Source: Bacteroidales bacterium
GTDB taxonomy: Bacteria > Bacteroidota > Bacteroidia > Bacteroidales > UBA7960
Assembly (NCBI GenBank): GCA_003560165.1
Contig: PWJC01000181.1
Location: 1 to 49,855 of the forward strand
Length of the DNA stretch: 49,855 nt
Direction: 5' to 3'
Shown here piece by piece: positions 1-49,855 of the stretch (positions are counted from its first letter, which is position 1; the number at the start of each line of letters is the position of its first letter). The notes under the pieces are model-generated. The model ran no database searches, was not told the DNA's origin, and was given only the letters and a program-made list of their open reading frames with translations. A program made the translations under genes and the position numbers.

Positions 1-114
<114 letters not shown>

Positions 115-169
115 ACGACATTTCGTCTTCCGGGAACAAATACAAACACATGATCCATAAAACAATCAT

Positions 170-1015
170 ATGAACTACCGGCTTGCCCGCATCCTGATAC
201 GTTTATTGCCTGTATTTCTGCTTGTTTCGTGCAAAACCGGCCTGTATTATGCCACCCGTTTCGTGGCGGAGGAAGAAGAGATCCACGTATTGCTTCTTCC
301 TCCGCCCGGGCTGATCACCACCTTCCTGCCCCATCATCCCGACAGCGTGCCCGGGGAGCCGTCTCCGGCCATCGATCAGGAAAAGGTCCGTTTTGTTCAT
401 GAGGTGGATGATTCGGCCTATGTGCGCATCTTTATGGAATCGATCAGGCACCACCTCGGCCGTTTCTATGTCCGGGTCTACGGCCCCGATCAAATGGATG
501 CCTTTAATGAACTCGATACCACGGCCTTTATTTTCAGGGTAGCCCAACTGGAACTGCTGGAATACATTGCAAGGGAAACCTTCGTGGGGCGAATAAGGAG
601 CAGGGAATTCAGGGAAACGGTCGAACTCACCTTCCTGGAAAACAATGTGTGGTTTGAATTTTCAAGGACAGATGAACCGGATATCCCTCCTGAAGTGCTG
701 TACAGCGCATTTTCCACCAGCGACTACATCGACGGCCGCTTTGTGACGCGTCGCGAAACCGGTGAAACCGTCTTTGTGCCCGAGGCCTACCTCCTGGGCG
801 AAGAGGATGTCAGAGACCTAGCCTATTTGTCGGGAAGGCAGAATGCGCAGCATATTTTCGATCATTTGCTCAATACCTATGTTGCGCGCGAAATGGATGA
901 GCCACCACCCTATTATTACCACTATGATCTGCGTCAACACACCATCCGCGAACAACTACATCCAGGCTTCATCCGGATCGGATCTGCTGAAACGCAAGGG
1001 GAAAATCAGCCCTGA
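170..1015 (+). CDS. Hypothetical lipoprotein
   Basis: A 281-residue protein with a lipoprotein signal peptide: basic N-terminus, hydrophobic stretch and lipobox LLVSC with the acylated Cys at residue 21. It is therefore predicted to be envelope-anchored. The mature part has no motif I recognise. It carries a proline-rich segment near residues 43-65 and an aromatic cluster (YYYHY) near residue 247. The ATG at 170 is the only start that keeps the whole signal peptide. The gene converges on tsaD and the two overlap by 10 bases at their 3' ends. No function can be assigned from sequence; neither the fold nor a partner is evident. Confidence 0.75.
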   Translation: MNYRLARILIRLLPVFLLVSCKTGLYYATRFVAEEEEIHVLLLPPPGLITTFLPHHPDSVPGEPSPAIDQEKVRFVHEVDDSAYVRIFMESIRHHLGRFYVRVYGPDQMDAFNELDTTAFIFRVAQLELLEYIARETFVGRIRSREFRETVELTFLENNVWFEFSRTDEPDIPPEVLYSAFSTSDYIDGRFVTRRETGETVFVPEAYLLGEEDVRDLAYLSGRQNAQHIFDHLLNTYVAREMDEPPPYYYHYDLRQHTIREQLHPGFIRIGSAETQGENQP

Positions 1016-2022
1016 TACCTGGTAAAGGGGGTGGTGTCAAGGGGGGCAAAATCACCGTCGAGGTATTTGAAATATCCGGCCATGGCGATCATGGCGGCGT
1101 TGTCGGTGCAATAGTCAAAACGGGGTATGTATACCTCCCAGTTTTTATCATCCTGCTCCTGCATGAATGCCCGCCGCAAGCCCGAATTGGCCGACACCCC
1201 GCCCGCCAGGGCAACGTGTCGAATGCCGGTTTGCTCAACGGCCTTTCGCATTTGCTTCATCAGTATCCCGACTATGGTATGCTGGATGGATGCTGAGAGG
1301 TCGTCGATGTTTGCAGCAATGAATTTGGGGTCATTTTTCAGCTGGTCGCGTAAAAAATACAATACCGAGGTTTTCAGCCCGCTGAAACTGAAATCGAGCC
1401 CCGGCACCCTTGGGTGGGGAAAGCGAAATGCAAGGGGATTCCCTTTTTGGGCATGCCGGTCGATCAACGGCCCGCCCGGATAGGGCAGGCCCATGATCTT
1501 GGCCGCCTTGTCGAAGGCTTCTCCTGCCGCATCGTCGATGGTTTGCCCGATGACCTCCATCTCCCTGGTGTTATGGACCACAACGATCTGGGTATGCCCT
1601 CCTGATACCGTCAGGCACAGGAAAGGGAAGGGCGGAGATTTTGGTTGTTCTTCGTCTTCGATGAAGTGGGCAAGGATGTGGGCATGCATGTGGTTGACCG
1701 TGATCAGGGGGATGCCCAGGGCCAGGGCAAAGGCTTTGGCAAAAGAGGAGCCCACCATCAGGGATCCCAGCAGTCCGGGACCATTGGTGAAGGCTACCGC
1801 ATTGATTTGGTTTTTCCTTATCTTTGCCGCAAGGATTGCCTTGTTGATAACAGGAATGATGTTTTGCTGGTGTGCCCTTGAGGCCAGTTCGGGCACTACA
1901 CCCCCAAAATCACGGTGAACCTGCTGGTTGGCGATCAGGTTGGCAAGAATTTTGTGGTCCCGGATGACGGCTGCGGAGGTATCGTCGCAGGATGACTCGA
2001 TCCCAAGTATATAAACACTCAT
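1006..2022 (-). CDS. tsaD: tRNA N6-adenosine threonylcarbamoyltransferase TsaD
   Basis: 338 residues, the usual TsaD length. The protein transfers the threonylcarbamoyl group from threonylcarbamoyl-AMP to A37 of ANN-decoding tRNAs, acting with TsaB and TsaE in the cytoplasm. Visible family marks are the N-terminal GIESSCDDTSAAV, the GPGLLGSLMVG stretch, the metal-binding HMHAH (about residues 111-115), SGGHTQIV and the C-terminal AGGVSANSGLR. The ATG at 2022 gives the standard N-terminus MSVYILGIESS. It is divergent from tamB with 35 bases between start codons. A candidate promoter box lies at 2066-2073, inside the tamB coding start. Its 3' end overlaps the upstream lipoprotein gene. Confidence 0.97.
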   Translation of the reverse strand: MSVYILGIESSCDDTSAAVIRDHKILANLIANQQVHRDFGGVVPELASRAHQQNIIPVINKAILAAKIRKNQINAVAFTNGPGLLGSLMVGSSFAKAFALALGIPLITVNHMHAHILAHFIEDEEQPKSPPFPFLCLTVSGGHTQIVVVHNTREMEVIGQTIDDAAGEAFDKAAKIMGLPYPGGPLIDRHAQKGNPLAFRFPHPRVPGLDFSFSGLKTSVLYFLRDQLKNDPKFIAANIDDLSASIQHTIVGILMKQMRKAVEQTGIRHVALAGGVSANSGLRRAFMQEQDDKNWEVYIPRFDYCTDNAAMIAMAGYFKYLDGDFAPLDTTPFTRYQG

Positions 2023-2057
2023 GGCATTAAAACGGCTACTGCAAATCCCATAAACAA

Positions 2058-5000
2058 TTGGAGGGCAAAGGTATCAAAAAAATACGGAAAGTTTTGATCT
2101 GCCTGGCTGCAGCCATGATCCTTCTGCCCCCCCTTGCCTATGCCCTGCTGCAAACCAACAGGGTGCAGTCTGTCATGCTCAGTGGGTTGAGCTCCTACGT
2201 GTCAGGCAAACTGGAAACAAAAGTGAGCATTGGTGGAGTTGACTTTGTTTCTTTCCGCAGCATTGTTTTTCGTGATGTGCTGATCCACGACCTTAGCGGG
2301 TCATCCCTGGTCGAAATGGAACGTCTGGCTTTTACCCTGCAAAGCCTGTCCAGGCAAAAACGCCAACTCGTACTCCGCAGCCTGCTGATAGAAAATGCCC
2401 GGTTCAGCGCCTGCCGGCTTGAGGGGGAAGCGGACCACAACTTTCGCTTTCTGTTTGAAGGCTTAACAAGCCCCGGCACTCAAGCAACCGGTTTTTCCTG
2501 GCAGATCCATTCCGAATCCCTTCAAATAAGAAACCTGTCCTTGACGATCAGGGATTTCAACCCCGGGCTTGGCCTGCCGGGTTTTGATCCCGGCAATGTT
2601 ACCATCAATGGCCTTTATCTCGGCATGCGCCACCTGACCTTTGAGCAGGATAGCCTCTCTTTTGAACTTGATTACCTCAGATTCAGCCATGAGGGCGGGC
2701 CGGATCTGGACTACCTCTCGGGCAGTTTTTCTTTCGGGCACAGAGAAGCCCTGGCCGCCAATGTGAGTTTGCGCACGCCAGTAACCAAGCTGTATTTTGA
2801 CCTTGCTCTGCGGCATGGTGGCCCGTCGGCATTGGGCGACTTTTTCTCCGGTATTGACTACCGGTTGTCTGTGGGCCAATCACAGCTGGGGATGGCCGAT
2901 ATCGGGTATTTTTACCCCCCCTTGAACGGAAGCCACGACATTCTTGGTTTGCAGGGCATTTTCGAAGGAAAGGCCGGGTGGTTGTGGGGAACACAAATTG
3001 ATCTGCGCACCGGTGATCATACACGCTTCCTGGGCGATTTCAGCTTCAGCGATCTGGGAAACCCCTATGCCGCACAACTGGATTTCAGGGTCGGGGAGCT
3101 TCGCAGCTCCGTGTCAGAAATCAGGCAATGGTCTCTGCCTGATGTTTGGCATGAAAAGGTGTTGGGATTACCCGTTTATCTGGATAATGTCGGGCATTTT
3201 TCATTCTCAGGAAAGGTGGAAGGCTCTCTGGCCGAATTCCGGACCATGGGCAGGCTGGATAACGGGTTCGGTACGTTGACGGCTGATGCGAAGTTCTCGA
3301 AACTGCCCGGCGATGACCAATACACTTATTCCGGCATGCTTGAGGCGGGAGATCTCGACCTCGGCAGGCTGCTTGGGCACGAAAGGGTGTTTGGCCGTAT
3401 TTCCATGTCGGCCAGCCTCGATGGCCGTGGTTTTTCGGCAGATGCAGCCGATATTGGCCTGGATGGGGTAATAACAAGGTTTGAAGTGATGGGTTACGAA
3501 TACCAGAACCTTGTACTGGCCGGTGATTTTACCGACCGGTCTTTCAACGGTTCCCTGGAAGTGGATGACCCCAATTTGTTCCTCGAATTCAGAGGAATGG
3601 CCGATTTTGCAGAAGCAGTGCCCTTGTTCGACTTTGAGCTGATGGTAGGCAGGGCCAGGCTGAGTACATTGAATCTGCTCAGACGGGATACCCTGGTTGA
3701 GTCAGTTATATCGGCCAGTATGAACATGAAGGCCAGCGCCTCCTCGTTTGACAACATGGAAGGGGTGGTTTCCCTTACCGGTATCCGGTATGGCGAGATC
3801 CCTGCCGGAGAGGGAGCTTTGGGCCTTGAAGAAATACGGCTGGAAACAGACACCATTTACCTGCGAAATACCCATTGGGGTGGAGAAAGGAGGCAATTGA
3901 CAATCAGGTCGGAATTTGCCGATGTCGACCTGATTGGAAACACTGGTTTTTACCGGATGGGTTCGATTTTCAGAGAGCTTGTCCATGATTTTCTGCCAGC
4001 CCTTTACCAGGAAAATGCAAACGTGCAAAGCCGGGATGATTTCTCTGAGGAGCTGAATTTTTCACTTCGGCTCAAAGACACCGATGCCCTTTCTGCTCTT
4101 TTTTCTCCTTCTATACGTATCAGCCCGGATGCATGGGCTAACGGAAGCTATCGTTCGGCCGGCAACGAGTTGGTCGTGAATGCACATGCCGATACCCTCA
4201 GCCTGGCCTTTCTGAAATTTGCCGGATGGGGGGTGTCGGGAAAAAGGCAGGGCGATCGTTTTCTGATCTCCTCCCAAAGCAGCAATCTCATGCTCTCCGA
4301 CAGCCTGCAGCTGGACGGGTTCCGCTGGGAAACCGCCTTTCACGACGATTCCATAGACCTTGACATCGAATGGGGACAGGGGGAGGGCAGCGGTCATCTG
4401 AGCGGACAGGGCAAGGTCATCGACTGGCTGCAGGCCGAATTCTTCTTATCCTCATTTTCCGCCCGGCTTAATGGATCGACGTGGCTGGCCAATGCAGACC
4501 ACAAAATTTTTCTGGGGCAAAACCAACTGGAAATTTACCAGCTGATGTTTTACAACCAGGATCAGTTTATCCGCGCCGACGGATTGCTGGGCAGTTTGCC
4601 CGGCTACGGGATGATGCTTACCTTTGCCAACTTCGACTTAACATCTGCAGGACTTTTCGTGGGCAGGCGAAACATGACATTTGGCGGCATCGCCAGTGGC
4701 TATCTCAACTTTAATGCCCTTTACGGCCGTTCGAGACTTGAAGCCGAAGTGGAAGTTTCGGATTTTTCTTTCAATGATGGCCATTTGGGTGATCTTGTGT
4801 TTTCGAGCAGCTGGGACCCTGTCAGGCAGGGATTCCTCATGGATGCTGGGGTTACCAGTCAGGAAAACGGCGAAGTGTTCCGGCCGTTGATCGTGTCGGG
4901 CCATGTATATAATGCTGAACGCGGTCAGCACCTCGACCTGGTGATTGACCTGTCCGATATGAAGATGTCGGTATGGAATACCTACCTGAAGGGGTTTGCT

Positions 5001-6587
5001 GATGAATTTCAAGGCAGGGCCTTTGGCAGGCTCCGCCTTTACGGCCCCACTTACGATCCTGAACTGGCAGGCAACGTGCGCCTGATCGATGGCGGCCTGT
5101 ATATCCCGTATCTGAATACCAGGTACAGTTTTGCCCACGATGTGGAGATAGCCAAAGACCGTCTCCGCTTCGACAATATGGTCATGAGCGACAGCCTTGG
5201 CAATACGGCCCTGGTTTCCGGATACCTCATGCACAACAGATTTTCTGACTTTTCGGTCGATATGCGTTTGCAGCCCCGGCGGCTGATGGTTTTCAACACC
5301 ACATCCGGGCATAACAGGTTTTACTATGGTACGGCGTTTCTCTCAGGCCTGGCCCATATTCACGGGCCTGTAAACAACCTCAGCATGGACGTTAGTGCCC
5401 GCACCAACCGGGGCACCCTGGTTTTCCTGCCCCTGCGTTATGCCGGCGAGGTAAGGGAAAATCACTTCATCACCTTTGTTTCGAGCCACCCGGGGCAAGA
5501 CGGGCTTGCATTTGAGGCGCCGGCTCCAGGCGGGGGCATTGCCCTGAATTTCGACCTGGAGGTCACACCGGATGCCGAAGTTCAGTTGTTGTTTGATGAC
5601 CGCTTTGGCGACATCATCAGGGGCAGGGGAAGCGGGGATCTGCGTATTGGGATATCCCCCCGGGGAGGCGTCGATATGTACGGCGATTATGTCATCGAAA
5701 GCGGGGAGTACCTTTTTCAGTTGCAAAACATCATCAATAAACGGTTTCGGATCGAGCAGGGCAGCAATATCCGCTGGACAGGCGATCTGAATGATGCCGA
5801 TGTCGACCTCAGGGCTGCCTACCGTTTGCGCACCCCACTTTACGACCTGATGCTCGGGCAGGGGACGGACATGGAAACAGCCGGGATGTACCGGCGCAGG
5901 ACACCGGTTGAAACCATACTGAAACTGGAGGGGAAACTGTTCAATCCCCTGATCGGTTTTGATATTGAATTGCCCGGAGGAGATGAGAATACCAGGGAAC
6001 TGATCGATAGGATCATCACCACCGAACAGGAAATGAACAGGCAGGTGTTTTCCCTTCTGGTGCTGAACCGCTTCCTGCCCCCTAACTCCGAACAATACAA
6101 TACCGCATTGGGTTACGGGGTGGGCAGTACTTCTTCCGAACTGCTTTCCAACCAGTTGAGCAATTGGTTGTCGCAGATCAGCACCGACTTTGATATCGGC
6201 ATCAATTACCGGCCCGGCGACGATATCAGCAGCCAGGAGGTGGAATTGGCCTTGGCGACCCAGCTCTTCGACGACAGGGTGATTATTGAAGGGAACCTGG
6301 GTGTAGCCGGCAACCACACTGCTACCGGAATGCCCGTTCAACGTGCCAGCAACATCATCGGCGATGTGAACGTGGAGGTGAAGATCACCCCCGGGGGCAA
6401 GTTTAGGGTAAAGGCGTTTAACCGCTCCAATTCATTCGATGTGATCCACCACAATGCCCCCTATACCCAGGGCATCGGACTGTTTTACCGCAGGGAGTTC
6501 GATGGGCTTTATGAGTTGTTCCGGCGGCAGTTCACTGGGGAGTCTGCGCCCTGGACGGAAGCGGATCCTGGCACGGGTGCCAGGTAG
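2058..6587 (+). CDS. tamB: TamB-like inner-membrane/periplasmic translocation and assembly protein (DUF490)
   Basis: 1509 residues, typical for Bacteroidota TamB-like proteins. An N-terminal signal-anchor helix (about residues 10-30) is followed by a very long beta-rich AsmA-like body and a C-terminal TamB/DUF490 domain (roughly the last 350-400 residues, with GDYVIESGEYLFQL and the late NRFLPP and SNQLSNWLSQ segments). TamB-family proteins span the periplasm and are linked to outer-membrane protein assembly and lipid traffic, in proteobacteria with the BamA-like partner TamA. No tamA is in the window. The reading frame opens after a stop at 2028-2030, and the only start preserving the anchor is TTG at 2058. 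The ATG at 2115 (residue 20) would cut into the helix. The gene is divergent from tsaD. Confidence 0.9.
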   Translation: MEGKGIKKIRKVLICLAAAMILLPPLAYALLQTNRVQSVMLSGLSSYVSGKLETKVSIGGVDFVSFRSIVFRDVLIHDLSGSSLVEMERLAFTLQSLSRQKRQLVLRSLLIENARFSACRLEGEADHNFRFLFEGLTSPGTQATGFSWQIHSESLQIRNLSLTIRDFNPGLGLPGFDPGNVTINGLYLGMRHLTFEQDSLSFELDYLRFSHEGGPDLDYLSGSFSFGHREALAANVSLRTPVTKLYFDLALRHGGPSALGDFFSGIDYRLSVGQSQLGMADIGYFYPPLNGSHDILGLQGIFEGKAGWLWGTQIDLRTGDHTRFLGDFSFSDLGNPYAAQLDFRVGELRSSVSEIRQWSLPDVWHEKVLGLPVYLDNVGHFSFSGKVEGSLAEFRTMGRLDNGFGTLTADAKFSKLPGDDQYTYSGMLEAGDLDLGRLLGHERVFGRISMSASLDGRGFSADAADIGLDGVITRFEVMGYEYQNLVLAGDFTDRSFNGSLEVDDPNLFLEFRGMADFAEAVPLFDFELMVGRARLSTLNLLRRDTLVESVISASMNMKASASSFDNMEGVVSLTGIRYGEIPAGEGALGLEEIRLETDTIYLRNTHWGGERRQLTIRSEFADVDLIGNTGFYRMGSIFRELVHDFLPALYQENANVQSRDDFSEELNFSLRLKDTDALSALFSPSIRISPDAWANGSYRSAGNELVVNAHADTLSLAFLKFAGWGVSGKRQGDRFLISSQSSNLMLSDSLQLDGFRWETAFHDDSIDLDIEWGQGEGSGHLSGQGKVIDWLQAEFFLSSFSARLNGSTWLANADHKIFLGQNQLEIYQLMFYNQDQFIRADGLLGSLPGYGMMLTFANFDLTSAGLFVGRRNMTFGGIASGYLNFNALYGRSRLEAEVEVSDFSFNDGHLGDLVFSSSWDPVRQGFLMDAGVTSQENGEVFRPLIVSGHVYNAERGQHLDLVIDLSDMKMSVWNTYLKGFADEFQGRAFGRLRLYGPTYDPELAGNVRLIDGGLYIPYLNTRYSFAHDVEIAKDRLRFDNMVMSDSLGNTALVSGYLMHNRFSDFSVDMRLQPRRLMVFNTTSGHNRFYYGTAFLSGLAHIHGPVNNLSMDVSARTNRGTLVFLPLRYAGEVRENHFITFVSSHPGQDGLAFEAPAPGGGIALNFDLEVTPDAEVQLLFDDRFGDIIRGRGSGDLRIGISPRGGVDMYGDYVIESGEYLFQLQNIINKRFRIEQGSNIRWTGDLNDADVDLRAAYRLRTPLYDLMLGQGTDMETAGMYRRRTPVETILKLEGKLFNPLIGFDIELPGGDENTRELIDRIITTEQEMNRQVFSLLVLNRFLPPNSEQYNTALGYGVGSTSSELLSNQLSNWLSQISTDFDIGINYRPGDDISSQEVELALATQLFDDRVIIEGNLGVAGNHTATGMPVQRASNIIGDVNVEVKITPGGKFRVKAFNRSNSFDVIHHNAPYTQGIGLFYRREFDGLYELFRRQFTGESAPWTEADPGTGAR
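2066..2073 (-). promoter_or_regulatory. Candidate -7 box for tsaD
   Basis: The minus strand reads TACCTTTG, matching the Bacteroidota -7 consensus TAnnTTTG, 43 bases upstream of the tsaD start. No clear -33 TTTG lies at the usual spacing. The box falls inside the first codons of tamB if tamB starts at the TTG at 2058. Confidence 0.45.
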
Positions 6588-6644
6588 TCAGGGGCAGGGA
6601 CGGGAATCGGACTGCCCTGAGGCGTTCTGGCGATGCATTTGCGT

Positions 6645-7847
6645 CTAAAATAAATGCCCGAGCTTGGACTTCTTGGTCTCGAGGTATATCTTGCAGTGGG
6701 CCGAGGTGTGAACAATGATGGGGATGTTCTCAGTGATCTCGATGCCGTAACCTGTAAGCCCCGTCTTTTTCCCGGGATTGTTGGTGATGAGCTTAATCCT
6801 GCTGGCGCCCAGATCGCGGAGTATCTGGGCCCCGATCCCGTAGTCCCTTTCATCGGCCTTGAATCCCAGTTCGATATTGGCTTCCACGGTATCCATCCCC
6901 TTTTCCTGCAGATGGTATGCCTTGAGCTTATTAAGCAGCCCGATACCCCGGCCTTCCTGATTCATGTAAAGCACCACCCCCTTCCCGGCTTTGTCGACCA
7001 TTTTCATGGCCTGATGCAACTGCCCTCCGCAATCGCATTTGCAGGAACCGAAAATGTCGCCTGTAATGCAGGAAGAATGCACCCTGACGAGCACTTCTTC
7101 GCCGGGTGCCCACTCTCCCTTTGTAAGGGCAAGGTGGAGTTTATTGTTGGTGGTCTGCTTGTAGGCAGTCAGTTTGAAGTGCCCCCATTCGGTGGGCAGA
7201 TCGACCTTAATCTCCCTGGTGATCAGACTCTCGTTCTTGATCCTGTAGGCGATCAGGTCTTCAATCGAAATGATCTTCAGGCCGAAACGGTCTGCGATTT
7301 CCAGCAGCTCCGGGAACCTGGCCATAGAGCCATCTTCATTCATGATCTCGACCAGTGCACCGGCAGGCTGCAAACCTGCCAGCCTGGCCAGGTCGATCGA
7401 AGCCTCGGTGTGGCCGGCACGTTGCAATACCCCGCCTTCCCGGGCCCTCAGCGGGAAGATATGCCCTGGGCGGCCAAGATCGTTGGGATGGGTGTTTGGA
7501 TCTGCAAGGGCCTTTACCGTTTTTGCCCGGTCGGCCGCAGAAATGCCGGTAGTACATCCTTTGCCCTTCAGGTCGACCGATATGGTGAAGGGGGTTTCGT
7601 GCAAGGCGGTGTTTTTGGGCACCATCAGTTCCAGATCAAGTTGTTCGCAACGCTTGCGTGTGATCGGGGCGCAAATCAGACCGCGGCCGTGGGTAGCCAT
7701 GAAATTGATGATCTCGGGAGTAATGGTTTCGGCTGCCGCAATAAAGTCGCCCTCATTTTCCCTGTCTTCGTCGTCTACGACAATTACCACCTTGCCGGCT
7801 CTGATATCGGCAATGGCTTCCTCTATGGTGTCCAGTTTTTTTCCCAT
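6645..7847 (-). CDS. ribBA: Bifunctional 3,4-dihydroxy-2-butanone-4-phosphate synthase / GTP cyclohydrolase II
   Basis: 400 residues; catalyses the two entry reactions of riboflavin synthesis, from ribulose 5-phosphate and from GTP. The N-terminal RibB half has [10 protein letters not shown] at residues 25-34, [11 protein letters not shown] and the [14 protein letters not shown] motif. The C-terminal RibA half (from about residue 205) has the zinc-binding cysteines of HSSCITGD...CKCDC, then [10 protein letters not shown] and [10 protein letters not shown]. Both halves look catalytically complete. The start (ATG at 7847) lies 25 bases inside the upstream glycosyltransferase gene, so the two are probably co-transcribed. 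No FMN riboswitch is visible because the upstream DNA is coding. Confidence 0.97.
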
Positions 7848-9046
7848 GATGTAGGTTCGTGTTCAGGTACGCCCGGGTCAGGTCCCGTAATGATGCCCCC
7901 AAGTGTCCTGCTGGTATCTGCCCAGCTAAACTGTTTTTTTACAAACAAAAGGGCATTTTCCCTGACCTTTTGATGCAAGCCGGTATCCTGCAGCAAAGAT
8001 ACGATTAGTTGTGCATACTCTTCCTCCTTTCGCCCAATGAGTATTTCATGCCCCTGGGTGGCCCCAATGGCCTGATTAGCCAAGGGAGAGCTCACACAGG
8101 GAAGGCCCATGGCCATGGCTTCCAGTACCTTGTTCTGCAATCCGGTGCCGATCTGCATTGGGGCCACAAAGATCCTGGAACCTGCATAGTATTCGCGGAT
8201 GTCGTCAACCCACCCGCTTACCTTCACCCTGTCCGATGCCAATGCCCTGACCCGGGCCGTGGGAGATGCCCCGACAATGGCCACCCGGGCATACGGCCGC
8301 TGCCGCCAGACCATGGGCATGATTTTTTCAACCAGGTACCTGGCCCCGTTGATGTTTGGTGGGTAAGCCATATTTCCGGTAAAGAGGATGTCGAAGGTTT
8401 TGTCACGGCTGGCGGGCCTGAAAAAACCGGTGTCGACCCCGTTGGGAACCACACAGATGCGGTCGCGATCGGGATGGGGGATCAGTGCCCTGTCGTGGAC
8501 CGAGATAATGGTCTTTTTATCAAACTTTCCGAACACCCAGTGCTCATACTTGCTGACCCTCTTGTATTCGGCACTTAACAGCGGCTTCATGTACCAAGGG
8601 GCGACCTGTTTGCGGCGCAACAGTCCGGCCGAGAAACCATCCTGGTAGTCAATGGTTTTATCGGCAGGGATATCCGCGACAAAAGCCGCAGTTCGTATCA
8701 GCTGGCAAAATACATGTTCGGGCTGGTGGGTGTTGATCAGAGCCTGTATCTGCGCTTCTACCCTCGAACTGTGAAAATAAGCGACCTGAAAAGGGATCTG
8801 TGAGAAAACAGCCGTTACCAAACGGGAATAAATGCCTGCGGCAGATAGCCGGAAAAAATACAATGAATGGGTAAATGGTTTCAGGTGGTCATAGGCTTCG
8901 GGATGTATCTTTTTGTCGCTAAGGGCGCAGACAATCAGGTCGTGGTGCTTCGATAACTCACGGATGTGATGGTAGGCCCGCAGTTTGTCGCCTTTTTCCA
9001 GCGGGTAGGGCACCCTTGAAAATATGCAAAAGATCTTCTTTCTCAA
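7823..9046 (-). CDS. GT4-family glycosyltransferase (sugar transferase resembling the PEP-CTERM/EpsH-associated group)
   Basis: 407 residues with a GT-B fold pattern. The N-terminal acceptor domain begins [19 protein letters not shown]. The C-terminal donor domain has [20 protein letters not shown] and the [12 protein letters not shown] element of GT4 retaining enzymes. The opening motif resembles the TIGR03087-type transferases as I remember them, but no exosortase or PEP-CTERM gene is here. It probably transfers a nucleotide-activated sugar during surface polysaccharide or glycolipid assembly; donor and acceptor cannot be read from sequence. It lies between a second glycosyltransferase (69-base gap with a promoter box at 9108-9115) and ribBA, whose start it overlaps by 25 bases. 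Confidence 0.88.
7994..8001 (-). promoter_or_regulatory. Possible internal -7 box upstream of ribBA
   Basis: The minus strand reads TATCTTTG within the glycosyltransferase coding sequence, 147 bases before the ribBA start. It could let ribBA be transcribed independently. No matching -33 TTTG is visible, and a box of this length can occur by chance. Confidence 0.25.
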
Positions 9047-9107
9047 ATCCTGTTCATTTGCTGTATGGCACTGAAGAGAGGGCTTCCGGAACTGTTTTCG
9101 TGTTCGG

Positions 9108-9115
9108 CAAAGGTA
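9108..9115 (-). promoter_or_regulatory. Candidate -7 box upstream of the glycosyltransferase at 7823-9046
   Basis: The minus strand reads TACCTTTG in the 69-base gap between the two glycosyltransferase genes, 61 bases before the downstream start. It could drive the downstream transferase and ribBA separately from the permease gene. Confidence 0.4.
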
Positions 9116-10330
9116 TTAATTATAATCCTTATCCGGCAAAAATGTCTTGTAGAAGGCGATCAGTTCATCAATGAGAGGCTTCATGGCATGGTGCTTCATG
9201 ACAAACTCCCTGGCGTTGCGTCCCAGCATCTCCATGAACTCCCTGTTGGCAAAGCAGTGCAATATGGCTTCTGCCATTTCGCTGGCAGTGTCTGCCAGGA
9301 GGATGTTTTCCTTATGGGTACAATGAATGCCTTCGGCCCCGATGCCGGTAGATACGATGGCCTTGCCCAGGGCCATGCCTTCAATGATCTTGACACGCAT
9401 TCCGCCGCCCGAATGCAGGGGGACCACCATCAATTCTTTCGACCGGATAAAACGGGAAGCATCGGGCACCTGCCCGGCGACCACGACCTGGTCGCCTGCA
9501 TACTCATAAAACGAGGCGGGAATGTTCTTTCCGGCAAGGTAAAAACGCAGCCGCTGATCCATCCTGGCCACCCTGGGCCAGACGGCTTCCATGAACCAAC
9601 GAAGGCCTTCCTGATTGGGACGCCAATCCATACTGCCCAGGTGAAAAACGGAATATTTCTCGGCTTCCGGCTCCGCTATTACCGCCAATGGGTTGTCCGC
9701 CCCTACCGGGATGGTGACCCCGGGCCGGGCGAAACCATGTTGTTTGAAAAAGTGCATATCGGCTGTTGAGATGGCCACCAGTCCGTCGACCTGGTGTACG
9801 GTTCTCATCTCGTAGGTTTTCAGGCGGGAGGCCAGCAGACGCAGGTAGCCTTTTTTCAGGGGGTTTGTAGTAGTCCGGGCCATTCGCTCCCAGATGAAAT
9901 GTTCGATGTTGTGCGACCGGAAAATGACGGGAGCCCGGGTATGCTGCCTGATCACGGGCAGGTAGGGCGTGAGGAACAAACCTTCGAGCTGGATGATGTC
10001 AAACTCCTCCTCATGCAAAAGCTGCTCCAGCCTTTTTGACATTTTGGGGCAATGGAAACGCGATATGTTGTAAGATTCCCGTGTAAAGAGGTTGCGTATT
10101 GCCGGCCCGGCTTTTACCCTGGTATCGATGGGGAATACCTCCAACCCGGTTTCCTGCAGGTAGCTATCCGTGACTTCAGCGGCAGCCGCGGCATTGCCCG
10201 GCGGATTCAGCGCCATTACCTTTACCCGGATACCCTTGTCGAGGAGGCCCCGCGTGATCTGGTTCATCGCTACAGAGCCTCCATCGGAAGGCGGGAAGGG
10301 AAGCTTGTGGCAAAGTTGCAGGATGTGCAT
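9116..10330 (-). CDS. GT4-family glycosyltransferase
   Basis: 404 residues, GT-B type. The N-terminal domain begins LQLCHKLPFPPSDGGSVAMN, a glycine-rich loop typical of GT4 acceptor domains, and includes VIFRSHNIEH. The donor domain has FHLGSMDWRPNQEGLRWF and the VKIIEGMALGKAIVSTGIGAEG element that binds the nucleotide sugar. It is similar in layout to the neighbouring transferase but clearly a different protein. It starts only 5 bases after the LptF/LptG-family permease stop and is probably translated from the same mRNA, which suggests a surface-glycan or LPS-related role. The specific sugar and acceptor are unknown. Confidence 0.88.
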   Translation of the reverse strand: MHILQLCHKLPFPPSDGGSVAMNQITRGLLDKGIRVKVMALNPPGNAAAAAEVTDSYLQETGLEVFPIDTRVKAGPAIRNLFTRESYNISRFHCPKMSKRLEQLLHEEEFDIIQLEGLFLTPYLPVIRQHTRAPVIFRSHNIEHFIWERMARTTTNPLKKGYLRLLASRLKTYEMRTVHQVDGLVAISTADMHFFKQHGFARPGVTIPVGADNPLAVIAEPEAEKYSVFHLGSMDWRPNQEGLRWFMEAVWPRVARMDQRLRFYLAGKNIPASFYEYAGDQVVVAGQVPDASRFIRSKELMVVPLHSGGGMRVKIIEGMALGKAIVSTGIGAEGIHCTHKENILLADTASEMAEAILHCFANREFMEMLGRNAREFVMKHHAMKPLIDELIAFYKTFLPDKDYN

Positions 10331-10335
10331 GGTGT

Positions 10336-11784
10336 TCAGCTGGATTTACCCCTTCCGGGTTTCCGGATATACAGGAGTATATTTTCCAATCGTTGCAGAT
10401 AGTTTTCTGTATTCAGCAGGGCAGAATCGGTGGTGGCTTTGTAGGTAAGCAAGATGCCCACAGGGAGCAGCAGCAGTGAGGATATCCACATGCCCTGGTG
10501 GGCTTCCAGTACCCCTTCCCTGACAAATTTCTCGCCCATGATGGAGATTACATGAAATACCACGAAGAGCAGGATGGAAATGACCATGGGAAGGCCAAAG
10601 CCCCCCTTCCGGATAATGGCGCCCAGCGGCGCCCCGATCAGAAACAGCACCACGCAGGCGAAAGAGAGGGTGAATTTGCGGTGGAACTCGATCTGGTATC
10701 TGGCCAGGGTGCGCTCCCTCTGCCTGAACTCTATGTGTGCATAATTTGCGTGATCGCGGTTGGTGCGTATCATGTCCATGGCACTGCTGACGACCATGGG
10801 CAGATTGACCCGCCCCTGCCTGATGAAGTCAGGGTCTGCCATCCGCCGTTGTTCAGGGGTGATGTGCCGGTAAGTATCCGGATCACCGCCGGGGTAGTTG
10901 CTGAGTCGGTTTTTGTAGGTGCGCAGAAATGTTTCCTTTCGATTGTCCAATTCGTTGGAAAGGGAGTCTTCGAAGTAAACAAGCTGGGAGATGTTCAGCA
11001 TGCGGAAGTTGCCCCTGAAGAGTTCCTGGTCGGTGCGTTTAAGATCGAATATGCTGAGGTCGAACTTGATGACCTGCTGGCCGAAATTTGTCCGTTGAAA
11101 CGGCCGGGAGGGTTCCAGGGGGCTGCCGGTACTGCCTTCCTTGTAATTGATCCCGTTATGCAGGGAGAGTACCAGGAATTGCTGGTCTTCGGTGATGGCC
11201 ATGGTGCCCCACTCGGCTGTGGTCAGGCTGGTATTGCCTCTTCTGTCGCTGTGGTCATAGATCTTGATCCCCCTGAGGGTTTGTCCGTCGTCCTTTTCAT
11301 TTGCCCTGATCACGTAATTGTCGATCCCATGGTAGTAAACCCCTTCGGTGATATTGAAGGCAGGCCGTTGCTGCCGCACATCGTATAGCAGCGAAAGGCT
11401 TCTCAGGTTGGCCACAGGCAATACGTTGTTCGAAAAGAAAAAAGCGGCAAGCACCAGGAAGAGGGAGATCATCACCATGGGCCACATGATGCGCCGCAGC
11501 GAGATCCCGGCCGATTTGAAGGCCACCAGTTCGTAATGCTCCCCCATTTTGCCCATGGTCATAATCGAAGACAGCAGCACGGCCAGCGGAAGCGCCAGTG
11601 GGACAAAGGTGGCAGATGCATAAAACAGCAGTTCGGCAATCACATACCACTCAAGTCCCTTGCCCACCAGATCGTCAATGTATTTCCAGAGGAACTGCAT
11701 GAGCAGAATGAACAGGGAAATGAAGAAAGTGGCAATAAAAGGTCCGACATAGGAACTGATAACCAGCTTGTGGAGTTTCTTCAT
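10336..11784 (-). CDS. LptF/LptG family lipopolysaccharide-export permease (YjgP/YjgQ)
   Basis: 482 residues from the chosen ATG. Topology matches LptF/G: N-terminal membrane helices (VGPFIATFFISLFILLM, then two more by about residue 110), a central periplasmic beta-jellyroll region (roughly residues 125-330) and three C-terminal helices. These permeases form the inner-membrane part of the LptB2FG transporter that extracts LPS. The frame stays open upstream to 11931, but the -7 box TATCTTTG at 11819-11826 lies inside that extension. The ATG at 11784 or 11787 also gives the family's usual beginning (MKKLHKLVISSYVGPF). It is the first gene of the minus-strand run permease, GT4, GT4, ribBA. Confidence 0.92.
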   Translation of the reverse strand: MKKLHKLVISSYVGPFIATFFISLFILLMQFLWKYIDDLVGKGLEWYVIAELLFYASATFVPLALPLAVLLSSIMTMGKMGEHYELVAFKSAGISLRRIMWPMVMISLFLVLAAFFFSNNVLPVANLRSLSLLYDVRQQRPAFNITEGVYYHGIDNYVIRANEKDDGQTLRGIKIYDHSDRRGNTSLTTAEWGTMAITEDQQFLVLSLHNGINYKEGSTGSPLEPSRPFQRTNFGQQVIKFDLSIFDLKRTDQELFRGNFRMLNISQLVYFEDSLSNELDNRKETFLRTYKNRLSNYPGGDPDTYRHITPEQRRMADPDFIRQGRVNLPMVVSSAMDMIRTNRDHANYAHIEFRQRERTLARYQIEFHRKFTLSFACVVLFLIGAPLGAIIRKGGFGLPMVISILLFVVFHVISIMGEKFVREGVLEAHQGMWISSLLLLPVGILLTYKATTDSALLNTENYLQRLENILLYIRKPGRGKSS

Positions 11785-11818
11785 CATTGTCTGCGACAAA
11801 CTGTTGTCTTTTATTTTG

Positions 11819-11852
11819 CAAAGATACAAATATAATGCCCCTTTGTGCCAAA
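11819..11852 (-). promoter_or_regulatory. Promoter of the LptF/G permease operon
   Basis: The minus strand has TATCTTTG (plus coordinates 11819-11826), a full match to TAnnTTTG, with TTTG at 11849-11852 as -33 element. The spacer is 22 bases, slightly longer than usual. It lies 35 bases upstream of the start at 11784 and supports that start over the longer frame. Confidence 0.6.
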
Positions 11853-11897
11853 GCAGGGGCGGATGAATAAGCCGTGGTATGTTTTTTGCGACAGGGC

Positions 11898-11928
11898 TTG
11901 GGGAACCCATTTCAATACGATATTTTTG
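11898..11928 (+). promoter_or_regulatory. Promoter of the hydrolase gene, nearly abutting its start codon
   Basis: TATTTTTG at 11921-11928 matches TAnnTTTG. TTG at 11898-11900 lies 20 bases upstream as a partial -33 element. The presumed ATG at 11932 begins only 3 bases after the box, where transcription would be expected to begin. Confidence 0.5.
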
Positions 11929-11931
11929 CAT

Positions 11932-13059
11932 ATGATCAAACAGACAAATTTCAGTTTCAGGACCACCTTGTTTATTTGCCTGGCCCTGGCTATTTCCATG
12001 AATATTTCCTGCACTGCTTACCGGGCAGCCATGGTGTCTGATGAGGGTGTCTATTATTTCAGCCGTGTGGAAATAGGCGGAGTAAAACAGTCAGTCAAAA
12101 TACGGGGAGCAGACAGGAACAATCCGGTGATGCTCTACCTTCATGGCGGACCCGGCTTCCCGCTCTTTCCCATCGAAACCCGGGGGGGGGCGATGCGCGA
12201 ACTGGAGCGGCACTTTACCCTGGTGTACTGGGAGCAAAGAGGCACAGGTCGGTCTTTCAGCTGGAGGCTTCCCCGGAAATCGATGAATGTGGAGCAGTTC
12301 GTTGAGGATGCCCGCGAAGTGGCCATTTACGCCATGGACCTGCTCGACGATGAAAAAGTTTTCGTATGGGGTCATTCGTGGGGCAGCAATGTAGGAGCTA
12401 TTCTGGCATCCCGGCATCCCGGTATCATCCATGCCTATATGTCGACCGGACAGAGCGTGAACCCCTTTAAGAACGAGAGACTGAATTATGAGTTTGTACT
12501 GGAGAACGCCCTCAGGACAAACAACCACCTCGCCTTACGCCAACTCGAGCGGGTGGATACCGTGGCCCAAAATTACAGCCTGCGCGATGCCCTGTTGTTG
12601 CGAAAGTGGGTTTACCATTACGGCGGTATTGTGAAAGGGGAGCTCAGGGAGCGCCCTTACGTAGATATCGGGGATGTGGTGAATACCCTTACGGCCTACG
12701 AGTACAGCCTGTTCGACAAGTTCAATATGCTGATCCTGCCATACTTCTCTGCCGAGACCCTCTGGGACGACCTGCAGACCATCGACCTGAAGGAAATGGT
12801 TCCCCGCATCGATGTGCCTGTTTTTTTCCTGGTGGGCATGTACGACATCATTGTTTCCGCCACCCTGGCACAGGAGTATTTCGAAATGCTGCAGGCCCCG
12901 GCCGGGAAAGAGTTGATCTTGTTTGAACAATCCGCCCACAGGCCTTTCAGCGAGGAGCAGGAGAAATTCCTTGACGTGGTCATTGACCGTATCCGCCCCC
13001 TTGCTTTGCCACCGGAGCCCGGCCCCCCCCAGGGAAAAGGCCATCAGCCCCCTTTGTGA
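11932..13059 (+). CDS. Alpha/beta-hydrolase lipoprotein, proline-iminopeptidase-like (S33)
   Basis: 375 residues. A hydrophobic N-terminus ends in a cysteine at residue 27, so it may be an envelope lipoprotein, although the -3 residue (Asn) is atypical for a lipobox. The hydrolase domain shows the oxyanion motif HGGPG at 71-75, WEQRGTGRS, nucleophile Ser149 in GHSWGS, and a late Asp (GMYDIIVSA) and His (SAHRPFSE). This is the S33 prolyl-aminopeptidase pattern, though the substrate is uncertain. The frame extends upstream to 11845, but that part contains the promoter box, so ATG 11932 was chosen. The gene contains a run of nine G (12182-12190) and eight C (13023-13030). It overlaps the convergent SDR gene by 16 bases. 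Confidence 0.85.
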   Translation: MIKQTNFSFRTTLFICLALAISMNISCTAYRAAMVSDEGVYYFSRVEIGGVKQSVKIRGADRNNPVMLYLHGGPGFPLFPIETRGGAMRELERHFTLVYWEQRGTGRSFSWRLPRKSMNVEQFVEDAREVAIYAMDLLDDEKVFVWGHSWGSNVGAILASRHPGIIHAYMSTGQSVNPFKNERLNYEFVLENALRTNNHLALRQLERVDTVAQNYSLRDALLLRKWVYHYGGIVKGELRERPYVDIGDVVNTLTAYEYSLFDKFNMLILPYFSAETLWDDLQTIDLKEMVPRIDVPVFFLVGMYDIIVSATLAQEYFEMLQAPAGKELILFEQSAHRPFSEEQEKFLDVVIDRIRPLALPPEPGPPQGKGHQPPL

Positions 13060-13805
13060 AATACCGTTGCCGAGGCCTGGGCTGTGGGCATGGTCAGCAT
13101 TTCGTTGATATTGGCATGGGGTGGCATCCCGGCCACAAAAAAGACCGCTTCGGCTATATCGGCGCCGGTCAGGGGTTGATAGCCCCTGTATACGTCTTTC
13201 GCCTTTTGGGCATCACCGCGAAAGCGGACCACGGAAAACTCTGTTTCTGTGGCCCCCGGGCTCACCAGGCTGACCTTGATCCCATGGGGCAGCAAATCCA
13301 TGCGCATGCCCTTGCTCAGGGAGGCCACCGCATGTTTTGTGGCGCAATACACATTCCCTTTGGGGTAGGCTTCCACCCCGGCAATTGAGCCGATGTTGAT
13401 AATGTGCCCGCCTCCCGCTTTCTTCATCAGTGGAATGACCGCCTGGCTCACAATCAAGAGACCTTTGACATTGGTGTCTATCATCCGGTCCCAGTCGGCA
13501 GGATTGCCTTCGTCAATAGGAGCAAAGCCCAAAGCCAGACCGGCATTGTTTACCAGCACATCGATCCTCTTCCAGTGAAATGGAAGCTTGCCGATAGCTT
13601 TGCGCACAGCATCGCCCTCGCGTACGTCCAGGGCCAGGTTCAACACGGCAATGCCGTGTTGCTTTTCCAGTTTTCGCCTGAGGGTCTCCAGCCGGTCTTG
13701 CCGGCGTGCACACAGTATCAATTGATAACCCGCGGCCGCAAATATTTCGGCACAGGCCTCGCCGATGCCACTGCTGGCCCCGGTTATGAAGATGGTTTTG
13801 GACAT
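13044..13805 (-). CDS. Short-chain dehydrogenase/reductase (YdfG-like)
   Basis: 253 residues, the classical SDR length. NADP-binding glycine motif TGASSGIG at residues 8-15, with basic residues (CARRQDR) after the second strand favouring NADP(H). NNAG lies at 86-89, and the catalytic Ser140, Tyr153 and Lys157 (YCATK) are all present. The overall pattern resembles the NADP-dependent 3-hydroxy acid/serine dehydrogenase group typified by YdfG. This resemblance, the TGADIAEAVFFVAGMP stretch and the length support the call, but the true substrate is not readable. It is a single minus-strand gene converging with the hydrolase, with a 16-base overlap. Confidence 0.92.
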   Translation of the reverse strand: MSKTIFITGASSGIGEACAEIFAAAGYQLILCARRQDRLETLRRKLEKQHGIAVLNLALDVREGDAVRKAIGKLPFHWKRIDVLVNNAGLALGFAPIDEGNPADWDRMIDTNVKGLLIVSQAVIPLMKKAGGGHIINIGSIAGVEAYPKGNVYCATKHAVASLSKGMRMDLLPHGIKVSLVSPGATETEFSVVRFRGDAQKAKDVYRGYQPLTGADIAEAVFFVAGMPPHANINEMLTMPTAQASATVFHKGG

Positions 13806-13909
13806 GGTCCTGTTAATTAGGTGAACAACAACCGGGTTCTCCCCGTAACGTACACCAAAGATAATCCAGATTGTTCAAAGAAATGTTTTTCAGGGTTGAC
13901 GATCTTCCT

Positions 13910-13917
13910 TATTTTTG
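13910..13917 (+). promoter_or_regulatory. Candidate -7 box for purL
   Basis: TATTTTTG matches TAnnTTTG, 34 bases before the purL ATG, in the 146-base gap between the divergent SDR gene and purL. No good -33 element is seen. Confidence 0.45.
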
Positions 13918-13951
13918 CCTGGACGATTCTCATCAACCTTAGCCTACTTCT

Positions 13952-16201
13952 ATGGAACATGTTGACCAATCTTTTCCCTCCGGGCCGGATGTCGCAAAGC
14001 AGTTAGGCCTGCTGCCCGGTGAGTACGAACAGATCGCAGAGTATCTGGGCCGTGATCCGAACTTTACGGAATTAAGTATTTATGCGGTGATGTGGTCGGA
14101 GCATTGCTCTTATAAGAATTCGATCAAATGGCTGAAAACCCTGCCGCGATCCGGGAGCCAGCTCCTGGTTGAGGCAGGTGAGGAAAATGCCGGCCTGGTC
14201 GATCTTGGCGGGGGGATGGCATGTGCCTTTAAGATCGAATCGCACAATCATCCATCGGCACTGGAACCTTACCAGGGAGCCGCTACCGGGGTCGGCGGTA
14301 TCAACCGCGATATATTTACCATGGGTGCAAGGCCCATTGCCCAGTTAAACTCCCTGCGCTTTGGAAACCCCCGTTCGGATCGGACCAAATGGCTGCTCAA
14401 CGGCGTGGTAAAGGGCATCGGTGATTACGGCAATGCTTTTGGGGTACCCGTTGTGGCCGGGGAGGTATATTTCGACGACTGTTATAACACCAATCCATTG
14501 GTGAATGCCATGTCAGTAGGCCTTGTGAAAACAGGGAACACCGTATCGGCCATTTCCTTCGGCAAAGGCAATCCGGTATTTATTGTTGGTTCCGCTACCG
14601 GCAAGGATGGCATTCACGGGGCTACCTTTGCCTCCGAAGACATTACCGAGGCTTCTGCCGACAAGATACCTGCCGTACAGGTGGGTGACCCCTTCCAGGA
14701 GAAACTGCTGCTCGAAGCCTCCCTGGAGGTCATCAAAACCGGTGCGCTGGTGGGTATGCAGGACATGGGCGCCGCCGGCATCACCTGTTCCACTTCCGAA
14801 ATGTCGGCTAAGGGCAACCACGGCATGGACATCCACCTAGACAGGGTGCCTATGCGGCAGAAAGAAATGCAGCCTTTTGAGATACTGCTCAGCGAATCTC
14901 AGGAAAGGATGTTGTTGGTGGTCAAAAAGGGCAGGGAAGAAGAGGTCAGGAAAATAGTGGAAAAATGGGACCTGAATTGTGTGCAAATTGGTGAGGTGAC
15001 AGAAGGCGAATTACTCAGGTATTTTTTTCACGGCGAGCTGGTGGCCGAAGTCCCAGCCGGTTCGTTGGTGCTCGGGGGCGGGGCTCCTGTTTATGACAGG
15101 GAGTATTCGGAGCCTGCCCGCTTTAAGGAAAAGGACAGGTTTTCCATTGATCAGGTAGAAGTCCCCGACGATCTTGCCGGAGTAGCCCGCTTTCTTCTTG
15201 GGGCCCATAACATTGCATCCAAACAATGGATCATACAACAATACGACACCATGGTGGGTACCAAAAACATGGGGGTCAACAAGCCTGCCAGTGCGGGGGT
15301 GGTGAACCTCAAAGGCACCTCCAGGGCACTTGCCCTTACGGTAGATTGCAATGCCCGGTATGTACACTCAGACCCCGAGCAGGGCACTGCCATTGCGGTA
15401 TCGGAAGCTGCACGAAATATTGTATGCACCGGAGCCGAACCCCTGGCCATCACCAACTGCCTGAATTTCGGCAACCCTTACAATCCCGAAGTATACTGGG
15501 AATTTGTGGGTGCCATCAAAGGGATGTCAAGGGCCTGTGAAAAGTTCAACACTCCGGTTACCGGTGGCAACGTGAGTTTTTACAACCAGGCAACCACCGG
15601 CAGCGCCACCGAACCGGTTTTCCCCACCCCGGTAATTGGCATGCTCGGGCTGATGGAAGACAAAGCCCTGTTCACAGGCATCGGCTTTGTCCGGGCCGGC
15701 GACCTGATCTATCTGATCGGAGAATCGAGGAACGACATTGGCTGTTCCGAATACCTGTATAATTATCATCAGGTGAAGCTGTCTCCCCCCCCGTATTTTG
15801 ACCTGGAAGAGGAATACCTGGTGCAATCTGCCATTCACCGGCTGATCCGTCAGGATTTTTTGCAGTCGGCGCATGATGTTTCTGATGGGGGGTTGTTTGT
15901 AACTCTTTTTGAGTCGGCCAGGGCCGGAGATCATGGTTTCAGGATACATTCCGACGAAGGGGTGCGCAGGGATGCCTTTCTTTTTGGCGAATCTCAAAGC
16001 CGGGTAGTGGTATCGGTGAGTCCGGACAAGGAAGGCGAACTGGCTGCCCTCCTGGCCCGGATGGATGTGCCCTTTTCTTTCCTGGGAGAGGTGGGGGGTG
16101 GGGATGCTGTTGTGGACAGGGAGAATTTCGGCAGTATCCGCGATCTCCGGTATGAATACGAAAACAGCATCCCGGATATGATGGGAGAACCGGCTCCCTG
16201 A
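13952..16201 (+). CDS. purL: Phosphoribosylformylglycinamidine synthase subunit PurL (small type)
   Basis: 749 residues, the length of small PurL, which works with separate PurQ (glutaminase) and PurS. It catalyses the ATP-dependent conversion of FGAR to FGAM in purine synthesis. Visible marks are [10 protein letters not shown] with the active-site His51, [27 protein letters not shown], and the repeated half ([17 protein letters not shown]) expected from the internally duplicated PurM-like fold. There is no C-terminal glutaminase domain, so ammonia must come from a PurQ encoded outside this window. The ATG at 13952 gives the expected N-terminus. The gene is followed after 37 bases by the oligopeptide-binding lipoprotein gene. 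Confidence 0.95.
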
Positions 16202-16238
16202 GAAATTCCGTCAGCGCATTCCAACCCATTTACAACAA

Positions 16239-17885
16239 ATGAGATCTATCTCACAACTTTTGATCGTTTGCAGCCTTGGTTTCCTGTTCCATGCCTGTGG
16301 CAACAGGTTGCAAGACGTGGAAGGACTCAGCGTATTCCGTTACAACGAAGACGGGAATATCAGCTCACTCGATCCGGTATTTGCTCGAAATCAGGCTAAT
16401 ATCTGGGGAGTTTCACAGTTGTTCAACAGCCTGGTCCAGCTCGACGACAGCCTCCGCGTACAACCAGCCATTGCCAAAAGCTGGAAAATAAGTGATGATG
16501 GTCTTACCTATGTCTTTCGTTTGCGCGACGATGTGTACTTTCATGACGATGACTGCTTCTCCGGCGGGGTGGGCAGGAGGGTGGTTGCCGATGATGTTGT
16601 GTTCAGCCTGTTACGCCTTGCCGATCCGGCCCTGAATTCGCCGGGAGCCTGGGTGATGAACCCGGTGGCTAGGACAGCGGAAGGACTACCCGATATTTCT
16701 GCTCCCGACAACACCACCGTGGTCATTCACCTGTACCGGCCCTTCCCTCCCATGGCAGGATTGCTCAGCATGGCCTATTGCTCGGTGGTGCCCCGCGAGG
16801 CCATTGAAGTTTATGGCCGCGATTTCAGGCAGAATCCCGTGGGTACCGGGCCGTTTCGCTTTGCCTACTGGAAAGAGGGGGTGAAGTTGGTTTACCGGAA
16901 AAATGAACGGTATTTTGAATTCGACGGCGGGCATCGTTTGCCCTATCTCGATGCTGTTTCCATTAGCTTCATCATCAACCGCCAAACGGCCTTTTTGGAG
17001 TTTATCAAAGGAAATCTCGATCTTTTGTCAAGGATAGACCCCAGTTACAAAGACGAATTGCTGACTCCCGACGGCCAGCTGCAAGAGCGTTACCGCGGAA
17101 GCCTGCAAAAGATCAGCATGCCTTTTCTGAATTCCGAATATCTCGGCATACTGGTCAATGAAGACCGCTTGCCCGAAGACTGGCCCCTCCGGTTCAAAAA
17201 AGTGAGACAGGCCATCAATTATGGTTTTGACAGGGAAAAGATGCTTGGATTTCTGCGTAACAACATTGGCATCCCGGCGCATGCGGGCTTTGTGCCCATC
17301 GGAATGCCCGGGTTTTCAGAAAACAGCGGGGGATATCATTACGACCCGGAAAAGGCCATGGCGCTGCTATCGGAAGCAGGATTCCCCGGAGGAGACGGCC
17401 TGCCGGTAATTAGCCTGCATACCAACCAGGCATATCAGGATATTGCCCAGTACCTGCAATTTGAACTCAACCGCATTGGTATACGGATTGCGATCGACGT
17501 AATGCCCCCAGCCACACTGAGGGAGATGATGGCCGGGGCCGATGCCCGCTTTTTCCGGGCTTCCTGGATAGCCGATTACCCCGATGCGGAAAACTTCCTG
17601 GCCTTGTTTTACAGCCCGAACAAGACCCCGGCCGGTCCGAACTATACCCACTTCAGTAACCCCTTCTTCGATCAGCTTTACGAGAGTTCGCTATCTGAAA
17701 CGAACGACAGCCTTCGCCTGCTGATGTATCATCAAATGGACAGTATCGTCATTGCCGAAGCCCCCAAGGTGTTTCTTTATTACGACCAGTCGATGCGTTT
17801 TGTCCCCTCGTATGTGGAGAACATGAGCAACAACCCGTTGAACCACCTGGTGCTGAAAAGGGTCAGAATCAGGACAAATGAATGA
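16239..17885 (+). CDS. ABC transporter substrate-binding lipoprotein (peptide/solute-binding family 5)
   Basis: 548 residues. Signal peptide with a lipobox-like LFHAC and acylated Cys at residue 20. The mature protein follows the DppA/OppA/SBP family 5 plan: early SLDPVFARNQANIWGV, then AKSWKISDDGLTYVFRLRDDVYFHDD, NPVGTGPFRF, KKVRQAINYGFDREKM and RASWIADYPDAENF. It would bind peptides or similar solutes for an ABC importer. No permease or ATPase gene is nearby, so it is an orphan here. It is co-directional with purL (37 bases upstream) and with the PagL-like gene (31 bases downstream), possibly one transcript. Confidence 0.92.
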   Translation: MRSISQLLIVCSLGFLFHACGNRLQDVEGLSVFRYNEDGNISSLDPVFARNQANIWGVSQLFNSLVQLDDSLRVQPAIAKSWKISDDGLTYVFRLRDDVYFHDDDCFSGGVGRRVVADDVVFSLLRLADPALNSPGAWVMNPVARTAEGLPDISAPDNTTVVIHLYRPFPPMAGLLSMAYCSVVPREAIEVYGRDFRQNPVGTGPFRFAYWKEGVKLVYRKNERYFEFDGGHRLPYLDAVSISFIINRQTAFLEFIKGNLDLLSRIDPSYKDELLTPDGQLQERYRGSLQKISMPFLNSEYLGILVNEDRLPEDWPLRFKKVRQAINYGFDREKMLGFLRNNIGIPAHAGFVPIGMPGFSENSGGYHYDPEKAMALLSEAGFPGGDGLPVISLHTNQAYQDIAQYLQFELNRIGIRIAIDVMPPATLREMMAGADARFFRASWIADYPDAENFLALFYSPNKTPAGPNYTHFSNPFFDQLYESSLSETNDSLRLLMYHQMDSIVIAEAPKVFLYYDQSMRFVPSYVENMSNNPLNHLVLKRVRIRTNE

Positions 17886-17916
17886 GCAGAATTTTTCAAT
17901 CTGAAAACCAGCCAGC

Positions 17917-19011
17917 ATGTACCGGATTGCCTTTCCCATGGTGTGTTTCTTTTTCTTGCTGATCCCTTACGGGATGCAGGCAGGGATCAGATCCGGACAA
18001 TTGTTTGCCGGCGGGCAATACCATTTGATGCGCATCTGGCCTCACCATCCCGACATGCGCCCCCATACCGGAGCTTACGGGCATGGTCTCGAAATGGTTG
18101 TTGGGGTGCAAAGCAGGGGAGAAAATAGATGGGAACGATTGTACAACCTGCCTTCGTACGGGGTGGGTTTCTTTTATGGCGAATTGGGCAACCCCGGGGT
18201 GTTCGGCCAGGCCCGTTCCGGATTCCTTTTTTTGGAAATGGTCACTGCCGAGGGGTTTCCGGGTGAACGGCGGATCAAATATTCACTGGGTTTGGCGCAC
18301 CTGAGTGAGTATTACAACCCACCCCACAATACCGGGAACGAGTTCATCGGAACGCCATGGAATGTGCATTTTAATCTGAACTACTCTCTCTCCGTTGCCC
18401 TTGGAGAACACATTCGCCTGCGCCCCGGCCTCTCTTTTAGCCATTTTTCGAACGGGGCCTATAAAAAGCCCAACAGGGGACTGAATATATTGGATGTCAA
18501 CCTCGGAGTGAATTACCATCCCGGAACTTCCCAATGGGAGGACCCCCTGCCCGGGCATCCGGATGAGCCAGCACCACCGCGGCAGCAGTGGCTCTGGATC
18601 TATTCGCACGGCCTTATGCAGCGCGCCCCTGGCGACCCCCGCTACCATGCCAGAACCATTACGCTGAACTATACCCGCAGCTCGGGGCTCAAAAACCGCT
18701 GGGGCGGCGGAGTGGATATATTCTGGGACGACCATGCCAGGGAAGAAACTGCCAGCCAGACCCACCATATGCATTTCTATGATTATATGCGTACCGGCCT
18801 GTTTGTATCGCACGACATTCTTTTCGGCAGGCTGTCTGTATTGATAAACCTGGGAACATACGTATATGCCGGCCACGAGCCCGACCAGCCGCTTTATCAA
18901 CGCATTGGCCTCAGGGTTGCCCTTGGCCGGCATATTGTAGCCAATTTGTCACTGAAAGCCCGTTTTCTCCGGGCCGATTATGCCGAGCTTGGCCTTGGCC
19001 TTGCATTTTGA
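17917..19011 (+). CDS. Acyloxyacyl hydrolase / PagL-like outer-membrane lipid A deacylase family
   Basis: 364 residues with a signal peptide (hydrophobic to about residue 22, ending at QA) and repeated short beta strands expected of an outer-membrane barrel. Residues 176-190 match the PagL active-site region: His176 and Ser178 in SHFSNG, then KPNRGLN. In PagL the His, Ser and a Glu 14 residues after the His form the catalytic set; here that third position is Asn190. PagL removes a 3-O acyl chain from lipid A; whether this homologue keeps that activity is open. A C-terminal half of about 150 residues beyond the PagL-like part (from about residue 215) looks like further barrel strands. Confidence 0.75.
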   Translation: MYRIAFPMVCFFFLLIPYGMQAGIRSGQLFAGGQYHLMRIWPHHPDMRPHTGAYGHGLEMVVGVQSRGENRWERLYNLPSYGVGFFYGELGNPGVFGQARSGFLFLEMVTAEGFPGERRIKYSLGLAHLSEYYNPPHNTGNEFIGTPWNVHFNLNYSLSVALGEHIRLRPGLSFSHFSNGAYKKPNRGLNILDVNLGVNYHPGTSQWEDPLPGHPDEPAPPRQQWLWIYSHGLMQRAPGDPRYHARTITLNYTRSSGLKNRWGGGVDIFWDDHAREETASQTHHMHFYDYMRTGLFVSHDILFGRLSVLINLGTYVYAGHEPDQPLYQRIGLRVALGRHIVANLSLKARFLRADYAELGLGLAF

Positions 19012-19024
19012 CCGGCCAGTCGCT

Positions 19025-19801
19025 TTAAACGCAAAAGCGAAGGCCGTCGAAGGCTAATTCAATGCCAGGGGGAAGCCCTTTGTTGATTTCGCGGTGTTTG
19101 CCCATCTGATGACTGATGTGCGTAATAAAGCCCTTTTCGGGTTGGAGGGTTTGCAGGATGTCGACGGCCTCGTCCAGGGAGAAATGAGTCAGGTGTTTTT
19201 CTTTTCTCAGGGCGTTGATCACCACGACCCTCGAACCCTTCATCTTGTCCAGTTCGCCGGATTCTATGGAGTTGGCGTCGGTCAGGTAGGAGAAAGCCCC
19301 TGTTCGGAAGCCGAATACCGGCATATTGTGGTGCGTGGCATCGATTGGTGTAAAACACAGGTTGTCGACAGCAAAGGGTTTCCCATCAATTTCCCTGAGT
19401 CGGATATTGGGTGCACCAGGGTATTTGTCTTCCTCGAAGGCATAGGAGAATTCATTGCGTATGGATTCGAGCACCAAATCCCTGGCGAAGAGGTGCATCG
19501 CTTTTTTCTGGATCCAGTTGTAGGCCCTTACATCGTCAATACCTCCTGTGTGGTCTTTGTGGTTGTGTGTGATCAGCACCGCATCGAGGCGGCCGACATT
19601 GTGACGTAGCATTTGCTGGCGAAAATCGGGCCCTGCATCAATCACCACGTGGGTGTTTTTCCTGGAAATGAGCACAGAAGTGCGCAGACGTTTGTCGAGG
19701 GTATCTTTGCTTTGGCAAACCTCACAACCGCAACCGATGACCGGCACACCCTGGGAGGTGCCGGTGCCCAATATGGTGACCCATATCTTTTCTTTTCCCA
19801 T
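19025..19801 (-). CDS. Metallo-beta-lactamase-fold hydrolase (PhnP-like phosphodiesterase family)
   Basis: 258 residues. The N-terminus ILGTGTSQGVPVIGCGCEVC, with cysteines that can bind a structural zinc, is the PhnP-type opening. The metal-site motif THNHKDHTGG (HxHxDH) follows at about residues 78-87, then DATHHNMPVFGFR and THISHQMGKH supply further ligands. PhnP cleaves 5-phosphoribosyl 1,2-cyclic phosphate in phosphonate use, but no phn genes are here, so another cyclic phosphodiester or nucleotide is equally possible. The ATG at 19801 gives the full domain. It is divergent from the flavin reductase gene, with a candidate promoter box at 19844-19851. Confidence 0.88.
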   Translation of the reverse strand: MGKEKIWVTILGTGTSQGVPVIGCGCEVCQSKDTLDKRLRTSVLISRKNTHVVIDAGPDFRQQMLRHNVGRLDAVLITHNHKDHTGGIDDVRAYNWIQKKAMHLFARDLVLESIRNEFSYAFEEDKYPGAPNIRLREIDGKPFAVDNLCFTPIDATHHNMPVFGFRTGAFSYLTDANSIESGELDKMKGSRVVVINALRKEKHLTHFSLDEAVDILQTLQPEKGFITHISHQMGKHREINKGLPPGIELAFDGLRFCV

Positions 19802-19843
19802 AAAAACAGCAGATCAACAGCTCCCCTTTATCAGAGTATAAAA

Positions 19844-19851
19844 CAAATGTA
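19844..19851 (-). promoter_or_regulatory. Candidate -7 box for the PhnP-like gene
   Basis: The minus strand reads TACATTTG, matching TAnnTTTG, 42 bases upstream of the start at 19801 in the 130-base divergent gap. No -33 element is clear. Confidence 0.4.
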
Positions 19852-19931
19852 CATGATTTTTTTTAAGCAGGAGGTATGCCCGATTTTTAGTAAATTGCAG
19901 GAATTTTTTTCAGATCCTTAAGCTATTCTGC

Positions 19932-20444
19932 ATGGAAAACCTCTTTCAAAGGATACAGACCCACGATATTCACGACAACCTCTTTCGCCTGATCGGGCAG
20001 GACTGGATGCTGATCACCGCCGGCAAGCCCGGTAACTATAACATGATGACGGCCAGCTGGGGTTGTGCGGGGGTGTTGTGGCGCAAACCCATTGCCATGG
20101 TCTTCATCAGGCCACAGCGGCTGACCTTCGAATTTGTGGAAAAGCAACCCTATTTTACCCTCTCATTTTTCGGCGAGGAACACAAAGGGCTGCTGAACCT
20201 GTGTGGGACAAACTCGGGCCGCGACCTGAACAAAATGGACATTCCCGGTCTTACCGGGCTGGCTACTCCGTCGGGGAGCGTGGGATTCGAAGAGGCCAGG
20301 CTGATGCTGGAATGCCGGAAAATATATTACGACGACATCAAGCCCGAACTCTTCCAGGTATTTGACATCGAAAAGATCTATCCGTCCAAAGACTATCACC
20401 GGTTCTTTATTGGCGAGATCATTCAGGCATGGCAAAAGAAATAA
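19932..20444 (+). CDS. Flavin reductase family protein (FMN-binding split-barrel)
   Basis: 170 residues. The pattern W-MLITAGKPGNYNMMTASWGCAGVLWRKP matches the flavin reductase-like split-barrel proteins that bind FMN. The following VFIRPQRLTFEFVEKQPYFTLSFF fits the same family, as does GEIIQAW near the end. Members reduce flavins with NAD(P)H or act as FMN-binding partners. The electron donor and acceptor here are unknown, and no monooxygenase gene is adjacent. It starts at ATG 19932, is divergent from the PhnP-like gene, and is followed after 53 bases by the DUF6913-type gene, which has its own promoter box. Confidence 0.88.
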   Translation: MENLFQRIQTHDIHDNLFRLIGQDWMLITAGKPGNYNMMTASWGCAGVLWRKPIAMVFIRPQRLTFEFVEKQPYFTLSFFGEEHKGLLNLCGTNSGRDLNKMDIPGLTGLATPSGSVGFEEARLMLECRKIYYDDIKPELFQVFDIEKIYPSKDYHRFFIGEIIQAWQKK

Positions 20445-20470
20445 GCCGGCCGGGTATGCGGGTTTTGTTG

Positions 20471-20478
20471 TAACTTTG
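20471..20478 (+). promoter_or_regulatory. Candidate -7 box for the DUF6913-dapA pair
   Basis: TAACTTTG matches TAnnTTTG, 19 bases upstream of the GTG start at 20498, in the gap after the flavin reductase gene. Confidence 0.5.
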
Positions 20479-20497
20479 AACATAAACCATTGCCAGG

Positions 20498-21058
20498 GTG
20501 AACATAGTTGAAAGGATCAGGCGTTCGGTGAGCATTTACTATTTGCGCCGCGATTTGGAAAAATCCCGGCGTAACCGCAGCATGGTCAATTACGAACAGG
20601 CCCGGCAACTGGGTATTTTATTTGATGCCGGAAAGCCTGAAAACGTGACTTTTGTCGAAGGGTTCCGCAAACAATTGGAGGAAGAGGGGAAGAAGGTCTT
20701 TGTCCTGGGATACGTCGACAAAAAACACTTGCCATCGCAACTGATCCATCAACTCAGGGTGTCGTATTGCCTGAGAAGGGACTTTTCGTGGAATTTGCGG
20801 CCCCGCAGTCATTTTTTGCAGCAGTTCGTAAAAAGGGAATACGACATCCTGATGGATCTGAGCGCCCCTGAACAATTGCCGATGAAATATCTGGCCGCGG
20901 TCTCCCCTTCAAGGTTCAAAGTGGGAGCCTACCATGAGGGCTATCTCGCTATTTTCGACCTCACCATGCAGGTCGATCCGGGATGTACGGCTGCTGAACT
21001 GGCAAAACACTGCATCCACTATTTGAAAATCATAAAAACACCCAATGCCCATGACTGA
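20498..21058 (+). CDS. DUF6913-family protein of unknown function
   Basis: 186 residues, starting with GTG at 20498, 19 bases after a promoter box. It looks like the Bacteroidota-restricted DUF6913 family: an N-terminal basic amphipathic helix (ERIRRSVSIYYLRRDLEKSRRNR), then a Rossmann-like alternation (LGILFDAG, KVFVLGYVD, YDILMDLSAP), and near the C-terminus KVGAYHEG followed by FDLTMQV. I know of no established function. Its 3' end overlaps the dapA start by 14 bases, so the two are translationally linked. I recall this neighbour pair from other Bacteroidota, which hints at a link with lysine or cell-wall synthesis; that is inference only. Confidence 0.8.
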   Translation: MNIVERIRRSVSIYYLRRDLEKSRRNRSMVNYEQARQLGILFDAGKPENVTFVEGFRKQLEEEGKKVFVLGYVDKKHLPSQLIHQLRVSYCLRRDFSWNLRPRSHFLQQFVKREYDILMDLSAPEQLPMKYLAAVSPSRFKVGAYHEGYLAIFDLTMQVDPGCTAAELAKHCIHYLKIIKTPNAHD

Positions 21059-21953
21059 CAGATTCAGGGGTACCGGAACGGCCATTGTCACCCCCTTTTA
21101 CAAAGAGGGAAGTATTGACTTCAAATCCTTTGAGAAACTGATCGATTACCAGATAAGCAATGGGATCGATTACCTTGTATTTTTAGGCACCACCGGAGAG
21201 TCGGTTACCCTGAGTCCCGAAGAAAGGAATGCCGTTGTCCGGTTTGCCACCGAAGTGGTCGGCAGCCGCGTTCCCGTGGTTATTGGCATCGGAGGAAGCA
21301 ATACCCGGGCAGTTGCCCGGACTATCAGGCAAACGGACTTTGATGGCGTGGATGCCGTATTGTCGGTAAGCCCCTATTACAACAAGCCCCAGCCTAAGGG
21401 GATCTACGCCCATTACAGGGAGATCGCTTCGGTTTGCCCGGTACCGGTTATCATTTACAATGTTCCTGGCCGCACTGCCTCGAACATCGATGCCGGAACC
21501 ACCCTCGACATTGCGGCCGGCCTGCCCAATGTGATCGGGGTGAAGGAGGCTTCGAAAGACCTTGAGCAATGCGCCCGCATCATCAAAGACAAGCCTGCGG
21601 GGTTTCTGGTCATTTCGGGAAGTGACGAACTGACTCTGCCTTTCATGGCCCTCGGAGGCAACGGGGTCATTTCGGTGGCTGCCAATGCGCTCCCGGCCGA
21701 GTTTTCGGCCATGGTAAATCATTGCCTCGACAACCGCTTCGAAAGGGCCAGGTCTGTCCATCTGCGGATTTTTGACATCATTCAGGCTATTTATGCCGAG
21801 GGCAGCCCCTCTGGGGTAAAAGCCCTGCTGTCCAATATGGGGTTGTGCAGGAATGTGGTCAGGCTCCCTCTGGTAAAGGTGAGTAAATCGCTGAACCTTC
21901 ACCTGGCCAAATTGATCGGGCAGCTTGAGCAAAATCCCGTCAGCGAAAAATAA
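21045..21953 (+). CDS. dapA: 4-hydroxy-tetrahydrodipicolinate synthase
   Basis: 302 residues; condenses pyruvate with aspartate semialdehyde, the first committed step to diaminopimelate and lysine. Schiff-base Lys167 lies in GVKEAS, the catalytic Tyr138 in YNVPGRT, and the TTGES loop at 49-53. YYNKPQPKG is also typical. The start may be ATG 21045 or ATG 21051 (two residues shorter); both overlap the preceding DUF6913 gene. The next gene, the secreted carboxypeptidase, follows after 12 bases. Confidence 0.97.
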   Translation: MPMTDRFRGTGTAIVTPFYKEGSIDFKSFEKLIDYQISNGIDYLVFLGTTGESVTLSPEERNAVVRFATEVVGSRVPVVIGIGGSNTRAVARTIRQTDFDGVDAVLSVSPYYNKPQPKGIYAHYREIASVCPVPVIIYNVPGRTASNIDAGTTLDIAAGLPNVIGVKEASKDLEQCARIIKDKPAGFLVISGSDELTLPFMALGGNGVISVAANALPAEFSAMVNHCLDNRFERARSVHLRIFDIIQAIYAEGSPSGVKALLSNMGLCRNVVRLPLVKVSKSLNLHLAKLIGQLEQNPVSEK

Positions 21954-21965
21954 ACCAGCTACCCG

Positions 21966-24272
21966 ATGCGTATTTTCAAACTTCGATTGTGGCCACGTTT
22001 TTCCCTGTGGTTTTTAAACCTGGTCTTATTTCCGGCATTCCTGTGTTCCGGTCAGCTATACGGAGAACCTGCCGGCAGTTACTTCGATTCGAGGGGAGAG
22101 CTGTATTTTTCTTTTGCCCATCCCGGTAAGGAGCAGATTAATAAGCTGATGCTCATTGTCTCGGTCGACTGCATCCGCAATGACTCTGTGTTTGCCTATG
22201 CCAATCATCAGGAGTTTGCCAGTTTTCTGGATTTTAGCCTCGATTATCATGTGTTGTCCGCCCCTGGCCTTGTTGATTACGATCTGAATATGAAATCCTG
22301 GGACGAACTGCAGCAGAAAGAGGAACTCGGTTGGGACTTTTATCCGACCTACGAGGCCTATGTCCACATGATGGAAGGCTTTGAGAAGGATTTCCCCCAT
22401 CTGGTCAGCATTCACAGCATTGGAGAAACCCCCCTTGGCCGCGAATTGCTTTTTGCGAGGATATCCTCCAGACAGGATGGGGCGGCGGCGGTGCCAGCCT
22501 TTATGTATACGGCAACCATGCACGGAGATGAGACGGCCGGTTTTGTTCTTTCGCTGCGACTGATCCATCATCTACTCAATCAATATGGTGAAGATGAGCG
22601 CATTACCCGAATGCTTCAGAATACAGACATCTGGATATGTCCCAATGAAAACCCCGACGGTACCTACACCGACGACAACACGACCATTCAGGGGGCCACC
22701 AGGGGAAATTCCAACTTCATCGACCTGAACCGCAACTACCCCAATCCGGTCAGTGACCCCTCAGCGCCTATGCAGCCAGAGACCCTGGCCATGATCGGTT
22801 TTACCGATACCCTGAATTTTATAATGTCGGCCAACATGCATGGCGGCATTGAACTGGTGAATTTTCCTTTCGATGCCTGGCGTTCTTTGCAAAGGAAACA
22901 TGTCGATCACAACTGGTGGCAGATGGTCATGCAAGAATACGTGGATACAGTTCACGCTTACGCCCCCCCGGGGTATATGACCGGGATGGGCAACGGGGTG
23001 ACCCATGGCGGCGACTGGTATGTGATCTATGGCAGCAGGCAGGATTACATGAATTATTACCGGGGGTGCCGCGAATTCACCCTCGAACTGAGCAACGACA
23101 AGATCCCGCCACCCGAACAGCTGCCCGGCCTCTGGGAATACAATCACCGCTCCCTGATCAACTATATTTCGCAGGCAAGCTATGGCATTCGTGGCCTGGT
23201 ATACGACAACGGCAGCGGGCAGCCTTTGGATGCCGGATTATTGGTGAGCGGGCACGACGAATATTACTCAGCCATTCGGACCTCGCCTAAAACCGGATTT
23301 TTTTTCAGGCCTATTGAACAGGGAGCCCATACCCTCGAAGTGACGGCTGAGGGTTTTGACACCCTGCTTGTCGGGCAGCTAGAGGTAGCTGACCGCCACA
23401 ACAGATTTCTGAGCATCGGGCTTCCGGCAGCCGGGTCGGGCGATTTGACCACAGTGGAAATAGGGCGGGAGGGCGAGGGGGTGCTTACCCCTTATGAGGG
23501 CAGCCTTTTGCTCAATGAGGGAGCCAATCTTTTTTTGGAAGCCGCTGCCGCCGAAGGGTGGTTGTTCTCTCACTGGGAAGTGGACGCAGACAGTCTGCCC
23601 GATCCTTCGGTCATCGTTTCTTTTGATGAGGACGCCCGGGTTGTGGCATATTTCAAGCAAACGCCCCAGCCACAGATTGCGGTCTTGCCCACCGCTGTTG
23701 ATTTCGGGCAGGTAGAAACAGGGCAGGAGCAGGAAAGTGTGCTGGAGATCTTCAACACCGGCAGCATTTTGCTGAGCATCGATGCCCTTAGTTTCGACAA
23801 TCCTGCTTTTTTCATGCGGGAGGAACCGCCTTTTCTGATCGAACCAGGTACATCGCAGTATTTTTCACTGGTGTTTTTGCCCCCTGAAGAGGGGCGGCAT
23901 ACGGGAAATCTGAGCATTCTGAGCAATGCGGCCAATGAGCCTACACTGCGGGTGACCCTCGAAGGCGAAGGTCAGGATGCGGTGTTCGTGCGGCATCCCC
24001 CGGAGGACCATCAGGCCGTGATCGATGTGTACCCCAACCCCGCGGGAGCGGGCAGCCGGGCTTCCCTGCTGCTGGGATCGCCCATGGATGTCAGGCTCGA
24101 AGTGCTAAGCCTTTCGGGACAGGGAGTGACCGTTTTGTTTGAGGGTCTTCTTGACAGCGGAGAACATGCCTTTTCCCTCTGGGAGGCGATGCAGGGAAAA
24201 AGGGCAGGCATTTACTTCTTACGGCTTTTGGGCGCAGACAAGGTATTGTATAAACGTTTTGTTATCCTGTAA
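21966..24272 (+). CDS. Secreted M14 zinc carboxypeptidase with T9SS sorting domain
   Basis: 768 residues. Signal peptide (about 1-30), an unassigned N-terminal part, then the M14 peptidase domain (about 125-400) with zinc ligands His186 and Glu189 (HGDE) and His292 (MHGG), an NRN arginine at 256, and catalytic Glu374 (FTLEL). After it come a carboxypeptidase-regulatory-like beta sandwich (about 405-485), a divergent InlB-type repeat (about 495-565, FSHWEVD then VVAYF), an abnormal-spindle/HYDIN-like domain (about 570-670, VDFGQVETG) and a type A T9SS C-terminal sorting domain (about 685-768, starting VYPNPA and ending KRFVIL). It is predicted to be exported by T9SS, trimmed and attached to the surface or released. 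It probably trims peptides outside the cell. Confidence 0.93.
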   Translation: MRIFKLRLWPRFSLWFLNLVLFPAFLCSGQLYGEPAGSYFDSRGELYFSFAHPGKEQINKLMLIVSVDCIRNDSVFAYANHQEFASFLDFSLDYHVLSAPGLVDYDLNMKSWDELQQKEELGWDFYPTYEAYVHMMEGFEKDFPHLVSIHSIGETPLGRELLFARISSRQDGAAAVPAFMYTATMHGDETAGFVLSLRLIHHLLNQYGEDERITRMLQNTDIWICPNENPDGTYTDDNTTIQGATRGNSNFIDLNRNYPNPVSDPSAPMQPETLAMIGFTDTLNFIMSANMHGGIELVNFPFDAWRSLQRKHVDHNWWQMVMQEYVDTVHAYAPPGYMTGMGNGVTHGGDWYVIYGSRQDYMNYYRGCREFTLELSNDKIPPPEQLPGLWEYNHRSLINYISQASYGIRGLVYDNGSGQPLDAGLLVSGHDEYYSAIRTSPKTGFFFRPIEQGAHTLEVTAEGFDTLLVGQLEVADRHNRFLSIGLPAAGSGDLTTVEIGREGEGVLTPYEGSLLLNEGANLFLEAAAAEGWLFSHWEVDADSLPDPSVIVSFDEDARVVAYFKQTPQPQIAVLPTAVDFGQVETGQEQESVLEIFNTGSILLSIDALSFDNPAFFMREEPPFLIEPGTSQYFSLVFLPPEEGRHTGNLSILSNAANEPTLRVTLEGEGQDAVFVRHPPEDHQAVIDVYPNPAGAGSRASLLLGSPMDVRLEVLSLSGQGVTVLFEGLLDSGEHAFSLWEAMQGKRAGIYFLRLLGADKVLYKRFVIL

Positions 24273-24281
24273 AAGAGCCTG

Positions 24282-26924
24282 TCATGACAGCTGACCCCGT
24301 CGGAGCTGCCTGAGTTGTTGCTCAATGACCCGTATCCTTGCCTCTGCATCCGACTGCTTCTTCCTTTCCATGTCCACTACCTTCGATGGCGCATTGCTTA
24401 GAAACTTCCCGTTGGAGAGTTTTTTCCTTGTGCTTTTCAGAAAACCTTGCTGGTAGGCCAGTTCAGACTCCAGGCTTCTGATCTCTTCGCCGGTATTGAG
24501 TTGCCCGGCTATGGGAATATGCAATTCAGTGGAACGGACAATCAGGGTATGGGTGCCTTCGGGCTTTTCCTGGACATAGCCCAGGTGGCTGATATTGCAC
24601 AACTTTTTGATGATGCCGTCAAAGGTGATGTCGGGGGGCTGGTTGTCGTTTTTGCGGACAAACACCTCGATGGGTTCTTTGGGAGGGATGTTTTTTTCCT
24701 GCCTCATGTTCCGGATGCCCATAACGACTTCCCTGGCAAAGGAGAACCTGCCTTCCATGCTTGCATCGTATGAGGAGGCCCGGGGCATTGGTGCCACAAC
24801 AATACTTTCCGCATCCTGTTCATCCCTGATATGGGAATAGATCTCTTCGGATATGAAGGGCATAAAGGGGTGGATCACCCGCATCAGTTTGTTCAGAAAG
24901 CCAATGGTGGCCCTGTGGGTGATCTGGTCAACGGGCCGCTGGTAGGGGGGCTTGACCATTTCGAGGTACCATGAGCAGAAGTCGTCCCACACCAGTTTGT
25001 AGACGCTCATTAATGCATCGGCTATTCGATATCTGGAGAAATGATCTTCGATAATCTCCAGCGACCGGTTCAGGTTTGCTTCGAACCACTGTATGGCGGT
25101 AGCCGATTCACCGGACTGGGCCATGTCCGGGACCATGTCCCAGCTTTGGGTTAAGCGGAAGGCATTCCAGATCTTGTTGGAAAAGTTCCGGCCCTGTTCG
25201 CACAAGGCTTCCTCAAAAAGCAAGTCGTTCCCTGCGGGTGAACTGAACAACATGCCAACCCTTACTCCATCGGCCCCGTAGGTCTCGATCAGGGACAGGG
25301 GATCTGGAGAGTTGCCCAGCGATTTGGACATTTTTCTCCCCTGCTTGTCGCGGACAATGCCGTGCAGGTATACATTGCGGAACGGGATTTCACCGCGAAA
25401 TTCCAAACCTGCCATGATCATGCGGGCCACCCAGAAAAACAGGATCTCGGGAGCGGTAACCAGGTCATTGGTGGGGTAATAGTAGCGTATTTCGGGATTG
25501 AGGGGATGGTTGATGCCGTCAAATACCGAAATGGGCCATAACCAGGATGAGAACCAGGTGTCCAGTACGTCTTCGTCCTGACGCAATTCGCCGGCATTCA
25601 GGCCGGCACCGTACTTCTCCCTGGCCATGATCAGGGCTTCTTCGGCCGATTTGGCTACCACAAAGCGGCCATCGGGCAGGTACCAGGCCGGAATCCTGTG
25701 CCCCCACCAAAGTTGCCGGCTTATGCACCAATCCCGCACATTTTCCATCCAGTGCCTGTAAATGTTCTTGAACTTGGGCGGATGGAAACGGATGGTGTCG
25801 TTCATAACCACCTCCAGGGCCGGTTTGGCCAGCTCGTCCATTTTAAGGAACCACTGCAGCGATAGCCTGGGTTCGATCACCTCATCGGTACGCTCCGAAA
25901 ACCCGATGCTGTTGGTGATCTCCTCAACCCTGGTCAGCTGTCCATTTTCTTTCAGGTCGCGGACAACCTTTTCTCTGGCCGCAAACCGGTCTTCGCCAAT
26001 GTACAATTCCGCTTTTTCGTTCAGGGTTCCGTTGTCGTTGAAAATGTCGATACCGGGCAACCCGTGTTTCAAACCAAGCTGATAGTCGTTGATGTCGTGG
26101 GCCGGGGTTACCTTGAGTGCGCCCGTGCCGAATTCCCTGTCTGCGTATTCGTCGAGAATAAACGGGACAGGTCTGTTTATCAAAGGAACCAGAGCCTTTT
26201 TGCCAATAAGATGACGGTACCTGTCGTCTTCGGGATGAATGCAGATGCCGGTATCTCCCAGTATGGTTTCGGGTCTGGTGGTGGCGATCTCAATGGTTTC
26301 ATCGCTGCCTTCGATCTGGTAGCGTATATAATAGAATTCAGACCTGACTTCGCGGTGTACCACCTCCTCGTCGGAGAGTGCAGTCAGGGCCCCCGGATCC
26401 CAGTTGACCATGCGTACACCCCGGTAAATAAGCCCTTTTTCATACAGCTCGATGAATACCCGGCTGACCGAATCGGACAACTCCTTGTCCATGGTAAAGC
26501 GGGTGCGGCTCCAGTCGCAGGATGCCCCGAGCTTTTTCAGCTGCTCCAGTATGATGCCTCCGTGTTTTTCTTTCCAGTCCCAGGCATGTTGTAAAAATTC
26601 TTCGCGGCTGAGGGTTTGCTTTTCAATGCCTTCTTCCTTCAGCTTGTTCACCACCCTGGCCTCAGTAGCAATGCTGGCGTGATCGGTGCCCGGCACCCAA
26701 CAGGTATTGTGACCCTGCATCCTGGCCCGTCGTACCAATACGTCCTGGATGGTATTGTTGAGCATATGACCCATATGCAGCACCCCGGTAACATTGGGTG
26801 GGGGGATCACCATGCTGTAGGGGGTGCGCTCATCGGGTTCCGATCGGAAATACCCTTTTTCAATCCAGTGGGCGTACCATTCAGACTCTATGTTTTTGGG
26901 CGAATATTTCTTTTCAATTTGCAT
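24282..26924 (-). CDS. valS: Valine--tRNA ligase
   Basis: 880 residues, normal for ValS. Class I motifs are intact: HMGH (PPNVTGVLHMGH) and KMSKS (GRKMSKSLGN). The editing (CP1) domain follows (ATTRPETILGDT), with anticodon-binding helices and a C-terminal coiled coil (SKVVDMERKKQSDAEARIR). The frame is open to 26963, but that start would lie within the candidate promoter box at 26961-26968. The ATG at 26924 gives the usual MQIEKKYSPKNIE beginning. It converges with the carboxypeptidase gene, leaving 9 bases between stops, and is divergent from the repeat-protein gene. Confidence 0.97.
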   Translation of the reverse strand: MQIEKKYSPKNIESEWYAHWIEKGYFRSEPDERTPYSMVIPPPNVTGVLHMGHMLNNTIQDVLVRRARMQGHNTCWVPGTDHASIATEARVVNKLKEEGIEKQTLSREEFLQHAWDWKEKHGGIILEQLKKLGASCDWSRTRFTMDKELSDSVSRVFIELYEKGLIYRGVRMVNWDPGALTALSDEEVVHREVRSEFYYIRYQIEGSDETIEIATTRPETILGDTGICIHPEDDRYRHLIGKKALVPLINRPVPFILDEYADREFGTGALKVTPAHDINDYQLGLKHGLPGIDIFNDNGTLNEKAELYIGEDRFAAREKVVRDLKENGQLTRVEEITNSIGFSERTDEVIEPRLSLQWFLKMDELAKPALEVVMNDTIRFHPPKFKNIYRHWMENVRDWCISRQLWWGHRIPAWYLPDGRFVVAKSAEEALIMAREKYGAGLNAGELRQDEDVLDTWFSSWLWPISVFDGINHPLNPEIRYYYPTNDLVTAPEILFFWVARMIMAGLEFRGEIPFRNVYLHGIVRDKQGRKMSKSLGNSPDPLSLIETYGADGVRVGMLFSSPAGNDLLFEEALCEQGRNFSNKIWNAFRLTQSWDMVPDMAQSGESATAIQWFEANLNRSLEIIEDHFSRYRIADALMSVYKLVWDDFCSWYLEMVKPPYQRPVDQITHRATIGFLNKLMRVIHPFMPFISEEIYSHIRDEQDAESIVVAPMPRASSYDASMEGRFSFAREVVMGIRNMRQEKNIPPKEPIEVFVRKNDNQPPDITFDGIIKKLCNISHLGYVQEKPEGTHTLIVRSTELHIPIAGQLNTGEEIRSLESELAYQQGFLKSTRKKLSNGKFLSNAPSKVVDMERKKQSDAEARIRVIEQQLRQLRRGQLS

Positions 26925-26960
26925 AAGGCTGGTCTGGGTAGATGAGTTAAAAAAACCTGT

Positions 26961-26968
26961 CAAAGGTA
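26961..26968 (-). promoter_or_regulatory. Candidate -7 box for valS
   Basis: The minus strand reads TACCTTTG, matching TAnnTTTG, 36 bases upstream of the ATG at 26924. It argues against the longer open frame that begins at 26963. No T-box-like leader is evident in the short interval. Confidence 0.5.
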
Positions 26969-27053
26969 AAAAAAAAACCTCAGGGGGTCTTTCCCAACGA
27001 CGGGCCTGCCGGTTGTTTTTTTTGCAGCTTCCAGCCTGTAAGCCTGTTTTTAT

Positions 27054-27061
27054 TAAATTTG
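27054..27061 (+). promoter_or_regulatory. Candidate -7 box for the repeat protein-lplA operon
   Basis: TAAATTTG matches TAnnTTTG, 33 bases before the ATG at 27095. A TTG that could extend the reading frame (27059) lies inside this box and is therefore unlikely to be the start. Confidence 0.5.
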
Positions 27062-27094
27062 CAGTACCGGCATGACACCATCATTCAACCCCCC

Positions 27095-27940
27095 ATGAAC
27101 AGTCCGGAGCTTCATATGGATGCCGACAACCAACAAGTCCGGGAAGAAGTTGTCAAACAGGCATTGTCCGATCCTTGCTGTCTTGCCAGGGCCAGGGCGG
27201 TCAGGCAGATCCCCGACCAGAAGGTGCTCTCGAAGGTAGCGGCCACCGATCCGCATCATTATGTAAGGCAAGCTGCGGTCGAAATGCTGGAAGACGAGGT
27301 GGTGCTATCGCAAATTGCCTGCGAGGATCCCGATGATTTTGTGTGCATGGCCGCCGTAAGAAAGATTAGTGACGAGGCGGTGCTGGCAGCTATCGTTTTA
27401 AGGCGGGAGAATGATTATTATATCTGCCGGGAGTCCATTCGGCGTATGCGCAACAATCAACTCCTGGCCGAACTGGTTGACAAACTGCGCGACCGCGATA
27501 TCAGATGCGCGGCAGTCGGGGCGATCTCCGACCAGGTTGTATTGGTGCAGATTGCCCGGAAAAACTGTGATTTCTATGTCCGTTCGCAGGCACTCAAAAG
27601 GATTACCGACGCGGAAGTGTTGTCTGAAATTGCCCGTACCGACAGTGATTTTTATGTAAGGGCACTGGCTGTGAGTCAGACAGACGACCAACAGCTGATC
27701 GGCGAACTCGCCGTCAACGATCCCGACTATTATGTCAGGAGACGTGCCGTTTCAAAATTATCGGATGGTCAGTTGCTCCGGGCCATCCTTCTCGGGGACG
27801 AAGACTTTGAAGTAAGGCAACAGGCTCTGCTCAGTATTACCAACCGGGAACTCCTGGAGGAGTTGCAGCAGGAAATATGCAACCGTTACCTATTGGATAA
27901 GTTAAGGTCTCATCTTGACCGCCTGAGGAATCAGCCATGA
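27095..27940 (+). CDS. HEAT/LRV-like solenoid repeat protein
   Basis: 281 residues made almost entirely of about nine helical repeats. From residue 158 the period is exactly 26: units begin at 158, 184, 210 and 236 with the pattern xDFYVRxxAV followed by I/LxDxxxLxxIA. Earlier units (about 27-157) are more diverged, one slightly longer. The pattern recalls LRV (leucine-rich variant) and HEAT-like repeats, which usually bind other proteins. There is no signal peptide or membrane segment, so it is probably cytoplasmic. ATG 27095 is chosen because the longer frame starts inside the promoter box. Its stop overlaps the lplA start as ATGA, implying translational coupling. Binding partner and function are unknown. 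Confidence 0.82.
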   Translation: MNSPELHMDADNQQVREEVVKQALSDPCCLARARAVRQIPDQKVLSKVAATDPHHYVRQAAVEMLEDEVVLSQIACEDPDDFVCMAAVRKISDEAVLAAIVLRRENDYYICRESIRRMRNNQLLAELVDKLRDRDIRCAAVGAISDQVVLVQIARKNCDFYVRSQALKRITDAEVLSEIARTDSDFYVRALAVSQTDDQQLIGELAVNDPDYYVRRRAVSKLSDGQLLRAILLGDEDFEVRQQALLSITNRELLEELQQEICNRYLLDKLRSHLDRLRNQP

Positions 27941-28914
27941 ACATCTTTTCTCCGCCGACCACCGATCCTTATTTAAACCTGGCTATGGAAGAATACTTCC
28001 TCAGGCATTCCGAAGAAGAATTCGTGATGTGTTGGTGGAGTACCCCCTCCGTTGTGGTAGGCAAACACCAGAATGCCCTTGCGGAGGTGAATGTCCCCTT
28101 CGTCTTGAAAAAGAGAATACCGGTGATCAGGAGACTCTCGGGCGGAGGGACGGTTTTCCACGGCCCGGGCAACCTGAACTTCAGCTTTATTCGCAACGGA
28201 TGCGCAGGCCGGTTGGTTGACTTTAGGAAACATACCGCCCCCATTATTGATTTTTTGCGCTCACTGGGTATTGCTGCCCGTTTTGAGGGTAAAAACGACA
28301 TCCGTGCCAATGGGCTGAAAATATCCGGCAACGCCGAACATGTATACAAGAACCGGTTGTTGCATCACGGCACCCTGTTATTTGATGCCGACCTTGACAT
28401 GCTCGGTGAGGCCATCCGGGTGGTGCCCGGCCGCTATACCGGCCGGAGTGTGCAATCGGTAAGGAGCCGGGTCGGAAACATCATTCGGCTGCCGGATCGT
28501 CCCATGACTTTTGATGGTTTCAAAAAGCAACTAGAAGCTTTCCTGAGTGAGCGTTTCGCCCACATTGCCAGGTATTCTCCTGATGAGAAGGAGAAAACCG
28601 GTATCCGGTCGTTGGCCGGCGAAAAATATACTTCCTGGGAGTGGAACTACGGATATTCGCCCCCTTATGAATTCAGCAGTGAGGCCGATGTCGGGCAGGG
28701 GCCAATCAGGTTAACGCTTTCGGTAGCAAACGGGGTGATCGGTATGGCCGTTGCCTGGGGAGTGGGGCGGACGCCTCCCTGGCTGGCTCTGGCAGCTGAA
28801 CTGCCCGGGTTGCGACACCACCCGGACGATATCTTCGGCTTGCTCAAAAGGCATGGGTTGCTGCCGGAGAAGGCCGGCGAGCTGTCCGGGAATATGGCCC
28901 GGCTGTTCTTTTAG
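27937..28914 (+). CDS. lplA: Lipoate--protein ligase
   Basis: 325 residues. The protein activates lipoate with ATP and attaches it to lipoyl-domain lysines of 2-oxoacid dehydrogenases or GcvH. Key motifs: SVVVGKHQNALAEV, RRLSGGGTVFHGPGNLN at 65-81, and Lys128 in GLKISGNAE, the lysine position that contacts lipoyl-AMP in LplA. The C-terminal accessory domain (about 245-325) is present, as in bacterial LplA. Translation probably couples to the preceding repeat-protein gene through the ATGA overlap. The stop shares a four-base overlap (TTAG) with the stop of the convergent rnz. Confidence 0.94.
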   Translation: MNIFSPPTTDPYLNLAMEEYFLRHSEEEFVMCWWSTPSVVVGKHQNALAEVNVPFVLKKRIPVIRRLSGGGTVFHGPGNLNFSFIRNGCAGRLVDFRKHTAPIIDFLRSLGIAARFEGKNDIRANGLKISGNAEHVYKNRLLHHGTLLFDADLDMLGEAIRVVPGRYTGRSVQSVRSRVGNIIRLPDRPMTFDGFKKQLEAFLSERFAHIARYSPDEKEKTGIRSLAGEKYTSWEWNYGYSPPYEFSSEADVGQGPIRLTLSVANGVIGMAVAWGVGRTPPWLALAAELPGLRHHPDDIFGLLKRHGLLPEKAGELSGNMARLFF

Positions 28915-29840
28915 CCCGGCTGGGGACCAACAGTTACCACCATGCCTTCCTCGGCAAGCAGGGTTTGCGGAAACACGGCCCTGGCCTCTTCCCTGAACAA
29001 CTCCATGTCTTTGTACCTGGCCGAATAATGCCCGAGCAGCAATTGCTTTACCCCGGCCTTTTTGGCCAGGGTAGCTGCTTCGACTGTGGTGCTGTGCATT
29101 TTTTCCCTGGCCACTTCCGCCTTGTCGTGCAAAAATGTGGCTTCGTGGTAGAGCAGGTCGGCACCCCGGATCATCCCAAGGAAGCTTTCGGTATAGTGGG
29201 TGTCTGAGCAATAGGCATAGCTGCGCGGGGGGGGAGGGTCGAAGGTAATTTCCCGGTTGGGGACAATCTGCCGGTTGTCGAGTTCCAGATCTTCGCCTTT
29301 TTTGATCATGGGCATTTTCTGATATGGAATGCGGTATTTTTTGATGTTCTCCTTGATGATCTTTCTTTCTCTCTCCTTTTCACTGAACAGGAATCCGAAT
29401 GTGGGAATGCGGTGTTCCATGGCTATGGCCTTTATGCTGAGCTGTTTGTCTTGATAGAGCTCCTGTTCGTGTTCGCCAACTTCATGGAAATGGACCTCAT
29501 AGGATGGCCTCAGCTGGGAAACCCGGTAGTGCAGCCCGATGATCTCCTCCAGCCCCGGTGGCGAATACACATGCAGGTCGTGTTTCCTGCCCAGGAGGTG
29601 GTATGAGAAAATCAACCCGGGCAGACCCAGGTAGTGGTCGCCATGCAGATGGGTGATGAATATATGGTTGACCTTCATCAGGGGCATTCTGAACCTGCGC
29701 AGCTGCATCTGCGTCCCTTCTGCACAGTCGAGCAGGAAGAACTTATTGTGGTGCATCAGCAACTGTGCGCTCGTATGTCTTTCGGAGGTGGGGGTAGCTG
29801 CCGAAGAACCAAGGATGCTGGTTTGGAATACGGGAAACAT
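28911..29840 (-). CDS. rnz: Ribonuclease Z
   Basis: 309 residues from ATG 29840; a TTG at 29849 would add three residues. The endonuclease trims the 3' trailer of tRNA precursors. The beta-lactamase-fold metal site THLHGDH is present, with ILGSSAATPT and the lipid-like loop start AEGTQMQLRR near the N-terminus. YCSDTHYTES and the C-terminal LLGHYSARY supply further ligands. There is room for the flexible exosite arm (about residues 140-200). The gene is the last of the minus-strand run M23 peptidase, dxr, rseP, rnz, starting 9 bases after the rseP stop. It contains a run of eight G on the plus strand at 29227-29234. Confidence 0.95.
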   Translation of the reverse strand: MFPVFQTSILGSSAATPTSERHTSAQLLMHHNKFFLLDCAEGTQMQLRRFRMPLMKVNHIFITHLHGDHYLGLPGLIFSYHLLGRKHDLHVYSPPGLEEIIGLHYRVSQLRPSYEVHFHEVGEHEQELYQDKQLSIKAIAMEHRIPTFGFLFSEKERERKIIKENIKKYRIPYQKMPMIKKGEDLELDNRQIVPNREITFDPPPPRSYAYCSDTHYTESFLGMIRGADLLYHEATFLHDKAEVAREKMHSTTVEAATLAKKAGVKQLLLGHYSARYKDMELFREEARAVFPQTLLAEEGMVVTVGPQPG

Positions 29841-29849
29841 AGCATGCAA

Positions 29850-31172
29850 TTAGCGGAACAGCCTCAGGATGTCATTGAGGTTAACCAGCAATATCAGGGT
29901 CAGCAGCAACAACATTCCGACCATCTGGGCATATTCCATAAATTTTTCCGGTGGCTTTTTGCCGGCAATGATCTCATAGAAGAGGAACATCACATGCCCT
30001 CCGTCGAGCGCAGGTATGGGCAGGATATTCATCACGGCCAGTATGATCGACAAAAACGCGGTCATGGTCCAGAAATGCAGCCAGTTCCAGGTGGGAGAAA
30101 AGATGCCTCCGATGGTGATGAACCCTCCCAGGCTGTCCCGGGCGCTCACCTCCGGTCGGAACAACAGCCCCAGGTCGCGGAAGTAATCCCTGGTGGTGGT
30201 ATAGGCCCTGTTGATGCCGGCCGGAATGGCCGACAGCAGGGAATAGTCCTTTGTTTTGGTGTTCAGCATCTCAAAGGGGTCTTTCCTGTAGGCCCCTACC
30301 CTGGCCTGCTCGGGGATGGTGATGTCCAGTGTTTTGATCTCACCCTCCCTTTCGATGGTCAGCGTGGTTTCCTGCCCGGCATAATCACCGATGGTTTGGG
30401 CAAACTCCACAAAGGACCAGGTTTCCTGATCCCCGACGCCCCTGATGTGATCTCCCACTTCCACACCGGCTTTTTCGGCCGGGGAATCGGGTAAAAAGCC
30501 AACAACAATAAAGGGAAAACGGATGGAAATAAAATCCCCACCCCTGGCGGCGATCAGTTTGCCATAGAACCCTTCGGGCACATTGAGTGTGATCTCTTCA
30601 TCATTGCGCAACACGGTCACGCTGTTGGCCTCTCCGCGGGCGAAAGAACGCATCAGCGACATCCAGTCGCCGGGGTCATCGCCGTTTACAGCCAAAATAT
30701 GGTCGCCGGTCTCAAGCCCTATTTCCCTGCCAAGTTCCTCGGCCACAATGCCGTATTCCAGATTTTCTACCGGCAGGTATTCGTCACCGGTTGAGTAAAG
30801 CATAAAAACGTAAATCAATGCTGCCAGCACCACGTTGAAAAACACTCCGCCCACCATGACAATCAATCGTTGCCATGCCGGTTTCGAACGAAATTCGTAG
30901 GGCTTGGGTGGCTTCTTCATCTGTTCTTTATCCATCGATTCGTCGATCATGCCGGCGATCTTTACATAACCGCCCAGGGGAAGCCATCCCATCCCGTAGG
31001 TGGTCTCGCCATGGCGAAACTTAAAGAGAGAAAAGCCTGGATTGAAGAAGAGGTAGAATTTTTCTACCCTAATGCCGAAAAGGCGGGCGAACAAAAAATG
31101 CCCCAGCTCGTGAATGATGACAAGTATGGAAAGGCTCAGAAAGAATTGCAGGGCTTTGATCAAAATATCCAT
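29850..31172 (-). CDS. rseP: RIP site-2 metalloprotease RseP
   Basis: 440 residues. Inner-membrane zinc protease with HELGH at residues 21-25 in the first helix and the second active-site motif ALDGGHVMF near residue 390. Two PDZ-like segments lie between (about 125-195 and 205-290, the second with GFLPDSPAEKAGVEVGD). RseP-type enzymes cleave transmembrane regulators and remnant signal peptides. Bacteroidota often use them with anti-sigma factors, but no such target is encoded here. It is 45 bases downstream of dxr, a common arrangement in this phylum, and that gap carries a small duplicated GTGTAAGTG. Confidence 0.95.
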   Translation of the reverse strand: MDILIKALQFFLSLSILVIIHELGHFLFARLFGIRVEKFYLFFNPGFSLFKFRHGETTYGMGWLPLGGYVKIAGMIDESMDKEQMKKPPKPYEFRSKPAWQRLIVMVGGVFFNVVLAALIYVFMLYSTGDEYLPVENLEYGIVAEELGREIGLETGDHILAVNGDDPGDWMSLMRSFARGEANSVTVLRNDEEITLNVPEGFYGKLIAARGGDFISIRFPFIVVGFLPDSPAEKAGVEVGDHIRGVGDQETWSFVEFAQTIGDYAGQETTLTIEREGEIKTLDITIPEQARVGAYRKDPFEMLNTKTKDYSLLSAIPAGINRAYTTTRDYFRDLGLLFRPEVSARDSLGGFITIGGIFSPTWNWLHFWTMTAFLSIILAVMNILPIPALDGGHVMFLFYEIIAGKKPPEKFMEYAQMVGMLLLLTLILLVNLNDILRLFR

Positions 31173-31217
31173 TGGTGGAGTGTGGTTTGTGTAAGTGATA
31201 GTGTAAGTGCTTTTTAA

Positions 31218-32402
31218 TTAACGGGCTGACGGCGAAAATGTTCTCACCAGCCTGCGGGCATGCCGCCTGGCCTGTTTGTCTGTTTCTTTGATCTGGTCGA
31301 GGGTAGGTGCTTCAATAAATGGGATGTTGGCCATGCATTCGCCGATCACCTCAGGGATGTGCAAAAACCCTGCCCTTTTGTTCAGAAAAGCCCATACGGC
31401 AATTTCATTGGCTGCATTCATTGCACAGGGGATGTTACCACCTCTTTCCAGTGCTTCGTAAGCCAGTCCCAGACAGGGAAAGGCTTCTGTGTCGGGTTGT
31501 TCGAAAGTCAGGGTGGGGAAGTCGGCGAAGCTGAATCGTTTAAAGGCAGAGGGGATGCGACGGGGGTATCCCAGGGCATACTGTATAGGCAGCTTCATGT
31601 CGGGAAGCCCCATCTGGGCCTTCATCGATCCGTCCTCAAACTGAACAACCGAATGTATGATGGATTGCGGATGGATGATGACCCCGATCTGTGAGGCTGA
31701 GAGATCAAAAAACCACCTTGCCTCAATGACCTCCAGGCCTTTGTTCATCATGGAAGCTGAGTCGATGGTGATCTTTGGCCCCATGTCGTAGTTCGGATGG
31801 TTCAGGGCCTCCTGCCTGCTGACCCTGGCCAGTTCTTCCCTTTTCATGCCCCTGAATGGGCCGCCACTGGCTGTAAGGTAGACCTTTTCGACAGGATTCC
31901 GGGATTCCCCGAGCAGGCATTGGAAAATGGCCGAATGTTCCGAATCGACAGGAAGGATGTTCACCCCCCCCTGCCTGGCCAGGCCACCGATGATATGTCC
32001 GGCCACTACCAGGGCTTCCTTGTTGGCCAGGGCAATGTTCTTTCCGTGTTTGATGGCATGGATGGTTGGCTCAAGCCCCGAAAAGCCGGCCAGGGCTGTA
32101 AGCACTGTATCGAGGGAGGAGAACTCGACCACCTCTGACAATGCCTGTTCGCCTGCATGCACCTTTACCGGCAAATGCGACAGCGCCTCCCTTACCCGGG
32201 TATAATGCCTGTGGTTGCCTATGACCACGTTTGAGGGAACAAATTTGAGGGCCTGGCTGATCAGAAGCCTGGCATTATTCCCGGCGCTCAATACCTCGAT
32301 CGAAAAAAGTTCCCGATTGGCATTGGCCACTTCCAATGCCTGACGTCCTACCGAACCGGTAGACCCAAGGATGGCAATCTTTTTCGGTGGAAGGGCGGTC
32401 AT
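31218..32402 (-). CDS. dxr: 1-deoxy-D-xylulose 5-phosphate reductoisomerase
   Basis: 394 residues, normal for Dxr. It makes 2-C-methyl-D-erythritol 4-phosphate in the MEP isoprenoid pathway. The NADPH-binding motif is ILGSTGSVGRQALEV near the N-terminus. Further marks are ANKEALVVAG, PVDSEHSAIFQCL (metal and substrate ligands), SASMMNKGLEVIEA and the flexible-loop region with HPQSIIHSVVQFEDGS. All expected catalytic residues appear to be present. The start (ATG 32402) overlaps the end of the M23 peptidase gene by 4 bases, so the two are probably translated from one mRNA. Confidence 0.97.
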   Translation of the reverse strand: MTALPPKKIAILGSTGSVGRQALEVANANRELFSIEVLSAGNNARLLISQALKFVPSNVVIGNHRHYTRVREALSHLPVKVHAGEQALSEVVEFSSLDTVLTALAGFSGLEPTIHAIKHGKNIALANKEALVVAGHIIGGLARQGGVNILPVDSEHSAIFQCLLGESRNPVEKVYLTASGGPFRGMKREELARVSRQEALNHPNYDMGPKITIDSASMMNKGLEVIEARWFFDLSASQIGVIIHPQSIIHSVVQFEDGSMKAQMGLPDMKLPIQYALGYPRRIPSAFKRFSFADFPTLTFEQPDTEAFPCLGLAYEALERGGNIPCAMNAANEIAVWAFLNKRAGFLHIPEVIGECMANIPFIEAPTLDQIKETDKQARRHARRLVRTFSPSAR

Positions 32403-33283
32403 TGAAATGCGATATAGTCGAGGGGATTGACCGGGTTGCCATTGAACCAGAGTTCAAAATGCAGGTGGGTTCCCGTGGAATAGAAACCGGTGTCGCCGAT
32501 GATGGCGATGGGCTCCCCGGCCTCAACAAAATTGCCTTGCTCCTTGAGCAGCCGGCTGTTGTGCTTATAGATCGATACCAGGCTGTTGCCATGCTGTATC
32601 CCGATGGTGTAACCCGTTTCCATGGTCCAGGCAGAAATAATGACGGTCCCGTCCAGGGTGGCCTTAATCACCTGGTCCAGTTCAGCCACCACATCCACAC
32701 CATAATGCCCCGCTCCGGGATTGAAGTGATTGGTAATTATGCCGGTAAGGGGTAGGAAAAACAACGACATGCCCGGCTGCTGAACCATCAGGAATTCGTT
32801 TTGTGTCGGGTAGTGGATGTTGGATGTTTGCGAACCCTCCATTTCGGCCCTGAGCAGGGAATCCTCCCTGGAGCGGGGAAGTTCGTAGATGGCGAATGCT
32901 TCCGGATCTTCCGGGGTATCAGGGATCTCCTCGATCAGATCCCTCCCCTCGACAATGTTGCGTATATTCAGGATATACAAATCTTTCTGACGGAGGCTGA
33001 TTTCGAGCGAATCGGCCCTGAGCGAGAGTTCCCTGAGCACCTTGCGGGTGTTGAAGTCGGCATACCCCGGAATGTACTCTCTCAGGGGGGTAAAGGCAAT
33101 CAGGTAAATGGTCGCAACAACAAGAAAAATGCCCATGGTGGCAAAAAACAAAAAAACATTCAGGCGCGAAAGCCTGATGCTGAGTTTTTCCTCCAGGGTA
33201 TCGTTGTGCATGATCACCAGGCGATACTTGTTGTGGAGTTTTCTGAAAAAACCCTGTTGTCCCTTTTTGTTTTTTTCTGCCAT
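32399..33283 (-). CDS. Membrane-anchored M23 (LytM) peptidoglycan metallopeptidase
   Basis: 294 residues. A basic N-terminus and one transmembrane helix (about 43-63) are followed by a short helical, coiled-coil-like linker (about 78-118) and a C-terminal LytM domain (about 180-290). Zinc ligands look complete: His193 and Asp197 in HYGVD, and His275 in HLHFELW, with His241 in the catalytic YKH position. It is thus expected to be an active endopeptidase against peptidoglycan cross-links, held in the inner membrane and acting in the periplasm. It is the first gene of the operon with dxr, rseP and rnz, and is divergent from the PorW/SprE-like gene. Confidence 0.93.
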   Translation of the reverse strand: MAEKNKKGQQGFFRKLHNKYRLVIMHNDTLEEKLSIRLSRLNVFLFFATMGIFLVVATIYLIAFTPLREYIPGYADFNTRKVLRELSLRADSLEISLRQKDLYILNIRNIVEGRDLIEEIPDTPEDPEAFAIYELPRSREDSLLRAEMEGSQTSNIHYPTQNEFLMVQQPGMSLFFLPLTGIITNHFNPGAGHYGVDVVAELDQVIKATLDGTVIISAWTMETGYTIGIQHGNSLVSIYKHNSRLLKEQGNFVEAGEPIAIIGDTGFYSTGTHLHFELWFNGNPVNPLDYIAFQ

Positions 33284-33313
33284 GTTTCAACGGCTTCTTC
33301 TGGCCTGATCCGG

Positions 33314-33321
33314 CAAAATTA
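33314..33321 (-). promoter_or_regulatory. Candidate -7 box for the M23 peptidase-dxr-rseP-rnz operon
   Basis: The minus strand reads TAATTTTG, matching TAnnTTTG, 30 bases before the start at 33283, in the 107-base divergent gap. Confidence 0.4.
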
Positions 33322-33362
33322 ATCATTTTTGCATTCATAAAATATTTCAGCAAATAGGGAGT

Positions 33363-33370
33363 TATACTTG
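33363..33370 (+). promoter_or_regulatory. Candidate -7 box for the PorW/SprE-like gene
   Basis: TATACTTG differs from TAnnTTTG at one position and lies 20 bases before the ATG at 33391. Confidence 0.3.
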
Positions 33371-33390
33371 TGGAATAAACAGCTGTGTTC

Positions 33391-33714
33391 ATGCCCGACT
33401 TTTTTGTACGCTTCTCAAGGGCTTTCCTGTTGGTGGCCCTGTTGCTGCTTGCTCCCCTGTACTGGAGTTGCTCTACCCAGAAAGACTCTTTTGTGAACAG
33501 GGCCTATCACACCGTGAATGCCAAATACAACGGGTTCTTCAATGCCCGGGAGAGTTACCGGGAAGGGGTTTTGCGTTTGTCCAGGATGCATGTCGACAAC
33601 TACGACCAGGTTTTGTCGGTGTTCAGGTATGGTTCAGAGCAGCAGGCTTCGTCTGTTGTCAGTTACATGGATGTTGCCTACGAAAAGGCAAGCCTGGTGA
33701 TCAGGCGGCATTAG
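33391..33714 (+). CDS. PorW/SprE-like T9SS lipoprotein, N-terminal part ending at an in-frame TAG
   Basis: 107 residues from ATG 33391 (GTG 33385 is an alternative). Lipoprotein signal peptide with WSCST, acylated Cys near residue 27. Then comes the opening typical of the T9SS lipoproteins PorW/SprE as I remember it: NRAYHTVNAKYNGFFNARESY, VDNYDQVLSVF and MDVAYEKASLVIRRH. The codon after RRH is TAG (33712-33714). The downstream frame continues without any shift into the rest of the same protein, so this is the front part of an interrupted gene. On its own it would be a small lipoprotein lacking the repeat domain. Confidence 0.8.
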   Translation: MPDFFVRFSRAFLLVALLLLAPLYWSCSTQKDSFVNRAYHTVNAKYNGFFNARESYREGVLRLSRMHVDNYDQVLSVFRYGSEQQASSVVSYMDVAYEKASLVIRRH

Positions 33715-36054
33715 ATGAACATTCGTGGCAGGGAACACAACAAATGGATAGATGAATCCTTTTTCCTGATCGCCCGTTCTCATTTTTTTAAAAGGGATTA
33801 TACCCTCGCCATCCTCACTTTCGAATACATCATCAGGCAATACGACACTCCCCGCAGTGCCGAATCAAAAGTATGGATCGCCAAGTGCCACCATGCACAA
33901 GGGCGGGTCGAACCGGCTTTGCGCATGCTGGAAATGGCCGAAAGTGATTACAAGGATGGGCTTATGACCACCGAAGGTGCGGCCCTGTTCAGAAAGACCC
34001 GGGCAGACCATTACATCAGGAAGGGAGACTACGGCGCTGCTGCCCCACACCTTGAGGCGGCGGTTCAGTATGTGAAAAACAGAGAGGAGGAGGCCCGGCT
34101 TACCTTTATCCTGGCCCAGCTCTACCTTCACTCCGGAAACTATGCCATGGCCCAGCAAACCTACGCCAGGGTGCTGGACATGCGGCCGGGATACGATATG
34201 GCTTTCCAGGCCCGCATCGGGATGGCCATGGCCTTCGACCCGGATGTCGGCGGCGGCAGCAACATTCGCAGGGAACTGATGTCGATGTTGTCGGACGACA
34301 GGAACAAGGCTTATCTCGATCAGATATATTATGCGCTGGCCCAGCTTGCCATGCGCCAGCAACAGGAGAAAGAAGCCATCGGGTTCTATCTTGAGTCGGT
34401 TCAGCATTCCGAAGGCAATGAACTGCAGAAAGGTCTTTCTTTCCTGCGCCTGGGCGAAATTTACTTTGAACACCCCGATTATCTGCGGGCCAGTCTTTAT
34501 TACGACAGCGCCACGACCTATCTGCCATCGGCCTATGATCATTACCACGAGATAAGCCAGCGCCACCGGGTGCTGTCGGGCCTGGCCCGGAATGCCCGTG
34601 TTATCGAGCACGAAGACTCCCTGCAACGACTGGCAGCCATGCCGCTGGCCCAGCAGGAAGCCCTGGCCCGTGAGATCATTGGTGCGATCAGGGAGCAGGA
34701 CAGACTGGCTGAGGAGGAGGCAAGGGAAATGCGGCGGGCCATGGCCGAAGCCGGACGTTCAGCCAGACAAACCAGGGGCATGGGGGGGCAGGAAGGAGGT
34801 TGGTATTTTTACAATGTCAATGCCGTCAATCAGGGCAAGGCTGAGTTTTTCAGCAGGTATGGCGACCGCCCGCTCGAAGACCTGTGGCGCATCAGCAACC
34901 GCCGGATGCTGGCCGTTGGGTTTGAAGACGGTGATGAAGCCTGGGACGATGAGGCCGGGCAAGCCCAGGAAGCCGGCGATATATACGATATCAATACCTA
35001 CCTGCGAAACATCCCGAATACCGAAGAACAATTCAAGGCCTCCAACCGGCGGTTGGTCGACGCCTATTACAACATGGCCATCATCTTCAAGGACCAGCTC
35101 GGGAATGCCGAAAATGCCCTGAGCTCCTTTGAAGCCCTGACGAGCAGATTCCCCGGCTCGGAAAGGGAGTTGTATGTCTACTATTATATGTATTTTCTCT
35201 ACCGCGAAACCGGCCAACCATCAAGGGCCGAGGCAGTCAAAAACGCCCTTGTTTCGGGCTATCCGGACAGTGATTTTGCCCGCATACTTGGCGATCCCGA
35301 TTATGCCGGCAACTTCAGGGAACGGCAGCAGCAGGCCAGCCGGATGTACGAAGAAAGTTACCATGCTTTTCTGTCGGGACGCTACGAGGTGATTGAACGG
35401 CATTTGCAGGCCCTTGACACCATGGAAGTGTCCAGAGAAGACAGGGCCAGGTTTGCCTATCTGCATGCGCTGTCTGTGGGAAGATCGAATGATGGTGAAC
35501 GCTTTGCCCGCCAATTGAAGGAAGTGGTTTCCATGTACGAGGGTACCCCTGTTTACGGTCCTGCCACCATCCTGCTGGCCTCGCTCGAAGCTCAGCCTGC
35601 CGTTGTGGCGGATGCCACCGATGCAGGCTCTTTTGAGGATGAGGATGCTGATGAAGGGTCCGGTACCACTAAGCTCACCGATTCACCTTTTGAATATGAT
35701 CCGTCAAAAGCCCACTTTTTTGTCTTGCTCGTAGGCGCGGACAATACAAATCCGAGGCAGTTGCGGGATGAAGTCACCGAATACAACCGTGAATCCCATC
35801 CCGAAGTCCAGCTTTCGGCCAGCAGCATCTTTTTTGAAGAGGGCCGGCAACTGATCACCATCACCAATTTTGACAACAAGGGAAATGGCATGGTTTATTA
35901 CCAGCAAATTACGGAGTCGGCCTTTTTCAACCGGGTATCAGATGGGGTCATTGCTTCTTTCATTATTTCGGTAGACAATTATCCTGCTTTTTACCAGGAT
36001 AAACTGCTGGAATCCTACCAGACGTTTTTCAGGCACTACTATTTGGAACCTTAA
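33715..36054 (+). CDS. porW: PorW/SprE-like TPR protein of the type IX secretion system, main part after the in-frame TAG
   Basis: 779 residues in the same frame as the fragment ending at 33714, beginning with an ATG directly after the TAG. The sequence starts IRGREHNKWIDESFFLIARSHFFKRD, which normally continues the lipoprotein N-terminus. It has tetratricopeptide-type repeats (about 10-290 and 430-610), a charged linker with EDEDADEGSG near 645, and a C-terminal PorW/SprE-like domain (about 665-779). PorW/SprE is an envelope lipoprotein needed for T9SS export and, in gliding species, motility. Without the upstream signal this part would remain cytoplasmic, so function requires readthrough of the TAG, or the TAG is a mutation or sequence error. 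The bactofilin gene follows after 86 bases with its own promoter. Confidence 0.8.
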   Translation: MNIRGREHNKWIDESFFLIARSHFFKRDYTLAILTFEYIIRQYDTPRSAESKVWIAKCHHAQGRVEPALRMLEMAESDYKDGLMTTEGAALFRKTRADHYIRKGDYGAAAPHLEAAVQYVKNREEEARLTFILAQLYLHSGNYAMAQQTYARVLDMRPGYDMAFQARIGMAMAFDPDVGGGSNIRRELMSMLSDDRNKAYLDQIYYALAQLAMRQQQEKEAIGFYLESVQHSEGNELQKGLSFLRLGEIYFEHPDYLRASLYYDSATTYLPSAYDHYHEISQRHRVLSGLARNARVIEHEDSLQRLAAMPLAQQEALAREIIGAIREQDRLAEEEAREMRRAMAEAGRSARQTRGMGGQEGGWYFYNVNAVNQGKAEFFSRYGDRPLEDLWRISNRRMLAVGFEDGDEAWDDEAGQAQEAGDIYDINTYLRNIPNTEEQFKASNRRLVDAYYNMAIIFKDQLGNAENALSSFEALTSRFPGSERELYVYYYMYFLYRETGQPSRAEAVKNALVSGYPDSDFARILGDPDYAGNFRERQQQASRMYEESYHAFLSGRYEVIERHLQALDTMEVSREDRARFAYLHALSVGRSNDGERFARQLKEVVSMYEGTPVYGPATILLASLEAQPAVVADATDAGSFEDEDADEGSGTTKLTDSPFEYDPSKAHFFVLLVGADNTNPRQLRDEVTEYNRESHPEVQLSASSIFFEEGRQLITITNFDNKGNGMVYYQQITESAFFNRVSDGVIASFIISVDNYPAFYQDKLLESYQTFFRHYYLEP

Positions 36055-36063
36055 AGAAATCCT

Positions 36064-36094
36064 TTTGACCCCACTCTTTTTTGTACTATTTTTG
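36064..36094 (+). promoter_or_regulatory. Bactofilin promoter with complete -33/-7 elements
   Basis: TTTG at 36064-36067, a 19-base spacer, and TATTTTTG at 36087-36094: the full Bacteroidota TTTG/TAnnTTTG arrangement and the best promoter match in the window. It lies 46 bases before ATG 36141. Confidence 0.7.
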
Positions 36095-36140
36095 TCGCAT
36101 GGCAGACTGCGATGACAGCCTGCAACAACCAATGTTCTAA

Positions 36141-36545
36141 ATGTTTAACCTCAGGAAAAATACCACGATAATGGCCAAACAACAAGAACCCGATCATTCA
36201 AGCATTAACCTGGTAGGAACAGGTACCACCATCAAGGGCGAGATCAGTTCAAAGGGAGATATCCGCGTCGATGGCAAAGTTATCGGCCAGATCCGTTCCG
36301 AGGGCAAGGTTGTGATCGGCAGCACCGGTGTGATAGAAGGGGATGTTTTTTGCAAGAACGCTGATTTCTCCGGTAATATCAAGGGCAAGGCAGATATTTC
36401 TGAACTTTTGACGCTGAAAGCTTCAGCTGTTTTTATGGGCGATATCATCACCAACAAATTATCTATTGAACCCGGTGCCAGGTTTTCGGGCACCTGTTCC
36501 ATGGACAAGGAAGCAGTTCAGGAAAAACCTTTGCAGAAGAAATAA
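36141..36545 (+). CDS. Bactofilin (polymer-forming cytoskeletal protein)
   Basis: 134 residues from ATG 36141; ATG 36171 would give 124 and starts MAKQQEP, also common in the family. The core (about 20-125) is a right-handed beta-helix built from short repeats such as GEISSKGDIRVDGKVIGQI, SEGKVVIGSTGVIEGD, and the closing KLSIEPGARFSGTCSM. Bactofilins self-assemble without nucleotide into filaments that organise cell shape or envelope enzymes, often near M23 peptidases. Here a LytM peptidase gene lies about 2.9 kb upstream on the other strand, beyond the PorW/SprE-like gene. It has its own strong promoter and is followed by an inverted repeat at 36546-36614. Confidence 0.92.
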   Translation: MFNLRKNTTIMAKQQEPDHSSINLVGTGTTIKGEISSKGDIRVDGKVIGQIRSEGKVVIGSTGVIEGDVFCKNADFSGNIKGKADISELLTLKASAVFMGDIITNKLSIEPGARFSGTCSMDKEAVQEKPLQKK

Positions 36546-36614
36546 GTAAGTTTAAAAGTTTAAGTGTTGAAAGGTTTAAACCTTTGGTCCTTTAACTCTT
36601 AAACATTTAAACCC
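36546..36614. repeat. AT-rich inverted repeat of degenerate octamers, possible terminator
   Basis: The left arm (36550-36574) and the reverse complement of the right arm (36588-36612) agree at most positions; both read as degenerate GTTTAAAA/GTTTAAGN units. A perfect 16-base palindrome, AAAGGTTTAAACCTTT, sits at 36570-36585. A hairpin here could end bactofilin transcription. The remaining bases to 36721 contain no gene I can support. Confidence 0.75.
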
Positions 36615-36721
36615 GTTTGGGGTGTCCCGGGTTTTAACTGTCGCACTGTCCGTGGGTTGGAATCATGGCTTTTTGTTCTTTCGACTTTTCGACGGTGCTG
36701 AAATAAAAAAATTATAAACAC

Positions 36722-37099
36722 ATGCAGTCCAGGCGTTACATCCGGCAACTGACGGCTTATGCAACATTGCTGTTTCTGTTGCAGCTGCTTTTTGTATGGC
36801 TGGTGCCGGGGCGTTTTGTGTCGGATGTGTTCTTTTGGTTTGTTCCGTTTTTTTACCTGCTCTCCCTTTTGTCGTGGATGTTTTTGTCACGGAAGATAAA
36901 AAGCAAGCCACCTGGTTTCAGCAGTGCATTTCTCAGCGTGACCCTCATCCGGTTTATGTTGTATGCGGGTCTGCTGCTATTCTATTCTTTTTCCTTTCCT
37001 GATGATGCCATACCGTTTATCATCACTTTTTTTATTTTTTATTTCTTTTTCACCATGCACGAAGTTTTCTCGGTCTATAACTTATTGCGCAGGAAATAA
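36722..37099 (+). CDS. AtpI-like small membrane protein at the head of the ATP synthase operon
   Basis: 125 residues with four hydrophobic helices (about 10-30, 37-55, 68-88 and 95-115) and basic ends. Position immediately upstream of atpB and this topology match the AtpI-like proteins found in front of many atp operons, which assist c-ring or Fo assembly; sequence similarity to AtpI is weak, so the role is inferred. The smaller AtpZ-type gene often seen next to it is not present. It is followed after 79 bases by atpB. No promoter box is evident upstream. Confidence 0.7.
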   Translation: MQSRRYIRQLTAYATLLFLLQLLFVWLVPGRFVSDVFFWFVPFFYLLSLLSWMFLSRKIKSKPPGFSSAFLSVTLIRFMLYAGLLLFYSFSFPDDAIPFIITFFIFYFFFTMHEVFSVYNLLRRK

Positions 37100-37178
37100 G
37101 CCCGGATTGACAAATTATTTGCATACATTTGAAACAGCCAAAGCCAATGCGGCAGTCATTTTGTTAAACCAAGGGGGC

Positions 37179-38363
37179 ATGATCTTCCACGCGTTGATCT
37201 GCAGGAAATTTGTTCATACCTGTTTTGGGGGTGCTTTGCTGGTGGGTTTGCTGCTGGTTATTTTTCCCGGGCAGGGCCTTGGCTCGACTCATCTTGTACA
37301 GGTAGCAACCGGCGAAGAGGCCATCGGCATGGCTGCCAGGGGCGAGCTTGACCCTGAAATGGTGAAGGAGCATGCCTTTGATGCACGGACGATCATCGTC
37401 GACCATGTGCTGGACACCTATGACTGGCACCTCTTTGATGTGGGGCAGCGTTCCTTTTCCATTCCCCTGCCGATGATCCTGTTTTATGAAGGGAAACTTT
37501 ACCTCTTCTCCAGCAGCCGCTTTGAGCATGGATATGCTGCCCACAGGGGCTTTCGCATTGCCACCGAAGGGCATTTAAAAGGACGTGCCATTCGGGTACT
37601 CAGCGATGGCATAACCCCCGACCCGGAGGCCTCCTACATCTGGGACCTGTCCATTACCAGGAATGTGCTGGCGGTCTTTCTGTCATCTGCCATCCTCTGC
37701 CTGGTGCTGGCAGGGGTGGGCAGGCGCTACCGCCGCTGCAACGTTTATACCATTCCCAAAGGCTTTCCGGCACTGCTGGAGCCATTCATTATTTTTGTCC
37801 GCGACCAGATCGCCCTGATGGCGATCTGGCCCAGGCATTACCTGCAATTTTTGCCTTACCTGCTGACGGTTTTCTTTTTCATATTCTTTAACAACCTTCT
37901 GGGCCTGTTGCCTATATTTCCCGGCGGATCAAATGTTACCGGCAACATCAGCGTTACCTTTGTGCTGGCCATGTTTACCTTTTTCACCACTCACTGGTTC
38001 GCCAACAGAACTTACTGGCAACACATGTTCAATATGCCCGGAGTCCCCATGTTCCTTAAATTCCCCATACCCATTTTGCCTGTGATTGAGGTGGCCGGGG
38101 CCCTGATCAAGCCTTTTGTGTTGATGATCAGGTTAATGGCAAACATTACCGCCGGGCATATGGTCATCCTCAGCCTGACCTCCCTGATCTTTGTACTGGG
38201 AACCGTCAGTATTTATATGGGGTATGCCATCTCCCCGCTAACGGTTGTCTTTTTAATCTTCCTGAATTTTTTAAAAATACTGGTTGCTTTCTTGCAAGCT
38301 TATATCTTTACCCTATTCAGTGCGTTCTTTTTCGGGATGGCAGTTCCCGAAACGCATCCTTGA
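37179..38363 (+). CDS. atpB: F-type ATP synthase subunit a
   Basis: 394 residues from ATG 37179, preceded by AAGGGGG as a plausible ribosome-binding stretch. The frame is open far upstream, but that part overlaps the AtpI-like gene in another frame and is not credible. As in other Bacteroidota there is a signal-like N-terminus and a periplasmic extension (about 1-165) before the membrane domain. The essential proton-channel arginine is Arg318 in LIKPFVLMIRLMANITAGH. Helices around 220-390 cover the rest of the channel. Subunit a forms the proton half-channels against the c ring. Confidence 0.94.
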   Translation: MIFHALICRKFVHTCFGGALLVGLLLVIFPGQGLGSTHLVQVATGEEAIGMAARGELDPEMVKEHAFDARTIIVDHVLDTYDWHLFDVGQRSFSIPLPMILFYEGKLYLFSSSRFEHGYAAHRGFRIATEGHLKGRAIRVLSDGITPDPEASYIWDLSITRNVLAVFLSSAILCLVLAGVGRRYRRCNVYTIPKGFPALLEPFIIFVRDQIALMAIWPRHYLQFLPYLLTVFFFIFFNNLLGLLPIFPGGSNVTGNISVTFVLAMFTFFTTHWFANRTYWQHMFNMPGVPMFLKFPIPILPVIEVAGALIKPFVLMIRLMANITAGHMVILSLTSLIFVLGTVSIYMGYAISPLTVVFLIFLNFLKILVAFLQAYIFTLFSAFFFGMAVPETHP

Positions 38364-38389
38364 TCGTTGTTTTTAATTAACTGAAAGCC

Positions 38390-38650
38390 ATGTCGTTATT
38401 ATTTGTATTACTGAACAGTGTGGATATTATCCACGAATGGATCAAACTGGGTGCGGGCTTTACGGCGGTGATTGCCGTTTTCGGCGCCGCCTGGGGCATT
38501 GCCATGATCGCCAGATCCGCTATTGAGAACATAGCCCGGCAGCCGGAGGCAGGGAATGACCTGAGGTCGTCGATGGTGGTGGCAGCAGCCCTTATTGAGG
38601 GGATCACCTTCTTTGCCCTGGTTATCATCCTGCTCACCCTCTTTGTATAG
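38390..38650 (+). CDS. atpE: F-type ATP synthase subunit c
   Basis: 86 residues, two helices joined by the polar loop ARQP (residues 49-52). The ion-binding carboxylate is Glu70 in ALIEGITFF. The residue after it is Gly, not the Ser or Thr that helps bind sodium in Na+-type rings, so the ring is predicted to carry protons. It starts 26 bases after atpB. The gap to atpF (127 bases) is the longest inside the operon. Confidence 0.95.
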   Translation: MSLLFVLLNSVDIIHEWIKLGAGFTAVIAVFGAAWGIAMIARSAIENIARQPEAGNDLRSSMVVAAALIEGITFFALVIILLTLFV

Positions 38651-38777
38651 TCAACAGATGGATTAAAGACAGGTGCAGGGCCAGTATCCGGTGCGAATAA
38701 TGGTACTGTGCGAAGGGCGGGCAGGCTTCCGGGCCTGTAGTCAATAAGCCGGTATGTCAATGTAAATCCTGTGAAAG

Positions 38778-39272
38778 ATGGAACTTTTAATGCCCGGTCT
38801 GGGCCTGATATTCTGGATGACGATCGCCTTTGGCCTGGTGGTCTATATTTTGAAGAAATTTGCCTGGAAGCCTATTTTGCTGATGCTCCAGGAGCGTGAA
38901 CGACAATTGGTAAAGTCGCAAAGCGACGCCAGGCGGATTGAAATGGAAATGACGCAACTTTCCCAGTTAAGGGCCAGGAAACTTGCCGAGGGCGAAAAGC
39001 TTGTTGAGCAAATGACCATCGAGGCCCATTCAAAAGCGGAGGCCATATTGGAAGAGGCCAGGGAAAAATCCAGGGAGGAGGCAAGGATAATTATCAGCAG
39101 GGCCGATGAAACGGTGGAGGCATTCAAAAAAGAGGCCATGCAGGAAATCAGGGCGCAAATTTCCAGTCTGTCGATCGATATGGCCGAAAAGATTCTGGAA
39201 GACGAATTCAGTGACAGGGACCGCAATACCCATTATGTGGATATGTTGCTCGACAAACTTGTACTCAATTAA
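38778..39272 (+). CDS. atpF: F-type ATP synthase subunit b
   Basis: 164 residues: one N-terminal membrane helix (about 5-25), then a long charged helix with coiled-coil character (about 30-155), forming the peripheral stalk that holds F1 against subunit a. The mid-part is typical (KAEAILEEAREKSREEARIII). There is only one b-type gene in the operon, so the stalk is probably a homodimer. The atpH start follows 24 bases after the stop. Confidence 0.94.
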   Translation: MELLMPGLGLIFWMTIAFGLVVYILKKFAWKPILLMLQERERQLVKSQSDARRIEMEMTQLSQLRARKLAEGEKLVEQMTIEAHSKAEAILEEAREKSREEARIIISRADETVEAFKKEAMQEIRAQISSLSIDMAEKILEDEFSDRDRNTHYVDMLLDKLVLN

Positions 39273-39296
39273 GGCTTGTCCAACCAGGTACTGATC

Positions 39297-39842
39297 ATGC
39301 AATATTCCAGCCTCCGCTTGTCGAAACGTTATGCCAGGGCATTGTTGTCCCTTGCTGTGGAGAACCGCATTCTGGATCGTTCCTACAACGACATGAAACA
39401 CCTCCACGAGGTATGCAGTACCCATAAAGAGTTGAAAGTATTGTTGAAAAGCCCGGTTGTCAGGCTATCGAAGAAACACAGAGTACTGGGGCAGTTGTTC
39501 GGTAAGCGGGTACATCCGCTGATACTCCGCTACATGGAGATCATTGTGAAAAAACAAAGGGGGCATTTGCTCGAAGGCATCGCTGCCGAATACCTCAGTG
39601 CCTGCAAGGAATACCTCGGCATTGAAGTGGTCAGGCTGACCACCGCCCTACCCCTGAATGAATCGGTGGGTTTGAAAGCCATGGAAGCGGCCCGAAAAAT
39701 GACTCCGAAAAAAATTGAGTTCGATGAGTTTGTCGATCCCGCAATAATCGGCGGCTTTGTGCTGAAAATGGGCGACCGGCTCTACGATGCCAGCATTAAA
39801 TACAGCCTGATCAGAGTGAAAAAGCATTTGGGAATACACTAG
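39297..39842 (+). CDS. atpH: F-type ATP synthase subunit delta
   Basis: 181 residues from ATG 39297; the TTG at 39276 would add seven residues. The N-terminal helical domain begins LSKRYARALLSLA, the usual delta opening. The C-terminal part with VDPAIIGGFVLKMGDRLYDASIKYSL is also typical. Delta links the b stalk to the alpha subunits on top of F1. The gene ends with TAG 18 bases before atpA. Confidence 0.94.
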   Translation: MQYSSLRLSKRYARALLSLAVENRILDRSYNDMKHLHEVCSTHKELKVLLKSPVVRLSKKHRVLGQLFGKRVHPLILRYMEIIVKKQRGHLLEGIAAEYLSACKEYLGIEVVRLTTALPLNESVGLKAMEAARKMTPKKIEFDEFVDPAIIGGFVLKMGDRLYDASIKYSLIRVKKHLGIH

Positions 39843-39860
39843 AGTACAAATCCGGTAACG

Positions 39861-41462
39861 ATGTCTGAATTGAAACCTTCTGAAATATCTGCGATCCTGC
39901 GGCAGGAAATGGCCGGATTCGATTTGTCTGCCAGGCTCGAAGAAACGGGAACCGTTTTGCAGATCGGTGACGGGATCGCCCGAATATATGGTTTGGGCAA
40001 TGCCTGGGCGGGTGAGATGGTCCGCTTTAACGACGACGGTCTGACCGGGGTGATACTGAACCTTGAGGAAGACAATGCAGGCATTGTGTTGCTGGGCGAT
40101 TCGCGCTGCATCAGGGAAGGGGATATTGTCAAGCGAAGCGGCCGGATGGCATCCATCGGGGTGGGAGAGGGGATGCTTGGACGGGTAGTGAACACCCTGG
40201 GCCAGCCCATCGACGGCAAGGCCAGGCCTGCCGGCCCGCACTATGAGATGCCCCTGGAGCGGAAAGCTCCCGGAGTGATTTTTCGGCAGCCTGTAAACCA
40301 GCCCCTTCAAACGGGCATCAAGGCCATTGATGCCATGATCCCCATTGGCCGGGGCCAGCGGGAGCTGATCATTGGCGACCGCCAGACAGGAAAGACCTCC
40401 ATTGCCATCGACACCATCATCAGCCAGCGCAAGGAATACGAAAAGGGCCAACCCGTCTATTGCGTCTACGTATCTGTAGGGCAAAAGGGGTCTACGGTGG
40501 CCAATATAGTCGGACAACTCGAAAAATACGGGGCCATGCCCTATACGGTGGTTGTTGCTGCTTCGGCCAGCGAGCCGGCAGCCATGCAGTTTTTTGCCCC
40601 CTTTGCCGGGGCCGCCATCGGGGAGTTTTTCAGGGATACCGGCCGTCATGCCCTGGTCATCTACGACGATCTCTCGAAGCAGGCTGTATCCTACCGCGAG
40701 GTTTCCTTGTTGCTTCGCCGGCCGCCCGGACGGGAGGCTTACCCGGGCGACATCTTCTATTTGCATTCGCGCTTGCTGGAAAGGGCAGCCAAGATCATCG
40801 GGTCGGACCACATAGCCCTGGAAATGAATGATGTGCCCGATTCCATCCGCCACATGATAAAGGGCGGAGGCAGCCTCACCGCGATGCCGATTGTCGAAAC
40901 CCAGGCCGGAGATGTGTCTGCCTACATCCCCACCAATGTGATTTCCATTACCGACGGGCAGATCTTTCTGGAATCCGGTTTGTTCAATGCCGGCATACGG
41001 CCTGCCATCAATGTGGGGGTATCTGTCAGCCGCGTGGGAGGGAATGCCCAGGTAAGTGCCATGAAAAAAGTGGCCGGGACAATGAAAATTGATCAGGCGC
41101 AATACAGAGAACTGGAAGCATTCTCCAAATTCGGTTCCGAGCTGGATCCCGCCACCCAGGCGGTACTCGACAAGGGAGCGCGGAATGTGGAGATACTCAA
41201 GCAACCCCTGTTCTCGCCCGTTCCGATCGAAGAACAGATCTCCATCCTCTATTGCGGCAGCCAGGGCTTGTTGTCAAACATCCCCGTGGACAAGGTCGGG
41301 GCTTTCGAAAAGGAGTTAATCCGGTATTTGCGGCAATCCCAGCCCGATGTCTTGCGAAGCCTGAGCGAAGACAGCTTCGACCAGAAGGTGGCAACGGCCC
41401 TGGAGGAGGCCGCGAAAAAAGTGGGCCAGCCTTTCAGGCAGCAAACGGAAACAAACCACTGA
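39861..41462 (+). CDS. atpA: F-type ATP synthase subunit alpha
   Basis: 533 residues. The P-loop GDRQTGKTS is at 172-180. The N-terminal beta-barrel (about 25-95), nucleotide domain and C-terminal helical bundle are all present, with the family signature [14 protein letters not shown] near residue 380. Alpha carries the non-catalytic nucleotide sites; its catalytic partner beta is not encoded in this window. The antisense strand carries long open frames over this gene, which I regard as coincidental. Confidence 0.97.
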
Positions 41463-41491
41463 AGCCTGTTGTTTGAAACGAAATGCCCCCC

Positions 41492-42382
41492 ATGTCGAAC
41501 CTGAAAGAAATCCGGACCCGCATTGCCTCGATCCGGTCGACAAGGAAGATCACCAGCGCCATGAAGATGGTTTCCGCCTCCAGGCTTCGCAAGGTGCAGA
41601 ATTACATTGTTCACCTGAGGCAATATGCCATTTTGTTACGGGGTATTTTGGATGAAGTGACAGCGCAGCTGTCTGCGTCCCGGAAAGGTATCTACCTCAG
41701 TTCAAAAAGTACCGGTGATGCCCTGGTGATTTGTATCGGTTCATCCAGGGGCCTGTGTGGCACATATAACGGCGTATTGGTCAGGCAATGCCTGAAACGG
41801 GTGAAGGAACTTTCGGAAGGGGGGCTCAGGGTGCAATTGCTGGTGTTGGGCAAAAAACCGGCTTCTTTTTTCAAAAAACGCGGTTTCAGTATGCTTGAAG
41901 CAGACCACGACCTCATCGATAAGGTAAATTATGGCTCGGCCTCAGAGTTTGCCCACCACCTCATGGAGCTTTTCCTGAAGGAGAATTTTGAAAGCATAGA
42001 GGTAGTGTATTACCGTTTCCGGAATGCCGTTGTGCAGGAACTGACCGTTGAGCAGTTGCTTCCCTTGCCCGGGGATGAGGGTTATGGGGGTGAGCAGGCA
42101 GATGAGGTTTCGGACGAAGATCCGGTGATCATGGAACCCAGCCTTGAGGATGCCGCCGGATACATGATCGCCCAATTCGTCAGCTACAATGTATACCGCA
42201 TATTGCTGGATGCCTCGGCCTCCGAGCATGGCAGCCGTATGACGGCCATGCATCAGGCCACCGATAACGCCGATGAAATGATCAGGACCCTCACCCTGCA
42301 CTACAACAAGGCCCGCCAGGCTTCGGTGACCCGCGAACTCATGGATATTGTCGGGGGCAATAACAGCAGCTACTCTTTCTGA
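41492..42382 (+). CDS. atpG: F-type ATP synthase subunit gamma
   Basis: 296 residues from ATG 41492 (ATG 41483 would add three residues). The N-terminal helix LKEIRTRIASIRSTRKITSAMKMV and the C-terminal helix ending TRELMDIVGG are the two arms of the central coiled coil, and SSRGLCGTYN is the conserved mid-domain motif. Gamma is the rotating shaft. It is the last atp gene here; atpD and atpC are absent downstream, where the convergent xdhC-like gene lies 37 bases away. Confidence 0.95.
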   Translation: MSNLKEIRTRIASIRSTRKITSAMKMVSASRLRKVQNYIVHLRQYAILLRGILDEVTAQLSASRKGIYLSSKSTGDALVICIGSSRGLCGTYNGVLVRQCLKRVKELSEGGLRVQLLVLGKKPASFFKKRGFSMLEADHDLIDKVNYGSASEFAHHLMELFLKENFESIEVVYYRFRNAVVQELTVEQLLPLPGDEGYGGEQADEVSDEDPVIMEPSLEDAAGYMIAQFVSYNVYRILLDASASEHGSRMTAMHQATDNADEMIRTLTLHYNKARQASVTRELMDIVGGNNSSYSF

Positions 42383-42419
42383 ACGGGCCATAGCCGGGCC
42401 GGCCTATCCCTGTGCCGGT

Positions 42420-43361
42420 TCAGTTGTTTCTGTGCTTAATGAGGGAGGCCAAAATGCTGACAGCTATTTCGGCCGGGGTTTGTCCCCCGATGGGAATGCC
42501 CATGGGGGATTCGACCTTCCGGAGGGCAGCTTCTGTGGCACCCCTTGCCCTGAGGTTGGAAAAGATCTTGTCTGCCTTGTTTTTGCTTCCGATCATGCCC
42601 AGGTATTTCAGTGGCATGCCCAGCATTTGTTCCAGTATCATCTGGTCGCTGCTGTGTGATACCGTCATGATGCCAACATAGGAAGAATGCGGGTGTTGGA
42701 TATAGCTGGCCGCTGCCCGGTAGTCGATGTGTTTTTTCTGGTGTGCAACCTCGTTGACCTCCATGGTCGGCAGGCCTGGGCGGTCGTCGAGGACTACCAC
42801 CCTGAAACCGGTCAGGCCGGCTATCTGGCTCAGGGACAAGCTTATATGGCCTCCTCCAAATAGGTAGAGAGTGTCGGGCGGGCCAATGTGTTCTTCGTAC
42901 CAGATTTCTACTTGCTTCAGCGGCTGACTGCTGCCACTGCCTCTCTGAGGTTTGAAGGTGATCCCTTTGTCCGAGAGCAGGAGTTTGCCCTGCTGACCCT
43001 GATCGGCAGCTTGTCTGATCCGGGATATTGCATCGAGATCTTCCGGCCCCAGTGGGATAAAGGCCTGGGTTTGCTCACCGGCGCAGATCAGCCCCGATGC
43101 ATCCTCTTTTGCGTGTGGCGAATGGATCTGGCGTTTCAGGAAGGCCTCCCTGCTTTCACCGGCCAGCAATTCCAGGGCCAGCTTCACCAGGTTGTATTCC
43201 ATCAGCCCACCCCCGACCGAGCCCCGGCTTTCTCCGTTTGCCAACACGGCCATCTTGAAACCCTTTCGTCCCGGACTGCTTCCCTTTATCTGGGTGACCA
43301 CGATCAGTACCAGGGTCCTTCCGGCACCTATCTGCTTTTCGATAAACGGCCATATATCCAT
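42420..43361 (-). CDS. XdhC/CoxI-family molybdoenzyme maturation protein
   Basis: 313 residues from ATG 43361; the frame stays open to 43478, but the typical beginning is MDIWPFIEKQ. Two domains are visible: the N-terminal XdhC/CoxI part (about 10-80, GSSPGRKGFKM and GSVGGGLMEYNLV) and a C-terminal Rossmann domain (about 175-310, DTLYLFGGGHISLSL, VVLDDRP). XdhC proteins protect and sulfurate the molybdenum cofactor for xanthine dehydrogenase-type enzymes. No such hydroxylase is encoded in the window. It is divergent from ygeY, and that neighbourhood is typical of selenium-dependent purine hydroxylase clusters. Confidence 0.9.
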   Translation of the reverse strand: MDIWPFIEKQIGAGRTLVLIVVTQIKGSSPGRKGFKMAVLANGESRGSVGGGLMEYNLVKLALELLAGESREAFLKRQIHSPHAKEDASGLICAGEQTQAFIPLGPEDLDAISRIRQAADQGQQGKLLLSDKGITFKPQRGSGSSQPLKQVEIWYEEHIGPPDTLYLFGGGHISLSLSQIAGLTGFRVVVLDDRPGLPTMEVNEVAHQKKHIDYRAAASYIQHPHSSYVGIMTVSHSSDQMILEQMLGMPLKYLGMIGSKNKADKIFSNLRARGATEAALRKVESPMGIPIGGQTPAEIAVSILASLIKHRNN

Positions 43362-43487
43362 AGGTGTTTTTTTTTGATGTGGCAACAGGCAATGGTAAAA
43401 GTATGGAAAATATCGGAGACCGGCAGTCCGTGCCATGCAGTTGCCAGGCTGCCCCGCCCGTTTATTCAGGGATTGCATAAAATATGC

Positions 43488-43495
43488 TATCTTTA
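43488..43495 (+). promoter_or_regulatory. Candidate -7 box for ygeY
   Basis: TATCTTTA differs from TAnnTTTG only in its last base and lies 20 bases before ATG 43516. The longer open frame starting at 43435 would run through it, supporting the ATG at 43516. Confidence 0.35.
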
Positions 43496-43515
43496 AGGCG
43501 GATAAAAAAAAAGAG

Positions 43516-44718
43516 ATGGATCATCATATAAATATCAGGGAGCTTGTAAATATCAGGGAGCTTGCAGCGAAATACAGGGACCAGACTGCCCTGAACCTTT
43601 CGGAGTTGATCAGGTGCAAATCTCTCAGCATGGCTGAAAAAGAAGTTCAGCAGGAGTTGATGCGTCAGATGCGGGAAGCGGGTTTTGACGAAGTGCGGAT
43701 GGACGGGCTTGGAAACGTGATTGGTCGTATCGGGCATGGCAGCAGGGTGATCGCCTTCGACGGGCACATGGATACGGTCGATTTGGGCAACCCCGGGCAA
43801 TGGGATTTCGACCCCCTCGCAGGGGAGATTTCCGGTGGTTTTGTCCATGGAAGGGGCAGCGTTGACCAGAAAGGCGGTCCGGCGGCCTTTGTCACTGCCG
43901 GCAGGATAATCCGGGAGATGGGATTTGACAGGGATCTCACAGTGCTGTTTGTAGGCAGCATCATGGAAGAAGATTGTGATGGACTTTGCTGGAAATACCT
44001 GGTTGAGGAAGAGGGAATCCGCCCGGAGGTGGTAGTGGTAACCGAACCAACCAATCTGAACATATACCGCGGCCACAGGGGACGCATGGAGATTCAACTG
44101 AGCTTCAACGGCCTGTCCTGCCATGGCTCTGCTCCCGAACGCGGCCGCAATGCTATTTATATGGCCTCCAGGGTGGCCCTGGAGATCGACAAGCTCAACC
44201 AGCGTTTGCCAGGTGATGATTTTTTGGGTAAGGGCAGTATTACGGTTTCAGAATTCAGTTCCGGAAGTCCTTCGCTCTGTGCCGTGGCCGATTATGCCCG
44301 TCTTCACCTCGACCGGCGGTTGACCTGGGGAGAGACAAAGGAATCGGCCCTGGCCGAGATCGGGCTGTTGCTCAAAGGGATGGATGCCACTGCCGGGGTG
44401 GTCACCTATTGTGAGGAATCCTTTACCGGAATCACTTATGGGATGGAAAAGTATTACCCCACATGGAAAATACCCGAAGACCACCCTGTTATACAAACCG
44501 GTGCAAGGGTTTTTGAACAGTTGTTCGGGGCAGCCCCCACTATTGGCAAGTGGACCTTTTCTACCAACGGGGTGACCATCAACGGGCTCTATGGCATTCC
44601 GGTTATTGGCTTTGGGCCGGGAAACGAAGAACTGGCCCATGCTCCCAACGAAAAAATACCCATCGACCACCTGGAAAAGGCCGCCGCTTTTTATGCAGCC
44701 CTGGCTTATTCGTTGTAA
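43516..44718 (+). CDS. ygeY: YgeY-family M20 peptidase-like hydrolase (selenium-metabolism-linked)
   Basis: 400 residues. A di-zinc M20 amidohydrolase: His84 and Asp86 in DGHMDTVD, the bridging Asp117 in GRGSVDQKGG, Glu151/Glu152 in MEEDCDG, Glu177 in VTEPTN and a late His in EELAHAPNEK. The lid/dimerisation domain lies between (about 188-300). Length and motifs fit the YgeY group, which sits with ygeW and ygeX in E. coli near selenium-dependent xanthine dehydrogenase genes; its substrate is not established. The N-terminus contains a six-residue duplication (INIREL, VNIREL) from an 18-base tandem repeat. ygeW follows after 176 bases filled mainly by short repeats. Confidence 0.9.
   Translation: MDHHINIRELVNIRELAAKYRDQTALNLSELIRCKSLSMAEKEVQQELMRQMREAGFDEVRMDGLGNVIGRIGHGSRVIAFDGHMDTVDLGNPGQWDFDPLAGEISGGFVHGRGSVDQKGGPAAFVTAGRIIREMGFDRDLTVLFVGSIMEEDCDGLCWKYLVEEEGIRPEVVVVTEPTNLNIYRGHRGRMEIQLSFNGLSCHGSAPERGRNAIYMASRVALEIDKLNQRLPGDDFLGKGSITVSEFSSGSPSLCAVADYARLHLDRRLTWGETKESALAEIGLLLKGMDATAGVVTYCEESFTGITYGMEKYYPTWKIPEDHPVIQTGARVFEQLFGAAPTIGKWTFSTNGVTINGLYGIPVIGFGPGNEELAHAPNEKIPIDHLEKAAAFYAALAYSL
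43529..43564 (+). repeat. Perfect 18-base tandem duplication within ygeY
   Basis: Two identical adjacent 18-base units (43529-43546 and 43547-43564) encode the repeated residues NIREL near the N-terminus. The reading frame is preserved. Confidence 0.9.
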
Positions 44719-44860
44719 ATTAGGTAAGTAGTAGGTAGTAGGTAGTAGGTAGTAGGTAGTAGGTAGGAAGAAGAAAGTTGAAGAGTTGAAGAGTTGAAGA
44801 GTTGAAAAGTCCTTTATTCGTTCCTTCGTTCCTTTCGTTCTTTCGTCTTTCTGTATTCAA
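44719..44860. repeat. Heptamer and octamer tandem repeats followed by pyrimidine-rich arm
   Basis: Five perfect copies of GTAGGTA at 44731-44765 are followed by GTTGAAGA octamers at 44777-44800 (three perfect) and GTTGAAAA at 44801-44808. A pyrimidine-rich stretch at 44810-44853 comes next, whose reverse complement reads as degenerate GAAAGAAC/GAAGGAAC units. This fills most of the 176-base ygeY-ygeW gap; the rest shows no gene. Confidence 0.85.
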
Positions 44861-44894
44861 CCGTTCACCTTATGCAAACAATAAGTACCGATAC

Positions 44895-46094
44895 ATGAAC
44901 AAAACACTGCTGGAACAGGCGGAAGCTCTCGGGGCAATGCCCAATGGCTTGTATGCAACCGACTTTTTGCTCACCTGGGAAAAAAGCACCCAGGATTTGC
45001 AGCTGGTGCTTAAGGTGGCTCTGATGCTAAAGCAGTTGCGCGATCAAAACCTGTCGGTACGGGTGTTTGATTCCGGTCTGGCTGTTTCCAATTTTCGCGA
45101 CAAATCTACGCGCACCCGTTTTTCCTTTGCTTCTGCGGCCAATTTGCTGGGTCTTGCCATACAGGACCTCGATGAGGAAAAATCACAGCTTTCGCATGGG
45201 GAAACGGTAAGGGAAACGGCTTGCATGATCTCTTTCCTCAGCGATTTCATCGGCATCCGCGACGATATTTTTCTTGGCGAAGGCAACCGGTATATGCGGG
45301 AAGTGGCTGCCTCACTCGACGAATGCCATGCCAGGGGTGTTTTGCCCCTGCGTCCCGGCCTGATCAACCTTCAATGCGACATGGACCATCCCACCCAGTC
45401 ACTGGCCGACCTGTTGCACCTTCAGCAGGTGTTCGGATCGCTGGAGGCACTGCGCGGGAAAAAGATGGCCATGAGCTGGGCGTATTCACCAAGTTACGGC
45501 AAGCCCCTTTCGGTCCCTCAGGGCATCATTGCGCTGATGACACGATTTGGCATGGATGTGCATCTGGCCCATCCCGAAGGTTATGGGCTGATACCCCAAA
45601 TTGTGGATATGGCTGCTGAAAACGCCCGGCAGAGCGGCGGAAGCTTCAGGGTGAGCCACTCCATGGAGGCGGCTGTGAAGGACGCGCATATTGTCTATCC
45701 GAAAAGCTGGGCCCCGTTCAATATCATGGAGGCCCGCACTGCCCTGCTGAAAAGGGCCGATGTGAAAGGCCTGGAATTGCTTGAACGGGATTGCCTTGCG
45801 CAGAATGCTGAATTCATGGACTGGACCTGCAATAGCAAGATGATGGAGCTCACCCGGGAGGGCGCCGCCCTGTACATGCATTGCCTTCCGGCCGATATTT
45901 CGGGCGTCTCCTGTCCCGACGGTGAGGTGGATGCAGGGGTGTTCGAGCGCTACCGCCTGAAGACCTATCTTGAAGCGGGCTACAAGCCCTATGTTATTGC
46001 GGCCATGATGCTCGCCAACCGCTTTGTTTCTCCCGCGGAGGTTCTCCGGGAGATTCTGCAAAACCAAAAACCACGTGTACGGTATGCCAAATAG
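44895..46094 (+). CDS. ygeW: Knotted carbamoyltransferase YgeW
   Basis: 399 residues, longer than ornithine carbamoyltransferase and matching the YgeW group. The carbamoyl-phosphate motif STRTR is at 71-75, HPTQ at 165-168, and HCLPAD appears near residue 330; the second-substrate region is unlike OTC, as in YgeW. The family's trefoil-knotted fold is known but its physiological substrate is not settled. The frame is open to 44802, but that extension is within the repeat array, so ATG 44895 was chosen. It ends with TAG overlapping the amidase start by 11 bases. Confidence 0.9.
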   Translation: MNKTLLEQAEALGAMPNGLYATDFLLTWEKSTQDLQLVLKVALMLKQLRDQNLSVRVFDSGLAVSNFRDKSTRTRFSFASAANLLGLAIQDLDEEKSQLSHGETVRETACMISFLSDFIGIRDDIFLGEGNRYMREVAASLDECHARGVLPLRPGLINLQCDMDHPTQSLADLLHLQQVFGSLEALRGKKMAMSWAYSPSYGKPLSVPQGIIALMTRFGMDVHLAHPEGYGLIPQIVDMAAENARQSGGSFRVSHSMEAAVKDAHIVYPKSWAPFNIMEARTALLKRADVKGLELLERDCLAQNAEFMDWTCNSKMMELTREGAALYMHCLPADISGVSCPDGEVDAGVFERYRLKTYLEAGYKPYVIAAMMLANRFVSPAEVLREILQNQKPRVRYAK

Positions 46095-47781
46095 GGATTT
46101 TTTCAACCGATGGATGCCTGTGGCGCTTTTGCTGCCGGCTTTTCTGCTGGGGTTCACCTTTGCCCGGCTTGACGACGACTTTAGCTTACATAATGTGAAG
46201 GAAGCGGCCCGGGTACTTGGTCTGCCGTTTTCCGGCCCTCAACTCGAGCAAATGATGCCCCATCTTCGGGTTCACGGCCAAAGCACCGGGGCGCTCAGGT
46301 CTTATGGGCTGGAAAACGCTGTGCCTCCTGCCATGGTGTTCAACCCCCTTCCCCGGGGGTTTGAAATGCCCCCGAAGGATGGGGGGAGTATGTGGCAAAT
46401 CCCTGATGATGTGGCCCTGCCTTCCAACAGGGATGAACTGGCTTTTTACAGCATCCCCCAGCTTGCTTCGCTGCTCAGGCAGCGTCTGATCACATCCGAA
46501 GAGCTCACCCTGTTCTTCCTCGACCGGCTCGAACGCTATGCCGACACCCTCGAATGCGTTGTGAACCTCACTCACGAGCGGGCCCTGGAACAAGCCCGGC
46601 ATGCCGACCAATTGTTCGATGCCGGCAAAGTGCTGGGCCCCTTGCAGGGAATTCCCTACGGAGCCAAAGACCTGTTTGCCGTGCAGGGATATCCGACTAC
46701 CTGGGGGGCCATGCCCTTCCGCGATCAACAGATCGATTACACGGCCACGGTGATCAGGCGGCTGGATGAGGCCGGTGCCGTGTTGGTAGCCAAAACGACC
46801 CTCGGAGCCCTGGCCATGGGCGATATCTGGTATGGAGGACAGACCAGGAACCCCTGGGATTTGCAGCAGGGTTCAAGCGGCTCCTCGGCAGGGTCGGGAG
46901 CTGCTGTTGCTGCAGGCCTGCTGCCTTTTGCCCTGGGTACCGAAACCCTGGGAAGCATCGTATCTCCTTCTACCCGGAACGGGGTAACCGGTTTGCGCCC
47001 GAGTTTCGGGCTGGTTAGCCGCGACGGTGCCATGGCCCTTAGCTGGAGCATGGACAAGGTGGGCCCGATGGCCAGGAGCGCCGAGGAATGCGCGATGGTG
47101 CTCGATGCCATCCACGGGCCCGACGGACTCGACCAAAGCCTGATCCATGCCGGCTTTGCCTACCGGCCGGGCACCGATCTGAGCACCCTGAAGGTAGGGT
47201 ATATTGCATCGTTCTTTGGCGACGATCATGTGGGCGATGACCCCGACCACCAGGTGCTGGCCGACCTCCGGGCCATGGGGATCATTGCCGGGCCGGTCGA
47301 ATGGAACTTCGAACTCCCGGTCAATGCGCTCAGGGTCATACTCTATGCCGAGGCCGCCGCCGCATTCGACGAGCTGACCATTTCGGGCAGGGACAGTTTG
47401 CTGGTCAACCAGGGCATGAATGCCTGGCCCAACCTGTTCAGGGCTGCCCGCTTTATTCCTGCCGTGGAATACATCAATGCCCAGAGGGTCAGGCAACAGC
47501 TCATCGCCCAGGTTCACCGGCTTATGTCGGATTACGATGTGATCGTTACCCCTTCTTTCGGCGGAAACCAGTTGCTGGTGACCAACCTGACAGGCCATCC
47601 CTGCCTGGTGGCACCCAGCGGGTTTGACCAGGCTTCGCGCCCGGTCAGCATCTCCTTTATCGGCAATTTGTTCGAAGAGGAAAAACTGGTGGCTCTTGCC
47701 CAGGCCTGGCAGGATTACAGCATGCACAACAAGCAACGTCCGGAATTCTTTGATCCCTCTCTGAACAACAACGGGAAGTAA
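46084..47781 (+). CDS. Exported amidase-signature-family hydrolase
   Basis: 565 residues from ATG 46084, which overlaps the ygeW end by 11 bases and is probably translationally coupled. An N-terminal hydrophobic segment (about 11-26) suggests export or membrane anchoring. The amidase-signature domain (about 115-550) has the Ser-cisSer-Lys triad: Lys195 (YGAKDLF), cis-Ser267 in SSGSSAGS, and nucleophile Ser291 in GTETLGSIVSPS. Relatives hydrolyse a wide range of amides; the substrate is unknown. About 90 N-terminal residues before the amidase fold have no match I recognise. It lies downstream of ygeY and ygeW and 13 bases before the AI-2E-family transporter gene. Confidence 0.88.
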   Translation: MPNRDFFNRWMPVALLLPAFLLGFTFARLDDDFSLHNVKEAARVLGLPFSGPQLEQMMPHLRVHGQSTGALRSYGLENAVPPAMVFNPLPRGFEMPPKDGGSMWQIPDDVALPSNRDELAFYSIPQLASLLRQRLITSEELTLFFLDRLERYADTLECVVNLTHERALEQARHADQLFDAGKVLGPLQGIPYGAKDLFAVQGYPTTWGAMPFRDQQIDYTATVIRRLDEAGAVLVAKTTLGALAMGDIWYGGQTRNPWDLQQGSSGSSAGSGAAVAAGLLPFALGTETLGSIVSPSTRNGVTGLRPSFGLVSRDGAMALSWSMDKVGPMARSAEECAMVLDAIHGPDGLDQSLIHAGFAYRPGTDLSTLKVGYIASFFGDDHVGDDPDHQVLADLRAMGIIAGPVEWNFELPVNALRVILYAEAAAAFDELTISGRDSLLVNQGMNAWPNLFRAARFIPAVEYINAQRVRQQLIAQVHRLMSDYDVIVTPSFGGNQLLVTNLTGHPCLVAPSGFDQASRPVSISFIGNLFEEEKLVALAQAWQDYSMHNKQRPEFFDPSLNNNGK

Positions 47782-47794
47782 AAAAACGAAGATC

Positions 47795-48916
47795 ATGCAA
47801 ACCAAATATCCGCTCTATATCAAGGCCCCAATGGTGCTGCTGACCATTGTGCTGGCGGTTTTTATCATGATCACGGCAAAAAGCGTCCTGGTGCCCCTGA
47901 TGGTATCGGGTTTTTTGGCCGTCCTGATCAGCCCCATGGCCTCCTGGCTCGAAAGGCGGGGTGTGCCTGCCTTACTGGCGGCCTTCCTGAGCCTGGTGGC
48001 CCTGCTCGCTTTTATATTTGGCCTGGCTTATTTTTTCTATAATCAGCTTCTGGGGTTTGCCGATGAGCTGGGCATGCTTGAGCGGAGGATGTCGGAGTTG
48101 CTCGAGCAGCTTAATGAGTTCACCCAGCGGCATATCGAGGGGGCAGTGCCCATTTCGCTTGAGAATATTCAGACCATTATTTTCAACTACATCTACGAGA
48201 ACATGGCCAGCCTCACCCACGGGGTCATCGCCACGGCCACCACATTGACCATTATCGTCATTGTGCCCATTTACGTATTTCTCTTCCTTTATTTCAGGCG
48301 TTTCCTGATCCAGTTTATCCTCAGAGCCTTTCCCTACCGCAACCGCGACAAGGTACAGCGCGTCATACACAAGGTAAAGAATGTGGTTCAGAACTACATT
48401 GTCGGGATGTTCCTGGTGATCATCATCCTGGCCATCCTCAACAGCATCGCCCTGTACAGCTTTGGCCTCAAGCACGCCCTTTTGTTTGCCGTATTTGCGG
48501 CCTTGCTGAATGTAATCCCCTTTTTGGGGCCCTTTATCGGCGCCACCTTTCACATTGTGTTCGCACTGCTGACCACCGACACATTATGGGTGCCCTTCGG
48601 CATCTTTTTGTCGTTCTATGTGATACAGCTGGCCGAAAGCAACCTGTTTACCCCGAAGATCGTAGGGGGCAAGGTGGCCATGAACCCTTTGCTGACCATC
48701 CTCACCCTTTTTGTGGGCAACTTCATATGGGGGCTCTCGGGTATGATCCTGTTTATCCCGGGCATGGCCATACTTAAGGTCATATTCGATGAAATACCCG
48801 GTATGGAACCCTATGGCTATTTGCTTGGCGATACCCGTTCCCCCAAAAAAGCCCGGAAGCGCCGGGAACGTTTGCTGAAAGGCCTGGAGTCGGTAAAGGA
48901 AAGGCTCAAACCCTAG
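47795..48916 (+). CDS. AI-2E family (PerM/YdiK-like) transporter
   Basis: 373 residues with about eight membrane helices: two pairs near the N-terminus (10-85), then a cytoplasmic or periplasmic segment, and the remainder between about 140 and 335. Motifs such as NVIPFLGPFIGA and ESNLFTPKIVGGKVAMNPL are the family's hallmarks. Substrates of these proteins are diverse (some export autoinducer-2, others ions or are unknown), so none is assigned. A highly basic tail (KKARKRRERLLKG) ends the protein. It starts 13 bases after the amidase stop, so it is probably in the same transcript, and its 3' end overlaps truA by 11 bases. Confidence 0.92.
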   Translation: MQTKYPLYIKAPMVLLTIVLAVFIMITAKSVLVPLMVSGFLAVLISPMASWLERRGVPALLAAFLSLVALLAFIFGLAYFFYNQLLGFADELGMLERRMSELLEQLNEFTQRHIEGAVPISLENIQTIIFNYIYENMASLTHGVIATATTLTIIVIVPIYVFLFLYFRRFLIQFILRAFPYRNRDKVQRVIHKVKNVVQNYIVGMFLVIIILAILNSIALYSFGLKHALLFAVFAALLNVIPFLGPFIGATFHIVFALLTTDTLWVPFGIFLSFYVIQLAESNLFTPKIVGGKVAMNPLLTILTLFVGNFIWGLSGMILFIPGMAILKVIFDEIPGMEPYGYLLGDTRSPKKARKRRERLLKGLESVKERLKP

Positions 48917-49685
48917 GCCCCACCGGGTAGGGGTATTCAATGTCTTCGAGGAAGAGTCCGCAGGCCGGGGCTGAAAGCCCGGCCTTTCTGCGGTCGCCCT
49001 GCCGGATGATGGCCTCGAGTGCTCCGGGGCTCATTTTTTTCAGCCCGACATCCACCATGGTGCCCACCATGGCCCTGACCATATTCCTCAAAAAACGATT
49101 GGCTTTGATGCGGAAGCAAAGCAGGTCGTGGTCCTGTTCCTGTTCCCATTCGGCCAGATATACCGTGCACAGATGGGTCTTTACCTGGGTGTTTGACCTG
49201 GCAAAACAGGAAAAATCCTCATGGCGGGCAAGCAGCCCGGCCGATTGTCGCATGGATTCCACATCCAGGTCTCTTTCCAGAAGCCATACCCTGCCTGCGC
49301 GGAAGGGGTCTTTTTTTCTGCCGATATAATAATGATAGGTCCTGCTCAAGGCATCGAAACGTGCATGGGCGTCCGGGGCTACCGGAAAAATGCCTTGTAT
49401 GGCGATGCCTGGAGTCAGCATCCGGTTGAGTTTGAACACAAGGCGGTCTGTGTCGGGGCTGCCTGGCTGATGCCCGGAGTCGAAGTGTGCGTAAAACACC
49501 CTGGCATGTACCCCGGTATCGGTGCGGCCCGCACCGGTCAGGCGGACATTTTCCCTGAGCACCAGGCCCATGGCTTCTTCCAGGGTCTGCTGGATGGTCG
49601 GAGCGTTCGGCTGGATCTGCCATCCATGAAAACCGGTACCCAGATAGCTCAGCCTGATAAAATAACGCTGTGTTTGCTCGCTCAT
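48906..49685 (-). CDS. truA: tRNA pseudouridine synthase TruA
   Basis: 259 residues. Isomerises uridines 38-40 in tRNA anticodon stems. The catalytic Asp56 lies in GAGRTDTGVHA, and YLGTGFHGWQIQP near the N-terminus and RFLRNMVRAMVGT near the C-terminus are the other TruA motifs. The protein is of usual length and appears complete. ATG 49685 is 16 bases after a promoter box, giving a short leader. It converges with the transporter gene with an 11-base overlap. Confidence 0.97.
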   Translation of the reverse strand: MSEQTQRYFIRLSYLGTGFHGWQIQPNAPTIQQTLEEAMGLVLRENVRLTGAGRTDTGVHARVFYAHFDSGHQPGSPDTDRLVFKLNRMLTPGIAIQGIFPVAPDAHARFDALSRTYHYYIGRKKDPFRAGRVWLLERDLDVESMRQSAGLLARHEDFSCFARSNTQVKTHLCTVYLAEWEQEQDHDLLCFRIKANRFLRNMVRAMVGTMVDVGLKKMSPGALEAIIRQGDRRKAGLSAPACGLFLEDIEYPYPVGPRV

Positions 49686-49701
49686 AACAGAGGCTTTCCC
49701 G

Positions 49702-49709
49702 CAAAGATA
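49702..49709 (-). promoter_or_regulatory. Candidate -7 box for truA
   Basis: The minus strand reads TATCTTTG, a full match to TAnnTTTG, 16 bases upstream of the truA ATG, so the leader would be about ten bases. No convincing -33 element is visible. Confidence 0.5.
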
Positions 49710-49718
49710 GGGAAAGCG

Positions 49719-49855
49719 GAAGACAGAAAACGGAAGACAGAAAGAAGCAAGTTGAAAAGTTGAAAAAGTAGAAAAGTTGAAAAGTTGAAAAGTTGAAAAG
49801 TTGAAGTATTATATATTCAAGCTCTTAAGCTCTTAAACTCTTAAACTCTTAAACT
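49719..49855. repeat. Octamer tandem repeats in an inverted array at the window end
   Basis: A GGAAGACAGAA-type stretch is followed by about six GTTGAAAA units (49751-49806, one interrupted), a short AT-rich spacer, and then CTCTTAAG/CTCTTAAA octamers from 49821 to the last base. The reverse complement of the last arm resembles the first (about six of eight positions), so the two can form an imperfect hairpin. The array is cut by the end of the window. Confidence 0.85.

Follow-up and report, generated by a model that had tools for sequence, protein, structure and literature searches.

An in-frame TAG in porW/sprE of a Bacteroidales draft genome: very probably a private nonsense substitution

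In a 49,855-nucleotide stretch of a Bacteroidales draft genome (assembly GCA_003560165.1, contig PWJC01000181.1; hereafter "the window"), a porW/sprE gene is interrupted by one in-frame TAG, which we consider very probably a private nonsense substitution, i.e., either a consensus error or a recent null allele. A consensus error—through sequencing, assembly or strain mixture—is the most likely source and on balance the probable one, and a very recent private null allele is possible, if rather unlikely. A sequence-only reading of the window had left a list open (nonsense mutation, readthrough, suppressor or error); the presence of at least six other such stops in the same genome speaks for error or nonsense mutation; readthrough and suppression are unsupported. 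On the reading that we favor, an ordinary single-copy porW/sprE would carry a Ser codon turned into TAG in the assembled sequence (TCG, by C to A), this stop would be one of several isolated stops scattered over the draft genome, and the organism's majority genome presumably lacks it.

Translation of the porW/sprE frame runs from ATG at 33391 to TAA at 36052–36054 with exactly one internal stop and no frameshift between its 5' and 3' parts, and the lipoprotein-like N-terminus and the TPR region lie in one frame with only the TAG between them (Table 1). In profile searches, the read-through protein matches T9SS_PorW_SprE (NCBIfam NF052312, curated cut-off 250 bits), the family of the periplasmic lipoprotein PorW/SprE of the type IX secretion system (T9SS), over residues 23–721 and also matches TPR families, and its sole PDB sequence match is the Flavobacterium translocon SprE (8gl8 chain I). 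The solved SprE is matched over 15–718 and reads HSMNI at the stop site ("IQKHSMNI" pairs with "IRRH(stop)MNI" of the window), and the only departure from these known proteins considered here is the in-frame TAG at codon 108. The PorW/SprE identity and the otherwise undamaged frame claimed from sequence alone are thereby upheld, and a genome-wide search for a second porW found none.

Table 1. Parts of the interrupted porW/sprE frame (window positions) and other single in-frame stops in the source draft genome (contig:position).
Feature	Position	Strand	Observation	Basis
porW/sprE 5' part	33391..33711	+	lipoprotein-like N-terminus and conserved opening, 107 codons to RRH	translation; aligned to relatives and SprE 8gl8_I
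In-frame TAG	33712..33714	+	codon 108; Ser in relatives (one Ala)	sequence and alignment of relatives
porW/sprE 3' part	33715..36054	+	779 codons, TPR repeats, final TAA; first codon Met, common to most relatives	translation, profiles, alignment
Complete porW/sprE frame	33391..36054	+	887 codons before the final stop; sole copy in genome	NF052312, 614 bits on read-through translation
susC/ragA	C174:3418	-	TAG; Glu in ten orthologs at 75–83% identity	profile spans stop
kamA-like	C108:8245		TAG; stop upstream of family match	same-genus homologs align across it
dsbD	C7:4752		TAG	profile spans stop
lon protease	C73:35907	+	TAG	TIGR00763 match spans stop
pyrF (orotidine-5'-phosphate decarboxylase)	C136:34895	-	TAA	profile spans stop
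abgT transporter	C73:12980		TAA	profile spans stop

The stop is confined to the window's own copy of the site. Among 98 genomes searched (the source genome and 97 relatives, 46 of them in the same family), 94 gave a porW match; internal stops among these were the window's TAG and one TAG in a genome from a different family of the order (G055), and none was present in the same-family genomes with a porW match. The G055 stop, which lies near the C-terminus of its porW (contig C8), was rejected as an instance of the same site, as it sits at query position 758 in the poorly conserved C-terminal part. In the aligned loci, the TAG column holds Ser (TCN or AGY) throughout except for one Ala, as the sequence-only reading had proposed, and the close relatives align across the junction without a gap. 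TCG, from which TAG is one base away (C to A), is present at the site in some relatives, and the ancestral codon was probably TCG. After the stop position, most relatives have Met and a few have Ile. When 393 genomes of the order were searched, about 150 porW matches were listed, and one of these, in G416 (C4:69071-71311), is interrupted by a TGA; occasional isolated stops in porW are thus an expected background.

Besides porW, six single in-frame stops were recovered from unrelated genes in a census of 1.22 Mb (about 45%) of the source draft genome (2.71 Mb, 184 contigs, 95% complete). This part of the genome was read as stretches and scanned for stops with coding-like sequence on both sides in the same frame; candidates were sorted by eye, and most were normal gene junctions. 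The residues replaced differ among genes (Ser in porW, Glu in susC, Tyr in abgT); the position is variable in distant homologs of lon and is Glu in one kamA-like homolog that is 28% identical. No internal stops occurred in close susC orthologs or in the dsbD and kamA-like genes of relatives. For pyrF, stop counts in relatives are uninformative (the joined query extended beyond the normal stop), and neither the kamA-like nor the DsbD parts had a match in the PDB. There is nothing particular to porW or to the T9SS in these stray stops.

As a control, the same scan of 445 kb of a sister genome (318 kb of long-ORF coding sequence) yielded no case judged real, where 2.6 were expected at the source-genome rate (P about 0.08); this small control is suggestive, not conclusive, of a stop background peculiar to the source genome. 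A homology-based comparison with one sister genome suffered from shadow ORFs and, once filtered, covered only ~110 kb. The source genome and the scanned sister, placed in one genus, are ~10 points apart in G+C (0.53 vs. 0.43) in sampled stretches.

A suppressor tRNA or incipient code change that reads UAG (and UAA) as an amino acid, such that full-length proteins are made and the stops tolerated, would account for single TAG or TAA codons—and zero TGA—in several genes, housekeeping ones included, and the gene responsible could sit in the unassembled part of the genome given that the tRNA inventory is incomplete. We nonetheless judge this highly improbable, and give equally little credence to its specific form, in which a UAG/UAA suppressor on the unassembled part would render stops tolerable in porW, lon, pyrF, susC, dsbD, the kamA-like gene and abgT while TAG and TAA still serve as terminators. 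No CTA or TTA anticodon is found among the detected tRNAs (an inventory that lacks, among others, Ile, Asp, and some Ser and Arg genes). A match to the tRNA-Sec profile proved to be a tRNA-Ser(TGA) gene at C86 and was discarded. Two genes for tRNA-Gly(CCC), scored identically, lie at contig starts (G000:C148:7-79 and G000:C178:43-115) and may be a single gene that an assembly break has duplicated. Release factor 1 (RF1) is present at 518.6 bits, above cut-off, and the terminators of the 610 long ORFs in the 1.22 Mb comprise 238 TGA, 232 TAA, and 140 TAG (23%). TAG likewise terminates six other gene-like ORFs in the window, so the earlier view that it is an ordinary stop there, and that genome-wide recoding is unlikely, is supported. 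The seven stray stops (5 TAG, 2 TAA, 0 TGA) can be set against the mix expected from one-step paths out of sense codons at the genome's codon usage (47% TAG, 37% TAA, 16% TGA): P is 0.19 for five or more TAG and 0.29 for zero TGA. The mix is unremarkable and fits random substitution given codon usage, and the differing replaced residues also count against one suppressor or a code change. Since six or more unrelated genes are interrupted in a similar way, error or private mutation is more likely than a new reading of the code.

Explanations specific to porW fare no better. Regulated or programmed readthrough of the UAG, setting the amount of full-length PorW, draws on the intact frame on both sides of the TAG, yet the stop is missing from all aligned relatives, shuffled sequences fold at least as well as the 100 nt around and downstream of it (z +0.76), and similar stops occur in unrelated genes, which together make such regulation very unlikely. 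The adjoining TAG and ATG are what a true gene split would call for, i.e., termination and restart at TAGATG that yield two proteins, one a short lipoprotein and the other a TPR protein of 779 residues; however, no relative shows such a split, and as Met follows the stop position in most relatives, the downstream ATG is inherited rather than a newly evolved start. We accordingly assign the split a very low probability.

Returning to a private nonsense substitution, error and null allele each meet some resistance. Treated as uniform substitution errors, the seven stops imply ~2.4e-4 per coding base, a high rate for a consensus with good coverage, and this counts against the consensus-error reading. 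Fixed null alleles, in turn, are unlikely because the affected genes include housekeeping ones such as pyrF and lon. The small size of the control census and the sorting of census candidates by eye weaken the favored reading as a whole. Oxidative damage, which would show as an excess of G:C to T:A changes, was also considered and set aside: the sites whose replaced residue is known would allow such an excess, but at P about 0.06 and with substitution paths that are partly inferred. A profile search places mutY above its cut-off, and so no mutator is indicated.

The consequences of a real stop can be framed against the rest of the secretion system. SprA matches TIGR04189 at 2697 bits in an open frame of 2410 residues, and 29 TIGR04183 sorting-domain matches in the genome contain no stops; one of them lies inside the window (24027–24266). 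Judged from these genes, the remainder of the T9SS shows no decay and looks to be in use. In Flavobacterium johnsoniae SprE, N-terminal regions contact SprA (PMC10994853). Were the stop real, translation would end after 107 residues and a product restarted at the next ATG would presumably have no signal peptide; the short fragment and the signal-less 779-residue product should not work, and T9SS function should be lost. Should the stops prove real and fixed, natural nonsense suppression would have a candidate among the Bacteroidota in this genome.

More broadly, counting comparable stops turns a striking single gene into a background case and explains away an apparent recoding, and gene-loss calls for the source genome (e.g., pyrF, lon, T9SS function) are not trustworthy without reads. 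Our literature search found stop recoding in crAss-like phages of Bacteroidota, where TAG is read as Gln. The present case shares with these phages an in-frame TAG and a Bacteroidota setting, but here the genes are chromosomal, TAG is a normal stop, no suppressor tRNA is among those detected, and the replaced residues differ from gene to gene. Isolated in-frame stops in otherwise conserved prokaryotic genes have as their listed sources annotation artefacts, sequencing errors, pseudogenes, and functional genes with premature stops (PMC7918605). The porW stop resembles those cases in being single, without a frameshift, and set between undamaged flanks; it differs in that here a single draft genome has such stops in several unrelated genes, and they are absent from its relatives.
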